A DNA stretch of 64,000 bases from Leptolyngbyaceae cyanobacterium JSC-12. Lineage in GTDB: Bacteria > Cyanobacteriota > Cyanobacteriia > Leptolyngbyales > Leptolyngbyaceae. The notes beneath the pieces are model-generated. The model had not been told where the DNA came from. It did not search any database and worked only from the letters and a program-made list of their open reading frames with translations. The stretch spans positions 3,064,199 to 3,128,198 of the forward strand of contig CM001633.1 in the NCBI GenBank assembly GCA_000309945.1, in the 5' to 3' direction. Positions 1-64,000 of this stretch are shown in pieces. The stretch's first letter is position 1. The number at the start of each line of letters is the position of its first letter. The position numbers were made by a program, and so were the translations under genes.

Positions 1-53
1 AGTTTTTTCATGAGTTTGTAACATCCACAATTTGTAACATCCAAAATAAATAT

Positions 54-95
54 AAAAAATGCCCGACGCCCTACCTCAGGACTGCGAGCATTTTT
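54..95 (-). terminator. Rho-independent-type terminator of psbU
   Basis: On the minus strand, about 30 nt past the psbU stop codon, arms AAAAATGC and GCATTTTT enclose a further CG/CG and CCT/AGG pairing and end in a T-run. The arms are seen directly; termination is inferred. Confidence 0.6.
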
Positions 96-124
96 CAACT
101 AAGGTTGGTTTATTCTAGACAGAT

Positions 125-595
125 TTAGCGGTAGATGCCATTGTTAATGCGATCGTCCCCTTCCGTTAAAGCTGATTCAACTTCAGTGACGGTAAAGTTT
201 CCCAGATTCTCGCGCAAGATCTCTTTCTGGCGCTCAGTTAAACCTGGAATGTTGAGTATATCTTCAACGCTTTCATAAGGCGCATTCTTAACCAGAATCC
301 CTGCCAAGGTTGGATATAATCCTCGATACTCTCTGAATGCTCGAATATTAGTGTTATTTAAGTCGAGTTTTTGACCATATTCTGATCTCAATTTTGCGCT
401 AACAGCATCGCGAATTTCTTCCTCAGTGGCTGCCAGCAGCTTAGGTGCAGAAGCTACATTCAACCAATGAAGTTGAGGCACGGACTGTCCTGCTGGAGTG
501 CTCAGATTGGCTGCTGATACGCTCTGAGATCCTGACCAACCCAGAAAACTAAACATCAAACCCAGGGTTGCCAACAGGCAGAATAGTCGTTTCAT
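125..595 (-). CDS. psbU: Photosystem II 12 kDa extrinsic protein PsbU
   Basis: PsbU is a lumenal extrinsic subunit that stabilises the oxygen-evolving cluster of photosystem II. The 156-residue precursor starts [12 protein letters not shown] and has a hydrophobic signal segment ending near SVSAANL. The mature part has the helix-hairpin-helix pair typical of the family ([20 protein letters not shown], then [13 protein letters not shown]). The ATG at 595 is chosen because GGAGGT lies 9 nt upstream; a longer reading from 679 lacks such a site and would put 28 extra residues before the signal peptide. The gene appears to be monocistronic, with a hairpin terminator just downstream. Confidence 0.95.
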
Positions 596-873
596 AAAAT
601 CTATACCTCCCATACCAATCCCACGGAATTCACAGATGGCGTTTACAACGATTCCCAAGCAGGTGTGGCAAAGATTCACAAATCGTCGCGAATGAACACG
701 AATTTACCAATACCCATGAGAATCGCTGTATTAGAGCCTATCATTTCCTGAACCCCATCTGGTGACACACTTCTTGAAGAAAATCGTTCCACCAGCGGCA
801 AGAAAAGCCTGTCAAAGATCTTGAGTGAATGAGAAAACTATATGAAACTTTACAAAGTAATGGTTTTCTTCGG

Positions 874-1866
874 TTACTCCTTCCTTTTTAGGAAGGCATC
901 TAGTTCCGTAAAGGAACAGGCATAGGCGAGTGCAGGAGAATCGTATCCTCTAAGGTTGACGCTGTATTGACCAAACACGGTTTCGTCCGCTCCCAATTCT
1001 GCCAGATATTGATAGGTGGTTTTACCAACAGCAACGTCTTTCCCAATCTGTTTGGTGGAGGTTTCTAGCCGGAAAGCAGCGTTGACAGTATCCCCCAGGG
1101 CTGTATAGTCTGGGCGATCGCCACTGCCTGTATTGCCCACCATAGCATAACCCGTATTAATGCCAGCGCCAATTCGCAGCGGAAAGGGTAGTGGATATAA
1201 GTTGTACAAATCGCTGGTCATTTTGTGCATAGCGCTGAGTGCTTTCATAATTTGCAGCATCTCATGATCGCTGACTTCTTGAGTGCCGTGAATCCACACG
1301 GCCATCACAGCGTCGCCAATATACTTATCTACCCAACTTCCGTGCTCGCGGATAATATCTCCCGCATGACGAAACCAGGTTCCGATCATTTCAGACAATA
1401 CGTTTTCGTCGAGTTGTCGGGTTAGGACAGTGAAATTCCGAATATCGACTACTAGCACCGAAATCAAGCGTCGGATATGTAAAGTTGCGGTTGCGGTAAA
1501 GTCTCGCGCTTCTAGTTTTTCTGGGTCATCGTCATGGGGCTTGGGAGCAGGACAGTAAAATTCCAGTTCGGTTTGTCCGAAGGTGAGGCGATCGCCATTA
1601 TTTAAAGTGACTGGAATGCTGACCCGGCGATCGTTCACAAACGAGCCATTCCGGCTGCCTAAATCAATCAGATAAAATTCGCCATTCTCCATAAACTGAA
1701 GCATGGCATGATTGCGCGAAATCCACCGATCTGGCAGCACGAAGTTATTGTCCTCGCTACGACCAATTGTCCAGCAATTGCTTCCGGTCAGCAGCAAGCG
1801 TCGATAGCCAGAATCAGTCCGAAGTAGGAGATGAGGGACAGGTTGGGTGGTCACCACAGACTGCAA
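874..1866 (-). CDS. FHA-domain class III adenylate cyclase
   Basis: Predicted soluble 330-residue nucleotide cyclase making cAMP from ATP. Residues about 20-105 form a forkhead-associated phosphothreonine-binding domain (TIGRSEDNNFVL, WISRNHA, DLGSRNGSFVN). Residues about 135-320 form a class III cyclase domain with both metal-binding aspartates (VVDIRNFT and KYIGDAVMAVW). The purine-specifying Lys is in DKYIGD. The partner position in DYTALGDTVN is Thr rather than Asp, as in the bicarbonate-responsive class IIIb cyclases of cyanobacteria. The downstream Asn and Arg (VNAAFRLE) are present. Translation seems to begin at TTG, with AGGGAGAA about 10 nt upstream. An FHA domain suggests coupling to Ser/Thr kinase signalling (inference). 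Confidence 0.9.
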   Translation of the reverse strand: MQSVVTTQPVPHLLLRTDSGYRRLLLTGSNCWTIGRSEDNNFVLPDRWISRNHAMLQFMENGEFYLIDLGSRNGSFVNDRRVSIPVTLNNGDRLTFGQTELEFYCPAPKPHDDDPEKLEARDFTATATLHIRRLISVLVVDIRNFTVLTRQLDENVLSEMIGTWFRHAGDIIREHGSWVDKYIGDAVMAVWIHGTQEVSDHEMLQIMKALSAMHKMTSDLYNLYPLPFPLRIGAGINTGYAMVGNTGSGDRPDYTALGDTVNAAFRLETSTKQIGKDVAVGKTTYQYLAELGADETVFGQYSVNLRGYDSPALAYACSFTELDAFLKRKE

Positions 1867-2027
1867 GAAATGTAATTCTCCCTATGATGCATCCTGACAT
1901 ATCAATCAGGGTCTATGTAAGTGAATAGATCAAAATCTTGCTGTAAGATTTTCAATCCAATCCCTTCCAGGCTAACAAGTCTCTAATGATTTGCCTCGCT
2001 TCCACACCTCAAATATTGAGTGAAGTA

Positions 2028-2744
2028 CTAAGCAGCATACGCCGCTAGCCAAAACAAACCATCCACCAAGATAGTGCTTAAAACTGCACCGCTGAACGCC
2101 CACCAGTGTAGTTTTCGAGAGCAAAGAGGCAACATCCCAACGACCAAAAGAAAACTTGCTAGTATGATAGCCCAGCTTATTCCCCAAGGTGTTTGAATTT
2201 GAGTGATAGCGCCCTGAAAGATTGGTCGTGCAGATGCTTCATCGACCACCATTAGTTTGCGCCAAAAAGGAATCAAATCTACCAGGTAGAAGAAAATATC
2301 TGTAACAACGGTTCCTAGCAAAGAGCCTAGATAGAAAAAATTTCCCAGTTTGCTGCGATTGTGCCAAATTCCCCAAAGTGCAAATGGCAAACCTATAGAC
2401 TCGACTGGAAGATGTAAAAGTGGTTCCCAGCGCAGCCATCCCCAATATACCGAGCCTGCTAGCCATGTCCAGGTGAAACCCAATAGTAGATCTCCCCAGG
2501 TCTGGGTTCGGTGGGTTTGGACTAACCGCCGCCCTAGTAAAAGAAACAGAGCGGTGAGGAGCAAACTCAGAACGGGGAACAGCCTGACTAGGGGTGCCTG
2601 GATAAAAACTGGAACTGAGACTAGAAAGATTGCGGCTGCGAATATCAACTTCCGTTGCTGCCTCTCAGCAAAGATCTGGGCAGATGGGTAAATTTCGCAA
2701 GGCGGTGTATAAGTTGTAGGAGTAGCAGGCGTGTAGGAAATCAA
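2028..2744 (-). CDS. DUF3120 family integral membrane protein
   Basis: A 238-residue hydrophobic protein that I recognise as the cyanobacterial DUF3120 family, whose function is unknown. A polar N-terminus of about 30 residues is followed by several membrane segments (for example LIFAAAIFLVSVPVFIQAPL, the LLLTALFLLLG region and a C-terminal AILASFLLVVGMLPL). The conserved feature I rely on is the VPVFIQAPLVRLFP stretch. The apparent start is TTG at 2744, because no in-frame ATG occurs before the first membrane segments; this start is uncertain. It is divergent from uppP across a 175-bp region. Confidence 0.75.
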   Translation of the reverse strand: MISYTPATPTTYTPPCEIYPSAQIFAERQQRKLIFAAAIFLVSVPVFIQAPLVRLFPVLSLLLTALFLLLGRRLVQTHRTQTWGDLLLGFTWTWLAGSVYWGWLRWEPLLHLPVESIGLPFALWGIWHNRSKLGNFFYLGSLLGTVVTDIFFYLVDLIPFWRKLMVVDEASARPIFQGAITQIQTPWGISWAIILASFLLVVGMLPLCSRKLHWWAFSGAVLSTILVDGLFWLAAYAA

Positions 2745-2826
2745 TGTTTTACAAATATGAATGAACGTAAATAAACACTAATGTTTCTTATTTACTTTAC
2801 TTTATTTAACAAAGCAATCAAAAGGA

Positions 2827-2843
2827 ATGCCCTAGGGGGGCAT
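2827..2843. promoter_or_regulatory. Inverted repeat in the DUF3120/uppP divergent promoter region
   Basis: ATGCCC, a 5-nt spacer and GGGCAT form a perfect 6-bp inverted repeat about 80 nt upstream of uppP. No T-run follows, so an operator or leader hairpin is more likely than a terminator. Function unknown. Confidence 0.35.
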
Positions 2844-2919
2844 CTGTTATGCATGGGATTATAGCGTGGACAGATGCCATACTAGCTACGAACGACTATT
2901 GCTTCTGGAGTAGTGACCC

Positions 2920-3840
2920 TTGCACTTGCACCTTTTACTCGAAACTTTTGATGGGATAGCCGCTAGTTGGTTACCATCTCTTTGCCTAGCGATCGCAAGC
3001 AATTCCCCTGAAACTGTTGCACCAGTTAGTTTAATCCAAGGGGTGTTGCAAGCCGCTATTTTAGGTCTAGTACAGGGTGTTACAGAGTTTTTACCGATTA
3101 GTAGTACTGCTCATCTAATCATCTTTCGGGATGTGTTTGGCTGGCAGCAGCAAAAATACTTTGTGGACGCGATTCAGTTTGGCAGTGTGATTGCTGTAGT
3201 GTGGTACTTCTGGTCTGATTTGCGACAAATTCTGTCAGGTGCATGGCAGGCGTTTCAGCAGAAAGACTGGCACCGGGAAGAGTGGAAAATTTTGGTGGGA
3301 ATTGCCGTCGGAACGCTACCCGCGCTGGTTATTGGTTTTTTGCTGAAAGACTTTATTCCTGAAAGTCCTTTAGTCATCGCTATCGTCTCAATTATCATGG
3401 CGCTGTTGCTAGGCTTCGCAGAGAAATTTGGGACGCGCAAACGAGGCTTTGAATCCCTTGAGATTAAGGATGGGGTTCTTGTTGGCTTGGGGCAAACCTT
3501 GGCTTTGGTTCCAGGCGTTTCGCGGTCAGGTTCTACGCTTACAACTGCATTATTTTTGGGGTTGCAACGTACTACTGCCGCCCGTTTCTCCTTTTTGCTA
3601 GGTATTCCTACCCTGATGATCGCGACTCTCTACCAATCCACCAAAGCGATCGGTAATATTGAAAGCCTCATTCCACTCCTGATCGGCATTATTTCAACCT
3701 TCATCTTTTCCTATCTCTCCATTGCCTGGTTGCTGCGCTACCTGCAACGCCAAAGCACCTGGATCTTCGTCTGGTATCGGCTGGCATTTGGTGCAGTGAT
3801 TTTGGGCGCGATCGCCGCTGGCTGGAAGTCTGGAGGCTAG
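2920..3840 (+). CDS. uppP: Undecaprenyl-diphosphatase UppP (BacA)
   Basis: Integral membrane phosphatase that converts undecaprenyl diphosphate to the monophosphate, recycling the lipid carrier for peptidoglycan and other cell-wall polymers. The 306-residue protein has both family signatures: GLVQGVTEFLPISSTAHL at residues 49-66 and PGVSRSGSTLTT at about 198-209, which form the active site. Several membrane segments follow the usual pattern. The start is TTG at 2920 with GGAG about 10 nt upstream; a second in-frame TTG lies two codons later and no ATG precedes the first motif. The roughly 35-residue N-terminal extension before the first motif is somewhat long. Confidence 0.93.
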   Translation: MHLHLLLETFDGIAASWLPSLCLAIASNSPETVAPVSLIQGVLQAAILGLVQGVTEFLPISSTAHLIIFRDVFGWQQQKYFVDAIQFGSVIAVVWYFWSDLRQILSGAWQAFQQKDWHREEWKILVGIAVGTLPALVIGFLLKDFIPESPLVIAIVSIIMALLLGFAEKFGTRKRGFESLEIKDGVLVGLGQTLALVPGVSRSGSTLTTALFLGLQRTTAARFSFLLGIPTLMIATLYQSTKAIGNIESLIPLLIGIISTFIFSYLSIAWLLRYLQRQSTWIFVWYRLAFGAVILGAIAAGWKSGG

Positions 3841-3882
3841 TTGTTGATTCAGTGGCAACCAGTTGTTGATTCAGTCGCAAAT
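3839..3882. repeat. Tandem 22-bp imperfect direct repeat at the uppP 3' end
   Basis: Two adjacent 22-bp units share AGTTGTTGATTCAGT and then differ at a few positions. The first unit includes the last bases of the uppP stop codon. It looks like a local duplication; no function is apparent. Confidence 0.6.
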
Positions 3883-3960
3883 AGTAAATAGTGGAAAGTG
3901 TGGATTGTTTAGACCAGTCCTCATAATTGAATTGGTTGTATCACGGAACTGCCTACCTCT

Positions 3961-5298
3961 ATGAGCGAAGAATCGATCCAGCCTGCGTTGATTACCGCTG
4001 TAGAACCCGATTCGATCGCAGCAGAAATTGGGTTTGAGGCAGGCGATCGCCTGGTCGCAATCAATGGGCAGCGTCCGCGTGATTTGATTGATTACCGTTT
4101 CCTGTGTGCGGATGAAGTGCTGCAACTGGAAGTGCTGGATGCCAAAGGCAAAACCCATCACGTTGAAATCGAAAAAGACTACGACGATGATCTGGGTCTG
4201 GAGTTTGCCACGGCGCTATTTGATGGCTTGCTCCAGTGTAATAATCGCTGTCCCTTCTGCTTTATCGATCAGCAACCACCTGGCAAGCGCGACAGCCTTT
4301 ACCTGAAAGACGATGACTACCGCTTGAGCTTCCTCTACGGCAGTTACCTGACTCTGACAAATTTGACCCAGCGCGAGTGGACTCGGATTGAGCAAATGCG
4401 ATTGTCGCCACTTTATGTTTCTGTTCACGCTACCGAACCAGATATTCGCACTCGTTTACTCAAAAACCCCCGTGCTGGGCAACTGCTGAATCACCTGCAA
4501 TGGTTTCAGGAGCGGCAACTGCAAATCCATGCCCAGGTCGTTGTTTGTCCTGGGATTAACGATGGTGAGCATTTAATCCGAACGCTGATGGATTTATCGC
4601 AGTTTCATCGGGCAGATATTCCTGCTGTCGCTTCCGTTGCGGTCGTGCCCGTGGGCTTGACGCGGTTTCGCCCAACGGAGGATGAGCTAGTGCCGGTAAC
4701 ACGGGAAAAAGCGCAGGAAGTGATTGCTCAAGTGCAGACCCTTCAGGCAAAATTTCGGCAGCAGTTTGGCTCTACCCTGGCTTGGTTAGCCGATGAGTGG
4801 TTTTTGATTGCAGGGCAAGACTTACCACCCGACTCCCACTATGAAGACTATCCCCAAATTGGCAATGGGGTTGGCTCTATCCGCCAATTCCTGAAAGAAT
4901 TTCAGAAGGCGGCGAAAAAGCTACCGAAGAAATTGGCAGTTCCGCGCCGCTATACTTGGATTGTTGGCAATGCAGTTGAACAGGCATTTCAACCTATTTT
5001 GCAGCGGTTAAACCAGGTGCAGGGGTTGACAGTGGAGATGGTTGCGATCGCCAGTCAATATTGGGGACAGGAAATTTCTGTCACAGGCTTAATCACTGGA
5101 CAGGATATTCTCCAGGCATTGCAAGGAAAGGACGTAGGTGATGCCATTCTGATTCCATCAGTGATGCTCAAACACGATGCCCCCACCTTTCTCGACGATA
5201 TGACTACAAGGGATCTGGCAGCTAAATTGAACGCGATCGTTTTACCTGTAGACGGGATTGACGCACTAATCCAGCTAATCCGTAGTCAGGCGAAGTAA
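3961..5298 (+). CDS. PDZ/radical SAM/DUF512 protein (TIGR03279 family)
   Basis: A 445-residue protein of the cyanobacterial TIGR03279 family, described as a putative FeS-containing oxidoreductase of unknown substrate. Residues 1-65 resemble a PDZ domain (ITAVEPDSIAAEIGFEAGDRL). A cysteine triad C93-x3-C97-x2-C100 in QCNNRCPFCFIDQQP is the radical SAM-type 4Fe-4S ligand set, and the C-terminal half matches DUF512. The ATG at 3961 gives the canonical N-terminus. It is encoded between uppP and the pterin synthase gene but shows no obvious operon link with either. Confidence 0.88.
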   Translation: MSEESIQPALITAVEPDSIAAEIGFEAGDRLVAINGQRPRDLIDYRFLCADEVLQLEVLDAKGKTHHVEIEKDYDDDLGLEFATALFDGLLQCNNRCPFCFIDQQPPGKRDSLYLKDDDYRLSFLYGSYLTLTNLTQREWTRIEQMRLSPLYVSVHATEPDIRTRLLKNPRAGQLLNHLQWFQERQLQIHAQVVVCPGINDGEHLIRTLMDLSQFHRADIPAVASVAVVPVGLTRFRPTEDELVPVTREKAQEVIAQVQTLQAKFRQQFGSTLAWLADEWFLIAGQDLPPDSHYEDYPQIGNGVGSIRQFLKEFQKAAKKLPKKLAVPRRYTWIVGNAVEQAFQPILQRLNQVQGLTVEMVAIASQYWGQEISVTGLITGQDILQALQGKDVGDAILIPSVMLKHDAPTFLDDMTTRDLAAKLNAIVLPVDGIDALIQLIRSQAK

Positions 5299-5392
5299 GG
5301 CAAAACTACCCCCACGTATGCAGCCTCTTGGTTTATCCTGAAGATGGGATTACTTTGCAGAACTTTACACTTTTTTCTGTGACAAGGCTCTT

Positions 5393-6265
5393 ATGAGATG
5401 CATCATCAATCGCCGCGCTCAGTTTTCTGCCAGTCATCGCTACTGGTTACCAGAACTGACTGAAGCTGAAAATATTGCGCGATTTGGTGCCTGCACCCGT
5501 GCTCCTGGACATGGTCATAACTATGTTCTGTATGTGTCGATGTTGGGAGATTTGGATGAATACGGCATGGTGCTCAACCTGTCTGACGTGAAGCGCGTCA
5601 TCAAGCAGGAAGTCACAAGCCAACTCGATTTCTCCTATCTCAACGACGTGTGGGAAGAATTTCAGCACACCCTCCCCACCACCGAGGCGATCGCTCGTGC
5701 TATCTGGAACCGTTTGGCTCCGCACCTGCCGCTCACCCGCATTCAGCTTTTTGAACATCCCGAACTCTGGGCAGACTACTACGGAAACAATATGGAAGCT
5801 TACCTCACTATCAGTACCCATTTCAGCGCTGCCCATCGGCTCGCCCGGCCTGACCTGAGCTACGAAGAAAACTGTGAAATCTATGGCAAGTGCGCCCGTC
5901 CTAACGGTCACGGGCACAACTATCACCTGGAAGTGACAATTAAAGGTGAAATCGATTCACGCACGGGTATGGTCGCTGACCTGGTTGCGTTCCAAAGAAT
6001 AGTTGATGACTTGGTTGTAGAGCCGTTTGACCACACCTTTTTGAACAAAGACATCGCTTACTTTGTGGACGTTGTGCCCACTGCAGAAAATATCGCGATT
6101 CACATTCGGGATCTGCTGCAAGCACCGATTCAACAAATTGGTGCCCAGTTATATAAGGTGAAGTTGATTGAAAGTCCTAACAATTCCTGCGAAGTGTATT
6201 GTGAGACGCCTCAAGAAGCGATCGCTCTCTCAACCCAGCGTGAATTGGCCCTGGCAGAAGCATAG
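5393..6265 (+). CDS. queD: Double-domain 6-carboxytetrahydropterin synthase (QueD/PTPS family)
   Basis: The protein is two PTPS/QueD domains in tandem (about residues 1-128 and 134-275). The family converts dihydroneopterin triphosphate to 6-carboxy- or 6-pyruvoyl-tetrahydropterin for queuosine or biopterin-type cofactors. Each half has a full zinc triad: H15 with H40 and H42 (FSASHR, GHGHNY), and H148 with H173 and H175 (FSAAHR, GHGHNY). Each half also has a candidate catalytic Cys (C34 and C167). The usual single-domain length is 120-150 residues, so this 290-residue form is an intramolecular duplication. Whether it makes a queuosine or a biopterin precursor cannot be told from the sequence. 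Confidence 0.88.
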   Translation: MRCIINRRAQFSASHRYWLPELTEAENIARFGACTRAPGHGHNYVLYVSMLGDLDEYGMVLNLSDVKRVIKQEVTSQLDFSYLNDVWEEFQHTLPTTEAIARAIWNRLAPHLPLTRIQLFEHPELWADYYGNNMEAYLTISTHFSAAHRLARPDLSYEENCEIYGKCARPNGHGHNYHLEVTIKGEIDSRTGMVADLVAFQRIVDDLVVEPFDHTFLNKDIAYFVDVVPTAENIAIHIRDLLQAPIQQIGAQLYKVKLIESPNNSCEVYCETPQEAIALSTQRELALAEA

Positions 6266-6430
6266 ATAAGAGGAGTGTCAGAAGGTGAAGCAGCTAAGGG
6301 TGTGGAAGAGTCTGTGAGTGAGTAAGTGAAAAATTTCATCTCAACCCTTGTGTGTTTTGGGAAGCTGCCTTAGACTTGGGTGCTGATTAGGCATTCGTGC
6401 CTGTGAGTGTCCCAGTTTCTTCGTTAACTC

Positions 6431-7660
6431 GTGAACATCCGCCGACTCCTCCCCTTTTTCGACACCACTGCCCAAGATTGGGCAATGGAAGCTAGAATCC
6501 TACGCTGGCTTACGTTTGTCTGGTTGTTCATTGGCTTAGCGATGGTTTTTTCGGCCTCCTACGTGATTGCAGATGCAGATCACGGTGATGGTTTGTACTA
6601 CTTCAAGCTACAAATTTTCTGGGTTCTGGTGGGGCTAATCGGTTTCAACCTACTGGTACATAGCCCTATTCGGTTTATTTTGGGTTTTGCCGATTGGATT
6701 CTGCTTGGCATTCTTGCCATGATCCTTGTGACGTTGATTCCGGGGGTCGGCATTTTAGTCAATGGCTCCTCACGATGGCTGTTTATTGGACCGATTCCGC
6801 TGCAACCCTCTGAACTGATCAAGCCATTTCTAGTACTCCAAAGTGCTCGCATTTTTGCTCAGTGGGATCGGTTACGTTGGGCGACGCGCTTTACTTGGTT
6901 GGGCGTATTTGGTCTTGTAGTTGCTAGCATTTTGCTGCAACCTAATTTAAGTACAGCAGCACTTTGCGGCATTATGCTATGGCTGATTGCATTAAGTGCT
7001 GGGCTGCCTTATGCCCAATTGGGGGCAACAGCATTAGCAGGGTTTCTGGTGGCAGCACTTAGTGTTAGCTTGCGGTCTTATCAACTTAAGCGCATTTTGT
7101 CTTTTCTTAATGCCTGGGCAGATCCTCATGGTAATGGGTATCAGTTGATTCAGAGTTTGTTGGCGGTAGCATCGGGTGGATGGTTGGGAACAGGCTTTGG
7201 GCTATCTCAACAAAAGCTGTTTTATCTGCCAATTCAGTACACAGACTTTATTTTTGCTGTGTATGCTGAGGAGTTTGGGTTTGTGGGCTGTTTAGTGCTG
7301 CTGTTGCTGTTAGCGGTGTATGCCACGCTGGCATTGAGAGTTGCGTTAAGGGCGCGAAATTCAGTTCATCGGTTGGTGGCGATCGGGATCATGGTGCTGT
7401 TGATTGGGCAATCGTTGCTGAATATCGGGGTCGCTACTGGAGTTTTACCCACAACAGGTTTACCATTTCCGTTCATGAGCTATGGCGGCAGCTCCATGAT
7501 TTCGAGTTTACTTTCGGCTGGATTGTTGATTCGTGTGGCGCGGGAAAGCAGCGAGGCGAAAGTTGTGCAATTGGACGATCGCCGGAGAACCAGTGCCATA
7601 ATGCCCAATTTGCGGCGATCGTCCAATCAAAGCCGTTCATTTCCCCGTCGTGCCACCTAA
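6431..7660 (+). CDS. ftsW: Cell division lipid II polymerase FtsW
   Basis: SEDS-family membrane glycosyltransferase that polymerises lipid II at the division septum with its partner class B penicillin-binding protein. The 409-residue protein has about ten membrane segments and the diagnostic C-terminal FPFMSYGGSSMISSLLSAG near residue 350. The conserved LNIGVATGVLPTTGLPFP precedes it. The start is GTG at 6431. The C-terminus is a basic tail rich in Arg and Ser. ccdA follows about 50 nt downstream on the same strand. RodA is the alternative SEDS member; FtsW is preferred by overall sequence. Confidence 0.88.
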   Translation: MNIRRLLPFFDTTAQDWAMEARILRWLTFVWLFIGLAMVFSASYVIADADHGDGLYYFKLQIFWVLVGLIGFNLLVHSPIRFILGFADWILLGILAMILVTLIPGVGILVNGSSRWLFIGPIPLQPSELIKPFLVLQSARIFAQWDRLRWATRFTWLGVFGLVVASILLQPNLSTAALCGIMLWLIALSAGLPYAQLGATALAGFLVAALSVSLRSYQLKRILSFLNAWADPHGNGYQLIQSLLAVASGGWLGTGFGLSQQKLFYLPIQYTDFIFAVYAEEFGFVGCLVLLLLLAVYATLALRVALRARNSVHRLVAIGIMVLLIGQSLLNIGVATGVLPTTGLPFPFMSYGGSSMISSLLSAGLLIRVARESSEAKVVQLDDRRRTSAIMPNLRRSSNQSRSFPRRAT

Positions 7661-7710
7661 GCTGATTAAGATAGAGAAAATGACTGTGTGCGATCGTGCC
7701 TCTATCTGGA

Positions 7711-8445
7711 ATGTTTGACACTCTACAAACTCAGTTTTATCAACTCGCCCAATTTGCGAATCACCTGGTTTCAATCCAGTTGAGCCATTTGACCCCAATC
7801 AGCATTGGGATCATTTTCCTCGCAGGACTACTCACCAGCCTGACGCCCTGTATGCTTTCTATGCTGCCCATCACAATTGGCTATATTGGCGGCTATGAAA
7901 CGAAGACCCGCCTGCAAGCGGCGATTCAATCCACCTGGTTTGCTTTAGGTTTGGCAACCACCCTGGCAGCATTGGGCATCTTAGCTGCAGTCGTGGGAAA
8001 AATTTATGGGCAAATTGGCATTGGTTTGCCGGTTATTGTCAGTCTGATTGCTATTCTTATGGGGCTAAACTTGCTGGAAGCACTGCCAATTCGGCTTCCC
8101 TCCTATGGTGGGTTGGATTGGATTTCTAAAGAATTGCCAGAGGGCACGAGATCCTACTTACTGGGCTTAACTTTTGGCTTAGTAGCATCGCCTTGCAGCA
8201 CTCCGGTACTGGCGACTTTGCTGGCATGGATTTCTGCAACTCAAGATCCTGTTTTGGGTGGTGCATTGCTCTTGTTGTACACCGCTGGATATGTGGTACC
8301 GCTGATTCTGGCAGGCACTTTCACTGCATTGATCAAAAAAATGCTGGAAGTTCGCCGCTGGTCAGGATGGATTACACCAGCAAGTGGGGTGCTACTGATT
8401 GGATTTGGGTTGTTCTCGTTGCTGTCAAGAGTTGGTAGTTTTTGA
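7711..8445 (+). CDS. ccdA: Cytochrome c biogenesis protein CcdA
   Basis: Thylakoid or plasma membrane thiol transporter that passes reducing equivalents from stromal-side thioredoxin to the lumen for apocytochrome c haem attachment (system II). The 244-residue protein has six predicted membrane segments and the two conserved cysteines, C47 in [10 protein letters not shown] and C162 in VASPCSTPV. The ATG at 7711 gives the usual short N-terminus; an in-frame GTG lies five codons upstream. ccs1 begins 20 nt after its stop, so the two are very likely cotranscribed. Confidence 0.93.
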
Positions 8446-8465
8446 GCAGGGGAAAGCAACAAAGC

Positions 8466-9854
8466 ATGACGGCAAACCGTGAATTGGATTCAAAGTTAGT
8501 TAAGCTTGGCAGAATGCCTCAAGTCTTTTTCAAGCGGGAAGTGATTCCCTTTCTGGCAGATTTGCGTCTGGCGATTGCGTTGCTGCTCGTCATAGCTGTG
8601 TTTAGCATCTCCGGTACGGTCATTGAGCAGGGGCAGTCTTTGGCGTTTTATCAGGCAAATTATCCAGAAAGTCCAGCGCTATTTGGGTTTCTCACCTGGA
8701 AAGTATTGCTGACTTTGGGGCTAGATCACGTGTATCGCACTTGGTGGTTTTTGGCGCTTCTCATCTTGTTTGGTTCTAGCCTGACAGCTTGTACCTTCAA
8801 ACGGCAACTTCCAGCATTGCGGTGGTTCTCTCGTACCTGGAACTTTTATACTCAACCCCGTCAGTTCCAAAAATTTGCCCTCAGTGCCGAATTTGATCGC
8901 AGCTCAATTGAGCAACTGATTCCATTGTTGCAACAACGACGTTACCGTGTGTTTCAGCAGGGAGATTCACTCTATGCCCACAAAGGAATTATTGGGCGTG
9001 TCGGGCCAATTATTGTGCATGTTGGCATCCTGGTTATTCTATTGGGCGGAATTGCTGGAGCGATGACGGGCTTCATGGCACAAGAAATGATCCCTAGTGG
9101 GCAAACCTTTCAAATCAAAAATATTACGGACGCTGGTCCGTTTGCTGCACCACAAATTCCTAAAGATTGGTCAGTGAAGGTCAACCGCTTCTGGATTGAC
9201 TATCTCCCAGATGGCAATATTGACCAGTTTTATTCCGATATGTCGGTGCTGGATAAGGATGGCAAGGAAGTCAAACGCAAAACGATTCATGTAAATGAGC
9301 CGCTGCGTTATCGAGGTGTGACATTGTATCAGGCGAACTGGGCGATCGCGGGTATTCAAGTACGACTCAATAACAGTCCTATCTTTCAATTGCCGATGGC
9401 GGAACTGGATACAGGTGGAAAAGGACAACTTTGGGGCACCTGGATGCCCACTAAGCCCGATCTGAGTGATGGCGTTTCGCTGGTTGCCAAAGATTTACAG
9501 GGTATGGTGCTGGTGTATGACATGACTGGCAAACTGGTTTCTACCGTCCGTGCTGGCATGTCTACAGAAGTCAATGGTATTACTCTGAAAGTGTTGGATT
9601 TAATCGGCAGTACAGGCTTACAGATTAAATCTGATCCGGGGATTCCTATTGTGTATGGGGGCTTCGCCTTGCTGATGCTGGGTGTGCTCATGAGTTATGT
9701 GTCTCATTCTCAAATCTGGGCATTGCAACAGGATGGAAACTGCTACATTGGTGGTAAAACAAACCGTGCCCAAGTGACATTTGAGCAAGAGATGCTTAGC
9801 TTATTCGACCAATTAGACCAGCAAAGGGCAAAAGAAGCTGCGATCGCGGTATAG
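8466..9854 (+). CDS. ccs1: Cytochrome c biogenesis protein Ccs1 (CcsB/ResB)
   Basis: ResB-family subunit of the system II haem ligation machinery, which works with CcsA at the lumenal face to attach haem to c-type cytochromes. The protein has N-terminal membrane segments ([18 protein letters not shown]), a third segment near [20 protein letters not shown], a large lumenal domain and a final membrane helix ([19 protein letters not shown]). The conserved [18 protein letters not shown] motif is present. The ATG at 8466 is preferred; a TTG at 8442 would overlap the ccdA stop codon. The ccsA partner is not in this window. Confidence 0.92.
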
Positions 9855-9952
9855 ATTTTGTCCAATCAGCATCCTAAAAATTTTGGCAGAGTTATCTTTC
9901 AAGTAAGCACAATACAATCCGATCTTGTAGCCTTAACTAATCTGCCAATGCC

Positions 9953-10231
9953 ATGACAGACCTTCACTCGTCTGCCCCAACTGATTTTGAAAGTCTCCCA
10001 CGGGAGATTCGGGTTGCTCAGGTACGTTGCATGGTTGAGGCACTGAGAATTGCTGATGAAATTGCTGAAAAGGGCTATTTAATCACCAGCGCCGAGCTAG
10101 CCGACTTGATGGACATCAACGCCAGCGCCGTAACGAGTCGAGGAGATCATTGGGTTTGGCGAAACTGGGTTGTTTCCAGAGTCAGGCGAGAAGGCAACCA
10201 AATCCTTTGGCAATTAGAGCGTGTGGACTGA
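9953..10231 (+). CDS. Small conserved cyanobacterial protein, winged-helix-like
   Basis: A 92-residue soluble protein I cannot assign to a named family. Residues about 25-90 look like a helix-turn-helix or winged-helix fold: a long helix (VAQVRCMVEALRIADEIAEK), then ITSAELADLMDI and ASAVTSRGDHWVWRNWVV as turn and recognition helix, then a strand pair (VRREGNQILWQLERV). It starts with ATG at 9953 about 100 nt after ccs1. A DNA-binding or adaptor role is inference only. Confidence 0.7.
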   Translation: MTDLHSSAPTDFESLPREIRVAQVRCMVEALRIADEIAEKGYLITSAELADLMDINASAVTSRGDHWVWRNWVVSRVRREGNQILWQLERVD

Positions 10232-10291
10232 AAAGCCCATCCCAGCCAAATATTTTCATGTTCAACCCAATTCCCTGGGGCGCATAAGGAT

Positions 10292-10309
10292 AATGCTTCC
10301 CAGAGCATT
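10292..10309. terminator. Hairpin between convergent genes
   Basis: AATGCT and AGCATT enclose TCCCAG, forming a 6-bp stem between the convergent 92-residue-protein gene and the VKOR gene. No clear T-run follows on either strand, so a bidirectional terminator is only possible. Confidence 0.3.
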
Positions 10310-10320
10310 GCTACGAATCG

Positions 10321-11298
10321 TCAAACTCCGTTCTTAAAGTTCTGAGGGCCCTTATAGCCTGAAATTCTTGCCAACTCAGTCAAGCTTTGAGTTCCAGGAT
10401 AAAACCTGCCATTAATTTCCCAGGTTGGGAAACCAAACGCCTGTCCTGTTTGCTGTTGAGCTTTGGGTGCAATCTGCTCACACAAGGCTGTTTGAGAATT
10501 TTTCCCATCGGCAGCACACTCGATATAAGGGTAAATCTGAGCAGCTTCTTTGCCGAATAGCTCTTTTTGGTCGTGGCAATGGGGACACCAGTAAGCTCCA
10601 TACATCTTTGCCCCAATTTGTTTCAGATGTTTGGCTAACTCAATTTCAGCAGTACCTGACGTATTCGCAACTAGAATACCTGTGTTACCATTTGCCACTT
10701 GTTGATTGGCAGCACTATTGACCGGGGCATAAATTGCTAAGGTGCCAACTAGTGTAATCACAGCGACGATCGCACCCGTGAATAGCAATTGACCCACATC
10801 ATCCCAATCGCGCCCAATCAACGTTAGCACCAGCATGGAAACTGCGAAGATCGCCGAAGCAATGCAGTAATAGCAGATGCCACCTGCTCCGAACTTAGAG
10901 ACAAACTGGGAAAACATAACGTACATCAGGTAGCCGCTAAAAATAGTCATTGCTGTTGCACCAAAGAACAGCAGCCACCAGGTTGTTTTTTCCAGGCTTG
11001 TACGAAGTGGGCGATTTTTATCAGCATTGATCAGCAGTGGGCCCAGTGCAAATACTGCCATTGCTAGGTATGCCAGCAAACCGAACAACGAGAGCGGTAA
11101 GCCAAAAACTGTCGCGTAAGGACTTTCCAACACTCGTTCACAACCACTAGTGGGACACACAGCAGCCGTTTGTGTCAGCTTGTTAATAGTCAGATAGGCA
11201 GTGTTAGCAGCCCCCAATACTGCGATCGCCCCCATGATTGGACGTGCCCAACGGTGAATCCATGGGACATTGCGACGACGACTGACAAGACTAGACAT
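10321..11298 (-). CDS. VKOR-thioredoxin fusion, oxidative folding enzyme
   Basis: Membrane disulfide-forming enzyme, the cyanobacterial counterpart of DsbB plus DsbA. It passes electrons from lumenal or periplasmic thiols to quinone. The 325-residue protein has a VKOR domain with C48/C53 (VCPTSGC) and the quinone-proximal CYYC at 142-145, four to five membrane helices, then a thioredoxin-like domain with CPHC at 238-241. The ATG at 11298 has AAGGGA upstream and is preferred over a TTG-type start at 11319. It is the last gene of a likely btpA-thioredoxin-VKOR transcription unit. Confidence 0.93.
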   Translation of the reverse strand: MSSLVSRRRNVPWIHRWARPIMGAIAVLGAANTAYLTINKLTQTAAVCPTSGCERVLESPYATVFGLPLSLFGLLAYLAMAVFALGPLLINADKNRPLRTSLEKTTWWLLFFGATAMTIFSGYLMYVMFSQFVSKFGAGGICYYCIASAIFAVSMLVLTLIGRDWDDVGQLLFTGAIVAVITLVGTLAIYAPVNSAANQQVANGNTGILVANTSGTAEIELAKHLKQIGAKMYGAYWCPHCHDQKELFGKEAAQIYPYIECAADGKNSQTALCEQIAPKAQQQTGQAFGFPTWEINGRFYPGTQSLTELARISGYKGPQNFKNGV

Positions 11299-11452
11299 AC
11301 AACAATCCCTTACACACAACAGGATCTTCTCAGATTGAGGAAATCATGTTCCATTGTGCCCCATCTAATCCAAGGATTGCAGATCTTCGGATTGGGATTT
11401 TGACAAATCTTACTTCTCTATCAGTAAACCCAGTTTTGCCTGCACCGCTGGC

Positions 11453-11926
11453 TCAAAACTTGCGAGAACCTTTGTAATTCGACGCTTCTGCTAATTCTTC
11501 AAACGACTGTACACCAGGATAAAATTTGCCATTAATTTCCCAGGTTGGATAACCCTTGATTTTTGCAGTCTGGCACAGATTCGGTCTCGGATTCTTACCA
11601 CGGGGATCGCATTCCACATAGTCAATATCCCGAAACGCTGCACCAAACATTTCTATCTGCCGAGTGCAATAGGGACACCAGTAGGCACCGTACATTCTTG
11701 CGCCAATTTTCTTGAGATGATCTGCCAAGGCGGCAATTGAACTGCCATCTGCCACTTTCAGCGTGATGGCAGTAGATTTTGCAGGATGATTGGTCTGTTT
11801 AGCCTGTGATGCTCTGGCGGAAGGGCTGAAATTTATGCTTGTCAGCGCGATCGCCCCAATTACCAGAAACGGAACTTGCCAAACCCTCTGGATCAATCGG
11901 CTCATTATGTTGGATTTCTGTGACAT
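11453..11926 (-). CDS. Secreted thioredoxin-like protein, paralogue of the VKOR C-terminal domain
   Basis: A 157-residue exported thiol-disulfide protein. Residues 1-40 form a signal peptide (hydrophobic VPFLVIGAIALTS, then SARAS). The remainder contains KKIGARMYGAYWCPYCTRQ with CxxC at 84-87, two further cysteines (VECDPRG, NLCQTAK) and YPTWEINGKFYPGVQSFEEL. These match, nearly motif for motif, the thioredoxin part of the VKOR fusion encoded directly downstream. The ATG overlaps the btpA stop codon (TAATG), so the two are translationally coupled. A soluble electron donor or substrate adaptor for VKOR is a reasonable inference. Confidence 0.9.
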   Translation of the reverse strand: MSQKSNIMSRLIQRVWQVPFLVIGAIALTSINFSPSARASQAKQTNHPAKSTAITLKVADGSSIAALADHLKKIGARMYGAYWCPYCTRQIEMFGAAFRDIDYVECDPRGKNPRPNLCQTAKIKGYPTWEINGKFYPGVQSFEELAEASNYKGSRKF

Positions 11927-12774
11927 TAAGAAGAAAGACTAACAGATGACTTGGACTGTAACTCGGTTTTAGCAGCAACACTACGGCGAGCTGCTTCAAC
12001 AAATCGGCTCACCCGAATTGGGTCAATCGGCTGATCCCGACGCCCATGTCGCTTCAGTGAACTACACGTGATTACCCCATCTACTGCCTGCATCAAAGTT
12101 GAGATATTTTCCCAATTTGCACCGCTGCCGATGAAAACTGGAGTTCCGTCAGCCGCTGCTTTTGCCAATTCTAAATCTTCCAAACTGGGAGGGCTACCCG
12201 TTGCCCAACCTGACAAAATTATCGCGTCCGCTAATCCACGCTCAATCGTGTCTTGTACGGCAACGGTTAAATTAGGCGCGCTGAGGGGGCGAGCATGTTT
12301 CACCAACACATCTGCAAAAATCTTGACATCACTGCCTAGTTCTCGGCGGTAGCGCAAAAGCTCATGGGCACGCCCTTCGATCAATCCTTGATCTGTTGCC
12401 ATTACACCAGTTAAGACATTAACTCGGATAAATTGTGCCTGGGTGCAGGTGGCGATCGCCAGAGCACTATGAGCATCGTTTCGCAAAACATTGATCCCAA
12501 TCGGCAAGGTGACCATATTCATCAACCGGTGGACGATCAAACTCATCGCACTCACAACTGCTGGATTCACCTGATCTTTAGCAAACGGTGCATCAAAGAA
12601 ATTTTCGACGATGATCCCATCCACGCCACCTGAAGCAAGCGCTACCGCCTCTTGCTCAGCACGATCAATAACGGCCCTTAAGTTACCACCCCAACGAGGG
12701 GATGTCGGCAGAGGTAGCAGGTGTACAACGCCAATCACTGGGTTTGGGGTCTTAAAAATCTGGATTAAGTCCAC
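11926..12774 (-). CDS. btpA: BtpA family protein, photosystem I biogenesis
   Basis: BtpA in Synechocystis is a thylakoid-associated protein needed for stable accumulation of photosystem I reaction centre proteins. The 282-residue protein has a TIM-barrel type fold related to the BtpA/SgcQ family, with signatures IGVVHLLPLPTSPRWGG near the N-terminus, GGVDGIIVENFFDAPF, FIRVNVLTGVMATDQG and PVFIGSGANWENI. The start is GTG at 12774. The stop overlaps the start of the thioredoxin gene, which links a photosystem I assembly factor to disulfide metabolism. Confidence 0.9.
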   Translation of the reverse strand: MDLIQIFKTPNPVIGVVHLLPLPTSPRWGGNLRAVIDRAEQEAVALASGGVDGIIVENFFDAPFAKDQVNPAVVSAMSLIVHRLMNMVTLPIGINVLRNDAHSALAIATCTQAQFIRVNVLTGVMATDQGLIEGRAHELLRYRRELGSDVKIFADVLVKHARPLSAPNLTVAVQDTIERGLADAIILSGWATGSPPSLEDLELAKAAADGTPVFIGSGANWENISTLMQAVDGVITCSSLKRHGRRDQPIDPIRVSRFVEAARRSVAAKTELQSKSSVSLSS

Positions 12775-13081
12775 GTGTCTCTCAAGCCGGACTCATCTGC
12801 TAAATGTGCAACAGTTCAAATCATAGCGTCATTAGGGTATCCGGAGTCTCATCAATTCAATCGCCATTTTTTCTTCCTGGATCAAAACCTTTTTGTAAAA
12901 TATCGTAATAATCTGGATTATGCGCTACTATAGTCAAAGACAGTATCTGGGCGATTGCATTAGGCAGCAGTCATAGCAGGTTTCTGCTACTGGGTTTAAG
13001 GAGCGGGGATGAATCCGTCGCACTCGTGATCGCTACAGCTTGACGAAGACAGTCCTTTAGCGAGTGACATATTAGGGATAC
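12775..13081. other. Divergent intergenic region between btpA and rimO, with hairpin and possible short upstream ORF
   Basis: This 307-nt stretch has no long ORF. It contains TAGCAG-GTTT-CTGCTA (12973-12988), a 6-bp hairpin. About 20 nt later, AAGGAG precedes ATG at 13009, opening a six-codon frame that ends in TGA at 13029. The rimO start follows 52 nt later with its own TAGGGA site. A leader peptide or structured 5' UTR is possible; nothing proves expression. Confidence 0.3.
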
Positions 13082-14437
13082 ATGGGCAATAAGCCAACCA
13101 TTGCCATCTCTCATCTTGGATGCGAGAAGAATCGGATTGACACAGAGCATATGCTGGGCTTGCTAGCAGAGGCAGGTTACGGAGTTGATGCAAACGAAGA
13201 GCTTGCTGATTATGTAATTGTTAATACCTGTAGTTTTATTCAGGCTGCACGTGAGGAGTCCGTTCGCACTTTGGTTGAACTGGCAGAAAATAACAAGAAA
13301 ATCGTGATCACAGGCTGCATGGCGCAGCATTTTCAGGATGAGTTGTTGCAAGAAATTCCGGAGGCGGTAGCTTTAGTCGGCACAGGTGACTATCACAAGA
13401 TAGTGAATGTGATTGAGCGAGCCGAAGCAGGAGAGCGGGTAAAGGAGGTTTCTCCAGAACCTGTGTATATTGCGGATGAAACTACCCCCCGGTATCGCAC
13501 GACTACTGAAGGGGTTGCCTACTTGCGAATCGCCGAAGGCTGTGACTATCACTGTGCTTTTTGCATCATTCCGCATCTGCGCGGCAAGCAGCGATCGCGC
13601 AGGATTGAGTCTATCGTGAGAGAAGCGGAGCAGTTAGCGGCTGAGGGTGTTCAAGAAATTATCCTGATCTCTCAGATCACGACCAACTATGGGATTGATA
13701 TTTATGGCAAACCGCAGCTTGCAAAACTTCTGCGTGCTCTGGGTAAAGTCGATGTTCCGTGGATTCGCATGCATTATGCCTATCCCACTGGATTAACCCC
13801 AGATGTGATCTCGGCTATTCGCGAAACTCCCAATGTTCTGCCTTATTTGGATTTGCCTCTACAGCACTCCCACCCGGAAGTATTGCGGGCAATGAACCGT
13901 CCTTGGCAGGGGCAGGTCAACGATCGCATTATTGAACGGTTGAAGGAAGCCATTCCTGATGCAGTGCTGCGAACCACCTTCATTGTGGGATTTCCAGGCG
14001 AAACAGAGGAACAGTTTGAGCATCTACTTCAGTTTGTGCAGCGGCATGAGTTTGATCATGTGGGTGTGTTTACCTTCTCACCAGAAGAAGGAACCCCAGC
14101 CTACACCTTACCCAATCAGGTATCTGACGTTGTGATGGAGGCTCGCAGAGATGCGTTGATGCAAGTGCAACAACCAATTTCCTTCAATCAGAATCGCAAA
14201 GAAATTGGCAGGGTTGTCAATGTGTTGATTGAGCAAGAAAACCCTGCGACAGGTGAATTGATTGGTCGTTCTGCTCGCTTTTCCCCTGATGTTGATGGAC
14301 TCGTGTATGTCTCTGGCGAAGCCCGGTTAGGGTCGATGGTTTCCGTTGTGATTGATGATGCTGATGTTTATGACCTGTATGGACACGTTGCTACCATGAC
14401 AGACTTGTTAGAGGGTCAACTCATGTCTGTGCCATAA
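13082..14437 (+). CDS. rimO: Ribosomal protein S12 methylthiotransferase RimO
   Basis: Radical SAM enzyme that adds a methylthio group to the conserved aspartate of ribosomal protein S12. The 451-residue protein shows the three family parts in order: an N-terminal UPF0004 domain with cluster cysteines C14 (HLGCEKN), C50 (VNTCSF) and C79 (ITGCMAQ); the radical SAM core with C154, C158 and C161 ([14 protein letters not shown]); and a C-terminal TRAM domain. It distinguishes itself from MiaB by GCEKN and [15 protein letters not shown] at 13082, with TAGGGA just upstream. Confidence 0.95.
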
Positions 14438-14465
14438 GTAACCAACTGTGATCGCTGGCTGCTGT

Positions 14466-14511
14466 AATCAGGTCTTTTTCTGATTCGTAAATTTTTGAGT
14501 GCTTTTCACTC
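14466..14511 (+). promoter_or_regulatory. Two hairpins in the leader of the DEAD-box helicase gene
   Basis: AATCAG/CTGATT (14466-14485, T-rich loop) and GAGTG/CACTC (14497-14511, loop CTTTT) lie between rimO and the helicase. The second is about 22 nt before the start codon. The first could end rimO transcripts; together they could form a temperature-sensitive leader. Both hairpins are seen; the roles are inferred. Confidence 0.4.
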
Positions 14512-14533
14512 CCGTTCTATTTAAGGAGATTCA

Positions 14534-16051
14534 ATGACTCTTTCGTTTCATAGTCTTGGACTTTCGGAAGCTCGCAGTCGTTACTTGGAAGAGATGGGCT
14601 TCACGACTCCAACCCCAATTCAGGCACAGGCGATCCCGCATTTACTATCGGGACGCGATGTGGTTGGACAGGCGCAAACGGGGACTGGTAAAACTGCTGC
14701 TTTCTCGTTGCCTATTATGGAGCGGATCGATGTTAAGTCGTCTGCTGTCCAAGCCCTGATTTTGACTCCCACTCGCGAGTTGGCATTGCAGGTATGTCAG
14801 GCAATTCGCAGCTTTAACGACGATCGCCGTTTCCGTGTTGTCACGATTTATGGTGGGCAGGCAATTGAACCACAAATTTCTCGGCTTCAGCGGGGTGCTC
14901 AGGTGGTAGTAGGCACACCAGGTCGAGTTCTGGATTTGCTCAACCGAGGTGACCTGAAGCTGGATCAGGTCAACTGGCTGGTGCTGGATGAAGCGGATGA
15001 AATGCTGAATATGGGTTTCATTCAAGATGTGGAAAAAATCCTCAATCAGGCACCTACAGAGCGCCAGACGGCCTTTTTCTCCGCCACGATGGATCCATCT
15101 ATTCGGAAGTTAGTTACGAAGTTTTTGCGATCGCCTGTGACGATTACCATCGAGCAGCCCAAAGCTGCACCCACCCGAATTAATCAGGTTGCTTATCTGG
15201 TACCCCGTGGCTGGACGAAAGCCCGTGCTTTACTGCCTATCCTAGAGTTGGAAGATCCTGAATCTGCGATCATTTTTGTGCGGACTCGCAAATCGGCTGC
15301 TGAATTGACGAGTCAATTGCAAGCGGCTGGTCATAGTGTGGATGAATACCATGGTGATTTGAGCCAGACTCAACGCGAGCGTTTGTTGCTTCGATTCCGT
15401 CAGCGTCAGGTTCGTTGGGTCGTGGCAACTGATATTGCTGCCCGAGGCATTCACGTTGATGACCTGACTCACGTAATTAACTATGATCTGCCCGATAGTG
15501 TGGAAAATTATGTGCATCGCATTGGGCGAACCGGTCGTGCTGGGAAAGAGGGAACCGCCATTTCAATCATCCATTCTCTGGATCGACGCAAACTGAAGGA
15601 TATTGAGAATCACATTCGGCAGCGACTGGAGATTGTGTCTATTCCCACTCGTGCTCAGATCGAAGCTCGCCAGATTGATAAACTGCAGGCATCTTTGCGA
15701 GAAGCACTGGCGGGTGAACGAATGGCCTCTTTCTTGCCGATTGTGGCGCAACTCTCGGAAGAATACGAACCACACGCGATCGCAGCAGCAGCATTGCAGA
15801 TGGCATATGATCAAACCCGTCCTGCCTGGTTGCGTGCTGCTCAAGAATCAGGTGAGCAGTGGGAAGATCCTGCGCCTCAAACCAACTCCTTTACTCAAAC
15901 CAACTCCTCTAACTCCTTAAGAGGCAATCGCTCTGGTGCCAAGCCGAAGCCAATTAAGCGGAGCAAGCCCATATCAGTTGGCGATCGCCAGGCAGCCGTG
16001 ACTTCTACCAAGCCCTCAAATGGGGAAGCATCTCCTGCGAAAGAGCGGTAG
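14534..16051 (+). CDS. DEAD-box ATP-dependent RNA helicase (CrhR/DeaD type)
   Basis: A 505-residue RNA helicase that remodels RNA duplexes, most often linked in cyanobacteria to cold or redox stress (CrhR). Motifs in order: Q motif (GFTTPTPIQ, 22-30), Walker A AQTGTGKT (47-54), PTRELA, TPGR, DEAD (152-155), SAT, ARGIHVDD and HRIGRTGRAG. The C-terminal 100 residues are low-complexity and end in a basic tail (GAKPKPIKRSKP). AAGGAG lies a few bases before the ATG. Two leader hairpins upstream and a strong terminator downstream suggest a separately regulated single-gene unit. Confidence 0.93.
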   Translation: MTLSFHSLGLSEARSRYLEEMGFTTPTPIQAQAIPHLLSGRDVVGQAQTGTGKTAAFSLPIMERIDVKSSAVQALILTPTRELALQVCQAIRSFNDDRRFRVVTIYGGQAIEPQISRLQRGAQVVVGTPGRVLDLLNRGDLKLDQVNWLVLDEADEMLNMGFIQDVEKILNQAPTERQTAFFSATMDPSIRKLVTKFLRSPVTITIEQPKAAPTRINQVAYLVPRGWTKARALLPILELEDPESAIIFVRTRKSAAELTSQLQAAGHSVDEYHGDLSQTQRERLLLRFRQRQVRWVVATDIAARGIHVDDLTHVINYDLPDSVENYVHRIGRTGRAGKEGTAISIIHSLDRRKLKDIENHIRQRLEIVSIPTRAQIEARQIDKLQASLREALAGERMASFLPIVAQLSEEYEPHAIAAAALQMAYDQTRPAWLRAAQESGEQWEDPAPQTNSFTQTNSSNSLRGNRSGAKPKPIKRSKPISVGDRQAAVTSTKPSNGEASPAKER

Positions 16052-16097
16052 GTGTGAGTTGATTTCTAACTAATAGCACTGACTATTAGCATGTGAT

Positions 16098-16125
16098 GGC
16101 ACCTTTTGACAGGTGCCTTTCTGTT
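16098..16125 (+). terminator. Rho-independent terminator of the RNA helicase gene
   Basis: GGCACCT and AGGTGCC form a perfect 7-bp stem around TTTGAC, followed by TTTCTGTT, 47 nt past the helicase stop codon. This is a textbook intrinsic terminator. Confidence 0.8.
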
Positions 16126-16129
16126 AGGG

Positions 16130-16303
16130 ATGACTAGGAATCAAACCAAATCCTGGCTTTCCAGAGCCAAGATTAAACCTCGATTGGTTGGTCGCTATTG
16201 CACTCCGATGTATCAGCGACGAGATGCTGAATCTGTTTATTGGGAGTATTGGGAGTCTGTGTTGCCAGAAGCCCAGCGGAGGTATTTCACTGAATCCAGT
16301 TAA
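16130..16303 (+). CDS. Small hypothetical basic protein
   Basis: A 57-residue reading frame beginning [18 protein letters not shown], immediately after the helicase terminator and ending 4 bp into the map gene 3' end (convergent overlap). It is basic and aromatic-rich, and its layout (helix, [16 protein letters not shown]) resembles small excisionase-like DNA-binding modules. The ATG has only TTAGGG close upstream. Because a strong terminator lies directly before it, its expression is doubtful. I do not recognise the family. Confidence 0.4.
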
Positions 16304-17124
16304 ACTTTTGTGCGATCAGTCAAAATCTCGTAGCCAGTTTCCGTGACTAAAACGGTGTGCTCAAACTGGGCAGAAAGCGAATTATCTACGGTGACCGCTG
16401 TCCAGCGATCGCTCAAAATTCGAGTCACCTTCGATCCCGCATTCACAATTGGTTCGATCGCTAAAGTCATGCCAGCTCGTAATCGAACGTTTGGCATTGA
16501 ATGGGTGCGGAAGTTGAATACAGATGGTTCCTCGTGCAAGTTGCGCCCGACTCCATGCCCTGTAAAGTCTTCAACAACGCTGAATCCGTTCGCCTTGACA
16601 TGATCTTCAATTGCTCCTGCCAAATCTAATAGGTAAGCTCCTGCCTTCACTTGTTCAATTCCCTTGTAGAGCGCTTCTTCAGCCACACGGATAAGTCGAA
16701 CTGCCTCAGGTTTTACGCTTCCTACTGCGATCGTGATGCAAGAATCGCCATGAAATCCTTCAAAATATGCGCCTGTATCTACTTTCAACACATCTCCTGA
16801 GCGAATGACTTTCCGCTTGCTAGGGATACCATGTACGACTTCATGGTTAATCGATGAGCAAATGGAGGCAGGAAATCCATGATAGCCCTTAAAGCTGGGG
16901 GTTGCTCCCATTTCACGAATTCGTCTTTCGGCATGAGCATCGAGATCCGCTGTTGTCATTCCTGGCTCAACTAGTTCTGCAATTTCCTTTAACACGGTTG
17001 CCACAATCCTGGATGCCTGCCGCATAATCTCAATTTCACGGGGTGATTTGAGTTCTACTCCGCGACGTTGTTTTTTAGGCGCAGGCAAAGCAGGCTGGTT
17101 AAGAAGTTGGGTCAAAATGTTCAT
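16300..17124 (-). CDS. map: Type I methionine aminopeptidase
   Basis: Cytosolic metalloprotease that removes the initiator methionine. The 274-residue protein has the five metal ligands in context: [15 protein letters not shown] (two Asp), [12 protein letters not shown] (His), LAIEPIVN (Glu) and [10 protein letters not shown] (Glu). The catalytic His is in [14 protein letters not shown] 25-residue basic N-terminal segment ([14 protein letters not shown]) precedes the core, as in many cyanobacterial forms. ATG at 17124. It lies downstream of, and on the same strand as, the cupredoxin gene. Confidence 0.95.
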
Positions 17125-17239
17125 TGTGGTTGAAGGAACGAAAATGAGCGAGCAAACAGCGTTGCACGAATGAATTATTGCAGATCTTTACATTAACCTA
17201 ATTCTGGCTTGGGGGGGAGAATGCAACCAAACCCCCAGC

Positions 17240-17719
17240 TCAACTGGTACTGGCGGTGGTGACTGTCAACTTGCCAACCATTCCAGCCTCGGCGTGCCCT
17301 GGGATTGAGCAATGTAGCTCATAAGTTCCAGTTCTAATGGGAATAAATACCCAATCTGCAATTGCTCCTGGTTTAAGTTCTACCTCGTGAATTGCGCCTT
17401 TGACTTCCACGTTGCCAGCTTCTACTTTTTGTGACCAGATGTTATCGGCAAAGTCTTTAGCTGTGAAGTAATGCTTGCTATTGCTGGGGTTATCGAGTAC
17501 GAGTTTATAGCGCTTGCCCGCTGCAAACTCGATCGCATTGGGCACAAACTTGAGTTCGTTGCTGGTGTTGCCGAGGTGAACCCGGATTTCGCTAGCGGGT
17601 TGACGGGAGAGATCAATTGCGGTTGGAGCGGCGATCGCAGGTGGCAATTTCCAACCCATTGCCAACCCGATTAAACAGCAAATGGTTAATAACCCCTGGA
17701 AAAAGTGGCGCGATCGCAT
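17240..17719 (-). CDS. Secreted cupredoxin (plastocyanin/azurin-like, not PetE)
   Basis: A 159-residue exported protein with a signal peptide (FFQGLLTICCLIGLAMGW, then PPAIAAP) and one cupredoxin domain. The type 1 copper ligands are visible: H83 (SKHYFT) and C137, H142 and M147 in LHCSIPGHAEAGM. It lacks typical PetE plastocyanin sequence, so it is better described as a cupredoxin-domain protein, for copper handling or electron transfer outside the plasma membrane. The ATG lies 13 nt after the M16 peptidase stop, so the two probably form an operon. Confidence 0.88.
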   Translation of the reverse strand: MRSRHFFQGLLTICCLIGLAMGWKLPPAIAAPTAIDLSRQPASEIRVHLGNTSNELKFVPNAIEFAAGKRYKLVLDNPSNSKHYFTAKDFADNIWSQKVEAGNVEVKGAIHEVELKPGAIADWVFIPIRTGTYELHCSIPGHAEAGMVGKLTVTTASTS

Positions 17720-17732
17720 CGTTGTGGACTCC

Positions 17733-20582
17733 TTATTTTTGTAAAGAAGTGGAGGGTGCAGGACCAGCCGTTACAATCACTAAGTTTGCCGGATGCAAAA
17801 GTTCTTGAATTACCTGACTGACCTGTTCTAGTGTCACTGCTTCAATTTTAGAGAGGTACTGACGGATTTCGTTGGGACCCAATCCATACACTGTATTCAT
17901 CAGGAGTATGCTTGCCAGATTGGTGGGTGAGGCTAGCTCTACTGAGTAACTACTAATCAGCGATCGCTTGGCAGCCGCAACCTCCGCCGGACTCACGCCC
18001 TGTTCTCGAACTTGTCGCAGCAGGCTAATCGTGCTGGCGATCGCGCGATCCGCATCCTCTGGGGCTGTTTGCATATAAATCAGGAAAGGTCCTGATGTTT
18101 TGCCAGCCTGAAAGAGGCTGTAAATACCATAGGTTAAACCCTGGCGATCTCGAACTTCAGTCCCTAAGCGACTGGAAAGCGTATCCCCACCTAAGATCTG
18201 GTTCAACACTTGCACAGCGTAGAAGCGGGGATCTTGGCGAGCAATAGCGTTGTATCCCATAAACGTGATCGACTGAGTTTTGCCAGGCAAAATCGGCTTG
18301 AGCCGCACAGTTTGCTCTGGTAAAGGTACGGTAGGAAATGTAATCGGGGGATGCTGAGCCACTGTTTGCCAGGCACCAAACTCCTTAACCAGTAAATTGC
18401 GTACCCCAATTGGCTCAAAATCGCCTACCAGTGTCAGAATAGTTGCCTCTGGACTGTATTGCTGTTTGTAGAAATTCACGACATCATTGCGTGTAATTGC
18501 TTTCAGGCTTGCTTCTGTGGGCAGCACATGAAACGGATGATTGTCAGGATACACTGCTTGTTGAAACGCTCGTCGGGCAACCCGTGCAGGATTGTCTAAA
18601 TCGAGTTTGAGTGCTGTGAGTGCCTGCTGGCGACTCAGCTCCAACTCTTTTTCAGGAAAATTGGCGTTTTGCAAGGTATCTGCAAGTACCCGGATTAAGC
18701 CAGGCAAATCGGCTGCCAGCGCTTCGCCCGAAATACTAACTCCTTCGCGAGTGGTGCTAAATTGCAGACTGGCTCCGCGGTTTTCTAGGGCTTTGGCGAT
18801 CGCCAGGGCATTTTGTGTTTTGGTACCATTCAACAAATTATCCGCCGTTAAACTTGCTAGCCCTGCAGTTTGTGGCTGATCGTAAATAGACCCTGCTGCT
18901 ACGAACCCGCTCAACGTTACGGTGGGAGTGCTGCGATCGCGCAATAACAGGATTTGCATCCCATTTTTCAACGTCAGTTTTTCTGGGAGAGTTTGCGTTG
19001 AAGACCGTTGATCGCTCGGCTTGAGTTCCGGCAAATACTTTGCCACCTCGGCTGGATCAACAGGTGTACCTGGGCTAAATTTTTCAGTGGTCTGAGAAAA
19101 ACTGCTGATTGTTGCCCCAGCACTGCCATCAACTGTCGTTGGTTCAAAAAAACCAACAGTCCGATTCGCAGGAATCAGGTATGTCCGTGCTACTCGCTGA
19201 ATGTCCGCTGCTGTAACTTGCGTAATTTGAGTAAGTAAGCGATCTGTAAACTGATAATCCCCAGTTGAAATGAAGTCATCCCCTAGTTGAGTTGCCTGGC
19301 TACTAATGTCCCGGTTACGCAAAATAATCGATGCTCGCAACTGTGCCTTCGCACGGGCTAACTCTTCAGGGGTGACTAATTGATTCCGCAAATCAGCGAT
19401 GACTTGTTGCAAAATTGGGTCAATCTCTTTCAACTTTTTGCCAGGAGCGGCCGTAATCGAGAGATCGTACCATCCTCCCCCAATCAAGTTCGCTGCATAA
19501 CCGCTGACATCACTTGCTAAGCCTGTTTCGACCAACGATTGATACAGGCGAGAACTGCGACCACCTGACAGGATGAAATCCATGACTTGCAGGGCTGGCA
19601 CATCTGGGTGGCGCACATTGGGCAAGGGATAAACCGCGTTAAGTAGAGCGGCAGTTCCGGGTTGACGAATAGTGATGGGCGATCGCGCCGTCGCACGAGG
19701 AGCAGGTTCCGTTGGAGCCTGGGTTAGAGCATCTGCTGGGAGGGGAGTCGTAGCTTTAGGGATACTACCAAATGTGTTTTGAATCAGCGTCATGGTTTCG
19801 TCTGGCTTGAAGTTGCCCACTACGACCAACACTGCATTATCAGGACGGTAATAAGTGTCGTAATAGTACCGCACCCGCTCAACTGTGAACTTTTCTACAT
19901 CTGCTTTGGTGCCACCAACTGGCAAACCGTAGGGGTTGTCAGGAAACACCGCTCGCATCACGGCTCGTCCTAACCGATAGCTCGGATTGTTTTCATATCC
20001 CTGCAACTCCGAAATCACGACTCGCTTCTCACTTGCCAGTGCACTCTCGTCAATGATGGAATTCCTCATGCGATCGGCTTCCAGCACCAGCAGTGCTTCT
20101 AGTTTGTCTTGTTCCACGGTGCCAAAATATGCCGTCATATCGTAACTGGTAAACGCATTGGACTGGCTACCTAACGCACTAAAAAATCGTCCAAACTGGA
20201 TCGGTCGGTCTTTTGTTCCCTTAAACATCAAGTGTTCAAGTTGATGAGCGATACCGTTCTCGCCAGAAGCCTCATTTCGAGAACCGATGCGGTACCATAC
20301 TTGCACACTCACAACTGGTGCAGTGTCTACTTTCTTGGTCAAAACCGTCAGCCCATTAGCTAAAACTGTTTTCTCAACCCCTTGAGTTAGGGCGAGCATA
20401 GAAGAGGACTGTGGCGCGGTTTTTCGTGGCTGGCTAGGAGGGGTCTGAGCAAGCTGTGTTGCAGATGCTGGCAACACTGTTTGCGAGATAACAGACACTA
20501 ATCCTACCAGAGTAACCGTCAGGAAACTAATGGCAAATAGCGTGAAGAAATGAGAGTGCCAAACACGATGAGACCGATTCAT
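17733..20582 (-). CDS. Tandem M16 family zinc metallopeptidase
   Basis: A 949-residue predicted envelope protease with two M16 (insulinase/processing peptidase-like) halves. The N-terminal half has the inverted zinc motif HQLEH at 113-117 and a downstream Glu-containing segment (VVISELQGYENNPSYRLG). The second half (from about residue 550, LKNGMQILLLRD) lacks HxxEH and is probably the inactive partner that closes the chamber. The N-terminus has a hydrophobic segment (FFTLFAISFLTVTLVGLVSV), giving a signal peptide or anchor. ATG at 20582 is preferred over a TTG 11 codons upstream. The cupredoxin gene follows 13 nt downstream. Confidence 0.9.
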   Translation of the reverse strand: MNRSHRVWHSHFFTLFAISFLTVTLVGLVSVISQTVLPASATQLAQTPPSQPRKTAPQSSSMLALTQGVEKTVLANGLTVLTKKVDTAPVVSVQVWYRIGSRNEASGENGIAHQLEHLMFKGTKDRPIQFGRFFSALGSQSNAFTSYDMTAYFGTVEQDKLEALLVLEADRMRNSIIDESALASEKRVVISELQGYENNPSYRLGRAVMRAVFPDNPYGLPVGGTKADVEKFTVERVRYYYDTYYRPDNAVLVVVGNFKPDETMTLIQNTFGSIPKATTPLPADALTQAPTEPAPRATARSPITIRQPGTAALLNAVYPLPNVRHPDVPALQVMDFILSGGRSSRLYQSLVETGLASDVSGYAANLIGGGWYDLSITAAPGKKLKEIDPILQQVIADLRNQLVTPEELARAKAQLRASIILRNRDISSQATQLGDDFISTGDYQFTDRLLTQITQVTAADIQRVARTYLIPANRTVGFFEPTTVDGSAGATISSFSQTTEKFSPGTPVDPAEVAKYLPELKPSDQRSSTQTLPEKLTLKNGMQILLLRDRSTPTVTLSGFVAAGSIYDQPQTAGLASLTADNLLNGTKTQNALAIAKALENRGASLQFSTTREGVSISGEALAADLPGLIRVLADTLQNANFPEKELELSRQQALTALKLDLDNPARVARRAFQQAVYPDNHPFHVLPTEASLKAITRNDVVNFYKQQYSPEATILTLVGDFEPIGVRNLLVKEFGAWQTVAQHPPITFPTVPLPEQTVRLKPILPGKTQSITFMGYNAIARQDPRFYAVQVLNQILGGDTLSSRLGTEVRDRQGLTYGIYSLFQAGKTSGPFLIYMQTAPEDADRAIASTISLLRQVREQGVSPAEVAAAKRSLISSYSVELASPTNLASILLMNTVYGLGPNEIRQYLSKIEAVTLEQVSQVIQELLHPANLVIVTAGPAPSTSLQK

Positions 20583-20743
20583 AGAGCAAATGCAAGTTGT
20601 GAACGAAACATGCAACCACGTGCGTTGAGACTGTGAATAGTTCGCTGCCCAGTGACTTAATTCATGAGCAGATAATTTTAATCCCGATGTCTACTCTAAT
20701 CCACTGACTAGAAATTCGTGTGACGGGGATGTGCAACAATTCT

Positions 20744-20768
20744 CTCTTCAGTGAAACAAAGAGAAGAG
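20744..20768 (-). terminator. Possible terminator after the beta-barrel/beta-helix protein gene
   Basis: CTCTTC and GAAGAG form a 6-bp stem with a 13-nt loop just past the stop codon of the large surface protein gene. The T-run on the minus strand is weak, so support is modest. Confidence 0.3.
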
Positions 20769-20789
20769 GGGTGGACTGACGACTGATCG

Positions 20790-23700
20790 TCATGGGCAGG
20801 GGAAAGGCGTATTGACTGGTGCAGGAGTGCCAGTAACGGTTACGCCACTGGGAGGGTTGTTGCCGCTAACGGCTCCCAGGTTAACAACGGTAATGACATT
20901 TGGTCCAAAGAAGTTCAGTGTATTTGTGATTGTTGAAGCGTTTGAACTGGTATTCCCTGCTGCATTGACGCAAATGCTTTGAGCGGCTGATGGTGGAATC
21001 AATGAGGTTGTGGTTAATACATCAAATCCTGCGATCGCATTTGCACTTAAGGTATTCAACTGAATATTGGCTGAAATTTGGGGAGTTCCCAGGAGTTGAA
21101 TGTTGCTCGTTGTAACAAAAATACCTCGCTGCCCATTGTTGCTGGCGTTATTGCTGGCGATCTCCACTCTGGCGGTTGTGCCACCTCGTGCTTCAACCTG
21201 AACGCCATTTTGTCCATTGTTGGTAATTGTATTATTTCGGATGGTTCCAGTTAGGCGAGCAGTTGTGGGATTCAAGATTGGAATTGCTTGCAGTCCCAGG
21301 CGAATATCAATTCCCTCATCGCCGTTGTTGCGAATTGTGTTGTTCTCAATTCGCAAGTTGTTGATCACGGCATCTTGCTCTAAACCAATGCCGATGCCAT
21401 CGCCGCGTACAGGGGTTGCACCGCCGTTATTTTCAATTGTGTTGCCGGAAATGGTGACATTGGCGGTGGCGGCGGTTGTAGTGCCACTGGATCGTCCTGC
21501 CAGACCGATGAGAATGCCATCATTGAAGTTGTTACGAATCTGGTTATTGCTAAGGGCAAGATCGATCTGTCCGGCAAAGTTGGCGATCGCAATTCCCTGA
21601 CCGCTATCTGGTGCGGGAGGTGTGGGTGAAAAGGCACCCCCAACCCGCTCAATTGTATTACCCGTAATGTTCACGCTGCCAATTGAGTTCAGCACCAGCA
21701 AGCCCTGACCCGTAGGAACCGTGATCACAGCAGGTCCAATGCCAGTCGGGTTAGCGATAGTGACGTTGCGAGTGACGACATCGCTGATCTGGTTGTTGGC
21801 GATCGTTGTGGTGCCGGAAGTGCCACCAACTACCATGCCTTGATCAAGAGGATTGCGAATCGTATTGCTAGAAATCGTTGTGCTGCCATTGGTTACGCCT
21901 GCTACGGTAAGTCCCTGTCCTCGAACAGTGTTAACCGTGTTGCGGCTAATTTCCAGATTGCCATTCATCCCTGCTACGACAATGCCCTGCCCGGTAGGAA
22001 CTGCAATATTGCCAAGAATGGGAACGGTGGCTATAAAGTCTGCGCCAATGGTATTTGCAACTGAGTTATCGGTAATTGTTGCTGTTCCGGTAGCATTGAG
22101 TAGCACAATGCCTTGAGTTCCGGTACCTGTAATCGTGTTGCGAGTGATATTGGTGTTACCTGTGGTGGTAGCAATGACAATACCTTGACCACTGGGAAGA
22201 GGAATAATGCTGCCAGGGTTGGGAATTGTGATGGAGCCAATGGTAATGTCACCTGTGATTGGGGTGCTGATGCTAGTGGTACCTGCGATCGTCCCTGTAA
22301 TTCGGTTATCGGTAACATTTGCTGCGCCAACATTCTGCACATACACGCCCTGATTACGAGCGGCGATAATCTCGTTCCGTAGCAAGTTCAGATTGGTTGC
22401 GCCGTTGCCTAAAATGCCTGCATCTGCCGTGTTGCGGATGATGTTATCGCGAATTTCAACCCGACCAACATTACTAAATGTCACGCCTGCCCCAGTTGCG
22501 CTGGTGATGTTGAAGCCTGACAACACGGTGTCACTGCGCATGGTGATAGTGCCATTGACGTTTGGTAAGGTGCCGCTACCGGATAGAGGCAGTTGATAGG
22601 TGGGAAAGACTTGTCCCGAAATTGTGGCAGGCACTTGTTGTACCACTCCGGTTGAGAGCACCTGGACGCGATCAGGAATGGTGAATGCCGGAATACCGGG
22701 ATTGGTGCCAGCCTGGACATAGACAATATCGTTACCGTCTGATCGTGTTGCACTTAACGCCGACTGCACCAGCCCAAAGGGATTTTCAAAAGTACCATTG
22801 CCTCCAGTTGCGCCTAATGTGACGTGTTGGAAGAAGTAGGGCTGTCCGGTGGCTGGGTTAGTAAGGATGACATCAGTAAAGGTGCTTGCAGCAATTTTTA
22901 CCTCACGTTGGCGATTCACTACAATCGCATTCAGCCGTCCCGGATATTCGCCCATACGCGCCCGAACAAACTGTTGAGACTGTAGTTCAACTGAATTAAC
23001 TGTGGAAACAGCAAGTTCTTTGTCCTTGAAATCACCTGGATGTGTTCCTGGCAGACTCAGTGATACCGTGCCAACAACATTAGTGCCCAAAATGCCATCG
23101 TGTTGAACGGCGATTCCAACGGCAAGATTCCCACTAGGACGGGCTTCTAACCTGCCGCGTACTCCAACCGCACTATCGCCTGCAGAAATGTAGTAGAGTC
23201 CGGCGTAACCGCGCAAATCTCCGTAGTCTGAGAAGCGGATTAGTCTACCACCTGCTTCTACATCAAAGCCAGCCATTGCTGCCTCAATGTCACGAATTCG
23301 AGTTTGTTGACGTGTTCCAGACGATAACAAAAAGTTGTTTTGGAAGCGGAAGCTAGTGAGTTGAGATCCGGTATCAAACAGAGCATCGTTAACTGTTTGT
23401 CGCGTATTGCCAACAGGGACATAGGCATTCAAACGAGCATCCCAGCCATCGCCCAGTGTCTCCAACCCCAAGCCCAATTGAGAAAACACGCTAGAGCCGG
23501 TGTCACGGCTATCGTAAGCAAGGTAACCACCAAAGATGCGATTGCTTCCTGGATTGTAGGTACGGTAACCAACGAGCAAATTGCCACCCAAGTTTGCATC
23601 ATTGTCAAGTAAAAGTTGCCCAACTAGGTAAAGTAGGTTTCCAGCAGGAGTTCGATATAGCGGAAAGAAGCCTTGAAAACTGGTAAAGCCATCATAGCCA

Positions 23701-23891
23701 CCGCCAGAGGTACTATAACTAACTCCAGCACGTGGCGTAATGATGAGATCGGCGGCACGAACACTCACGGAATTCGTCGATTGTGGATTACTTGGATTAG
23801 TTGGAGTAGATATTTGAGCGTGAAGTGGAGAGGCGATCGCGACACTTGCCAGCAACCCTCCCAAAAGCCACCGCATGTTAATTGCTTTCAT
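20790..23891 (-). CDS. Large surface protein: N-terminal outer-membrane beta-barrel and C-terminal right-handed beta-helix
   Basis: A 1033-residue secreted protein. A signal peptide (MRWLLGGLLASVAIASPLHAQ) is followed at about residues 45-290 by amphipathic strands typical of an inverse-autotransporter or intimin-like barrel (GGNLLVGYRTYN, FGGYLAYDSRDTG, DLRGYAGLYYISAGDS). Residues about 370-1000 hold more than a dozen parallel beta-helix turns of the form NxIxNxxxxGIxVxxx (ITGNTIERVGG, ISGNTIENNGG, IRNNTITNNGQNGVQVEARGG). Two cysteines near the C-terminus (SICVNAAG and FPCP) could close the helix. The ATG at 23891 is chosen; a GTG lies three codons upstream. Surface adhesin or polysaccharide-binding roles are possible; the function is not known. 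Confidence 0.85.
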   Translation of the reverse strand: MKAINMRWLLGGLLASVAIASPLHAQISTPTNPSNPQSTNSVSVRAADLIITPRAGVSYSTSGGGYDGFTSFQGFFPLYRTPAGNLLYLVGQLLLDNDANLGGNLLVGYRTYNPGSNRIFGGYLAYDSRDTGSSVFSQLGLGLETLGDGWDARLNAYVPVGNTRQTVNDALFDTGSQLTSFRFQNNFLLSSGTRQQTRIRDIEAAMAGFDVEAGGRLIRFSDYGDLRGYAGLYYISAGDSAVGVRGRLEARPSGNLAVGIAVQHDGILGTNVVGTVSLSLPGTHPGDFKDKELAVSTVNSVELQSQQFVRARMGEYPGRLNAIVVNRQREVKIAASTFTDVILTNPATGQPYFFQHVTLGATGGNGTFENPFGLVQSALSATRSDGNDIVYVQAGTNPGIPAFTIPDRVQVLSTGVVQQVPATISGQVFPTYQLPLSGSGTLPNVNGTITMRSDTVLSGFNITSATGAGVTFSNVGRVEIRDNIIRNTADAGILGNGATNLNLLRNEIIAARNQGVYVQNVGAANVTDNRITGTIAGTTSISTPITGDITIGSITIPNPGSIIPLPSGQGIVIATTTGNTNITRNTITGTGTQGIVLLNATGTATITDNSVANTIGADFIATVPILGNIAVPTGQGIVVAGMNGNLEISRNTVNTVRGQGLTVAGVTNGSTTISSNTIRNPLDQGMVVGGTSGTTTIANNQISDVVTRNVTIANPTGIGPAVITVPTGQGLLVLNSIGSVNITGNTIERVGGAFSPTPPAPDSGQGIAIANFAGQIDLALSNNQIRNNFNDGILIGLAGRSSGTTTAATANVTISGNTIENNGGATPVRGDGIGIGLEQDAVINNLRIENNTIRNNGDEGIDIRLGLQAIPILNPTTARLTGTIRNNTITNNGQNGVQVEARGGTTARVEIASNNASNNGQRGIFVTTSNIQLLGTPQISANIQLNTLSANAIAGFDVLTTTSLIPPSAAQSICVNAAGNTSSNASTITNTLNFFGPNVITVVNLGAVSGNNPPSGVTVTGTPAPVNTPFPCP

Positions 23892-24107
23892 GTCCGTCAC
23901 GTCCCCACAACACTCCTGATTTGTTTTCTAACTGAGTAAAATTCAACCTGTCAATTTCATCCCCGTGAATTCACGCAATCCACACTTAGGCATTGACTTC
24001 ATCAAGAACTGTCTATCAATGCGGAAATCACGAGATAAAAAAATTCTACGCTCATAGAGTTCCCCGTTTGTGTGAAATTCTCACTCCGCTATGCTTGAAG
24101 AGATGGA

Positions 24108-25811
24108 TTGTTTCTAGTGCATTTCACGGAAATCTTGGCTGAACCGACTTCATTACCACTCGAAGTGATTGCTTCACTTGATCGCGCGATCGCGCATCTT
24201 ACCCAACACAAAGATGCCTGGGTGCAGGTTGCCATTGCAGAGCGAATCAACTATCTGCGCCAGTGCATGAAAGGCGTGAACGAAGTGGCGGAAGCCTGGG
24301 CGATCGCTGCCTGTAAAGCCAAGGGCATTGACCCCGCTTTATCTCTGGCAGGCGAAGAATGGATTACAGGACCACTGGCAACCCTACTGAACTTGCAATT
24401 GCTGATTAAAACTCTGGAGGCCAACGGACAACCGACTCCACCCTCAATCTTCACCCGCCCCGATGGACAAGTAGTTGCCAGAATTTTCCCAGACAATTTG
24501 AAAGATCGGCTATTGTGGTTGGGGTTTTCGGGTGAAGTGTGGATGCAGCCTGGCAAATCTGCTACACAGGGATTGGTTTATCGCCAAAAGCCTGACAGCG
24601 GCAAGGTGGCATTGGTACTGGGAGCAGGAAACATCTCGGCGATTGCAGCAATGGATACACTCTACAAGCTGTTTGCCGAAGATCAGGTAGTGCTGCTGAA
24701 AATGAACCCTGTCAATGACTATGTGGGCACGTTTCTAGAGCGAGCGTTTCAACCGTTCATTGCAAATGGGTTTTTAGAAATTGTCTATGGCGGAGTGGAA
24801 GTTGGGCAGTATCTCTGTCAACACACCGCAATTGACACCATTCACATCACTGGGTCGCACCATACCCATGATGCGATCGTCTGGGGTCGCACACCGACCG
24901 AACAACAGGAGCGCAAAGCTGCAAGTAATCCGGCAATTACCAAACCAATTACCTCCGAACTGGGGTGTGTAACGCCGATTTTGGTAGTTCCCGGCAAGTG
25001 GTCAGAGGCAGAGATGCAGTTTCAAGCACGACACATTGCCAGTATGGTGACGCATAATGCCAGTTTTAATTGTGTTGCAGCAAAGGTTTTAGTAACGGCA
25101 GAAGGATGGTGTCAGCGAGAGGAGTTTTTGCAACGGGTACATCAAGAACTTGCCAAAGTGGCTCCCCGTTGGGCGTATTACCCTGGTGCAGAGCACCGAT
25201 ATCAGACCTTTTTGCAGCACTATCCGCAAGCGCAGGTTTTAGGCAAAACCGATACAACCGTTCCCTGGACTGTCATTCCCAATGTGCCACCAACAGCAGA
25301 GGAATATGCGCTAACAACGGAAGCCTTTTGCGGCGTGTTGGCAGAGGTGACGCTTCCATCTCAGACAGCTCCCCAATTTTTGATTCAAGCTGTTGAATTT
25401 GCGAATGAAACTGTGTGGGGCAATTTATCCTGTGTGTTGCTCGTGGATCCAAGAACGCAAAAACAGTACGCAGCGGCAGTGGATTGCGCGATCGCGACTC
25501 TGCGGTATGGGGCGATCGGCATCAACGTTTGGACAGGTGCTGTGTTCTTGTTACCCTCATGCGTTTGGGGGGCGTTTCCTGGCAATTCTTTGGCTAATAT
25601 TTGTTCTGGGTGGGGTGTGGTGCATAACACCTATTTATTTGAATATCCGGAAAAATCAGTCTTGCATGCACCGTTTTCAGTTTTCTTAACTCCCATCTGG
25701 TTTGCGGATCATAAAAACTTACAACAGGTGGCTCGTCGCTACATCAACTTTCTAATGGCTCCTCATTGGGGTAACTTCGTGCAGATTATTACCGCTGCTC
25801 TAAAAGGATAG
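24108..25811 (+). CDS. Aldehyde dehydrogenase superfamily protein (acyl-CoA reductase-like)
   Basis: A 567-residue NAD(P)-dependent oxidoreductase of the aldehyde dehydrogenase fold. Cofactor-binding and active-site elements are seen: VALVLGAGNISAIAAMD, HITGS at 246-250, the general-base-type Glu 284 in TSELGCVTP and catalytic Cys 322 in THNASFNCVAAKV. The classical GQxC around the nucleophile is altered, so the substrate is uncertain; I cannot separate an aldehyde dehydrogenase from a thioester reductase. It begins at TTG 24108 (GTG 24117 is an alternative), with GAAGAG upstream. The gene stands alone. Confidence 0.78.
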   Translation: MFLVHFTEILAEPTSLPLEVIASLDRAIAHLTQHKDAWVQVAIAERINYLRQCMKGVNEVAEAWAIAACKAKGIDPALSLAGEEWITGPLATLLNLQLLIKTLEANGQPTPPSIFTRPDGQVVARIFPDNLKDRLLWLGFSGEVWMQPGKSATQGLVYRQKPDSGKVALVLGAGNISAIAAMDTLYKLFAEDQVVLLKMNPVNDYVGTFLERAFQPFIANGFLEIVYGGVEVGQYLCQHTAIDTIHITGSHHTHDAIVWGRTPTEQQERKAASNPAITKPITSELGCVTPILVVPGKWSEAEMQFQARHIASMVTHNASFNCVAAKVLVTAEGWCQREEFLQRVHQELAKVAPRWAYYPGAEHRYQTFLQHYPQAQVLGKTDTTVPWTVIPNVPPTAEEYALTTEAFCGVLAEVTLPSQTAPQFLIQAVEFANETVWGNLSCVLLVDPRTQKQYAAAVDCAIATLRYGAIGINVWTGAVFLLPSCVWGAFPGNSLANICSGWGVVHNTYLFEYPEKSVLHAPFSVFLTPIWFADHKNLQQVARRYINFLMAPHWGNFVQIITAALKG

Positions 25812-26110
25812 TCACGAATTACACCCGCAATTCATTTGCTCCTGAGTCGCTCTTAATCAGGCAAAACAGTAGTTGCATCCCTATGCATCCAAAATCAGCC
25901 TGGAGTCCGTAACAGATATTAAGAAATCTTTTACACAGGAGCCTGCAGTGCTTAAACCGTATTGCCTGGACGTGAATGTCATTGAAATAACCAGTGATTG
26001 GGCTGGAACCAAGATGGCAACCAACCAAGAGATTGTCACCCAGTAATTTTTCTTTTTATGAAACCAGTCACAATTTTAGTAACATTTCTCAACATAGTGG
26101 AGTGGCTTGC

Positions 26111-28411
26111 ATGGCGATTACTCAAATGGAGCGTCCCAAACTGAGAAACCAACCATGTCCAATCTTTCGCCTCCGGTTTGCTACTCTTGCGATGCTTGGA
26201 GGTGTGGGTGGTCTAACTAGCATTAGTTTGGCGTGGTTTGCAGGAGAACCAACAACTCTAACGTTTTTTCATCAACTCAACATGCTTCAATCTTCAACTT
26301 CAGCATGGCTGGGAGTCCCGATGATTGCTGGGTATTATCTGCTAGCCCCTACTGTTATTCTATTGCTGCTGGCATTACTGGTGATGCAGTTGTCGCCACA
26401 GCCGCGGCGCTGGTCACGGGCAATTGTGGTAGGTAGTTTGTTGTTATTAGCGGCACGATATGTTGTGTGGCGATCGCTTACCACGCTTAACCTGGTAGAT
26501 CCCCTGAATGGAGTGTTTAGCCTGGGGTTGTTTTTGCTGGAAATGTTAATGATGCTTCAGACCTCGATTCTGCTGGTTCTGACATTATTGACTCGCGATC
26601 GCCGTCGGGAAGCAGATTATTACTCCATTGCAGTGGCAGAAGGGAGATACCAACCATCGGTAGACATTCTGATTCCCACATATAACGAGCCGAATTTTGT
26701 TTTGCGTCGAACCGTCATTGGTTGTCAAGCGTTGAATTACCCCAATAAACGCATTTATTTACTCGATGACACGCGCCGTCCAGAAGTGCGGGAGTTAGCT
26801 GCGGAACTAGGCTGTGAATATATAACGCGCCAGAACAACCACTATGCTAAAGCTGGTAATTTGAACCACGCGATCGCCAAAACCAGCGGAGAACTCGTTG
26901 TGGTTTTTGATGCCGACTTCGTACCCACCCGTAACTTTCTCACCCGTACTGTTGGCTTCTTCCAAGATCCGGACGTAGCGCTGGTGCAAACGCCGCAAAG
27001 CTTCTATAACTTTGACCCAGTTGCCCGTAACTTAGGGCTAGAAAATATCGTCACCCCGGATGAGGAAGTTTTCTATCGGCAGTTGCAACCCATTCGAGAT
27101 GGGGCAGGCAGCGTCACCTGCGCGGGAACTTCGTTTGTAGTGCGGCGCAGCGCCCTGGAAGAGGCGGGTGGGTTTGTCATTGGTTCCCTGAGTGAAGACT
27201 ACTTTACTGGTATTAAGATTTCGGCAAATGGTTATCGGCTAGTGTACCTGGATGAAAAGTTAAGCGCAGGGCTAGCTGCCGATACTATGATTGACTACGC
27301 TACTCAACGCTTACGCTGGGCACGCGGTACTCTACAAGCCTTTTTCATTGATGCCAATCCGTTGACCATTCCAGGTCTCAGCCCTATTCAGCGGTTAGCG
27401 CATCTGGAGGGCTTGCTCGCTTGGTTTACTAATCTTTCTCGTGTTGGTTTTTTGTTTGTGCCGTTGGCCTATGCCTTTTTGCATGTCATTCCGGTTAGGG
27501 CATCTACCGCTGAGTTGATTTACTTTTTTCTGCCTTACTACTTGCTCAATCTCTGCGTCTTTTCCTGGCTGAATTATCGTTCCCGGTCAGCGTTAATGTC
27601 TGATGTTTACACATTAGTGATTGCGCTGCCCCTGGCATCGACGATTATTCAATCGATGCTTGCCCCTTTCTCCAAAGGATTTAGCGTAACGCCGAAGGGA
27701 ACCGCCCGCGATCGTTTCACATTCAACTGGGGACTCGCGTTACCATTGTTTGTTTTATGGGGTGTTACGGCACTAAGCCTGTATCATAATCTGAGCGTTT
27801 GGATTGTAGACGGTTGGAAGGATTTGTATAATCTCCAGGGGAAAGGACTCAGTATCGGCTGGATTTGGAGTAGTTACAATCTATTCACGATCAGTGTGGC
27901 ATTAGTAGCATTGTTAAACGTGCCAAAAACAGATCACAATGAATGGTTTGGAGTCAGCCGCGCTGTCTGTTTAAGTTTGAAGCAAGACCTGCGCTCCTCT
28001 GAACGAGTCTCTGAACGAGTCAATCAGCGGTGGGGTGTTACCACCATGATGTCAGAAGGGGGGGTAGAAATTGCACTCACCCAGGCAGACTTTCCCGAAC
28101 TGATCCAAGGGCGAACGCTTCCTGTGAGTTTGTACCTGCCTGAAGAAAATCTGACTCTGCAAGGCGTCATTACCCAGACCAGAACCCGAAACGACCAGAT
28201 CACTGTTCGCGTTCAGTTCCAATCAGTTACGTTAGAGCAGCATCGGCAACTGGTTGAGCTATTGTTCTGCCGTCCGGGGCAATGGAAACGGCAAAATACA
28301 CCTGGAGAGTTACATTCGCTCTGGTTGATGCTACGAGTTCTTTTGAAACCACGAGTTTTGTTTAACCGCAAAGCTGATGAGATTCGGGCGATCGCTGTTG
28401 CCAATGTCTAA
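26111..28411 (+). CDS. Cellulose synthase-like processive glycosyltransferase (GT2) with PilZ-type C-terminus
   Basis: A 766-residue membrane glycosyltransferase of the BcsA type, expected to polymerise a beta-glucan and extrude it through its own channel. GT2 motifs are complete: LLDDT (219), DAD (267-269), SED (361-363, in place of TED) and QRLRW (399-403). Several membrane helices flank the catalytic domain. Residues about 600-720 resemble a PilZ c-di-GMP domain, although its arginine motif (SERVNQRW) and MSEGGVEIAL are imperfect. ATG at 26111 with GGAG 10 nt upstream is preferred to a GTG at 25994. No bcsB or bcsZ partner is present nearby. Confidence 0.88.
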   Translation: MAITQMERPKLRNQPCPIFRLRFATLAMLGGVGGLTSISLAWFAGEPTTLTFFHQLNMLQSSTSAWLGVPMIAGYYLLAPTVILLLLALLVMQLSPQPRRWSRAIVVGSLLLLAARYVVWRSLTTLNLVDPLNGVFSLGLFLLEMLMMLQTSILLVLTLLTRDRRREADYYSIAVAEGRYQPSVDILIPTYNEPNFVLRRTVIGCQALNYPNKRIYLLDDTRRPEVRELAAELGCEYITRQNNHYAKAGNLNHAIAKTSGELVVVFDADFVPTRNFLTRTVGFFQDPDVALVQTPQSFYNFDPVARNLGLENIVTPDEEVFYRQLQPIRDGAGSVTCAGTSFVVRRSALEEAGGFVIGSLSEDYFTGIKISANGYRLVYLDEKLSAGLAADTMIDYATQRLRWARGTLQAFFIDANPLTIPGLSPIQRLAHLEGLLAWFTNLSRVGFLFVPLAYAFLHVIPVRASTAELIYFFLPYYLLNLCVFSWLNYRSRSALMSDVYTLVIALPLASTIIQSMLAPFSKGFSVTPKGTARDRFTFNWGLALPLFVLWGVTALSLYHNLSVWIVDGWKDLYNLQGKGLSIGWIWSSYNLFTISVALVALLNVPKTDHNEWFGVSRAVCLSLKQDLRSSERVSERVNQRWGVTTMMSEGGVEIALTQADFPELIQGRTLPVSLYLPEENLTLQGVITQTRTRNDQITVRVQFQSVTLEQHRQLVELLFCRPGQWKRQNTPGELHSLWLMLRVLLKPRVLFNRKADEIRAIAVANV

Positions 28412-28463
28412 ACTCAGGATTAAGGCACACTGGAGATAACACCCTCACCAAAGAGCCGCGATC

Positions 28464-29726
28464 GTGGATTCTACTTCTAACCTGTTGCAAACACTCAGCA
28501 ACCCAACCAGTTCAGTCAATCCCAATTCTTTCAGCAGCCAGGGCTTTCGTCACTTCATGCTGAAGGAAATTTATCAACAGCCGGAAGTGATTCAAGCATG
28601 TTTAACGCAGTATTTAGGAGGTCAGGAATCAGAAATTAGAAATCAAAAGGACTTTAGATTGCAGATTGCCGATTTTGGATTAAAGCCACCCGATAGTCGC
28701 CAATCGCCAATCGCCAATCGCCAATCGCCAATCCCATCCTCCATCCCTCATCCCGTCAATGAAATTCACATCATTGCCTCTGGCACCAGCCGCCATGCTG
28801 GGCTTGTTGCCCAATTTTGGTTGGAGCAGTTGGCGAAAATTCCAACCCGAGTCCGTTCAGGTTCAGAATTTGTAGAAGCACCTTTACCCTTGACTACCCA
28901 TACGCTTACGCTTGGTATAACGCAGTCGGGAGAAACAGCAGATACACTGCAAGCGTTGGAATTAGAAAAACAGCGACGTTCAGGTTTGTCGGCAGCGTAT
29001 CAATCGTGCTTGCTCGGCATCACGAACCACCCCGCGAGTTCGTTAGCGCAACAAGTTGATGTGGTGATGGCAACCCTGGCTGGGACTGAAGTGGGGGTGG
29101 CAGCGACGAAGACATTTACCACTCAATTGCTAGTGCTTTTCTTGCTGACACTCGATCTGGCAAATCACCGTCGAGCAATGCAGCATGATCGCATTCAAGA
29201 CTTTCTGAATGCGTTGAATCAACTGCCTGCAAAAATTCAGCAAGTATTCCAGCAAAATTCATTGATCCAAACGTTGGCGCAACAGTTTGTTGAAGCGCAA
29301 AGTTGTGTTCTTCTGGGGCGGGGTATTAGTCGAGCGATCGCTTTGGAAGGTGCTTTGAAACTAAAGGAAACTACCTATCTCCATGCTGAGGGCTATGCGG
29401 CTGGTGAGTTCATGCATGGGCCGATTGCCCTGCTGGATGAGCGCGTCCCAGTAATTGCGATCGCCCCCGCAGGAACTTACCCTGCGATTTTCTCCAATGT
29501 TCAGAAAGCCAAGTCTCATGGTTCGCCTGTAATTGGCATTGTCGCTGCTGACAATGCGGCAGAAACGGCTGGAGTGTTCGATACTCAAATTGTTGTGCCA
29601 GCGGTGGATGAAGTATTGTCGCCAATTCTGACGGTCATCCCCCTGCAACTACTGGCGTATCACATTGCTGTATTACGCGGATTGGATGTAGATCGTCCCC
29701 GCAATATTACTAAAACGCTGGTTTGA
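28464..29726 (+). CDS. Double-SIS sugar isomerase/deaminase (GlmS-like, no glutaminase domain)
   Basis: A 420-residue protein with two SIS domains (HIIASGTSRHAGLV; LGRGISRAIALEGALKLKETTYLHAEGYAAGEFMHG) homologous to the isomerase half of GlmS but lacking the N-terminal glutamine amidotransferase. It is probably a glucosamine-6-phosphate deaminase (NagB-II) or a related amino-sugar isomerase. Residues 54-97 are an insertion encoded by dispersed repeat DNA: DFRLQIADFGLK, then RQSPIANRQSPI from a CGCCAAT heptamer array. The frame stays open through it. GTG at 28464 is the start, 52 nt after the glycosyltransferase gene, so a shared polysaccharide role is plausible. Confidence 0.85.
   Translation: MDSTSNLLQTLSNPTSSVNPNSFSSQGFRHFMLKEIYQQPEVIQACLTQYLGGQESEIRNQKDFRLQIADFGLKPPDSRQSPIANRQSPIPSSIPHPVNEIHIIASGTSRHAGLVAQFWLEQLAKIPTRVRSGSEFVEAPLPLTTHTLTLGITQSGETADTLQALELEKQRRSGLSAAYQSCLLGITNHPASSLAQQVDVVMATLAGTEVGVAATKTFTTQLLVLFLLTLDLANHRRAMQHDRIQDFLNALNQLPAKIQQVFQQNSLIQTLAQQFVEAQSCVLLGRGISRAIALEGALKLKETTYLHAEGYAAGEFMHGPIALLDERVPVIAIAPAGTYPAIFSNVQKAKSHGSPVIGIVAADNAAETAGVFDTQIVVPAVDEVLSPILTVIPLQLLAYHIAVLRGLDVDRPRNITKTLV
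28649..28732 (+). repeat. Dispersed AGATT-type repeat plus CGCCAAT heptamer array inside a coding region
   Basis: 28649-28687 carries GGACTTTAGATT and then AGATTGCCGATTTTGGATTA. 28698-28732 is five perfect head-to-tail copies of CGCCAAT. Related copies occur at 46079, 50714 and 57213. The tract is translated in frame within the SIS protein, in a region outside both SIS domains. Confidence 0.8.
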
Positions 29727-30047
29727 GTGAGTTGGCGGTGGTAAGAGCGTGTTGACATCAGCGATCGCGGCGGTAACCAGTTCCGTCTCTACTCGCCCCA
29801 GGTAACGCCGTTCGCGTTGTCTCTGGTCTCGCTGGCGAGGTGTTTCGCTTTCATTGATCAAGCCAACAAACACCATCATCACAATCGCGATCGCCACCAT
29901 TGTCCAAAACGTATGGGCAAAATCATCTCCCACATCGCTGAGATAGCGCCATTCCCCGCATACCCGGCAGTATTCTACATTTGGGCGATCAGGGTGCACG
30001 GTAATTTGGCAACGCGGCATAAAACTGTCTCGATAAGGGCATTTCAT
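29673..30047 (-). CDS. Small membrane protein with N-terminal zinc-ribbon cysteines
   Basis: A 124-residue protein with C3, C13, C27 and C30 (last pair EYCRVCGEW), a plausible zinc-binding module. A single membrane helix follows at about 46-64 (FWTMVAIAIVMMVFVGLI), then a basic Arg/Gln-rich stretch (RQRDQRQRERRY). The ATG at 30047 has GGAGATT 7 nt upstream, a strong site. Its 3' end overlaps the last 54 bp of the SIS protein gene on the opposite strand. I do not recognise the family. Confidence 0.65.
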   Translation of the reverse strand: MKCPYRDSFMPRCQITVHPDRPNVEYCRVCGEWRYLSDVGDDFAHTFWTMVAIAIVMMVFVGLINESETPRQRDQRQRERRYLGRVETELVTAAIADVNTLLPPPTHSNQRFSNIAGTIYIQSA

Positions 30048-30171
30048 TAGAATCTCCAGTCTCTAAAATCCTTGTTTATATCATACGTATATCTAATGTA
30101 TTTCACAAGATATTTTCTCAAGGTTGTGCCCACAGCAAAGCATCGAGTCCAATAAATCTCGGATCTGCCTT

Positions 30172-30214
30172 GAAATCTTTAAGAGAGAACGATATTATCT
30201 CTCTTAAAGATTTC
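30172..30214. promoter_or_regulatory. 17-bp perfect inverted repeat upstream of the RHH protein gene
   Basis: GAAATCTTTAAGAGAGA (30172-30188), a 9-nt spacer, and its exact reverse complement (30198-30214). It lies 130 nt before the likely start of the ribbon-helix-helix protein, in AT-rich DNA. It could be an operator for that protein or a long RNA hairpin. The symmetry is directly seen; the role is inferred. Confidence 0.6.
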
Positions 30215-30343
30215 TTTATGTACGTTGAGTCCTTTGACTTTGATGAAATCCTTATGAACTTCTCCTCTCTTGTCTATACATCTGATATAAATTCGCATAC
30301 AATCGATGATCGTGCAGTTAGAAAAAACATCGAGTGTATATCA

Positions 30344-30754
30344 ATGGAGCGTGGTGAAGCCCCTATGGATAAGAAAGCAGACAAAAAACTCGTCAGCTTC
30401 CGGCTTCCCGAAGACTTGCTGCAAGGTCTGAGAGGCAAAGCGGATTATTATGGCATCTCGGTAACTGAACTGGTTTGTCGTCTGTTACGGCAAGGGCTAG
30501 AAGAAGATGGCGGCGATCGCATCAAAACCTTAGAGGCAGAGATTCGAGATTTAAGACAACGGCTAAGACAGGCAAACAGTAGCAATGGTGTGACGCATAC
30601 GTTGTTGTATCCTGTGCAGACTCAGGCAACGGTGCCTTACAGCAATTCCTCTGGGCTTGAGCAGCGCATGGAACGGTTGGAAGCCATGCTTGAGGTATTA
30701 GCAGACCGCATCAATTTTCAGGAATCAGGAAAGCGAGGAGAGGATGATAGCTAA
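30344..30754 (+). CDS. Ribbon-helix-helix DNA-binding protein with coiled coil
   Basis: A 136-residue protein. Residues about 13-50 fit a CopG/MetJ-like ribbon-helix-helix: strand KKLVSFRLP, helix EDLLQGLRGKADYYG, turn IS, helix VTELVCRLLRQGL. Heptad-rich helices follow (IKTLEAEIRDLRQRLRQ and LEQRMERLEAMLEVLADRI), suggesting a coiled-coil oligomer. ATG at 30344 or 30365 are both plausible (GGTGAAG precedes the second); the frame is open back to 30170 without a good ribosome site. It lies upstream of the PIN-LeuA gene, as an antitoxin-like partner would. Confidence 0.75.
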   Translation: MERGEAPMDKKADKKLVSFRLPEDLLQGLRGKADYYGISVTELVCRLLRQGLEEDGGDRIKTLEAEIRDLRQRLRQANSSNGVTHTLLYPVQTQATVPYSNSSGLEQRMERLEAMLEVLADRINFQESGKRGEDDS

Positions 30755-31083
30755 ACCTTGTCCATGTCCAAATCTGTCATGTCCTCTTTAGAGAGAAGTT
30801 TCTAGTTTTCGAGTTCGCTGTGGTTTTGCAACAATCTTGAAGGAGGAAAAAACCTGAGACAAAGCATTAAGACAAAGTGTTCTGAAAACGTGTTCTGAAA
30901 ATGTCTTCTGAGAATGTGTTCAAAAGCGAGTATTCAACTTTGGTTGAGTGATGGGGAAATAGCAGCAAATGGTTCAGTCGATTGTCCCAGTTGATGTCAT
31001 TACTGAGTACGCATGTGTGATGAGTGCTAATTCTAGAAGGTGTTTAACTATCAGGTTTGCCAGTGCCCCCGGAGGGTTTCTTC
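30755..31083. other. Intergenic region with 13-bp tandem repeats upstream of the PIN-LeuA gene
   Basis: This 329-nt region has no credible ORF. It includes GAAGGAGGAAAA at about 30839 that precedes no good frame, the 13-bp repeat array annotated separately, and GGAGGG (31071-31076) serving the downstream ATG at 31084. Confidence 0.5.
30877..30927. repeat. Four head-to-tail 13-bp repeats (iteron-like)
   Basis: GTGTTCTGAAAAC (30877), GTGTTCTGAAAAT (30890), GTCTTCTGAGAAT (30903) and a shorter GTGTTCAAAAGC (30916). The constant 13-bp spacing in noncoding DNA suggests a protein-binding array; the RHH protein encoded just upstream is a candidate ligand (inference). Confidence 0.7.
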
Positions 31084-31929
31084 ATGCACATTCTAGTGAC
31101 TCTGAATGTTTTCCAAAACAGCCTGACAAGTCATGATCCGTGCTGGCGATACTACGCAAACTTGCTGCGTAGTTTGTCGTCTCGGTCGGTTATTTGGTAT
31201 ATGACCAAACCTGACTTTGAAGGTGCCAGGAGTTACTTTGTCCAATTTGGCTCAGAGATTGATGAAACGTGCCAGGAAGTCTACCTCAGTTTGTTGAGTC
31301 GTGTGCAGGTCTGCCATATTGACGATCGCATCTTAGAAGAAGCTGCGCTTTATGGGTTAAACTTTCCAGATCGCATTCGCCTCGCATGTGCGATTGATTA
31401 CAACCTAGAGGGTATTGTGACCTATGAACCGCAGCAATTTGCCCTCACCGTAGAAGATGTTTATCGATTGCAACTGGATGGCTATTTTCCTGTTTGTATG
31501 ACCAGTGAATGCTTAGATGCAGGTTTTTGTGTAGAAAAACGCTTACACATCTTTTCGGTAGCAAGTTTCCTGATCAATCTAGATGAAACCAGCATTCATT
31601 TACCTTACCAGTTGCAGAGCAGTGAGGTTTTTCAACTCAAAGAGTTTCACATCATCTGTGAAAATGAAATCAGCGAAGCAGCTATCACATTACAAGTCTT
31701 GGATAATTTACAGCTAGAGGCAACGGCTGTTGGTAAGACTCCCTTTGAAGCGATACAACTGGCAATTGATAGTATCATCGACCACTGTGTGGAAATGCCT
31801 GCTCGCCGCTTAAGTAGTTACTCAATTCCCCCTGCAACTCTCTTAGGTGCAGAAGCTCCGGTCGCTGTTGTTATTTGTATTGAATGTGCAGGCACGACTT
31901 GGCAAGTTACCCAGAAAGGAAAAAGATAA
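31084..31929 (+). pseudogene. PIN-like/LeuA-regulatory-domain fusion protein, 5' part, disrupted by an IS
   Basis: The 5' portion of a gene broken by an insertion sequence. Residues 1-120 resemble a PIN nuclease domain with a degraded first acidic site (ILVTLNVFQNSL where ILVDxN is usual) but a recognisable LNFPDRIRLACAIDYN and GIVTYEPQQFA. Residues about 190-270 match the LeuA dimerisation/regulatory domain (ATAVGKTPFEAIQLAIDSII, LSSYSIPPATLLGAEAPVAV). The last 12 residues come from the IS, and the frame stops at 31929. ATG at 31084 has GGAGGG 8 nt upstream. The remaining 3' part is at 33355-33487. Joined, the reading frame is 942 nt (313 residues). Confidence 0.8.
31885..31892. repeat. Target-site duplication, left copy
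   Basis: TGTGCAGG directly precedes the left inverted repeat of the insertion sequence and matches 33347-33354 exactly. Confidence 0.75.
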
Positions 31930-33346
31930 GCAGAAAATGTAGGAGACGTTAGCCGTAGCCGTATCATGCTGCCCTTTGTCGCTGTGCCATCGACGATTGC
32001 TCAAGAGTTTGGGAAATATCGAGACCTGTTCTGCCGAGGCGCAGGCTTTGAGCAGGTGAGTCGCTATGTGACCGGATTGCTGTTGAGTGAGAACAAAACC
32101 TTGCAAGGGATTGCCGGACAATGGGTAGCAGGTGGGGAGGTCGGCGGACGAAGAGCGATGCACGCAGCGGTGTTTGAGGCGGGCTGGAGGAGTTCAGAGT
32201 TAATGTCCCATCATCGTGCTGTGATAGCCAAAGAGCATCAGGGGCGAGGGCGAGAAGTCATCAGTCTGGATTGGACGCTCAGCCATCACGATTGGGGCAA
32301 GCAGATCTTTGGGGTGAAGCGATCCTATGATTATGTGGAACATCGGATGAGTTGCTTTCAAACGGTGGTGACGGCGACGATTGCGAACCGCCACCTAATT
32401 GATGGGATTGACGTGGTGGTGCAGTTTCCAGATTTTTCAGTGGCAGAACGGGAGTATCTGAAGGTGACGGCAAAATCCCACTATGACGATTTAGACCAAG
32501 TGCGAGAACGACTGATTGAGATGTTGCATTATCACAAGAATCGATTGGAGTATCGCAAACGCACCGAGATTGCCGTCGAGATTGTGCGCCAAGTGGAAGC
32601 GGAAGGACAATTTCCCACCGCCGATTATGCGTTTGACAATGGGGTGTTGACTGTTGAGTTAACCACCATGATTGAGTCCGCAGGAAAACACTGGGTGAGT
32701 GAAGTTGAAAGTTCTCGCAACATCTTGTGGAATGACCAATGGCAACGGGTAGATGCGATTGGTTTAGAACTCAGAATCCATCACCCAGAGAGCTTTCGCC
32801 CGATTCAAGTCACTTGCCGCAACGGCGAAACGAAACCGATTTGGGCATTTACCAAAGTCGTGCGCCTCAAGAAGTTTGGACGCAAGCGATTGGTCATCGT
32901 CCACGAGCAAGCAGATTTACAAGACCCACCTCGCTTCCTGCTCACCGATGCGTTGCATTGGGAAAGTGGGCGAGTCATGCAGACTTGGAGTTATCGATGG
33001 TCCTGCGAGGTCTTTCATGAGGTGAGCAAACAGCACACCGGGCTAGAGTCGGCTCAGGTGCGGAACGAGGAAGCGGTCAACCGTCACTTCCGTCTTAGTT
33101 GCGTGGCGCAGTCGATTCTGCAACGGACTGCCTGTTCTGGCGCACAATCTGAACGATTTGAGTTTGCTCAAGGCAAGCAAACGGTGGGACAGAAGCTCTA
33201 TACCCTCACTCGTCAAGCCTTTGATGATTTGCTGCAATTCATTGTGACGCGATGTTCTCACGGACATACAAATGAACAGATTTTACAAGCTCTCCTCCCC
33301 AGTTGATTGGCGATCGTTTTTTCTACTTCGGTAACTTGCCAAGTTG
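31893..33346 (+). mobile_element. Insertion sequence with DDE transposase (IS4/IS701-like), 1454 bp
   Basis: The element is bounded by inverted repeats sharing a perfect 15 bp, ACTTGGCAAGTTACC at the left (31897-31911) and GGTAACTTGCCAAGT at the right (33330-33344). It is flanked by 8-bp direct repeats TGTGCAGG. It carries one intact transposase gene. The two outermost ends differ by two bases (CACG versus CA before ACTTGG), so the exact tips are uncertain by 1-2 nt. Intact ends, a perfect duplication and an open transposase frame indicate a recent insertion. Confidence 0.88.
31966..33306 (+). CDS. DDE transposase (IS4/IS701 superfamily)
   Basis: A 446-residue transposase catalysing excision and integration of the surrounding element. 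An N-terminal helical region (YRDLFCRGAGFEQVSRYVTG, NKTLQGIAGQWV) resembles DDE_5-type enzymes. Candidate catalytic residues are Asp in VISLDWTLSHHDWG, Asp in YAFDNGVLT and Glu in WSCEVFHEVSKQ. ATG at 31966; AGGAGA lies upstream but rather far (about 20 nt). The gene is intact. The exact IS family needs comparison with ISfinder. Confidence 0.9.
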   Translation: MLPFVAVPSTIAQEFGKYRDLFCRGAGFEQVSRYVTGLLLSENKTLQGIAGQWVAGGEVGGRRAMHAAVFEAGWRSSELMSHHRAVIAKEHQGRGREVISLDWTLSHHDWGKQIFGVKRSYDYVEHRMSCFQTVVTATIANRHLIDGIDVVVQFPDFSVAEREYLKVTAKSHYDDLDQVRERLIEMLHYHKNRLEYRKRTEIAVEIVRQVEAEGQFPTADYAFDNGVLTVELTTMIESAGKHWVSEVESSRNILWNDQWQRVDAIGLELRIHHPESFRPIQVTCRNGETKPIWAFTKVVRLKKFGRKRLVIVHEQADLQDPPRFLLTDALHWESGRVMQTWSYRWSCEVFHEVSKQHTGLESAQVRNEEAVNRHFRLSCVAQSILQRTACSGAQSERFEFAQGKQTVGQKLYTLTRQAFDDLLQFIVTRCSHGHTNEQILQALLPS

Positions 33347-33354
33347 TGTGCAGG
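33347..33354. repeat. Target-site duplication, right copy
   Basis: TGTGCAGG directly follows the right inverted repeat and equals the left copy at 31885-31892. It lies in the same codon phase (TGT GCA GG) in both flanks. Confidence 0.75.
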
Positions 33355-33487
33355 GCTTTATTTTGAGAAAAGTGCTTGTAGTGGCAACAGCATCAAGGCA
33401 GCAGCCAATGCCTATGTGAAGGTGGTAAATGCTATCTGCGATCGCTTGAACCTGAGCTTATTCATGCGGCAAGAAGATGAAACTTAA
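33355..33487 (+). pseudogene. PIN-like/LeuA-domain fusion gene, detached 3' part
   Basis: Read in the phase set by the target duplication, this encodes the end of a LeuA regulatory domain (YFEKSACSGNSIKAAANAY, then VKVVNAICDRLNL) and stops at TAA 33485-33487. It corresponds to the G-x-G/S-x-S-DI-x-A-S-x-x-AY-x-x-A-x-N ending of LeuA proteins. It has no start codon of its own and overlaps the fructosamine kinase 3' end by 4 bp. Confidence 0.75.
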
Positions 33488-34353
33488 ACCCAACTGAGAA
33501 TTTGATCAATCATGCGATTTGCTTGGGATGCATAACTGCCACCAAACAGGTTGAAGTGATTCAGGATATGGTACAGGTTATAGAGCACTTTGCGTTGCGA
33601 ATAGTCAGAATCTAGCGGAAAGGTGTCATTGTAAGCCCGATAGAACTCAGCAGGGAAACTGCCGAATAGTTCCGTCATTGCCAGGTCTACTTCGCGATCG
33701 CCATAGTAAGTCGCCGGATCAAAAATCACAGGCTCTCCAGCACGGGTGACTGCGGCATTGCCCGACCACAAATCTCCATGCACCAAGGATGGCTGTGGAT
33801 CATGCCCTGCCAACAGTTGAGGAATGGCATCTAGTAAGCGCTCCTGTTGGGGGAAATATCCACCTCGTCGGTTTGCCAGCTTAAACTGAAAGCCAATTCG
33901 GTGTTCTTGCCAAAAGGTAACCCAATCGGCTGTCCAGGGGTTGGGCTGTGGCGTAGAGCCAATAGTATTATTCATCTTCCAGCCAAAGCCCCTGGCGCTA
34001 GTTGCCCGATGCATCGCCGCCAGTTGTTGCCCCATTGCCAACCAGGCATTTCCATCCCCACGTCCTAAATCCAGCCACTCCAGCACTAAGTAGGCGGAAT
34101 TGCCAGCCGTACCCCAACAGATCGGCTTGGGGACGCGAATGGTATGGGTTGCCACCATATCATCTAATCCTGCTGCTTCTGCCTCAAACATGGCGATTTG
34201 GGTTGCCTGGTTAACTTTTACGAAGTAGGCGCGTTGCCCATCGGAAAGTGCATAGCCAGAGTTGATGCATCCCCCACTCACCGATCGCCGCTGATTGGCG
34301 GCAAACGACTGCCCAGTGACCTGGCTAATATGTGTTGCAATAGAATCCCACAT
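33484..34353 (-). CDS. Fructosamine/ketosamine-3-kinase family protein
   Basis: A 289-residue small-molecule kinase of the aminoglycoside phosphotransferase fold that phosphorylates ketosamines or ribulosamines on glycated proteins, leading to deglycation. Key elements are the catalytic loop VHGDLWSGN (191-199), the metal-binding DPATYYGDREVDLAM, and the phosphate-anchoring SVSGGCINSGY. Length is typical. ATG at 34353. It is convergent with the interrupted PIN-LeuA gene. Confidence 0.93.
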   Translation of the reverse strand: MWDSIATHISQVTGQSFAANQRRSVSGGCINSGYALSDGQRAYFVKVNQATQIAMFEAEAAGLDDMVATHTIRVPKPICWGTAGNSAYLVLEWLDLGRGDGNAWLAMGQQLAAMHRATSARGFGWKMNNTIGSTPQPNPWTADWVTFWQEHRIGFQFKLANRRGGYFPQQERLLDAIPQLLAGHDPQPSLVHGDLWSGNAAVTRAGEPVIFDPATYYGDREVDLAMTELFGSFPAEFYRAYNDTFPLDSDYSQRKVLYNLYHILNHFNLFGGSYASQANRMIDQILSWV

Positions 34354-34371
34354 GAGTCGCTGCCACCAGAT

Positions 34372-34782
34372 TTACCAGAGTCCCTGCACAGACCCAACCA
34401 CGACACAGTTGTCAAATAGTCGCTGGTCACCTACCTCAACGAATGCCTCATTCCCTTTTGTGAAGAGGGTCACACTTCCATTGCCATATCGTGCCCCTGA
34501 TGCTGCCTCTTCTTGAGGAAGGACTAGCACCTTAGACCCGAAGGTGGCTTTTACGGTTTTGTCATCCCGGTACTCAGCCGAAAAACTCTTACCTGCATCG
34601 CATCGATAGACGACGCTATTGATGATCTTCGGTGCAGTTTCTTGAGCCAGGATCGATTGACCAGAGATTCCTATACTGAAAGCAGTGGTCAATGCAGTCA
34701 GGGAAGAGGCGATCGCACATTTCATAGGCATCCAGCAGAAAACCGTTCGCCATGTTTGCGAAGAAGTTAAAGGGGTGTTCAT
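34372..34782 (-). CDS. MliC-like lysozyme inhibitor domain protein
   Basis: A 136-residue exported protein whose C-terminal 85 residues match the MliC family, inhibitors of c-type lysozyme: VVYRCDAGKSFSAEY, VLPQEEAASGARYGNG, LFTKGNEAFVEV and a closing Cys (FDNCV) that likely pairs with the first. The N-terminus holds a signal-type hydrophobic stretch (IASSLTALTTAFSIGISG). It ends 19 nt before the fructosamine kinase start, so the two may share a transcript. ATG at 34782 with GAGGAG at good spacing. The usual role is protection from host lysozyme; in a free-living cyanobacterium it may control autolysins (inference). Confidence 0.85.
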   Translation of the reverse strand: MNTPLTSSQTWRTVFCWMPMKCAIASSLTALTTAFSIGISGQSILAQETAPKIINSVVYRCDAGKSFSAEYRDDKTVKATFGSKVLVLPQEEAASGARYGNGSVTLFTKGNEAFVEVGDQRLFDNCVVVGSVQGLW

Positions 34783-35090
34783 CGAAATTTCTCCTCAATC
34801 AAAATTTCTCCTCAATCAATTCAGGATGTTGCCAGATTATCCGCAATCTTGCGGGCTGTAATCCATAACTTTTCTAAAAAACTTTGCCACTTCTGTGGAT
34901 CTGTGCAGAATGTAGGGTGCCAATTTATCGCGATGGTTAGTCATCTCAGGACGATAGCCACCATTTCAACCATTCGTCTGAGCTGGCTAATAGTCATTGT
35001 CTCATCAAAGATGGCAAGGCTATAGAACCATTGGCGTTTGAGGTGTGCAAAAGTGCGGCTCCTTATTCTGTCGTCTCATCCTAGACTCTA
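34783..35090. other. Divergent intergenic region between the MliC-like gene and Omp85
   Basis: 308 nt without a credible ORF. Nearest the MliC-like gene, a 16-bp unit (AAATTTCTCCTCAATC on the plus strand) occurs twice at 34785-34800 and 34802-34817, so the ribosome-binding site GAGGAG is duplicated with a 17-bp period. The remainder shows no clear structure. Confidence 0.5.
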
Positions 35091-37379
35091 TTGAACGCTC
35101 CATCTTCTTCATTGGCTCAAAACGCGACTCGGCTCTATCTGTCTTTGATAGCGGCGAGTGTTCTGGCAACGATTGCCACGTGCACTACTAAGAATGCGAT
35201 CGCCCAGGAATACGCCGCGACTACTGCCGCTGCTGCCACATCTGCAACTGAGCCACAGTATTACCAGGAATACCAATCAGTGATTGTGCCCGCAGAGCTA
35301 ATTACTGCTCCCACTGCACAATTTGTGCCACCCCCTAGCCAAATTCCGCCTCCTCCCCCTCCCAGCCAAATTCCTCCTCCCCCTCCAGTTACACCCACGC
35401 CCAGTTCTGCTCCATCGTTACCCGTTGTTGTTCCCACCCCCAGCCCCAGCCCCAGCCCTGCAGCACCACCATTAACCCCACCCGCTTCGTTAAACGAACC
35501 CATCTGGGTTGTTCCTGCTACACCTGCGCCAACAGCCCCACAACAAGTAACGGTGCCACCAACAGTCCCGCCTGCCCCGCAGCCAGGACCCATTTTGCGA
35601 TCGCCCCCCCCAGGGGAATTAGTAGTTCAAGCCACCGATGTCAAAATTATTGGTGTTGAACCTGAAACTCAGGCATACGGGTTGGAGATTATTCAAACCA
35701 AGCCAGGTGGACAAACCAGCCCTACTCTCCTGCAAAACGATGTTGCCATTCTCGAGAATTCTGGTTTCTTCTCCAACGTCACTGTTAGCACTCAGCAAAA
35801 TCCCCAAGGAGTAAGCGTAACGTTTGTTGCCAATCCCGTACTTCTCCAAGCCCTGCAGCTTTCGAATGCCCAGGGACTGAGCTTATCAGTTGCCAACTCC
35901 ATCTTCAAAGACCAGTTTGGTAAACCCATCACTCCTGGCGGACTGAATCAGGCAGTTAAACAAATCAACGATTGGTATGCCCAGAATGGTTTCACTCTGG
36001 CTCGCGTTGTGAGTTTGCAGCCAACTCCTCAAGGCATTGTCGTAGTGGAAGTTGCAGAGGGACGTATTGCCGATGTGCAGTTGCGCTTTGTCAATCGAGA
36101 CGGACAAAGTGTGGACGAAAATGGCAGACCCATTCGCTTCCGCAGCCAGGAATCGTTTGTGCGTCGCCAGATTAAGTTGCAACCGGGACAACCCTTCCAG
36201 GTGCGGATCGCGCAAGAAGATTTGGCTCGCTTACAGGCATTGGGGATTTTTGAGCGAACCAATGTCACGTTTGAAGGTGATGCTCGCAATACTGTCGTGG
36301 TATACAACTTGCAGGAGCGTCCGCCCCGGGATTTACGATTTGGAGGTGGCTATAACGATACCTTAGGGCTGTTTGGCACGGTCAACATTCAGGACATTAA
36401 CTTTGGGGGATTGGGGCAGCGCTTAGGCGGCACGGTACTGGTTGGGACTCGCGATGTGCAGTTTGATGCTCGCTTCGTGAGTCCTTATCGTGACACGGAA
36501 CCCAATGTTCCTGGTTACAATGCGAATGCGTTCCGAAATCAGGGATTGTCGAATGTGTTCACCGATGAGGTGCGCCTGCCCAACGGCGATCGCGTGCGGG
36601 AGCGGCGCTATGGAGCCAGTGTAGGACTAGAGCAACCCCTGGGTGGTGGCTGGAATGGTTCCTGGGGATTGAACTATACCAATGTTAGTATTCGAGACAG
36701 CGGCGGCAAAGTGTTTGCGAAAGATGAGTTAGGCAATTCCCTTAGCCTAAGTGGGACTGGCATTGACGACTTGTTCAGTTTTTCGTTTACAGCCCTGCAA
36801 GATCTCCGAGATAATCCTCTGAATCCCAGTTCTGGTTCTCTTGCCCGGCTGAACACCGAGCAATTCTTCCCAATTGGACGCGGCAATGTACTGGGGACAA
36901 AACTACAAGCCAACTACACCCAATTTATCCCCATTAAGTTGATTACCGCATCGCATAAAACCCCCCCCAATCCAGCAGAGAGTCAGCCAGAGACGATCGC
37001 GCTGAACGTTCAGGGAGGAACTTGGGTCGGTGATTTGCCTCCCTACAATGCCTTTATTCTAGGAGGACCTTTCTCGGTACGAGGGTGGGATACAGGCGAG
37101 ATCGGAACTAGCCGCAGCTACATCGAAGCTTCCGCCGAGTATCGCTTCCCGATTTATCGGTTCATTGGTGGGGCAGCCTTTATTGACTTTGCTTCAGATC
37201 TGGGCAGCAGCGATGACGTTCCGGGTAAACCTGGGGTGGTGCGGGATAAACCCGGAACTGGTTTAGGGTTTGGCGTTGGAGTGAGAATCAATTCACCCCT
37301 GGGCATTTTGCGCGGTGATCTAGGCATCAGCAATCAGGGGGATGTGCGTTTCCAGTTTGGATTTGGGCAGCGGTTTTAA
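35091..37379 (+). CDS. Omp85/BamA family outer membrane assembly protein
   Basis: The cyanobacterial Omp85, counterpart of BamA and chloroplast Toc75, inserts beta-barrel proteins into the outer membrane. The 762-residue protein has an N-terminal hydrophobic signal segment, a long Pro/Ser/Thr-rich stretch at about 75-190 (repeated PPPSQIPPPPP), three POTRA-like domains (for example LVVQATDVKIIGVEPETQAY, then LSLSVANSIFKDQFGKPI and GRIADVQLRFVNRDG), and a 16-strand-type barrel. The barrel carries FSVRGWDTGEIGTSRSY (the conserved VRGY-like lid-lock motif) and a C-terminal Phe. The start is TTG at 35091. Confidence 0.92.
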   Translation: MNAPSSSLAQNATRLYLSLIAASVLATIATCTTKNAIAQEYAATTAAAATSATEPQYYQEYQSVIVPAELITAPTAQFVPPPSQIPPPPPPSQIPPPPPVTPTPSSAPSLPVVVPTPSPSPSPAAPPLTPPASLNEPIWVVPATPAPTAPQQVTVPPTVPPAPQPGPILRSPPPGELVVQATDVKIIGVEPETQAYGLEIIQTKPGGQTSPTLLQNDVAILENSGFFSNVTVSTQQNPQGVSVTFVANPVLLQALQLSNAQGLSLSVANSIFKDQFGKPITPGGLNQAVKQINDWYAQNGFTLARVVSLQPTPQGIVVVEVAEGRIADVQLRFVNRDGQSVDENGRPIRFRSQESFVRRQIKLQPGQPFQVRIAQEDLARLQALGIFERTNVTFEGDARNTVVVYNLQERPPRDLRFGGGYNDTLGLFGTVNIQDINFGGLGQRLGGTVLVGTRDVQFDARFVSPYRDTEPNVPGYNANAFRNQGLSNVFTDEVRLPNGDRVRERRYGASVGLEQPLGGGWNGSWGLNYTNVSIRDSGGKVFAKDELGNSLSLSGTGIDDLFSFSFTALQDLRDNPLNPSSGSLARLNTEQFFPIGRGNVLGTKLQANYTQFIPIKLITASHKTPPNPAESQPETIALNVQGGTWVGDLPPYNAFILGGPFSVRGWDTGEIGTSRSYIEASAEYRFPIYRFIGGAAFIDFASDLGSSDDVPGKPGVVRDKPGTGLGFGVGVRINSPLGILRGDLGISNQGDVRFQFGFGQRF

Positions 37380-37427
37380 CCAGTGGTTTTAACCAAGGGT
37401 AGACCTCTGAATGCGGCTATTTTTGGG

Positions 37428-37463
37428 GGGTGTCGTGATGGTTTTAACCATCCCCACCCTTTT
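37428..37463 (+). terminator. Terminator of omp85
   Basis: GGGTG, then GATGGTT, loop TT, AACCATC, then CACCC and TTTT form a long two-part stem about 50 nt after the stop codon. Its inner part is one of three GGTTTTAACCA motifs here (37372, 37385, 37440). Confidence 0.65.
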
Positions 37464-37569
37464 CAAACATCCTCTAACACGTAGATGGAATGCCTCGTTT
37501 CATGAGTTTGTAGGCAGCCGTGAGTTCGGCAAGTCCGGCGCCGATATCACGACAATGAAATGATGTTCT

Positions 37570-37881
37570 GTGTCTAAACCTTATCTTCTGCTGATGGACA
37601 ATATTCTACCGATGGATAGCAGTAGCATTCATCAGAAAGTTAGGCGCACTGGGCTTGTCATTGTAAGAACCGATCAGGGCATCCACATCGGAGCGATCGC
37701 GAATCACCGCACTACAGGCAAGCGGGAACTGATTTCTCACTTCATACTGGAGAACATTGCCCACTGGAGAACATTGCCCAAAAAGCAGTACAGTGCTATC
37801 CAGGGTGAATTACCTCTAGAGTGGGGGTTGTATTCGTCTTTGTTCAGATTGGGACATCATAAGCGGTTGGCGTGGTGGTGA
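37570..37881 (+). CDS. Hypothetical small protein
   Basis: A 103-residue frame starting at GTG with no clear ribosome-binding site, ending 12 nt before the glycosyltransferase ATG. The C-terminal part (RTGLVIVRTDQGIHIGAIAN, ISHFILENIAHW) is protein-like, but no family is recognised. Proximity to the next gene is the main reason to keep it; it may be leader sequence instead. Confidence 0.35.
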   Translation: MSKPYLLLMDNILPMDSSSIHQKVRRTGLVIVRTDQGIHIGAIANHRTTGKRELISHFILENIAHWRTLPKKQYSAIQGELPLEWGLYSSLFRLGHHKRLAWW

Positions 37882-37893
37882 GGAGAGTAAGGC

Positions 37894-38829
37894 ATGGGTT
37901 GGTTGGCTAGAAAATTATCTGGCTCTCGCTTCAAGTGGAGACAGGTTCGGCAACGTGATGGGTTCTTTGACCAGGTGATAGCCGCAGCGGATTGGCTGTT
38001 GTCGCCTGCTCCTTATAGCCGCCCTGAATTTCTCCAAATTCCGCCCCAAGCCATTGAAACGAATGCTTCCATCCAGACCAGCGAGAAACGAGCCTATCGT
38101 ACTACTTATGCTTCCATCATCTTACCGGTATACAACGAGCAGGCATGTATTCACCAAACGTTTGACTCGGTATTAGAGTATGCTCGCACTCATCCCTCTT
38201 ACGATTTTATCTTTGTCAGTGATGGTTCTACTGATCGCACGGTGTCGCTCTTAGAAAGCCGAATTGCTGTCAGTGGTTGCGATCGCATCTATGTTCTGGC
38301 CTATCCTCAGCAGGGCGGCAAGGGCTATGCGGTGCGTCGGGGAGTGGAGCTTGCCGAGGGTGATTTTGTGTGTTTTATCGATGGCGATCTGGCCTATTCT
38401 CTCGACCATCTAGATTTGCTGTTGGCGAAACTGGAACGGTACGAGGTTGCGATCGGTTGTCGCAGTCTTGTCCCAGACGGCAACCAGGGACTCAAGCCGA
38501 TTCGCAAAATTGCTGGAAAAATCTATAACATGCTATCTCGCCGCCTCTTGAACCTGCCCTATGTGGATATGCAAGCTGGACTGAAAGGGTTTCAGCGAAC
38601 TGCCGCTATCCGCCTCTTTAGTTTGCAAGAGCTGACCGGCTTTTCCTTTGATGTAGAACTTATTTACTTAGCAAAGAAATTTGGTTACTCCATTGCAGAG
38701 GTGCCAGCACGAGTTTCTTCTGGGCATTCCCGCAAGTTGTCCAAGGTGAATCTATTGGGTGATTCCTTAAGAATGCTGCGTGACCTCCTCCGCATTCGGT
38801 TCAATGATTTCATCGGACGATATGAATAA
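37894..38829 (+). CDS. Family 2 glycosyltransferase, dolichyl-phosphate-mannose synthase type
   Basis: A 311-residue GT2 enzyme that transfers a sugar from a nucleotide donor to a lipid or glycan acceptor. GT-A motifs are clear: SIILPVYNEQA, FIFVSDGSTDRT, CFIDGDLAYSLDHLD with DGD metal binding, and GYAVRRGVELAEG. There is no obvious membrane helix. GAGGAGAG precedes the ATG. The stop overlaps the start of the deacetylase gene by 8 bp, so the two are translationally coupled and probably act on the same glycan. Confidence 0.88.
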   Translation: MGWLARKLSGSRFKWRQVRQRDGFFDQVIAAADWLLSPAPYSRPEFLQIPPQAIETNASIQTSEKRAYRTTYASIILPVYNEQACIHQTFDSVLEYARTHPSYDFIFVSDGSTDRTVSLLESRIAVSGCDRIYVLAYPQQGGKGYAVRRGVELAEGDFVCFIDGDLAYSLDHLDLLLAKLERYEVAIGCRSLVPDGNQGLKPIRKIAGKIYNMLSRRLLNLPYVDMQAGLKGFQRTAAIRLFSLQELTGFSFDVELIYLAKKFGYSIAEVPARVSSGHSRKLSKVNLLGDSLRMLRDLLRIRFNDFIGRYE

Positions 38830-39595
38830 AACTGTGCTACTCAGCTTTGATGTAGAGGAATTCGACGTTCCCGAAGAGTACGGGCAATCTCTACCAGATG
38901 CAGTAAAACTTGCTGTTTCACGAGAAGGATTGCAACCTGTGCTGCACCTGTTGGAAGAGTTGGGAATTCGGGCAACGTTTTTCACGACTGCGAACTTTGC
39001 CCTACATTATCCAGAGTTGATGCAGGCGATCGCCCAAACTCACGAAATTGCCTCTCACGGCTTTTATCACTCCTCATTTGAAGTAGCAGATTTGCAAAAA
39101 TCTAGATACGCGCTAGAAGCCCTCACTCAAACATCCATTGTTGGGTTTCGCATGGCACGATTGCAGAAAATCAATGATTGGGACATTGAATGTGCTGGAT
39201 ACGCCTATAATTCTTCAGTGAACCCGACTTACCTGCCGGGGCGATACAACAATTTTTTGCAACCCCGCACCGCACACTACTCCAATCACCTGTTGAACAT
39301 CCCTGTGTCTGTTACGCCCCTGATCCGATTTCCCTTATTTTGGTTAAGCTTCAAGCACTTGCCCTTGTCGCTCTATCAGGCTGCGAGTGCCTGGACTTTG
39401 CAGGTAGATCAGTATTTGAGTTTGTACTTTCACCCGTGGGAGTTTACTGATATTTCCCACTTTGCGGTGCCTGGTTATATCAAGCACCGTTCTGGTCAGT
39501 CGATGTTGCGCCGCCTCAAACGCTACTTAATCTGGCTCAAGCAACAGGCAGACTTTATCACCTATGCCGAGTTCAAACAGCGAGTTCCCCAGTAG
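38822..39595 (+). CDS. Polysaccharide deacetylase family protein (NodB-like)
   Basis: A 257-residue carbohydrate esterase 4-type protein. Near the N-terminus LLSFDVEEFDVP supplies the acidic metal-binding residues, followed by IRATFFTTANFAL and EIASHGFYHSSFEV with the His pair. The C-terminal YLSLYFHPWEFTDI gives the late His. This subgroup occurs in exopolysaccharide loci, removing N-acetyl groups from glycans. ATG at 38822 overlaps the end of the glycosyltransferase gene; starts further upstream would lie inside that gene. The nucleoside transporter gene begins 3 nt after its stop. Confidence 0.86.
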   Translation: MNKTVLLSFDVEEFDVPEEYGQSLPDAVKLAVSREGLQPVLHLLEELGIRATFFTTANFALHYPELMQAIAQTHEIASHGFYHSSFEVADLQKSRYALEALTQTSIVGFRMARLQKINDWDIECAGYAYNSSVNPTYLPGRYNNFLQPRTAHYSNHLLNIPVSVTPLIRFPLFWLSFKHLPLSLYQAASAWTLQVDQYLSLYFHPWEFTDISHFAVPGYIKHRSGQSMLRRLKRYLIWLKQQADFITYAEFKQRVPQ

Positions 39596-39598
39596 ACA

Positions 39599-41185
39599 AT
39601 GCCTCTAAATCTCCTGTCTTTCATCGGTATCTTCGCGCTCTGTGGCATTGCCTGGCTCACCTCAGAGAATCGTCGTCTCATCCCCTGGAGAACGATCGCC
39701 TGGGGGATTGGACTGCAACTGATTTTGGGATTGTTTGTGTTCTTGGTGCCGCTAACTCGTCTGGTTGTGGAAGTCATCAGCAATGCTGTGAATTCTATGC
39801 TGGATGCCACGGAAGCGGGTGCCCGTTTTGTGTTTGGTTCGTTGCTGGTGCCCGATCCAGTCAGCATACCAGGTCCGATTTTGGCAGGGCGCTGGATCGC
39901 TCGGGCAGTTACGCCGCCCTATGTTCCCGTACCAGGCGATCGCCTCAGTGCCGATTTTTTGAACCTGGGCTATATCTTTGCCTTCCGAGCTTTGCCCAGC
40001 GTGATTTTCTTCTCAGCGTTGATGTCGCTTCTCTACTCATTGGGGTTGATTCAGCCTATCGTCAACCTGTTTGCCAAAATCTTTCAGCGCACGATGAGGC
40101 TGAGTGGGGCTGAGGCGCTGAGTGGAGCCAGCAATATTTTTGTTGGCATTGAGTCGGCGTTGGTGGTGCGCCCCTATCTAGAGCGAATGACGCGCAGCGA
40201 ACTGTGTGCGATTCTGGCATCCTGTTTTGGCAGTATTGCCTCTACGGTGCTGGCATTATACGCAGGATTGTTGCGTCCGGTATTCCCTAATATCACGGGT
40301 CATTTGGTTTCTGCCTCGATGATGGCAATTCCTGCTTGTTTCGTGATTTCCAAAATTCTCGTACCCGAAGCTGAAGTGCCTGAAACTATGGGAGTCCAGT
40401 TAGAGAAACAGGCACAATCAGATATTGATTTAGTGGCGACTACTCAATCCCTGGAGTCATTTGAAGCAGTGGTTGCCAGTGAGGAAGGGGCAGTTGCGAT
40501 CGCAGAGCCGGAATCCGAACGCTCAGGAGACCCTGTGCTCCCGGAGGCAAAATCGATTGCTGCTCCAGAGACCGTTGAGGTTGCTGAAAAAACTGTGTTG
40601 CTGAGTCCTATGGAGAGTGTAGTCGTGGGGGCATTGGATGGGGTGAAGCTAGCTGTGGCGATCGCAGCGCTGCTGATTGCGATTTTGGGACTGGTAGCGC
40701 TGGTTAATCTGTTTTTTGCCAACCTGGCATCTCTGGCGACCAGTTCTCAGCCGTTTATCAGTGCAATCGGCAGAGTGTTTCAAGTGGTTACGCTGCAAAA
40801 CATTGTCGGAGCCTTATTCTTACCCCTTACCTTTCTCACAGGTGTTTCCCTCAAGTGGCAAGAACTCTGGCAGGCATCCTTACTTTTGGGGCAGCGCTTG
40901 ATTGCAACAGAGGTGCCGTCTTACCAGCAGTTAGGTGTTCTTGCTAGCCAGGGAGCGATTAGCGATCGCACGTTGCTCATCGTTAGCTATGCCCTGTGCG
41001 GTTTTGCTCACATTCCATCGCTGGGCATCTTTGTAGGCGGATTGATTGGCATTGTTCCGTCTCGTCGCAAAGACATTTCCTCCCTTGGCTTAAAAGCGCT
41101 CTGGGCAGCTACCCTTGCTACTCTCATGATCGGTGCCATCGCCGGACTGTATGACATGGGTAACCCGTCCATCCTTGGCAGATAG
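39599..41185 (+). CDS. Concentrative nucleoside transporter family protein (NupC/CNT)
   Basis: A 528-residue inner membrane transporter importing nucleosides with a cation gradient. The core motifs are seen: SGAEALSGASNIFVGIESALVV, then MTRSELCAILASCFGSIAST, VSASMMAIPA and, near the C-terminus, ALCGFAHIPSLGIFVGGL. Between about residues 255 and 340 lies an acidic, low-complexity insert (EAEVPETMG, EEGAVAIAEPESERSGD) that is longer than in bacterial NupC. The ATG is 3 nt after the deacetylase stop, implying cotranscription although the functions differ. Confidence 0.9.
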   Translation: MPLNLLSFIGIFALCGIAWLTSENRRLIPWRTIAWGIGLQLILGLFVFLVPLTRLVVEVISNAVNSMLDATEAGARFVFGSLLVPDPVSIPGPILAGRWIARAVTPPYVPVPGDRLSADFLNLGYIFAFRALPSVIFFSALMSLLYSLGLIQPIVNLFAKIFQRTMRLSGAEALSGASNIFVGIESALVVRPYLERMTRSELCAILASCFGSIASTVLALYAGLLRPVFPNITGHLVSASMMAIPACFVISKILVPEAEVPETMGVQLEKQAQSDIDLVATTQSLESFEAVVASEEGAVAIAEPESERSGDPVLPEAKSIAAPETVEVAEKTVLLSPMESVVVGALDGVKLAVAIAALLIAILGLVALVNLFFANLASLATSSQPFISAIGRVFQVVTLQNIVGALFLPLTFLTGVSLKWQELWQASLLLGQRLIATEVPSYQQLGVLASQGAISDRTLLIVSYALCGFAHIPSLGIFVGGLIGIVPSRRKDISSLGLKALWAATLATLMIGAIAGLYDMGNPSILGR

Positions 41186-41205
41186 CATTCAACTGGCAAT
41201 TTCGT

Positions 41206-41937
41206 ATGAAACCTGGCATGAAACGCAACCAATTGTTGATCTGGAGTTTGACCATTCTGAGCATGGTTGTGATTGTCCTTATCAGCCACTCACATACGTT
41301 TCCGTTTCTTCCTGCGATCGCCCAAACTTCCAAACCTTCCCCCATTTCTCCCCCCTCTTCCCCTCCTGGCTCCCCTTCCCCCGCGTCTTCTCCCACCCCC
41401 TTCCCCCCTGTTCCTGTCACCCCCTCTGCCCTCCCTTCTCCCCTGGCTCCGCCTGCTTCTGATGCAACTCCATTGCCCTTAGGTGGTACCTATCAAGATT
41501 CAGCCAGGCGCTTTAAAGTTGGCGTTTTGGAGAATTACAAAGTCAGCCCATTAGCTGGTTCTGTCTTGATTGAATCGCCTGATGGAAGCCTGGCATACAC
41601 GGTTGTGCCACAGTCGCAGCCCTTAGGTAACCCGATTGGGTTGATTGCAGGCTACGATAACAGCGAAAGTCTGGCAAAAATTGCAACGACTGTATTTCAA
41701 CGAGGGGAAGGATTTCAACCAACCCCTGCTAGGCCAGAAGCAGGTGGCGGTGCCGTGATGGACTGGACAGGGACGCTCACCATTGGTGGAAATGCTCAAC
41801 CTGTGCGGGGAGTGATTTTGGTACGTCCTTCTGCCCAAACCATCCTGCTACTATTGATCGCGGCAACTCAAGCCGGACAAGACCAGATCCCCGGTGCCCT
41901 CTCAGCCCTTGCTACTAGCCTGGAGGCAATCCAGTAA
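41206..41937 (+). CDS. Exported proline-rich hypothetical protein
   Basis: A 243-residue protein with a signal or anchor helix (LLIWSLTILSMVVIVLI), a Pro/Ser-rich linker at about 42-92, and a C-terminal globular domain of about 145 residues (YQDSARRFKVGVLENYKVSP, LAGYDNSESLAKIATTVFQ, VMDWTGTLTIGGN). I cannot name the domain; weak similarity of the first strand to PsbP-type proteins is not enough for a call. It lies 3 nt upstream of the DUF3318 gene, so the two are likely coupled. Confidence 0.75.
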   Translation: MKPGMKRNQLLIWSLTILSMVVIVLISHSHTFPFLPAIAQTSKPSPISPPSSPPGSPSPASSPTPFPPVPVTPSALPSPLAPPASDATPLPLGGTYQDSARRFKVGVLENYKVSPLAGSVLIESPDGSLAYTVVPQSQPLGNPIGLIAGYDNSESLAKIATTVFQRGEGFQPTPARPEAGGGAVMDWTGTLTIGGNAQPVRGVILVRPSAQTILLLLIAATQAGQDQIPGALSALATSLEAIQ

Positions 41938-41940
41938 CTT

Positions 41941-42552
41941 ATGTATGGATATGACCAAGAAATTCGGCGCTTAATGGATGTGCTGCCTGCATCAGGGCGG
42001 ATGTTGACTAAATTAGTCAGCAAGCCTGATCAACGCGTAGTGATTGATGCACCGTTTCCGCTGCCCTGGATGACAGAACGCCCTATCTTAATTAATTTCA
42101 GCTTATTGAGTGAATTAACTCCCCCTCAGCGCGATTTGCTGGTATTGCGAACCGTGAGTTGGTCTACAGGGGTGAAGTGGTTTCAACCTAGCGTTTACCA
42201 GGGCGTGCTGTTGGCTGGTGTTTTAGGAGTGGTGATTGAAACTGTGCAGACGGATCCGGTGGGGATCTTGGCGGCTGGAGCGCTGGGTGCGATCGCGGGC
42301 ACGCAAATCTGGCGTAACAACCGTAGCACTCAGCGCGAACTGGATGCAGATGAAGCAGCCATCCAGGTGGCTCTGCGCCGGGGATATACGGAACCGGAAG
42401 CGGCTCGTGCTTTATTGACTGCAATTGAACAAGTGGCAGAAATTGAAGGACGACGTGGGTTCAGCTTTGTGGAATTGTTACGCTGTCAGAACCTGAAAGC
42501 GATCGCTGGCATTTCCCCTATTGAAGTTCCTACTGATGTTCGACAAGAATAA
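41941..42552 (+). CDS. DUF3318 family membrane protein
   Basis: A 203-residue cyanobacterial protein I recognise as DUF3318, of unknown function. It has two hydrophobic segments in the middle (YQGVLLAGVLGVVIETV and GILAAGALGAIAGTQIW) between soluble parts. The conserved DAPFPLPWMTERPILINFSLLSEL and RELDADEAAIQVALRRGY segments flank them. A peptidase-like M48 arrangement is hinted at by the DADEAA region but there is no HExxH. ATG at 41941, 3 nt after the preceding gene. Confidence 0.78.
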   Translation: MYGYDQEIRRLMDVLPASGRMLTKLVSKPDQRVVIDAPFPLPWMTERPILINFSLLSELTPPQRDLLVLRTVSWSTGVKWFQPSVYQGVLLAGVLGVVIETVQTDPVGILAAGALGAIAGTQIWRNNRSTQRELDADEAAIQVALRRGYTEPEAARALLTAIEQVAEIEGRRGFSFVELLRCQNLKAIAGISPIEVPTDVRQE

Positions 42553-42669
42553 ACACCTGATTTATCTGACTTAGCAAGCATTTCGTATGATATCCAATCC
42601 CATGCATTATTCGTCCTCCAAAGTAGCGTAAGATCGGACTTCATCCTTTGTTTTGCATCACCGGATCTT

Positions 42670-44181
42670 ATGCTGTGCGACTATCTGCAACTGATTTTGA
42701 CGGCGCGTGTCTACGATGTTGCTCAGGAAACCCCGTTGGAGATTGCTCCCAACCTTTCTGCCCGATTAAACAATACCTTGTTGCTAAAGCGGGAGGATAT
42801 GCAGTCTGTCTTCTCGTTTAAGTTGCGGGGTGCTTACAACAAAATGGCGAAGTTGCCACCGGACTTATTGCAACAGGGTGTGATTGCTGCCTCTGCCGGA
42901 AACCATGCTCAGGGAGTAGCGTTAGGCGCAAAACGATTGGGTAGTCGGGCGATCATCGTCATGCCCGTGACTACCCCCCAAGTGAAAATTGATGCTGTCA
43001 GAGCGCGGGGTGGCGAGGTGGTGCTGCATGGTGATACTTACGACGATGCCTATGCCTACGCACGGCAACTAGAAGCGGAAAAGGGGTTGACCTTTATTCA
43101 TCCCTTTGATGACCCGGATGTAATTGCAGGGCAGGGCACGATCGGTATGGAAATTTTGCGCCAGTATCAGCAATCGATTCATGCCATTTTTGTGGCGATT
43201 GGTGGAGGTGGCTTAATTTCTGGGATTGCAGCGTATGTCAAACGGATTCGCCCCGAAATCAAGATTATCGGTGTGGAACCAATCGATTCGGACGCAATGT
43301 ATCAATCTCTCAAGGCTGGGGAGCGGGTGCGGTTGTCCCAGGTTGGTCTGTTTGCCGATGGGGTGGCAGTGCGGCAGGTGGGGGAAGAAACTTTTCGCCT
43401 GTGTCAGCAGTATGTAGATGAAATTATTCGGGTGGATACGGATGATACTTGCGCGGCAATTAAAGATGTGTTTGAAGATACGCGATCAATTTTGGAACCT
43501 GCGGGAGCCTTAGCGATCGCCGCTGCGAAAGCCTATGTAGAACGAGAACAGATCCAGGGCGAAACCCTGGTAGCGATCGCCTGTGGTGCCAATATGAACT
43601 TTGATCGCCTTCGCTTTGTGGCAGAACGCGCCGAACTCGGGGAACGCCGAGAAGCAATCTTTGCAGTAACAATTCCCGAAACGCCGGGAAGCCTGCGGAA
43701 ATTTTGTGAATGCATGGGTAGACATAGCCTGACAGAGTTTAACTATCGGATTGCCGATCGCCAAGAGGCTCATATTTTTGTGGGCGTGCAAATTACTGAT
43801 CGCGCCGATGCGGCTAATCTGGTTTCCAGCTTTGAAAGGTGTGGTTTCAAAACAATTGACTTAACCGATGACGAACTCACAAAACTGCATTTGCGCCATA
43901 TGGTCGGTGGTCACTCTGGACTAGCTCACAATGAATTGCTCTATCGGTTTGAATTTCCTGAACGCCCTGGAGCTTTGATGAAGTTTGTGAGTTGTATGAG
44001 TCCTAATTGGAACATTAGTCTATTCCATTACCGTAACAATGGCGCAGACTATGGACGTATTGTCGTGGGAATGCAGGTACCCCCTCACGAAATGCAGGAA
44101 TGGCAGGCGTTTTTAGATACGCTGGGCTATCCTTATTGGGATGAAAGCCACAACCCAGCCTATAAGCTATTTTTGGGATGA
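42670..44181 (+). CDS. ilvA: Threonine ammonia-lyase, biosynthetic
   Basis: PLP enzyme deaminating threonine to 2-oxobutanoate, the committed step to isoleucine, normally inhibited by isoleucine. The 503-residue protein has the PLP lysine in SVFSFKLRGAYNKM, ASAGNHAQGVALGA for phosphate/substrate binding and the glycine-rich IGGGGLISGIAAYVK. Residues about 325-500 form two ACT-like regulatory repeats (AIFAVTIPETPGSLRKFCEC; YRFEFPERPGALMKFVSCM), which marks the biosynthetic rather than catabolic form. The DUF2064 gene starts 3 nt downstream. Confidence 0.95.
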   Translation: MLCDYLQLILTARVYDVAQETPLEIAPNLSARLNNTLLLKREDMQSVFSFKLRGAYNKMAKLPPDLLQQGVIAASAGNHAQGVALGAKRLGSRAIIVMPVTTPQVKIDAVRARGGEVVLHGDTYDDAYAYARQLEAEKGLTFIHPFDDPDVIAGQGTIGMEILRQYQQSIHAIFVAIGGGGLISGIAAYVKRIRPEIKIIGVEPIDSDAMYQSLKAGERVRLSQVGLFADGVAVRQVGEETFRLCQQYVDEIIRVDTDDTCAAIKDVFEDTRSILEPAGALAIAAAKAYVEREQIQGETLVAIACGANMNFDRLRFVAERAELGERREAIFAVTIPETPGSLRKFCECMGRHSLTEFNYRIADRQEAHIFVGVQITDRADAANLVSSFERCGFKTIDLTDDELTKLHLRHMVGGHSGLAHNELLYRFEFPERPGALMKFVSCMSPNWNISLFHYRNNGADYGRIVVGMQVPPHEMQEWQAFLDTLGYPYWDESHNPAYKLFLG

Positions 44182-44184
44182 TGA

Positions 44185-44829
44185 GTGGACAGAAACTCAG
44201 CCGTGTTTACACAGCAGCAACTGATTGTTTTCACCCGCTATCCTGAACCGGGAAAAGCCAAGACTCGTCTGATTCCAGCGCTAGGCGAGTCTGGTGCAGC
44301 GGCTTTGTCGCGCCAGATGACGGAACATACCTTAGCGCAAGTGCAGATGTTGCAGCATCAAATGTCTGTTGCAGTTGAGATTCGGTTTGCGGGAGGAACC
44401 ACGGATCTCATGCAGCAATGGCTGGGGCAGGAATGGATGTACACGCCGCAGGGAGATGGGGAGTTGGGCGATCGCTTGATGCGGTCTTTTCAAAACGCCT
44501 TTGCCTCTGGCAGACACCGAGCGATCGTCATTGGCACCGACTGCCCAGAACTGGATAGCTCCCAATTACAAGCGGCGTTTCAAGCTCTGGAAATGTATCC
44601 ATTAGTATTGGGTCCTGCCAACGACGGGGGCTATTACCTGATTGGGATGAACTGCTTCTTGCCAGACTTGTTTGTGGATATTGCCTGGGGGACTTCAACC
44701 GTATTGCAACAAACGCTAGAGACTGCTCACAAGTTGCAGCTCGCGATCGCTCAACTCCCTATGCTTTCTGATGTTGACTATCCTGACGATCTGGTTGTCT
44801 GGTTTGGTTGTCATACTAGGAGAAAGTAG
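44185..44829 (+). CDS. TIGR04282/DUF2064 nucleotidyl/glycosyltransferase-like protein
   Basis: A 214-residue GT-A fold protein of the TIGR04282 family (named after arsenosugar biosynthesis clusters). The signature begins LIVFTRYPEPGKAKTRLIPA, followed by VIGTDCPELDSSQLQAAF and LGPANDGGYYLIGM. The start is GTG, 3 nt after the ilvA stop. No partner TIGR04283 glycosyltransferase is nearby, so the substrate is uncertain. Confidence 0.85.
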   Translation: MDRNSAVFTQQQLIVFTRYPEPGKAKTRLIPALGESGAAALSRQMTEHTLAQVQMLQHQMSVAVEIRFAGGTTDLMQQWLGQEWMYTPQGDGELGDRLMRSFQNAFASGRHRAIVIGTDCPELDSSQLQAAFQALEMYPLVLGPANDGGYYLIGMNCFLPDLFVDIAWGTSTVLQQTLETAHKLQLAIAQLPMLSDVDYPDDLVVWFGCHTRRK

Positions 44830-44861
44830 TACAGCCGTATAAGTGGCAATCCTTTACGCTA

Positions 44862-44890
44862 GATCCATACAAGCTCGATCCATACAAGCT
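44862..44890. repeat. 15-bp tandem duplication in the dnaX leader
   Basis: GATCCATACAAGCT occurs at 44862-44875 and 44877-44890, separated by one base. It ends 32 nt before the dnaX start codon. Confidence 0.7.
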
Positions 44891-44922
44891 TGCGATTACC
44901 TCCGACTTCTACTCCTCTCCCA

Positions 44923-46884
44923 ATGTCCTACGAACCTCTACATCACAAATATCGACCCCAAACCTTTGCTGAACTGGTTGGGCAGGAGGCGATCGCGGCA
45001 ACTTTGACCAACGCCATCCAACAGCAGCGAATTGCCCCAGCGTATCTGTTCACAGGAGCACGCGGAACCGGGAAAACGTCTAGTGCCCGGATTTTGGCAA
45101 AGTCACTGAATTGTCTCAAGAGCAAAAAACCTACTGAAACACCCTGCGGCGTGTGCGAAGTGTGTCAAGCGATCGCTCGTGGGTCTGCGTTGGATGTGAT
45201 TGAAATCGATGCTGCCAGCAACACTGGGGTAGATAACATTCGAGAACTGATCGAACGGGCCCAGTTTGCACCTGTTCAGTGCCGCTACAAGGTTTACATC
45301 ATTGATGAAGTGCATATGCTCAGCACTGCAGCATTTAACGCCCTGCTGAAAACACTGGAAGAACCCCCAGAGAGAGTTGTGTTCGTGCTGGCAACGACCG
45401 ATCCCCAACGAGTCTTGCCTACCATCATCTCGCGCTGCCAGCGGTTCGACTATCGCCGCATTCCCCTGGATGCCATGGTTACCCATTTACGACATATTGC
45501 CGACCAAGAAACGATTCCGATCACGGATGGTGCCATTACCCTGGTGGCGCAAATCGCTCAAGGGGGGTTGCGCGATGCCGAGAGCTTGCTAGATCAGCTC
45601 AGCTTACTATCCGGGAAAATCGACATTGAACACGTTTGGGATCTGGTTGGCTCTGTGCCCGAACGAGACTTGCTAGGATTGTTGACTGCGATCGCCCAAG
45701 ACACCCCCGAAACCTTGCTCGACAGCACCCGCCGCTTAATGGATCGGGGTCGAGAACCCCTGATTGTGCTGCAAAACCTCGCCAGCTTCTATCGAGATTT
45801 ACTCATTGCCAAAACGGCTCCTACCCGTAATGACCTCGTTGCCCTTACCTCTCCCACCTGGCAACAACTCTGCGACCTTGCCCAAACATTAGATTTGAGT
45901 GTGATTCTGGCAGGTCAGCAACATCTCCGCGCTGCCGAAGTTCAACTCAAGCACACCACCCAGCCCCAGCTCTGGTTAGAAGTCACCTTGATGGGCTTAT
46001 TGCCCTCAGCGATCAGTCCGCAACAACCAGCCGCTAGCCGCCAGCCGCCAGCCGCCAGCAGGCAGCAGGATTGTCACTTGCCGATTTTAGATTCTAGATC
46101 AGAGGCATTATTAGATAATCTGCAATCCCCTGTCCCAAACTACCAATCCCCCATTGCCTCTTCCCCTTCCTCCTCCGCCTCACTCCCATCCCCCTCCTCC
46201 ACTCCCATTGAAACACCACAGCCGCAACTTGAAACACCACAGCCGCAACCAGTTTCCAGTTTAGATAAGATTTGGCAGGAAGTGATCCAGCAGATTAAGC
46301 CATACTCCACTCAGGTAATGGTGCGGCAACAATGCCGCTTGCTGGGACTGGATGGGCAGCAAGCCCGATTAGGGGTTAGTTCACAACCCTTGTTTAAGAT
46401 GGCACAAGGCAAGCTGCCTAATATTGAAGCAGCCTTTCAAAAAGTGTTCGATCGCAAAATTTACGTTGCCCTGGAAGTTGCGGTGCTTCCATCAGACTTA
46501 GGCGAAGACCCCTCACCCTCTCCGGTAGCCAACTGTTCGTCTAAACCCAATTCGCCACTTGCTCCATCTGGTTCTCAAGCAGCGGAACCACCCATTCTGC
46601 GTCCAGATAGAGCATCTTCCTCCCTCGATCAAACTGCCCACCCAACTCCACCTAACCCAGTGCCCACCCAACCAAAAGACACCTGGGTGATTGAAGATGA
46701 AGTCACAAGAGCAGCCAAAAAACTAGCTGAGTTTTTTGCGGGCGAAGTCGTCAACATGAGCGAAGAGTCGGATGAGGCGAACTCAGAACCAGCTTCGAAT
46801 GCATCGTTGCCGTCCCAACCTCAGTCGTCATCGTCTACTCCCATACCAGACACCCTTGACAATGACGACGATGTGCCGTTCTAG
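44923..46884 (+). CDS. dnaX: DNA polymerase III subunit gamma/tau
   Basis: Clamp-loader ATPase of the replisome. The 653-residue protein starts with the canonical MSYEPLHHKYRPQTFAELVG; an upstream start would add 11 atypical residues. P-loop GARGTGKTSS is at 45-54, the zinc module uses C64, C75, C78 and C81, and Walker B is YIIDEVHMLS. A Ser/Pro-rich variable stretch at about 365-450 contains SRQPPAASRQQ and a short dispersed-repeat piece (LPILDSR, YQSPIASSP), then twofold ETPQPQ. The C-terminal domain (IWQEVIQQIKPYSTQVMVRQ) is conserved in cyanobacterial DnaX. No intein is present. Confidence 0.94.
   Translation: MSYEPLHHKYRPQTFAELVGQEAIAATLTNAIQQQRIAPAYLFTGARGTGKTSSARILAKSLNCLKSKKPTETPCGVCEVCQAIARGSALDVIEIDAASNTGVDNIRELIERAQFAPVQCRYKVYIIDEVHMLSTAAFNALLKTLEEPPERVVFVLATTDPQRVLPTIISRCQRFDYRRIPLDAMVTHLRHIADQETIPITDGAITLVAQIAQGGLRDAESLLDQLSLLSGKIDIEHVWDLVGSVPERDLLGLLTAIAQDTPETLLDSTRRLMDRGREPLIVLQNLASFYRDLLIAKTAPTRNDLVALTSPTWQQLCDLAQTLDLSVILAGQQHLRAAEVQLKHTTQPQLWLEVTLMGLLPSAISPQQPAASRQPPAASRQQDCHLPILDSRSEALLDNLQSPVPNYQSPIASSPSSSASLPSPSSTPIETPQPQLETPQPQPVSSLDKIWQEVIQQIKPYSTQVMVRQQCRLLGLDGQQARLGVSSQPLFKMAQGKLPNIEAAFQKVFDRKIYVALEVAVLPSDLGEDPSPSPVANCSSKPNSPLAPSGSQAAEPPILRPDRASSSLDQTAHPTPPNPVPTQPKDTWVIEDEVTRAAKKLAEFFAGEVVNMSEESDEANSEPASNASLPSQPQSSSSTPIPDTLDNDDDVPF
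46079..46093 (+). repeat. Short dispersed-repeat fragment in dnaX
   Basis: TGCCGATTTTAGATT matches the core of the 28649 and 57213 repeats with one change. It lies in the variable linker of DnaX. Confidence 0.5.
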
Positions 46885-46900
46885 GAGCTCCAAAATTGGG

Positions 46901-48361
46901 CTAAATTGTATTGTTCTGCTCGTGATCTGAACCAAAATGAACGGTTTTTACCCACTTCAGGCGCTTCGGACGAATCGACATGCGGGCTGTTGTGCTTGCC
47001 ATTACTGGCAACCAGTGCAGCATATAGAAGGTTCCGTAAACAGCCCGCAGCAATGAGATAATTGCCAATTTAGGGTGATTTGCCTTAAGCGAGCTGGAAC
47101 CTGCGATCGCCGCTTCTGCCCGCCGAATTCGGCGGAGGCCTAAGGTCATGCCAAGTAAGGACATGGTTACTGAAAGCCCAGCAAGGGGAGTATATAGCAT
47201 GGGCTGATGCCGCAACACCGCAATCAACGTATCTGGAATCGTTGCACTGGGTAGCACATACTGCAACACCCAAAATACAAACATATCCATCGTCTTACTT
47301 ATACCCAAGCGGTTGCGTAACAAAGGTTGCCAATAGTCTAAGTAGCGCTGATAGCCACCTTCGCCCCAACGATTACGCTGATGCCAGAGGGCGATCGCGC
47401 TGGTCACACCTTCTTCCTCAACTGCTGGATAGGTTGTGCAGTCGATATCCCAATCGTTCAAGTGCAGGCGAACCGTCAAATCCAAATCATCGGTAATAGT
47501 TGCTTCATTCCAGCCACCACATTGATCAAGTGCTGCTCGCCTCACAAACTGTCCATTACCCCGCAATTCACCAATTCCACCAACGGCAATCCGCTGCTGC
47601 TGCCAAAATGCATCCAGCGCCATTTCTGCCACTTGCCCCTGAATCCACAAATTACGCGAAACGTTGGCAATTTGCTTCCGCACCTGAACTGCCCCAACTT
47701 CTGGACGGTCAAATATTGGCAATACACGCTGGAAGAGATCAGGAGTAACCTGAGCATCCGCATCAAACACAGCAATAATCTCACCTTTGGTTAAGGGCAA
47801 GACCTGATTTAATGCACCAGACTTACCCCCCCCTGCCCCAACTGGACGATGGAATACTCGCAGTTGCGGAAACTCCTGAACTAACTGCGCCAGGATTAAT
47901 GGTGTTCTATCCGTACTACTATCGTCAATTACCCAAAGTTCATAGCGGTTAGGAGGATAATTTAGATTGCAGAGCGTCTGTACTAAGCGCCGAATCACTG
48001 CCTCTTCATTTTTAGCTGCCACCATAATGGAGACAAACGGCAGAGTTTCTGGGTTTGAATCATCAAGCGGCTTGGGCAGTGATAAAGGGCGAGCAAACAG
48101 CACCCGTACCACATGAACACCCATTAACGTTGTCAGTCCCAGAACAAACCAATATCCCCAGGCAAAGAAATGCAACGCAAAGGTGCCACTCCAAAGCGCC
48201 ACCAGAGCAACTGCTGCTCGGCGTCTTCGATTCCCCGTAGAATATTGGTCGGGTTCTGGTTCTTCGTCTGATTCAGGAACGCTGGAAAAGTCAGCTAGCA
48301 GTGCGCTGATAGGTTGCAGTTCGCTGAATGAATCGCTTTCGTGCCAGGAACTCTCCTGCAT
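46901..48361 (-). CDS. mgdA: Probable monoglucosyldiacylglycerol synthase (GT2)
   Basis: A 486-residue membrane glycosyltransferase resembling Synechocystis MgdA (Sll1377), which adds glucose to diacylglycerol as the first step of galactolipid synthesis in cyanobacteria. An acidic N-terminus is followed by two helices (AVALVALWSGTFALHFFAWG and YWFVLGLTTLMGV). The catalytic domain has SIMVAAKNEE, VIDDSSTDRT (about 144-153), FDADAQV (about 199-205), ITDDLDLTVRLHLNDWDID and HQRNRWGEGGYQRYLDYW. C-terminal helices follow. Family recognition is from memory of the Sll1377 sequence. The start codon lies 71 bp inside the preceding radical SAM gene; no good ribosome site is seen. Confidence 0.8.
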   Translation of the reverse strand: MQESSWHESDSFSELQPISALLADFSSVPESDEEPEPDQYSTGNRRRRAAVALVALWSGTFALHFFAWGYWFVLGLTTLMGVHVVRVLFARPLSLPKPLDDSNPETLPFVSIMVAAKNEEAVIRRLVQTLCNLNYPPNRYELWVIDDSSTDRTPLILAQLVQEFPQLRVFHRPVGAGGGKSGALNQVLPLTKGEIIAVFDADAQVTPDLFQRVLPIFDRPEVGAVQVRKQIANVSRNLWIQGQVAEMALDAFWQQQRIAVGGIGELRGNGQFVRRAALDQCGGWNEATITDDLDLTVRLHLNDWDIDCTTYPAVEEEGVTSAIALWHQRNRWGEGGYQRYLDYWQPLLRNRLGISKTMDMFVFWVLQYVLPSATIPDTLIAVLRHQPMLYTPLAGLSVTMSLLGMTLGLRRIRRAEAAIAGSSSLKANHPKLAIISLLRAVYGTFYMLHWLPVMASTTARMSIRPKRLKWVKTVHFGSDHEQNNTI

Positions 48362-49328
48362 AGGTCACTTGATTTAACCACCAGTATTTGTCTAAACCTT
48401 TGAAAAAGCTAGGAATCAGGTAACACCAGACTGTGCAACCTTCACACACAGGGAGCTTACCCTGCGATTGTCGATAACTCTCGACTTCCTCTGATCGCTT
48501 ATACAACTCATACAAGCGACCATTGATAGGAATCCCTGTTTGAGCAAAGTGATAACACGGCAACAACAGTTCATCATGAGGAGAAATGGCAATCACGGCA
48601 TCCACTGCTTTGCAGCGAGGATTTTGGGTATCGTTGCCACCTGCCTCAATGAATGCTAGTGCAGCTCTATTGTAACCAACGTTATCGTACTGTTTGGCTG
48701 CAGCCTCGATCGCTGCCACCATATCAGGCGTGGGATTTTTTTTGGAATTGTAGTTGCTGTGGGCTGTGAATGCAGGATTCAGCCATACACGCACATCCAA
48801 CTGTTTTCCCAACTCAGCAACTTCTGAAATGCGAGCATAGTTTTGCGCAGTCACTGTGTGATTTAAGACAGGATACTCACCCAGTGATAGGGCTAATTCA
48901 ACCGATTCAACCAGTGTATCAAAGATTTTTACGCCTCTCGATTGGTTATGCGTTTCGGCATCGGGACCATCCAGAGAAAAGTTGAGAAAGTCAACCAATC
49001 CCCGAATTTCTCTAGCCCGCTTGGGGTAGAGAATGGTATTGGTGGTCATGCTGGTGGTAAAGCCTAGCCGCTTTGCCTCGGCATAAATTTGCCCTACTGC
49101 TTCTTTGAGAAGCGGTTCTCCACCTGTGAAGTCTATATATTTAACGCCCAGCCGCCGCAAATCTTGTAAGTTGCGGGTAATGGTCTTTAGGTCTGCTTCC
49201 TGTTTAGGCTCCAGTGCCCATATATCACAGAAGTGGCACCGGGCATTGCAGCGGTAGGTTAGATAGTAGTTTGCAACCAGAGGAGCCATAACATCTTTAA
49301 CTTGTATCGTCTTCGTTGAGAACCACAA
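48291..49328 (-). CDS. Radical SAM protein with SPASM-like C-terminal cysteines
   Basis: A 345-residue radical SAM enzyme. The cluster triad is in YRCNARCHFCDIWAL, and DFTGGEPLL is the GGEP motif. C-terminal cysteines (NPRCKAVDA, LLPCYHFA, CEGCTVWC) suggest an auxiliary Fe-S cluster. The start is taken as TTG at 49328, although ATG at 49289 (MAPLVANYYLTYRC) is possible. It overlaps the glycolipid synthase gene by 71 bp on the same strand, so the two are probably cotranscribed. Substrate unknown. Confidence 0.82.
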   Translation of the reverse strand: MWFSTKTIQVKDVMAPLVANYYLTYRCNARCHFCDIWALEPKQEADLKTITRNLQDLRRLGVKYIDFTGGEPLLKEAVGQIYAEAKRLGFTTSMTTNTILYPKRAREIRGLVDFLNFSLDGPDAETHNQSRGVKIFDTLVESVELALSLGEYPVLNHTVTAQNYARISEVAELGKQLDVRVWLNPAFTAHSNYNSKKNPTPDMVAAIEAAAKQYDNVGYNRAALAFIEAGGNDTQNPRCKAVDAVIAISPHDELLLPCYHFAQTGIPINGRLYELYKRSEEVESYRQSQGKLPVCEGCTVWCYLIPSFFKGLDKYWWLNQVTYAGEFLARKRFIQRTATYQRTAS

Positions 49329-49662
49329 TAATTCTTAGTGGGATGCAACACAAGCACTTTTTTAGGCGATTTTTCTTGAAGATCGCGTAACGATGCAAGA
49401 ACGAAACAATCAGGATAAGGTAACAATGGGCTTGGGTAATGAAAGTGAATTCAGCAGGATTGGTTTTTATTTGAAAAGTTAAGAATTGGTTAAAAGAACA
49501 TGATGGGACATAATGGACAGTTTGAATAGTGGTTTTCGATCTGTCTCTTGCAGGGAAGGGAATACTGTATGGAAAGCGAGGTTTATCCATGAATCCTTCT
49601 TGAGGTACTTTAACCAGGCTTGATGTGCACTTGACCCAATAACTTTTTTAGGACAATCAGCT
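49329..49662. other. Divergent intergenic region with no gene seen
   Basis: 334 nt between the minus-strand radical SAM gene and the plus-strand 125-residue protein. It is AT-rich, with T-runs near both genes (ACTTTTTTAGG at 49348 and again at 49642). No ORF with a ribosome site and no convincing hairpin were found; it presumably holds two promoters. Confidence 0.4.
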
Positions 49663-50040
49663 ATGGCGATCGACAAATTGCAACCTGCACCCAACCAGCA
49701 AGTCGGAGTTTATCTTCCTTACTATCCCCAACAAGGGAAACGCTCTATTCTGCCCTATGCTATTAGTCTCTATCAAAAAGGAGCGTTGGAAGGAGAGCGA
49801 AAAATTGAGGGTGGTGACAGTATTCCTTTTATTGCTACCTGGAATGTGTCTTCCTTACCAGCTGATTTAACTCGCTGTCGGCTGCAATTTGATGGCAACT
49901 CCGAACTGAGCTATGAGTTGATGATGGCAAATTTTGAGTTTGTCGATTTCCTGATTGAGGTGATTTTGAATTTCAAACGGGCACGATTTGCTGATTTTTC
50001 TCAAGCGTTTTACCGTAAACTCATGCGCTACGAGGACTGA
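49663..50040 (+). CDS. Conserved hypothetical cyanobacterial protein
   Basis: A 125-residue soluble protein with no recognised domain. It starts MAIDKLQPAPNQ with GGACAATCAGCT upstream. It contains YLPYYPQQGKRSILPYAISLY and ends in a basic helix (LNFKRARFADFSQAFYRKLM). Its 3' end overlaps that of cbiA by 13 bp on the opposite strand. Confidence 0.72.
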   Translation: MAIDKLQPAPNQQVGVYLPYYPQQGKRSILPYAISLYQKGALEGERKIEGGDSIPFIATWNVSSLPADLTRCRLQFDGNSELSYELMMANFEFVDFLIEVILNFKRARFADFSQAFYRKLMRYED

Positions 50041-51578
50041 GCTACCTTCCGACATTGTGCCAGGAATCGTAAAGGGAGTTCAGGATTTGCTCCCCAATGG
50101 AGATGGATATACGATGCATGGAGATTGTGCAGGTACCAGCCTTCGATCGCAAGGGTCGGTGCCTCTTTTAATTTGAACGTATTCGATTTGAGCCTAAACA
50201 GAGGGCTGGTTGGTTCAGTGGTGAGGTGGGAACGGTGAAATTCATGCCCCCACGCGATCGCGCCTTTGCGAAGCATCACACCATCTTGAATAGCTTCAAC
50301 CTGGCGATAACCTAACGTCAATTGGTTACCCATGACTGCCGTTGTTGGTAAAACTCCGACCATTTCCCAGGCTTGTTCCTGGAAATCCACAATTTTTTGG
50401 CAGAGATACATTAATCCACCACATTCAGCATAGGTTGGGATGCCCTGCTGAATTGCCAGACGCACAGCTTCCAGGGTCGGTGAGTTTGCTGTCAGTTGCT
50501 CGGCAACCATTTCGGGAAATCCCCCGCCAAAATATAATCCATGCACATTTTCCGGCAACTGCAAGTCATGTAGCGGACTCCAGCAAACCAGTTCTGCTCC
50601 TAGTTCTACCAGCAAATCCAGGTTGTCTTGATAGTAAAAACTAAATGCTGCATCCTGGGCGATCGCGATGCGAAGGGGAGGGGAGATAGGGGATTGGGGA
50701 CTAATGGATTGTTGCAATCTAAAATGGTCAATCTTTAATCTAAAGTCCTCCTGTCTCGTGACTTCTGGCTCCTGTCTTTCCGGTTCATCTTCCCCATCAG
50801 CCGCATCTCCGAACTTTTGCTTTTTGCCTTCTGCTTTCTGCTTTCTTACTAACGGCATTAGCTGCTCCCAGGCAAACCAGTTTTGGGCGAAATGTGCAAG
50901 TTGGTCAATGATGGTGTCTAGATTTTGTAATTCAACCGTGGGAATGAGTCCCAGGTGGCGATCGTGGAGAAGGATGCTGTCCTGGCGGTTCAAAACTCCC
51001 AGAATGGGTATGTTTAGCGGTTCAAGAGCGGATTGCAGTAATTCTAGATGGCGATCGCTGCCAACTCGATTGAGTACTAAACCTGCAATTTCCAGATCAG
51101 GATCGAAACTACGGTAGCCATGTACCAGTGCTGCGATCGACTGTGACATGCGGCTGCAATCCACCACCAGCAAAATTGGAATCTTTAACAGACGAGCCAC
51201 ATGTGCCGTACTGCCAAACCCGCCAGCAAATGGGCTTTCTGCTACTGCTAACTGCTGACGGCTGACTTCCCGTTTTCGCCTCCCAGTCTCCGCTGTTGCC
51301 CCATCAAATAACCCCATTACACCTTCAACCAATGCCACATCTGCTGTTTGAGCGTATTGATTAAAGCACTGCTGCACATAAGTTTCAGAAGTCAGTATGG
51401 GATCAAGGTTACGGCAAGCGCGCCCAGTCACATACTGATGAAACATGGGGTCAATGTAGTCAGGCCCAACCTTGAAAGACTGCACCGTTAGCCTGTGGTG
51501 GCACAGATAGGAAAGCAGGGCCAGCGTGACAGTGGTTTTGCCAACCCCGCTCCGCTCGCCCGCGATGATTAGGGGCAT
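50028..51578 (-). CDS. cbiA: Cobyrinate a,c-diamide synthase
   Basis: Glutamine-dependent enzyme amidating the a and c side chains of cobyrinate in corrinoid synthesis. The 516-residue protein has the N-terminal P-loop GERSGVGKTTVTLALL, then VKPGPDYIDP-type FKVGPDYIDPMFH, and a C-terminal glutaminase domain with LYFGGGFPE and the nucleophile Cys in PTYAECGGLMYL. Residues about 243-302 are an insertion (KQKAEGKKQKFGDAADGEDE, then DFRLKIDHFRLQQ and SPQSPISPP) encoded partly by dispersed repeat DNA. Without it the length would match the family norm of about 455. It starts 7 nt after opcA. Confidence 0.92.
   Translation of the reverse strand: MPLIIAGERSGVGKTTVTLALLSYLCHHRLTVQSFKVGPDYIDPMFHQYVTGRACRNLDPILTSETYVQQCFNQYAQTADVALVEGVMGLFDGATAETGRRKREVSRQQLAVAESPFAGGFGSTAHVARLLKIPILLVVDCSRMSQSIAALVHGYRSFDPDLEIAGLVLNRVGSDRHLELLQSALEPLNIPILGVLNRQDSILLHDRHLGLIPTVELQNLDTIIDQLAHFAQNWFAWEQLMPLVRKQKAEGKKQKFGDAADGEDEPERQEPEVTRQEDFRLKIDHFRLQQSISPQSPISPPLRIAIAQDAAFSFYYQDNLDLLVELGAELVCWSPLHDLQLPENVHGLYFGGGFPEMVAEQLTANSPTLEAVRLAIQQGIPTYAECGGLMYLCQKIVDFQEQAWEMVGVLPTTAVMGNQLTLGYRQVEAIQDGVMLRKGAIAWGHEFHRSHLTTEPTSPLFRLKSNTFKLKEAPTLAIEGWYLHNLHASYIHLHWGANPELPLRFLAQCRKVAQSS
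50714..50748 (-). repeat. Dispersed AGATT-type repeat within cbiA
   Basis: On the cbiA coding strand it reads GGACTTTAGATT, then AAAGATTGACCATTTTAGATT. It differs from the 28649 copy at few positions and is in the same orientation and the same reading frame (DFRLKIDHFRL versus DFRLQIADFGL). Confidence 0.75.
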
Positions 51579-51585
51579 ATAGTTT

Positions 51586-52911
51586 TTACTGTTTCAACCG
51601 TAGAGCTTGAACTGCGATCGCCAGACTTTCTTCATACAACACGTCCCGTCCCCAACGCTGGAGTTGCTGAGTCAACAACAGTTCTGCTTTCTGGTCACTA
51701 GTCGCCGTTACCTGTTCTGTGCGAATGGTTGACTGCGCACCCCCACCAGATTCCATTCGCATACAGCCAGCAGTTTCAGAACAGAGAATGGTCGCGCAGT
51801 TGGCGTTGGGATTACTGGAACCAAGCCGCAGCCCAACCAAATCACCCACAATTTCGCCTGGATCGGTAATGGGGATAGCAGCAAGTTCTGCTTTGATCTC
51901 TTTGCCGTTAGGACTAGAGAAGGTAATGCGCTTGATTTCGTAAAAATCATCCTCATCCTGGGTAAAGGCGATTGGTTGCCACCCTAAGCGACTGGCAAAC
52001 CAACTCAAGAACATCAATGCTTGAGATGCATTGCCTTTTTCGTAGTCGATCGCAACTTCGTCAATTTCCACCAAGGAAATGCGTCGTTCGGGCGGGTCAA
52101 AAGTCGCAGCAGTAATTTCTTGCCAGGGCGCGAGACGGTGCCAGTTCAAATCAGCCACATAAGTACCAGATTCAATCAAGCTTTGAATCTTTAAGAATTC
52201 AGATTCTGGCTCAATAAAGTAGGAAGAATCCATAACGATGCAGTTGCAGGACTCCACCATTTGCTTAAACAATTCCTGTTCCAGGTTGGGGGTTGCCTTC
52301 CACCACACGAACTTGGGCAAATCGGGAATCATTAAGGATTTGACCGTTTCACCCACGCGGCTCAACGCAGCTTTTGTGCCGCGGAGGGTAATGTATTCAC
52401 TGCAAATCAAGTTACTGCCTGTTTTGTGAACTGGACAATAAGCAGAGACTTGGGCAGTCACTCCTTCATCCACTCCCCAGGTAGGGCATAACGTAATAAT
52501 ACGACAGGGGTTTTGGGCAGCGATCGCCTCACTCACTCCTGTCCCCCGCAAATCAATGTTTGTGAGTTTGACTTGATCGGGAGGCAGTTTAGCCACTTCT
52601 TCTCGTAGTCGAGCCAGCGTTTGAGGATCAAAACGCCCAGTTTCTTTGAAGCCATAAGCTCTTTGTGCCAGCGCGATCGCTTCTTTTGTTTGCGGACCCA
52701 ACATTCCTTCAATGGGTCCTTTATAGAAGCCCAAAACTCCCAACAACTGTTGGAACTCTTCGGGTTCATACACCACCATGCTAAACGTTGAGGCACGAGT
52801 CGCCGCTGAGTTTACACCATTCTGGCTGTGCCAAATTGCACTCAGTTCTGCCTCAATTTCATCAAGAGAGATATCCTTCGGTCGCTGAAGAGCAACAAGT
52901 GGAGTGGTCAT
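51586..52911 (-). CDS. opcA: Glucose-6-phosphate dehydrogenase assembly protein OpcA
   Basis: Allosteric activator and assembly factor for cyanobacterial glucose-6-phosphate dehydrogenase, responsive to thioredoxin in Nostoc. The 441-residue protein has a peptidoglycan-binding-like helical module at about residues 48-110 (FQQLLGVLGFYKGPIEGMLG, QTKEAIALAQRAYGF). The OpcA core follows (RIITLCPTWGVDEGVTAQVS, CSEYITLRG). Cysteines are available for redox control. It lies downstream of zwf, which is its partner. Confidence 0.93.
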   Translation of the reverse strand: MTTPLVALQRPKDISLDEIEAELSAIWHSQNGVNSAATRASTFSMVVYEPEEFQQLLGVLGFYKGPIEGMLGPQTKEAIALAQRAYGFKETGRFDPQTLARLREEVAKLPPDQVKLTNIDLRGTGVSEAIAAQNPCRIITLCPTWGVDEGVTAQVSAYCPVHKTGSNLICSEYITLRGTKAALSRVGETVKSLMIPDLPKFVWWKATPNLEQELFKQMVESCNCIVMDSSYFIEPESEFLKIQSLIESGTYVADLNWHRLAPWQEITAATFDPPERRISLVEIDEVAIDYEKGNASQALMFLSWFASRLGWQPIAFTQDEDDFYEIKRITFSSPNGKEIKAELAAIPITDPGEIVGDLVGLRLGSSNPNANCATILCSETAGCMRMESGGGAQSTIRTEQVTATSDQKAELLLTQQLQRWGRDVLYEESLAIAVQALRLKQ

Positions 52912-53002
52912 AAATCAGAAATAGATAATGGATGGTGAATTACTGACAGGTACAAAGGCTGTACACTCTGAATAAATCGCGCCAATGTAGAGGCAAAACC
53001 TG

Positions 53003-54532
53003 TTAAAGTCTGCGCCAGTTGCGTCCGTCCCGATTGAGGAGCAACTCAGCTTCGACAGGACCCCATGTTCCTGCCTCGTAAAGTGGAATTACTTCCGGTG
53101 GAGCAGGCATATCCCACACTTCCAATACAGGCGTTAGTAAACGCCAGGAAGCTTCAACCTCATCGCCCCGAGTGAATAGGGTTTGATCACCCAGCATACA
53201 ATCTACTAAAAGGCGGCTATAAGCATCAGTGTTAGGCTGACCAAACGCCGTATCGTAGCGGAAATCCATATCCACTGTGCGAGTGCGCAAGGAATTCCCT
53301 GGAGTCTTGACTTCAAACCGCAGCGAAATTCCCTCATTCGGTTGAATCCGCATTGCCAGCACATTAGGGCTGGCTTGACGAGCTGCAGATTGGAACATCA
53401 AAAACGGTACTTCTTTGAACTGAATGGCGATTTCGGACACCTTTTTCGGCATCCGTTTACCCGTTCGCATATAGAACGGAACCCCCTTCCAGCGCCAATT
53501 ATCAATAAAAAGTCGGAGGGCTGCATAGGTGGGAGTTGTCGATTGAGGTGAAGCCCCATCCTCATCTCGGTAGCCTGGTACACTCTTTCCCTTCATCCAT
53601 CCAGCCGTATACTGCCCACGAATTGCAGAGAGTCCGATATTGCTCAAATCTGCCAGATTAGTTGCTTGCAGAACTTTGACTTTTTCATTGCGAATGCTGT
53701 CTGCATCTAGTGAATTGGGCGGCTCCATTGCAGTTAGGCAGAACAACTGCATCAGGTGATTCTGCACCATGTCTCGCAGAGCACCGGAAGTCTCATAATA
53801 TCCTGCCCGTCCCTCTAGCCCGACCGTTTCTGCCACCGTAATCTGGACATGATCAACGTACTGGCGATTCCACAATGGCTCAAAAATGGCATTGGCAAAT
53901 CGAAATACCATCAAGTTTTGAACTGTTTCCTTACCCAGGTAGTGGTCAATTCGGTAGATTTGCCGTTCATCACAAACTTTTTGTACAACTTTGTTCAACG
54001 CCTGAGCAGTGCTGAGATCCCGCCCAAAGGGTTTTTCAATCACCAACCGCTGTTTCCGAGGATCGGTCAACATTCCAGCATTGCCAAGTTGCTGAATTGA
54101 TTCGGCGAAGAACTTGGGGGCGACCGAGAGGTAAAAGACGCGGTTTCCACGGGTGCCTCGTTGTTCATCTAGTTCGCTCAAAAAAGCCTTGAGTTTTTGG
54201 TAGCTTTCTGGATTGTCGATATCACCGGGGCAATAAAATAAGCCTTTAGCAAATTCTTCCCACAACAACTCCGATCCCAATCCACTGCCAAATTCCTCAA
54301 CTCCCTCGCGCATGTGTTCTCGAAAGAAGTCATGACTCCATTCTCGACGGGCAACTCCAACCAGCGTAAACTCTCGCGGTAGGCGGCGTTCTCGCATCAT
54401 TTGATAAAGGGCTGGAACGAGTTTGCGCTGAGTCAGGTCTCCAGAGGCTCCAAAAATCACGAGAATCTGAGGCTCTGGAACACGATCTTGCTGTAAACCA
54501 ACTCGGAGGGGATTTTCGATAAGGGTGACCAT
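53003..54532 (-). CDS. zwf: Glucose-6-phosphate 1-dehydrogenase
   Basis: First enzyme of the oxidative pentose phosphate pathway, making 6-phosphogluconolactone and NADPH; important for dark metabolism. The 509-residue protein has [17 protein letters not shown] (NADP binding), the active-site [13 protein letters not shown] with Lys and His, and the EKPFGRDL segment. ATG at 54532 gives [15 protein letters not shown], the usual cyanobacterial N-terminus. It lies between tal and opcA in a single strand order fbp-tal-zwf-opcA. Confidence 0.97.
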
Positions 54533-54633
54533 AGGCAATAGTGGGATAGAGGGGGGAAGTAAGGGGGGTTGGGGTCTAGGAGCAAGATCCAGGGAGAGAG
54601 TTCTTTGGGTTCTAGTTCCTAGCTGTTTGGCCT

Positions 54634-55782
54634 TTACACTGTGGCAAGGCTTTGAACTTTTTGTTCGAGCGAGTTGATTAGGGATTGAAAGGGTTTGATG
54701 AATTTGTCGATGCCGTCAGTTAGGAGTTCATCCATGACTGCATCGAGGTCGATCGCGATGTCGGGATCTTTGAGGGATTCGAGCAGTTGGTAGGCTTCGT
54801 CGAGGTTGGATTCAATGCGATCGCTGACATCGCAATGGTCAGCACAGGCTTCTATCGTTGCAGGGGGGAGGGTATTGACGGTATCGCGACCCACCAATTC
54901 ATCGACATACATAACGTCGCTATAGGCGGGGTTTTTGGTGCTGGTACTCGCCCAGAGCAGGCGTTGGACGTTAGCACCTTTTGCAGCGAGTGCTTGCCAG
55001 CGATCGCTTTGCACAATCTTCTTATACTCCTGGTACGCAATCTTGGCGTTAGCGATCGCTACTTTTCCTTGAATCGCTGCCAGTTTGGTACGGATATTTT
55101 GATCAGGAACCCCCTGCTTCAACCTAGCAGCGATGCGATCATCAATGATGGTATCAATCCGACTGAGGAAAAAGCTGGCAACGGAGGCAATGTTATGGAT
55201 GGGTTCGCTGTTTGCTACCCGCTTTTCTAAGCCGCGAATATAAGACCAGGCAGTTTCGATATAGCTCTGAACAGAGAACAGCAGCGTTACATTAACATTG
55301 ATCCCTTCGCTGATTACTTGCTCTACAGCAGGTAGCCCAGCCGCAGTGCCAGGGATCTTGATCATGAGGTTTTCGCGCCCAATCTCACGATAGTAACGAC
55401 GGGCTTCTGCAATTGTTTTCTCAGTGTCATGGGCGATCGTCGGCGGCACCTCAATACTAATGTAGCCGTCTAGCCCATTGGATTCTTCATAAATGGGGCG
55501 GAAGATGTCACAGGCATCACGAATATCATCAAACACCAGGGATTCATAAATCTCCATCACAGGCTTCCCAGATTTGATCCCAGCTTCGATGTCGGCATCG
55601 TACATCTTGCTGCCCGCGATCGCCTTCTCAAAAATAGCTGGGTTAGACGTGATCCCCCGCACCCCTCGCGAGGCAATCAGTTCTTTTAACTCGCCCGTTT
55701 TCACCAGATCACGGGTCAAGTTATCCATCCAGATACTTTGTCCCAGTTCCTGAATTTCGATCAAGTGATTCGTAGTCATCAA
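54634..55782 (-). CDS. tal: Transaldolase
   Basis: Non-oxidative pentose phosphate enzyme exchanging dihydroxyacetone units between sugar phosphates. The 382-residue protein is of the longer Tal class, with [17 protein letters not shown] near the N-terminus, ISVEVPP-like [36 protein letters not shown] with the Schiff-base Lys, and [26 protein letters not shown] at 55782. About 100 nt of low-complexity G-rich DNA separates it from zwf. Confidence 0.96.
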
Positions 55783-55868
55783 AACGACTCCAAAAACTCT
55801 GCATCATAAAAATTGTTGTGCTCGTAATTCAGTGCAGGGCATAACAGTGGGATGTCCTTGTGCACCAT

Positions 55869-56933
55869 TTATCGGGCAGCATTTAGTGTTTCCTCTCGCA
55901 CCCTCGCGTGCTCCTTCAAAAAGGACTCCACCAACGCTACATCCTCTGTGCTGCCAATAATCAAGGGTGTACGCTGATGCAACTGACCTGGTAACACGTT
56001 CAAAATCTCTTCAGTGCCAGTACTAGCCCGTCCTCCAGCCTGTTCTGCCAGATAAGCCAATGGGGCGGACTCATACAACAAGCGCAACTTACCTTCAGGC
56101 TTTTTCAAAGTGCCAGGATATAAGAACACCCCCCCTTGAAACAAAATTCGGTGAAAGTCCCCCACCAATGCCCCACTGTAACGAGCCGTGTAGCCCTCAT
56201 GGCGATGCACATAGCGGATATAATCCCGAATACCCTCATCCCATTGCCAAAAGTTACCTTCGTTGACGCTGTAGATTGAACCGTGAGTGGGGATTTGAAT
56301 ATTAGCTGTTGATAGGATAAATTCCCCCAGGCTGGGATCTAGCGTGAAGGCATGAACACCTCTACCAATCGAGTACACCAGCATAGTGCTGGGACCGTAG
56401 AGAATATAACCAGCCCCAATCTGTTTGTGTCCTGGTTGCAGCAGATCAGCAGCCGTACCATCCAGGTCTTCTCCCTCTTGCTGGCGAATCGCAAAAATTG
56501 ATCCCACATTGATGTTGGTATCAACATTAGAAGACCCATCAATTGGGTCGTACACTAACGTATAGCGACCAATTGGGCAATTCTCAGGAATGTAATACGG
56601 CTTCTCCATTTCTTCAGAGGCAAGGCGACAGACCAACCCGCTCTGCTTAAACACGGAAATAAACACCTCATTGGCGTAGACATCCATCTTTTTGACAGAT
56701 TCACCCTGCACATTCACCTCGCCGGTAAATCCTAAAGCTCCCTCCATTAGCCCAGCCCGGCTAAGGCGGCGAGCGATTAACTTACCCGCCAGAGCAATTC
56801 GGTTCATTAAAGCACTGAGGTCTTGAGCATCTGCAGAAAAGCTCTGAAGCTGCTGAAAGATGTGGCGCGAAAGCGTTGTGCAGTCGCGATCAAGTGCAAG
56901 TTCGTGATCCAGTGGTTGGTCGGCATCAACCAT
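55869..56933 (-). CDS. fbp: Class 1 fructose-1,6-bisphosphatase
   Basis: Hydrolyses fructose 1,6-bisphosphate for gluconeogenesis and sugar regeneration. The 354-residue protein has [15 protein letters not shown] and [20 protein letters not shown] with the metal-binding DPIDGSSN, and [20 protein letters not shown] with the substrate-binding [11 protein letters not shown]. ATG at 56933, with GGGAGGTCA upstream on the coding strand. It heads the fbp-tal-zwf-opcA cluster. Confidence 0.96.
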
Positions 56934-57258
56934 TCAGATGACCTCCCTACAAGGTTCGAGAAATTCGACAGGAAAGCGAACAGTAGTCAACCCCACGTGG
57001 TGTCAGCGCTTTCAATTTATTGGGAATCCCTCACTGGGTTTCACCTTCTATCTTAGGGAGACATTCTGAGAACAACAGGGAACTTTAGATGAACTACAGA
57101 TTAGAGGGGATGGGGAATGGAGGATAAGGGATAAGGAAATAGGGGATGGGATGAAGGCAATGATTGGAGATTAGGGGTTACAGATTGGAGATTGAAGACT
57201 ATTTAACGGCTCTAATCCAAAATCGGCAATCTAAAACTGCTAACTTCTCCCTGTCCTG
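56934..57258. other. Intergenic region upstream of fbp with dispersed repeats
   Basis: 325 nt without a gene. 57100-57240 is built from G/A-rich repeats (GGGGATGGGG, GGATAAGGGATAAGG, GATTGGAGATTAGG) and includes the repeat core at 57213. The 60-odd nt next to fbp, or the DNA beyond the repeats, must carry the operon promoter, but no convincing -10/-35 pair was identified. Confidence 0.5.
57213..57232 (-). repeat. Dispersed repeat core, intergenic copy
   Basis: The minus strand reads AGATTGCCGATTTTGGATTA, identical over 20 nt to the copy inside the SIS protein gene at 28662-28681. Confidence 0.8.
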
Positions 57259-58071
57259 CTACTTGCTAAAATCCACCGGGCAGCCCTCAGCGAGTTTGGT
57301 GCCGCAGACTTTGCAAAACTGAGCATCAGCATCGTGATAACCCAGGTTGCATCCAGGGCAAATGGTTTCGACTTTGTTGGATGTTTTAACCAGGCGTTTA
57401 ATTAAATCGCCCAGTTGCCAGGGAATGATGGCGATGCCTGTCAGAATCATTAAGATGGTGAGCAGTCGCCCGGTTTCGGTGCGGGGTGTGACATCGCCGT
57501 AGCCAACGGTAGTCATGGTGGCGACGGAAAAGTAAACCGCATCCAGAAAGGTGTGAAATACATTAGGGTTGGTGGGATGTTCAACCTGGTAAATTAGCCC
57601 AGAGTAGACGAAGACAATGATGAAAATTGTTAGTAAGATGCGGGTGAAAATGACGCTATCTTCGCGGCTAACATAGCCGATGATGGTTTTGCCTTCTAAG
57701 AAGCGAATCAGACGCAGAATCCGAAACCAGCGAAATACCCGAATAAACTGGATACTGAAAGAGCTGAAGAAAAACGGCAAAATTGCCAGCAAATCGATGA
57801 TGGAGTAAAGGCTGAAGATATAGCGGATGCGCTTTTCGGCACACCAGAGACGAATCAAGTATTCAGTGACAAAGATCCACAGAAGTATCTTATCGAGCAG
57901 TTCAAGCTGCGATCGCGTCGCCTCTGGCAAAGAATAGGTTTCTGCCACAAAAATGGCAGATGACAGCAGAACGAGTACCGTAATCGATAAGTTAATGACC
58001 TTACCGATTGGTGTTTCAATATCTTCAAGATAAAAGCCGATTTGCTGGCGCAATGATATGGCGTGATCCAT
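57259..58071 (-). CDS. Voltage-gated potassium channel with C-terminal zinc ribbon
   Basis: A 270-residue six-helix ion channel (Kv/KvAP type). The voltage sensor S4 is FIRVFRWFRILRLIRFLEG (109-127) with regularly spaced Arg. The selectivity filter is MTTVGYGDVTP (186-196). After S6 (LLTILMILTGIAIIPWQL), a short cytosolic tail ends in a four-cysteine ribbon, C238/C241 and C253/C256 (CPGC, CKVC). ATG at 58071. The zinc ribbon replaces the more common TrkA-N or cyclic-nucleotide domain. Confidence 0.9.
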   Translation of the reverse strand: MDHAISLRQQIGFYLEDIETPIGKVINLSITVLVLLSSAIFVAETYSLPEATRSQLELLDKILLWIFVTEYLIRLWCAEKRIRYIFSLYSIIDLLAILPFFFSSFSIQFIRVFRWFRILRLIRFLEGKTIIGYVSREDSVIFTRILLTIFIIVFVYSGLIYQVEHPTNPNVFHTFLDAVYFSVATMTTVGYGDVTPRTETGRLLTILMILTGIAIIPWQLGDLIKRLVKTSNKVETICPGCNLGYHDADAQFCKVCGTKLAEGCPVDFSK

Positions 58072-58193
58072 ACTGCTTTGGCGCGACTCACATATCGCAC
58101 ATGGTGATTATTTGCCACTTTACACTCAGCACGAAAGAGTCAACACCTGACGTAATCAGCGAATGCTGTTATACAAACAACCCTAGTAGCAAG

Positions 58194-59036
58194 TCAGCGT
58201 GATGTCACTAATTCCCAGATGGTTTCAGCAGTCAGTTCTTGCACATTCCAGAAAACAACATCTGCACCTGCTTTTTCCAGGGTTGCTCGATAGTCCTGGC
58301 TGCGCTCCTCGGTAGCGTGGACATGGGGCGGCAAAACGCCCACAGCAATCCACGATCGCTCAGGTTCTTGACTGCGTGCTCGTTGAACAGTGTACATATC
58401 TGCGACGGTATCGCCTACATACAGTACTGGAAGATTGGTGGTTGCTGAATCCAACTGCTGAACAGTTTTCAACAGGCCAGTGGGGTCTGGCTTACCAGGA
58501 GCATCTTCCATCGCAACCAATACCGGAGCCTGTAAGCCCAAGCGTTTTTCCAGCACGTAGGTTGCTGAACCGCGAGTGGCCCCACTAAAAAATCCCCAGT
58601 GAATTCCTGCTTTTGTTAACAGCTCCAAATAAGCTGGTTCTAAAAGCAACGGTTCTTCGCAGATATAGCCGTTCCAGTTCACGGGGTCAGTGCCACGGTA
58701 GCGAGATTGGAAGAAGGCAACGAGGCGATTGTAGTCAACCGTGACACCGCCCCGCCCCGATGGATGAGGACTCACGATCGCTTGAGTCGAAGTGGCGATC
58801 GCGGCTCGATCCATCCATTCATGTGCCTCAAAATAGCGATACACCAACTCTTGCGACGCTTCCCAATCGTTATTCCAGATACCTTCCGCCTTTAACCCAT
58901 CAATTGCCTGCTGCGAAGGACGAAAAGCTCCCGCTGTGAGATATTCAACCGTGTCTGCTAATGCCCGTCGGTAAGAATTCCCTACATCCCGAACCACTCC
59001 ATCAATATCAAACACAACGACAGCAGGAGAAATCAT
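58194..59036 (-). CDS. HAD superfamily phosphatase (TIGR01548-like)
   Basis: A 280-residue haloacid dehalogenase-type hydrolase. Motif I is VVVFDIDGVVRDVG with D10 and D12, motif II is the FFSGATRGSA region, motif III Lys is in APGKPDPTGL and motif IV is LYVGDTVADMYTV. It resembles the cyanobacterial TIGR01548 group, whose substrate is not established. ATG at 59036. Confidence 0.85.
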   Translation of the reverse strand: MISPAVVVFDIDGVVRDVGNSYRRALADTVEYLTAGAFRPSQQAIDGLKAEGIWNNDWEASQELVYRYFEAHEWMDRAAIATSTQAIVSPHPSGRGGVTVDYNRLVAFFQSRYRGTDPVNWNGYICEEPLLLEPAYLELLTKAGIHWGFFSGATRGSATYVLEKRLGLQAPVLVAMEDAPGKPDPTGLLKTVQQLDSATTNLPVLYVGDTVADMYTVQRARSQEPERSWIAVGVLPPHVHATEERSQDYRATLEKAGADVVFWNVQELTAETIWELVTSR

Positions 59037-59143
59037 AGATCATGCCTCGCCTAAAGACAAAGAATAGATGCAGGATTTATAACAGTGCGGTAAGATAGTG
59101 GGCTGTAGTTTACTGATAGTTTGGGATTGCGCGGGAGGTTGGG

Positions 59144-59443
59144 TTGCCAAAATTTATTCTGAAAGTTCTTTGGTTAGAAAAAGACGTTGCACTAGCGGTT
59201 GATCAGGTGGTGGGCAAGGGAACTAGCCCTTTGACATCTTACTTTTTTTGGCCCCGCAATGATGCGTGGGAACAACTTAAGAATGAGCTTGAAGCGAAGC
59301 ATTGGATTACGGAAGTTGATCGAGTTGAGTTACTCAATAAAGCAACAGAAGTAATCAATTACTGGCAAGAAGAGGGTAAAGATCGCCCCATGGCAGAAGC
59401 TCAGTCGAAGTTTCCAGAAGTGGTTTTCATGGGGAGTTCATGA
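59144..59443 (+). CDS. Probable 30S ribosomal protein PSRP-3 (Ycf65)
   Basis: A 99-residue protein of the Ycf65/PSRP-3 family, a small-subunit ribosomal protein specific to cyanobacteria and plastids. The conserved [38 protein letters not shown] and final FPEVVFMG are all present. The start is TTG at 59144 with GGGAGG about 7 nt upstream. A strong terminator follows. Confidence 0.92.
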
Positions 59444-59757
59444 GTTTGCAGAGTTTCCACTTCAAAGGCTCTACAAATCTGGTTATCTTCGGTGGAAGCT
59501 CCGCTGTTCAATATCTAGAAATGAGGTAAGGAATTATCCTGCAATCGTTTTGATTAAGTGAACCGCTCTGGTGTACCAAAATGGTACAGTTAGGGCGGAT
59601 TTTATTTTGTGCTGCGTGTCAATGCGGCTAGACGCGATCGCTTAATCAAAATATTTGAGACTTTGACAATGATTTGATACGGTTTATTACATCTAGTTGA
59701 TATTCCTTTACATATTTATTGCTCTACGGTTTTACAGAAGTCCAGGTAGGTAGCTCC
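59444..59757. other. Intergenic region between psrp-3 and glgB
   Basis: 314 nt. The middle holds the terminator annotated at 59563-59609. The remainder is AT-rich and includes the glgB leader with AGGTAGG before the ATG. No further ORF was found. Confidence 0.5.
59563..59609 (+). terminator. Terminator downstream of psrp-3
   Basis: Outer stem CCGCTCT/AGGGCGG and inner stem TGTACC/GGTACA with loop AAAAT, followed by ATTTTATTTT. This two-part stem with a T-run is a convincing intrinsic terminator, and it accounts for the TGTACC palindrome. Confidence 0.75.
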
Positions 59758-62085
59758 ATGACAACGACCATTAGCCCAGATCAGATTGAACGAATTGTTT
59801 GGAACCAGCATCATGACCCCTTTGAGGTGCTTGGACCCCATCAAGTAGATACTGAAGAGGGCAAGCAAGTCTGGGTTGTCCGAGCTTACCAGCCAAATGC
59901 CGAAGCTATTTGGGTCGTATTGCCAGAACAACGGCAGGAATACCCCATGCAAGCAATCCACCATCCCCACTTTTTTGAGTGCATCATTGATATCCCAGAA
60001 CTGGCGAACTACCAACTCCGCATTAAAGAAGGCGAACACGATCGCATCATCTACGACCCCTACGCCTTTCGCTCTCCCTGGCTTACCGATTTCGATATTC
60101 ATTTATTCGGCGAAGGCAATCATCATCGCATCTATGAAAAGCTAGGAGCACACCCTACTGAACTCGACGGTGTTAAGGGAGTTTACTTTGCTGTTTGGGC
60201 CCCTAATGCTCGTAATGTCTCCATCCTGGGGGATTTCAACTATTGGGATGGTCGTAAACATCAAATGAGCAAACGCGGCAATGGTGTTTGGGAACTATTC
60301 ATTCCAGGAATTGGCGTAGGTGAACACTACAAATATGAAGTGAAAAACTGGGAAGGACACATCTACGAAAAATCAGACCCCTACGGTTTTCAGCAAGAAC
60401 CACGCCCAAAAACTGCGTCCATCGTCACAGACTTGACCACCTACATCTGGAATGATGATGACTGGATGGAAACCCGTCGCCACACCGACCCCCTCACTCA
60501 GCCCATCTCAGTGTATGAATGTCATCTTGGTTCGTGGTTACACGCTTCCTCGTCTGAACCCGCAAAACGTCCTGACGGCACCGAAGAACCCGTCGTCATT
60601 GTTTCTGAACTCAAACCTGGTGCCCGCTTCCTCACCTACCGGGAACTAGCCGAGAAACTGATTCCCTACGTTAAAGAGTTAGGCTACACCCATATTGAAT
60701 TGCTGCCAATCGCCGAGCACCCCTTTGATGGTTCCTGGGGCTATCAAGTCACAGGCTACTATGCTCCTACCTCACGCTTTGGTGCACCACAAGACTTCAT
60801 GTACTTTGTTGATCAGTGTCATCAGAACGGCATTGGAGTGATCGTAGACTGGGTTCCTGGTCATTTCCCTAAAGATGGACATGGGTTGGCATTTTTCGAT
60901 GGTACCCATCTCTACGAACATGCTGACCCTCGTATCGGCGAACACAAAGAATGGGGAACGCTCGTCTTCAACTACGGTCGCAACGAGGTTCGCAACTTCC
61001 TCGTTGCCAACGCCCTCTTCTGGTTCGACAAGTACCACATTGATGGCATTCGAGTTGATGCTGTCGCCTCTATGATCTACCGCGACTACTTGCGCAAAGA
61101 CGGCGAATGGATTGCCAACCAATACGGCGGGAGAGAACATATCGAAGCTGCCGATTTCCTGCGCCAAACTAACCACGTCATCTTCAGCTACTTCCCCGGT
61201 GTGCTTTCCATTGCTGAAGAATCCACTGATTGGCCCATGGTCTCCTGGCCTACCTATGTGGGCGGCTTGGGCTTCAACCTCAAGTGGAACATGGGCTGGA
61301 TGCACGATATGCTGGACTACTTCCATATGGACCCTTGGTTCCGCCAGTTTCACCAGAACAACGTCACTTTCAGCATGATGTATCATCACAGCGAAAATTT
61401 CATGCTGGCGCTGTCTCACGATGAAGTTGTGCATGGTAAGAGTGCCATGATTGGCAAAATGCCCGGTGACGAGTGGCAGAAGTTTGCCAATGTGCGAGCA
61501 CTGTTCACTTACATGTTCTGCCATCCTGGCAAGAAAACGATGTTTATGAGCATGGAGTTGGGCCAGTGGAACGAGTGGAATGTGTGGAGTGACTTGGAGT
61601 GGCACCTGCTGCAATACACGCCGCACCAGCAAACTAAGTACTTCTTCAGCCAGTTAAATCGGCTGTATCGGAGCCAGCCTGCCCTCTATAACTGGGACTT
61701 TGGTGGTGGTCAGGGTGGTTTTGAATGGATTGATTGTAGTGACAACCGCCACAGCGTAGTGTCTTTCATTCGCTGGGCGAAAAACTACGAAGATTTTGTT
61801 GTTGTTGTTTGCAATTTCACACCCCAGCCCCACTCCCATTACCGCGTTGGGGTACCGTTCAAGGGCTTCTATACTGAAATTTTCAATAGTGATGCCCGCG
61901 ATTTTGGCGGCAGCAATATGGGCAACCTGGGCGGTAAGTGGACAGATGATTGGGCATATCAAAATCGTCCTTATTCTCTTGACATTTGCTTGCCACCTTT
62001 GGGAGTCTTGGTGTTCAAGATGGATCAGGTGAAAACGAAGGCAGCCTTAGAACCTGCTGAGGAAAGTCTGAGCGAGCAAGAATAA
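59758..62085 (+). CDS. glgB: 1,4-alpha-glucan branching enzyme GlgB
   Basis: GH13 enzyme forming alpha-1,6 branches in glycogen. The 775-residue protein has an N-terminal N1/CBM48 region ([32 protein letters not shown]), the catalytic barrel with [16 protein letters not shown] (nucleophile Asp), [11 protein letters not shown] (acid/base Glu) and [12 protein letters not shown] (His-Asp), and an all-beta C-terminal domain. ATG at 59758, with AGGTAGG just upstream, is preferred over a longer frame at 59719. Confidence 0.97.
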
Positions 62086-62408
62086 CAAATTGGTGATGGG
62101 TGATGGGTCATTGGTCATGTCAGTTTTAGCTGACTCTAATTAGGAGGCTGCACTGGTTCTACTGGAAGATTCTTCGAAGAGCAAAGGGTGACGCGATCGC
62201 AATTTGGAGCCAAGTTACAAATTCCAAATCATTTTTCACTGCTCAACTGCTTTTTCTGAAGTGTCAAGCTCTCAGCACACATTGCAACACTCAACCATCC
62301 TGTTCAGACAAAAATCTCTGTTGGGGTGAGGGTAAAATTGGGCACAATGACTGACCGAATTCGAGCAGACTCTACATACACGGTGTCTTCATACAGCCCA
62401 TTGACCCA
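62086..62408. other. Intergenic region with low-complexity repeats and a fragment shared with the AraC gene
   Basis: 323 nt. Just after glgB lies GGTGATGGGTGATGGGTCA, a short tandem repeat. At 62256-62279, CTGAAGTGTCAAGCTCTCAG and the next four bases match 63258-63281 inside the AraC-type gene at 23 of 24 positions. No intact ORF is present; a decayed AraC-like gene piece is possible. Confidence 0.45.
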
Positions 62409-62882
62409 TTAGCAAACCGTCACTTGTTTAGTTTCTGGGTCAACGATCCAATATTCGGCAATTTCGCGTGCAGCATATTCCGTGCGTTTGTAGCGATAGT
62501 CCCGATCCCAGGTTTTCTGACCCGGACTCACCACCTCAATCACTAGGGCAGGCGGTGGCATATCGCAGGTAATCGTAGCACGACGACTGCCTGCCAATGC
62601 CGCTTTCGAGGCTTCTGTATGAACTAACAAATCCGGTAATCGACACCGTGCCCGTTGCCCTGTAACCTCAATTTCAGTTCCCCAGACAACCCATTCTGCT
62701 GGAAGGTGCTGAATTAGCTCTAACAGCAGTTTCCTGGCAATTCCCAGATTTTCATCGCTTTCAGGCGGCATCTCAACGAGTTCCCCATCTACCAGCTCAT
62801 AACGGGTATCCGTGCCGTCATCATAAGCAAGATACTCTGCAAAGGTGAGAAGTTCAGTTTTTGGGGAAGCGGCTTGACTCAT
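62409..62882 (-). CDS. Uma2 family nuclease-like protein (DUF820)
   Basis: A 157-residue restriction-endonuclease-fold protein of the Uma2/DUF820 family, which is greatly expanded in cyanobacteria and has unknown function. Features: [30 protein letters not shown] at the N-terminus, CRLPDLLV with the active-site Asp, [21 protein letters not shown] with Glu and a later Lys, and [16 protein letters not shown] at 62882. It stands alone. Confidence 0.92.
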
Positions 62883-63118
62883 GGGTGCGATCGCCCAGAT
62901 AGGTATCTTTAATCAAGTTTACAGGGATTCAGGGTTGCCTGCCTTGCCACCCTTATCTAGCCCTATGCTCAAACCTTTGCCATCAGCCGTACACGAGGAG
63001 CCATCGGCTGATAGCAGATTAGATGAAGCTTGCAAAGATTAAATTTTGTGGCGAGAGATTGATCGCAAGAAAAGGTTGGGTTAAGGTGCGATCACTAGTA
63101 GGTTGGAGGGCGATCGCG

Positions 63119-64000
63119 ATGTCTGCAAAGCAACCTTTGGCGATTGACTGTGTGGATTTACCCAAGTTTTTGCCCGCTCCGCCCCTGCTAACCAGTTTTC
63201 AAGCAGGTTGGAGTAGTATTCAGCTTGCCCATTACTGCCAATCCTCGATTGATATCCCTGAAGTATCAAGCTCTCAGCACATAATCACTATTTCACTGGG
63301 ACATCATCAAGGATGTGATCTGGAGTTTGTTTCAGAGGGGCGTTTACAGACGATCTCGTATCATGAAAAAGATTTTGCAAGGGGTTTTATTGAGATCGTT
63401 CCCGCTAACTCACCTTGCGGAATCCGTTCGATTTCGGTTACTCAATCCATTGAGTGGATTAGTTTCTATCTAGAACCGACATTTCTCGCTCAGATTGCCT
63501 ATGAATCGGTTAATCCTGATCGAGTTGAATTGTTACTGACACGGAAAAAATGCGATGCCTTAATTCATCAGATTGGTCTAGCACTCAAGTCTAGTTTAGA
63601 AACGGTTGGGGTTGGCGGTCGTTGCTACGCCGATTCAATGGCAACAGCAATGGCAGCTCATCTGCTGCATCATCACTCTACTCGCAAGCATGACTTTCGA
63701 GAACACGAAGATGGATTGCCAAAACAAAAACTTAGGCAAGCGATTGAATACATCCAGGCGCATTTAGGTGAAGATCTATCCCTAAACGACATTGCCAATG
63801 AACTGGGGATGAGTCAGTACTATTTTTGCCACCTATTCAAGCGATCCACGGGCATCTCGCCCCATCAATTCTTAATTCGTCAACGAGTCGAACGCGCAAA
63901 GCTTCTGCTCAAGCAACCAGAACGCACGATTACATCCGTAGCATTGGAATGTGGGTTTGCCAATCAGAGCCATTTTGCCCGGTGTTTCTGTCAATACATC
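63119..64000 (+). CDS. AraC family transcriptional regulator (partial, runs off the window end)
   Basis: Open from ATG 63119 to the end of the window with no stop, 294 codons seen. GGAGGG lies about 10 nt before the ATG. The C-terminal part is a double helix-turn-helix of the AraC type: LRQAIEYIQAHLGEDLSLND, IANELGMSQYYFCHLFKRST, GISPHQFLIRQRVERAKLLL and, at the edge, SVALECGFANQSHFARCF. The first 180 residues are a putative sensor domain without a recognised ligand. Only a few tens of bases are probably missing. Confidence 0.88.
   Translation, partial: MSAKQPLAIDCVDLPKFLPAPPLLTSFQAGWSSIQLAHYCQSSIDIPEVSSSQHIITISLGHHQGCDLEFVSEGRLQTISYHEKDFARGFIEIVPANSPCGIRSISVTQSIEWISFYLEPTFLAQIAYESVNPDRVELLLTRKKCDALIHQIGLALKSSLETVGVGGRCYADSMATAMAAHLLHHHSTRKHDFREHEDGLPKQKLRQAIEYIQAHLGEDLSLNDIANELGMSQYYFCHLFKRSTGISPHQFLIRQRVERAKLLLKQPERTITSVALECGFANQSHFARCFCQYI

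Follow-up and report, generated by a model that had tools for sequence, protein, structure and literature searches.

We analyzed a 64-kb stretch of DNA (the window) from the complete 5.53-Mb, one-contig chromosome of Leptolyngbyaceae cyanobacterium JSC-12. The window holds four copies of a repeat element, one each within a SIS-domain protein gene, dnaX, and cbiA and one between genes. The features, in window coordinates, are as follows.

28464..29726, plus strand: first host gene, a stand-alone SIS-domain protein resembling the C-terminal isomerase half of GlmS (Pfam SIS; NCBIfam PRK00331 profile positions 237-597)
28620..28754, plus strand: whole SIS-protein insert, ~residues 53-97, with purine heptads, core, and (CGCCAAT)n pyrimidine heptads (ortholog alignment; peptide profile match 28629-28754; pLDDT)
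28649..28682, plus strand: element core GGACTTTAGATTGCAGATTGCCGATTTTGGATTA (sequence searches, element model)
28697..28733, plus strand: period-7 array, TCGCCAA x5, forming the 3' hairpin arm (period-7 scan; fold)
44890-46884, plus strand: host gene dnaX, DNA polymerase III gamma/tau
46012..46200, plus strand: dnaX linker insert, with AGCCGCC heptads at 46029-46069 followed by a divergent core and pyrimidine arm (model match 46061-46163; peptide profile E 2e-18; period-7 scan)
50028-51578, minus strand: host gene cbiA/cobB, cobyrinic acid a,c-diamide synthase
50679..50849, minus strand: cbiA/cobB insert in the linker between the nucleotide-binding and glutamine-amidotransferase domains, with a heptad array at 50815-50846 (translation, orthologs, Pfam, period-7 scan)
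50675..50756, minus strand: element-model match within cbiA (104-position sequence model)
57090..57248, minus strand: intergenic copy, flanked by a gene at 55869-56933 and an ion-channel-like one at 57259-58071 (model match 57155-57248, E 9e-18)

A preliminary description had pointed to a repeat stretch at 28649-28732 in the SIS gene, and this proves to be a genuine member of a dispersed element. Window searches place AGATTGCCGATTTTGGATTA at 28663-28682 (+) and, as the intergenic 20-nt exact copy already noted, at 57213-57232 (-), where the chance expectation with up to three mismatches is 0.00 for the window; GGACTTTAGATT starts at 28649 and recurs within cbiA, there on the minus strand. As cbiA is itself a minus-strand gene, the SIS and cbiA copies are both sense to their hosts, and they share a frame, giving the peptides DFRLQIADFGL and DFRLKIDHFRL, as originally reported. 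The short piece seen in the dnaX linker is also present, as a divergent copy, CTTGCCGATTTTAGATTCTAGATC, with the peptide CHLPILDSRS. The similarity runs longer than was first noted: in ungapped comparisons, 28623-28722 pairs with 50675-50774 (100 nt, 71%), and SIS positions 28663-28747 pair with intergenic positions 57148-57232 (85 nt, 75%). By the peptide profile, the frame of the intergenic copy is broken by one TAG and one TAA.

Other features were seen along the way. A longer GlmS-like frame of 690 aa lies elsewhere in the genome, and C1:4408712-4409920 is the genome location listed beside the SIS protein gene. Within the window, neighboring related genes at 10321-11926, a larger membrane-thioredoxin-like one and a thioredoxin-like one, share 41- to 63-nt direct repeats of 78-90% identity, and a 43-nt direct repeat (79%) at 62237-62279 and 63239-63281, ~1 kb apart, lies on either side of the gene at 62409-62882.

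Architecture and genomic distribution of the element

Copies of the element contain, in order, purine-rich heptads (e.g., GGAGTCAGGAGTCAG), a core of GATTNNN heptads (TTTAGATTNNNGATTTTRGATT), a short spacer, and pyrimidine-rich NNNAATC heptads (CCAATCNCCAATCN, CCCATCC). Some inserts, that of mutM among them, carry AAATTCA heptads where GATTNNN is expected. The arms are complementary in their heptads, and the ends are variable, with no clean target-site duplication seen. As the two arms are roughly complementary, the reverse strand resembles the forward one except in the core. Single strands are predicted to fold into an imperfect hairpin of short GATTN helices with small internal loops between them; the z-scores of six copies range from -1.0 to -3.8, the hairpin being weak for single copies.

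Genome-wide, GATTNNNGATTNNNGATT with at most one mismatch occurs in 287 places of the 5.53-Mb chromosome versus 48 for a reversed-pattern control. The genome was then searched with a 104-position sequence model (built from 19 copies) and a 42-residue peptide profile (8 peptides); training copies match these by construction, while chlD, which lay outside the training set, was found by both. The model yields ~25 near full-length copies. Nine strong in-frame coding copies lie in the genes for the SIS protein, aspartate carbamoyltransferase (pyrB), a PMT_2 protein, a TPR-FkbM protein, and a DarB-like ketosynthase fusion and in hpnB, dnaX, cbiA, and chlD, with weaker or AAATTC-type inserts in mutM, mutS2, and genes for an MFS transporter, an S15 peptidase, and a spermidine-synthase-like protein. 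The ~60 genomic places that were retrieved are mostly intergenic. Two motif matches, L047 (AITDFRL) and L059 (WIFDLGF), were excluded as chance heptads in ordinary genes, having the pattern without the arms, and the idea that a copy at L015 lies in a cobalamin riboswitch was rejected, there being no Rfam match at the gathering score.

Period 7 is specifically enriched. A scan for near-exact arrays found 8 in 464 kb of JSC-12 and 11 in 400 kb of G002, a relative of the same genus, with 5 in genes in each case; periods 4, 5, 10, and 11 gave 0 in both, and period 8 gave 0 in JSC-12 and 4 in G002. Called genes make up 86% of both samples, and the coding share of arrays is uncertain, as 3 of the 5 JSC-12 coding arrays come from the original window. 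Across genomes the arrays are patchy: 88 versus 3 for the control in JSC-12, 168 versus 2 in G002, and 12 versus 13 in G001, also of the same genus. The reversed control, (TTAGNNN)4, is itself enriched in G005, G032, G029, G021, G003, and G007, reaching 326 places versus 0 forward in G005, a pattern that suggests other heptad families in other lineages.

Insert sites in proteins and among relatives

The copies had been described as lying outside catalytic domains. This holds for the three window genes, where Pfam boundaries put the inserts within linkers. For the SIS protein, an AlphaFold2 model (29 sequences, mean pLDDT of 81.5) assigns values of <50 to residues 54-82, in the insert, which is predicted with low confidence as a loop flanked by ordered elements, in keeping with disorder. 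Genome-wide the description fails, since the PyrB insert (~residues 245-291) lies inside the Asp-binding domain, that of MutM precedes its residue 150, with 57 residues beyond the NCBIfam model, and in G002 the Pfam matches to RecJ DHHA1, an HMGL-like barrel, and HATPase_c are broken around the insert. We infer that surface loops are the common feature of the insert sites.

Insert-free orthologs, which the preliminary description had proposed to seek, do exist. The SIS site has only a short linker in G001, and the hpnB site, filled in G015, is empty in G001 and G002; the chlD site is nearly empty in G002. Elsewhere the same places are filled differently. At the SIS site, G002 has a longer, different insert, and G007, of another genus, has another array, (PVSSLQS)n; in several relatives the CbiA linker is occupied by heptad inserts unrelated to that of JSC-12, and elsewhere it is short. 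When 11 genes were each set against as many as four relatives, insert sites usually coincided, also between genera, and insert sequences differed, so that sites recur while their contents are rewritten. Identical inserts at identical sites in distant relatives had been named as evidence against a mobile repeat, and here the outcome is mixed, the site often being occupied and the sequence usually different. An intein or intron was rejected, as the insert spans ~45 residues, keeps the frame, and varies in sequence from species to species at a given site.

The mutM outer insert is recognizably the same in JSC-12 and G002, and in G002 two additional GGTTCGGCTGACTCACCGGAAGC units are nested in it, for a net gain of 48 nt in frame. 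The choice between one old insertion and a hot spot as the source of a shared site is settled for mutM only.

The 24-base GGTTCGGCTGACTCACCGGAAGCC, found within heptad inserts, has 15 copies in G002, including a tandem pair in mutM, with hosts that include genes for a LeuA-type synthase, RecJ, a histidine kinase, an ABC transporter ATPase, MutM, DnaX, and the SIS protein. Exact 24-mers are common to 14 genes. With 13 of the 15 copies identical and zero in the JSC-12 and G001 genomes, the 24-mer has spread recently in G002. A second unit, CTTCCCAGAGCGTCAGCCGACGG, has nine copies; as pyrB and mutS2 hold two each, there were fewer independent events than copies. Elements nested within nested elements also occur in G002, as in L256 (pyrB), which reads GGTTCGG(TGTTCGGCGAACTCACACGAGCCGC)TGACTCACCGG.

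Orientation and reading frame of coding copies

All nine strong coding copies in JSC-12 are sense and use one frame (..EDFRLPIADFGL..QSPIxNPQSPI..), with the peptide pattern (S/N)Q(E/K)DFRLPIADFGL..QSPIxNPQSPI. A common frame had been put forward as support for in-frame insertion beyond chance; it is seen, and it is what a stop-codon filter would produce. A stop-free forward frame is present in 8 of 16 intergenic copies, for 6 of the 8 in the coding phase, and a reverse one in 4, with 5 stop-free reverse frames in all. As intergenic copies are mostly open in the coding frame too, such a filter accounts for most of the frame sharing, and frame identity was rejected as a sign of peptide selection. 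Orientation goes modestly beyond the filter: 9/9 sense compared with a stop-filter sense share of 8/13 (~0.62) gives a p of ~0.01, which is suggestive, not strong. The idea that the arms are intrinsically stop-free through purine/pyrimidine skew was likewise rejected, as the arms of intergenic copies have 0.038-0.067 stops per codon, not below the window background of 0.040-0.042.

The nested units of G002 are also sense. All 15 copies of GGTTCGGCTGACTCACCGGAAGCC lie in open frames of 412-941 aa and all are sense, 14 in the frame GSADSPEA, while 8 of the 9 copies of CTTCCCAGAGCGTCAGCCGACGG are in open frames, 8/8 sense, in three different frames. Since 0.858^15 is ~0.10, the location of GGTTCGGCTGACTCACCGGAAGCC in genes is not by itself surprising; the sense-only orientation is more so, as the antisense frames of the nested units are partly open.

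Known repeats and the origin of the inserts

Several known repeat classes invite comparison. The short tandemly repeated repetitive (STRR) heptamer sequences of cyanobacteria were reportedly described by Mazel in 1990, and the very small mobile repeats of cyanobacteria termed SDR reportedly by Elhai and coworkers in 2008. Like STRR, the JSC-12 element consists of degenerate 7-nt units in tandem and is scattered over a cyanobacterial genome (period 7 specific; 287 versus 48). SDR elements (21-27 nt, in heptamer repeats) are matched by the nested 23- to 24-nt units of G002 only, which are dispersed, near identical, and set within arrays and each other; these differ in being nearly all sense inside genes, and the likeness is one of size, dispersal, and setting. 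STRR units are 7 bases long, dispersed, and hairpin-capable (PMC2670836). In JSC-12, the RNase P RNA (RF00010 match; L036 1357-1790, genome C1:1595789-1596222) has a heptad-repeat insert in a helix, the copy sitting between ACCGCCCUCAG and its pairing partner CUGAGGGU. This ties the family to STRR, since a 1997 paper by Vioque (cited in PMC2858038) reports STRR in its title as lying within the RNase P RNA gene of heterocyst-forming cyanobacteria. Unlike the STRR in the literature that we found, which are intergenic or in rnpB, the JSC-12 copies are often in frame in protein genes and have a conserved core.

Outside cyanobacteria, the Rickettsia palindromic elements (Ogata et al. 2000) are listed in PMC6649704 among the few structured inserts in coding sequence. 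The element resembles them in behavior, as a palindromic repeat that keeps the frame of many unrelated genes and that their protein products tolerate, and departs from them in its cyanobacterial host, its heptad construction, and same-site contents that differ by species. The enterobacterial RU-1/2/3 are small mobile repeats that keep open frames inside annotated genes (PMC2759123), unlike ours in being MITE-like units of 103-168 bp not described as heptad-built. REPIN/RAYT systems, Nostoc punctiforme included, also have hairpin repeats dispersed in one genome (PMC3116915). No description of in-frame heptad elements in conserved cyanobacterial proteins was found in the literature, with limited coverage of subscription journals that makes novelty uncertain.

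We consider it probable that these cyanobacterial repeats are STRR/SDR-like and act in the manner of Rickettsia palindromic elements, having been copied to many genomic sites and being tolerated in flexible loops. This takes up the earlier proposal of a small mobile repeat tolerated in frame, of which the dispersed family, the in-frame insertion and tolerance in conserved proteins, and the insert-free orthologs are all found; mobility would be the source of the dispersion. A quasi-palindromic repeat of degenerate heptanucleotides would be copied around the genome by some enzyme or process and inserted between and into genes. Within genes, its survival would require a loop able to accommodate a soluble, probably disordered peptide and a length and phase that bring in no stop; as only one sense frame of the element is essentially free of stops, surviving copies would encode the same kind of peptide, presumably a neutral one. 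An occupied site would persist across species, its contents rewritten through heptad turnover and nested 23- to 24-nt elements. Several points count against this reading: neither a transposase nor a target-site duplication or terminal motif was identified for the element, single copies fold only weakly, sense orientation somewhat exceeds the stop-filter expectation, and inserts shared by site between species could also be explained by repeated heptad growth.

Sense-only nested copies confined to genes could instead have arisen if units passed from one coding insert to another through recombination (gene conversion) or transcript copying. The two in-gene nested G002 elements (15/15 and 8/8 sense, with partly open antisense frames) are what such a route would give; however, no machinery for it was identified, the units may have inherited their orientation from the oriented host arrays in which they are nested, and 15/15 in genes is not unusual at 86% coding (0.86^15, ~0.10), and we regard this route as unlikely. 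Equally unlikely is a coding-strand-specific mobile element, whose units would favor the sense strand of translated sequence as they spread, perhaps via transcripts, or would survive nowhere else, with loops of conserved enzymes continuously rewritten over genus-level time.

Slippage would dispense with a mobile unit, heptad arrays arising de novo in tolerant linkers and growing independently in each lineage. The specific enrichment of period 7, the way heptads at a shared site vary by species, and the apparent other heptad families of other lineages (reversed-pattern counts, G005) fit this, and same-site inserts could reflect repeated de novo growth at permissive loops. Yet the 104-position model and the 42-residue profile link unrelated genes with E values down to 1e-18, untrained chlD included, and slippage of 7-mers leaves the exact 24-mers common to 14 G002 genes unexplained; we find slippage rather improbable.

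Selection of the insert as peptide-coding sequence, also raised initially, would make the inserts functional linkers or regulatory segments, as the sense orientation in both genomes, the single frame of 14/15 G002 24-mers, and the recurrence of sites between genera might suggest, and is very improbable, as stops account for the frame, same-site sequences differ between species and are absent in some, and the SIS insert is modeled with very low confidence, as for a disordered loop.

A dispersed, in-frame repeat, with a peptide that is most likely tolerated rather than useful, joins two phenomena usually treated separately, the heptamer repeats of cyanobacteria and in-frame "selfish" coding repeats. 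PyrB, MutM, ChlD, RecJ, the LeuA-like protein, and other conserved proteins offer a natural series of empty, filled, and refilled loops, so that protein tolerance of inserted peptides and the movement of very small repeats become directly testable. The series also counsels caution, as what looks like a functional linker of low complexity in a cyanobacterial protein may instead be repeat DNA.
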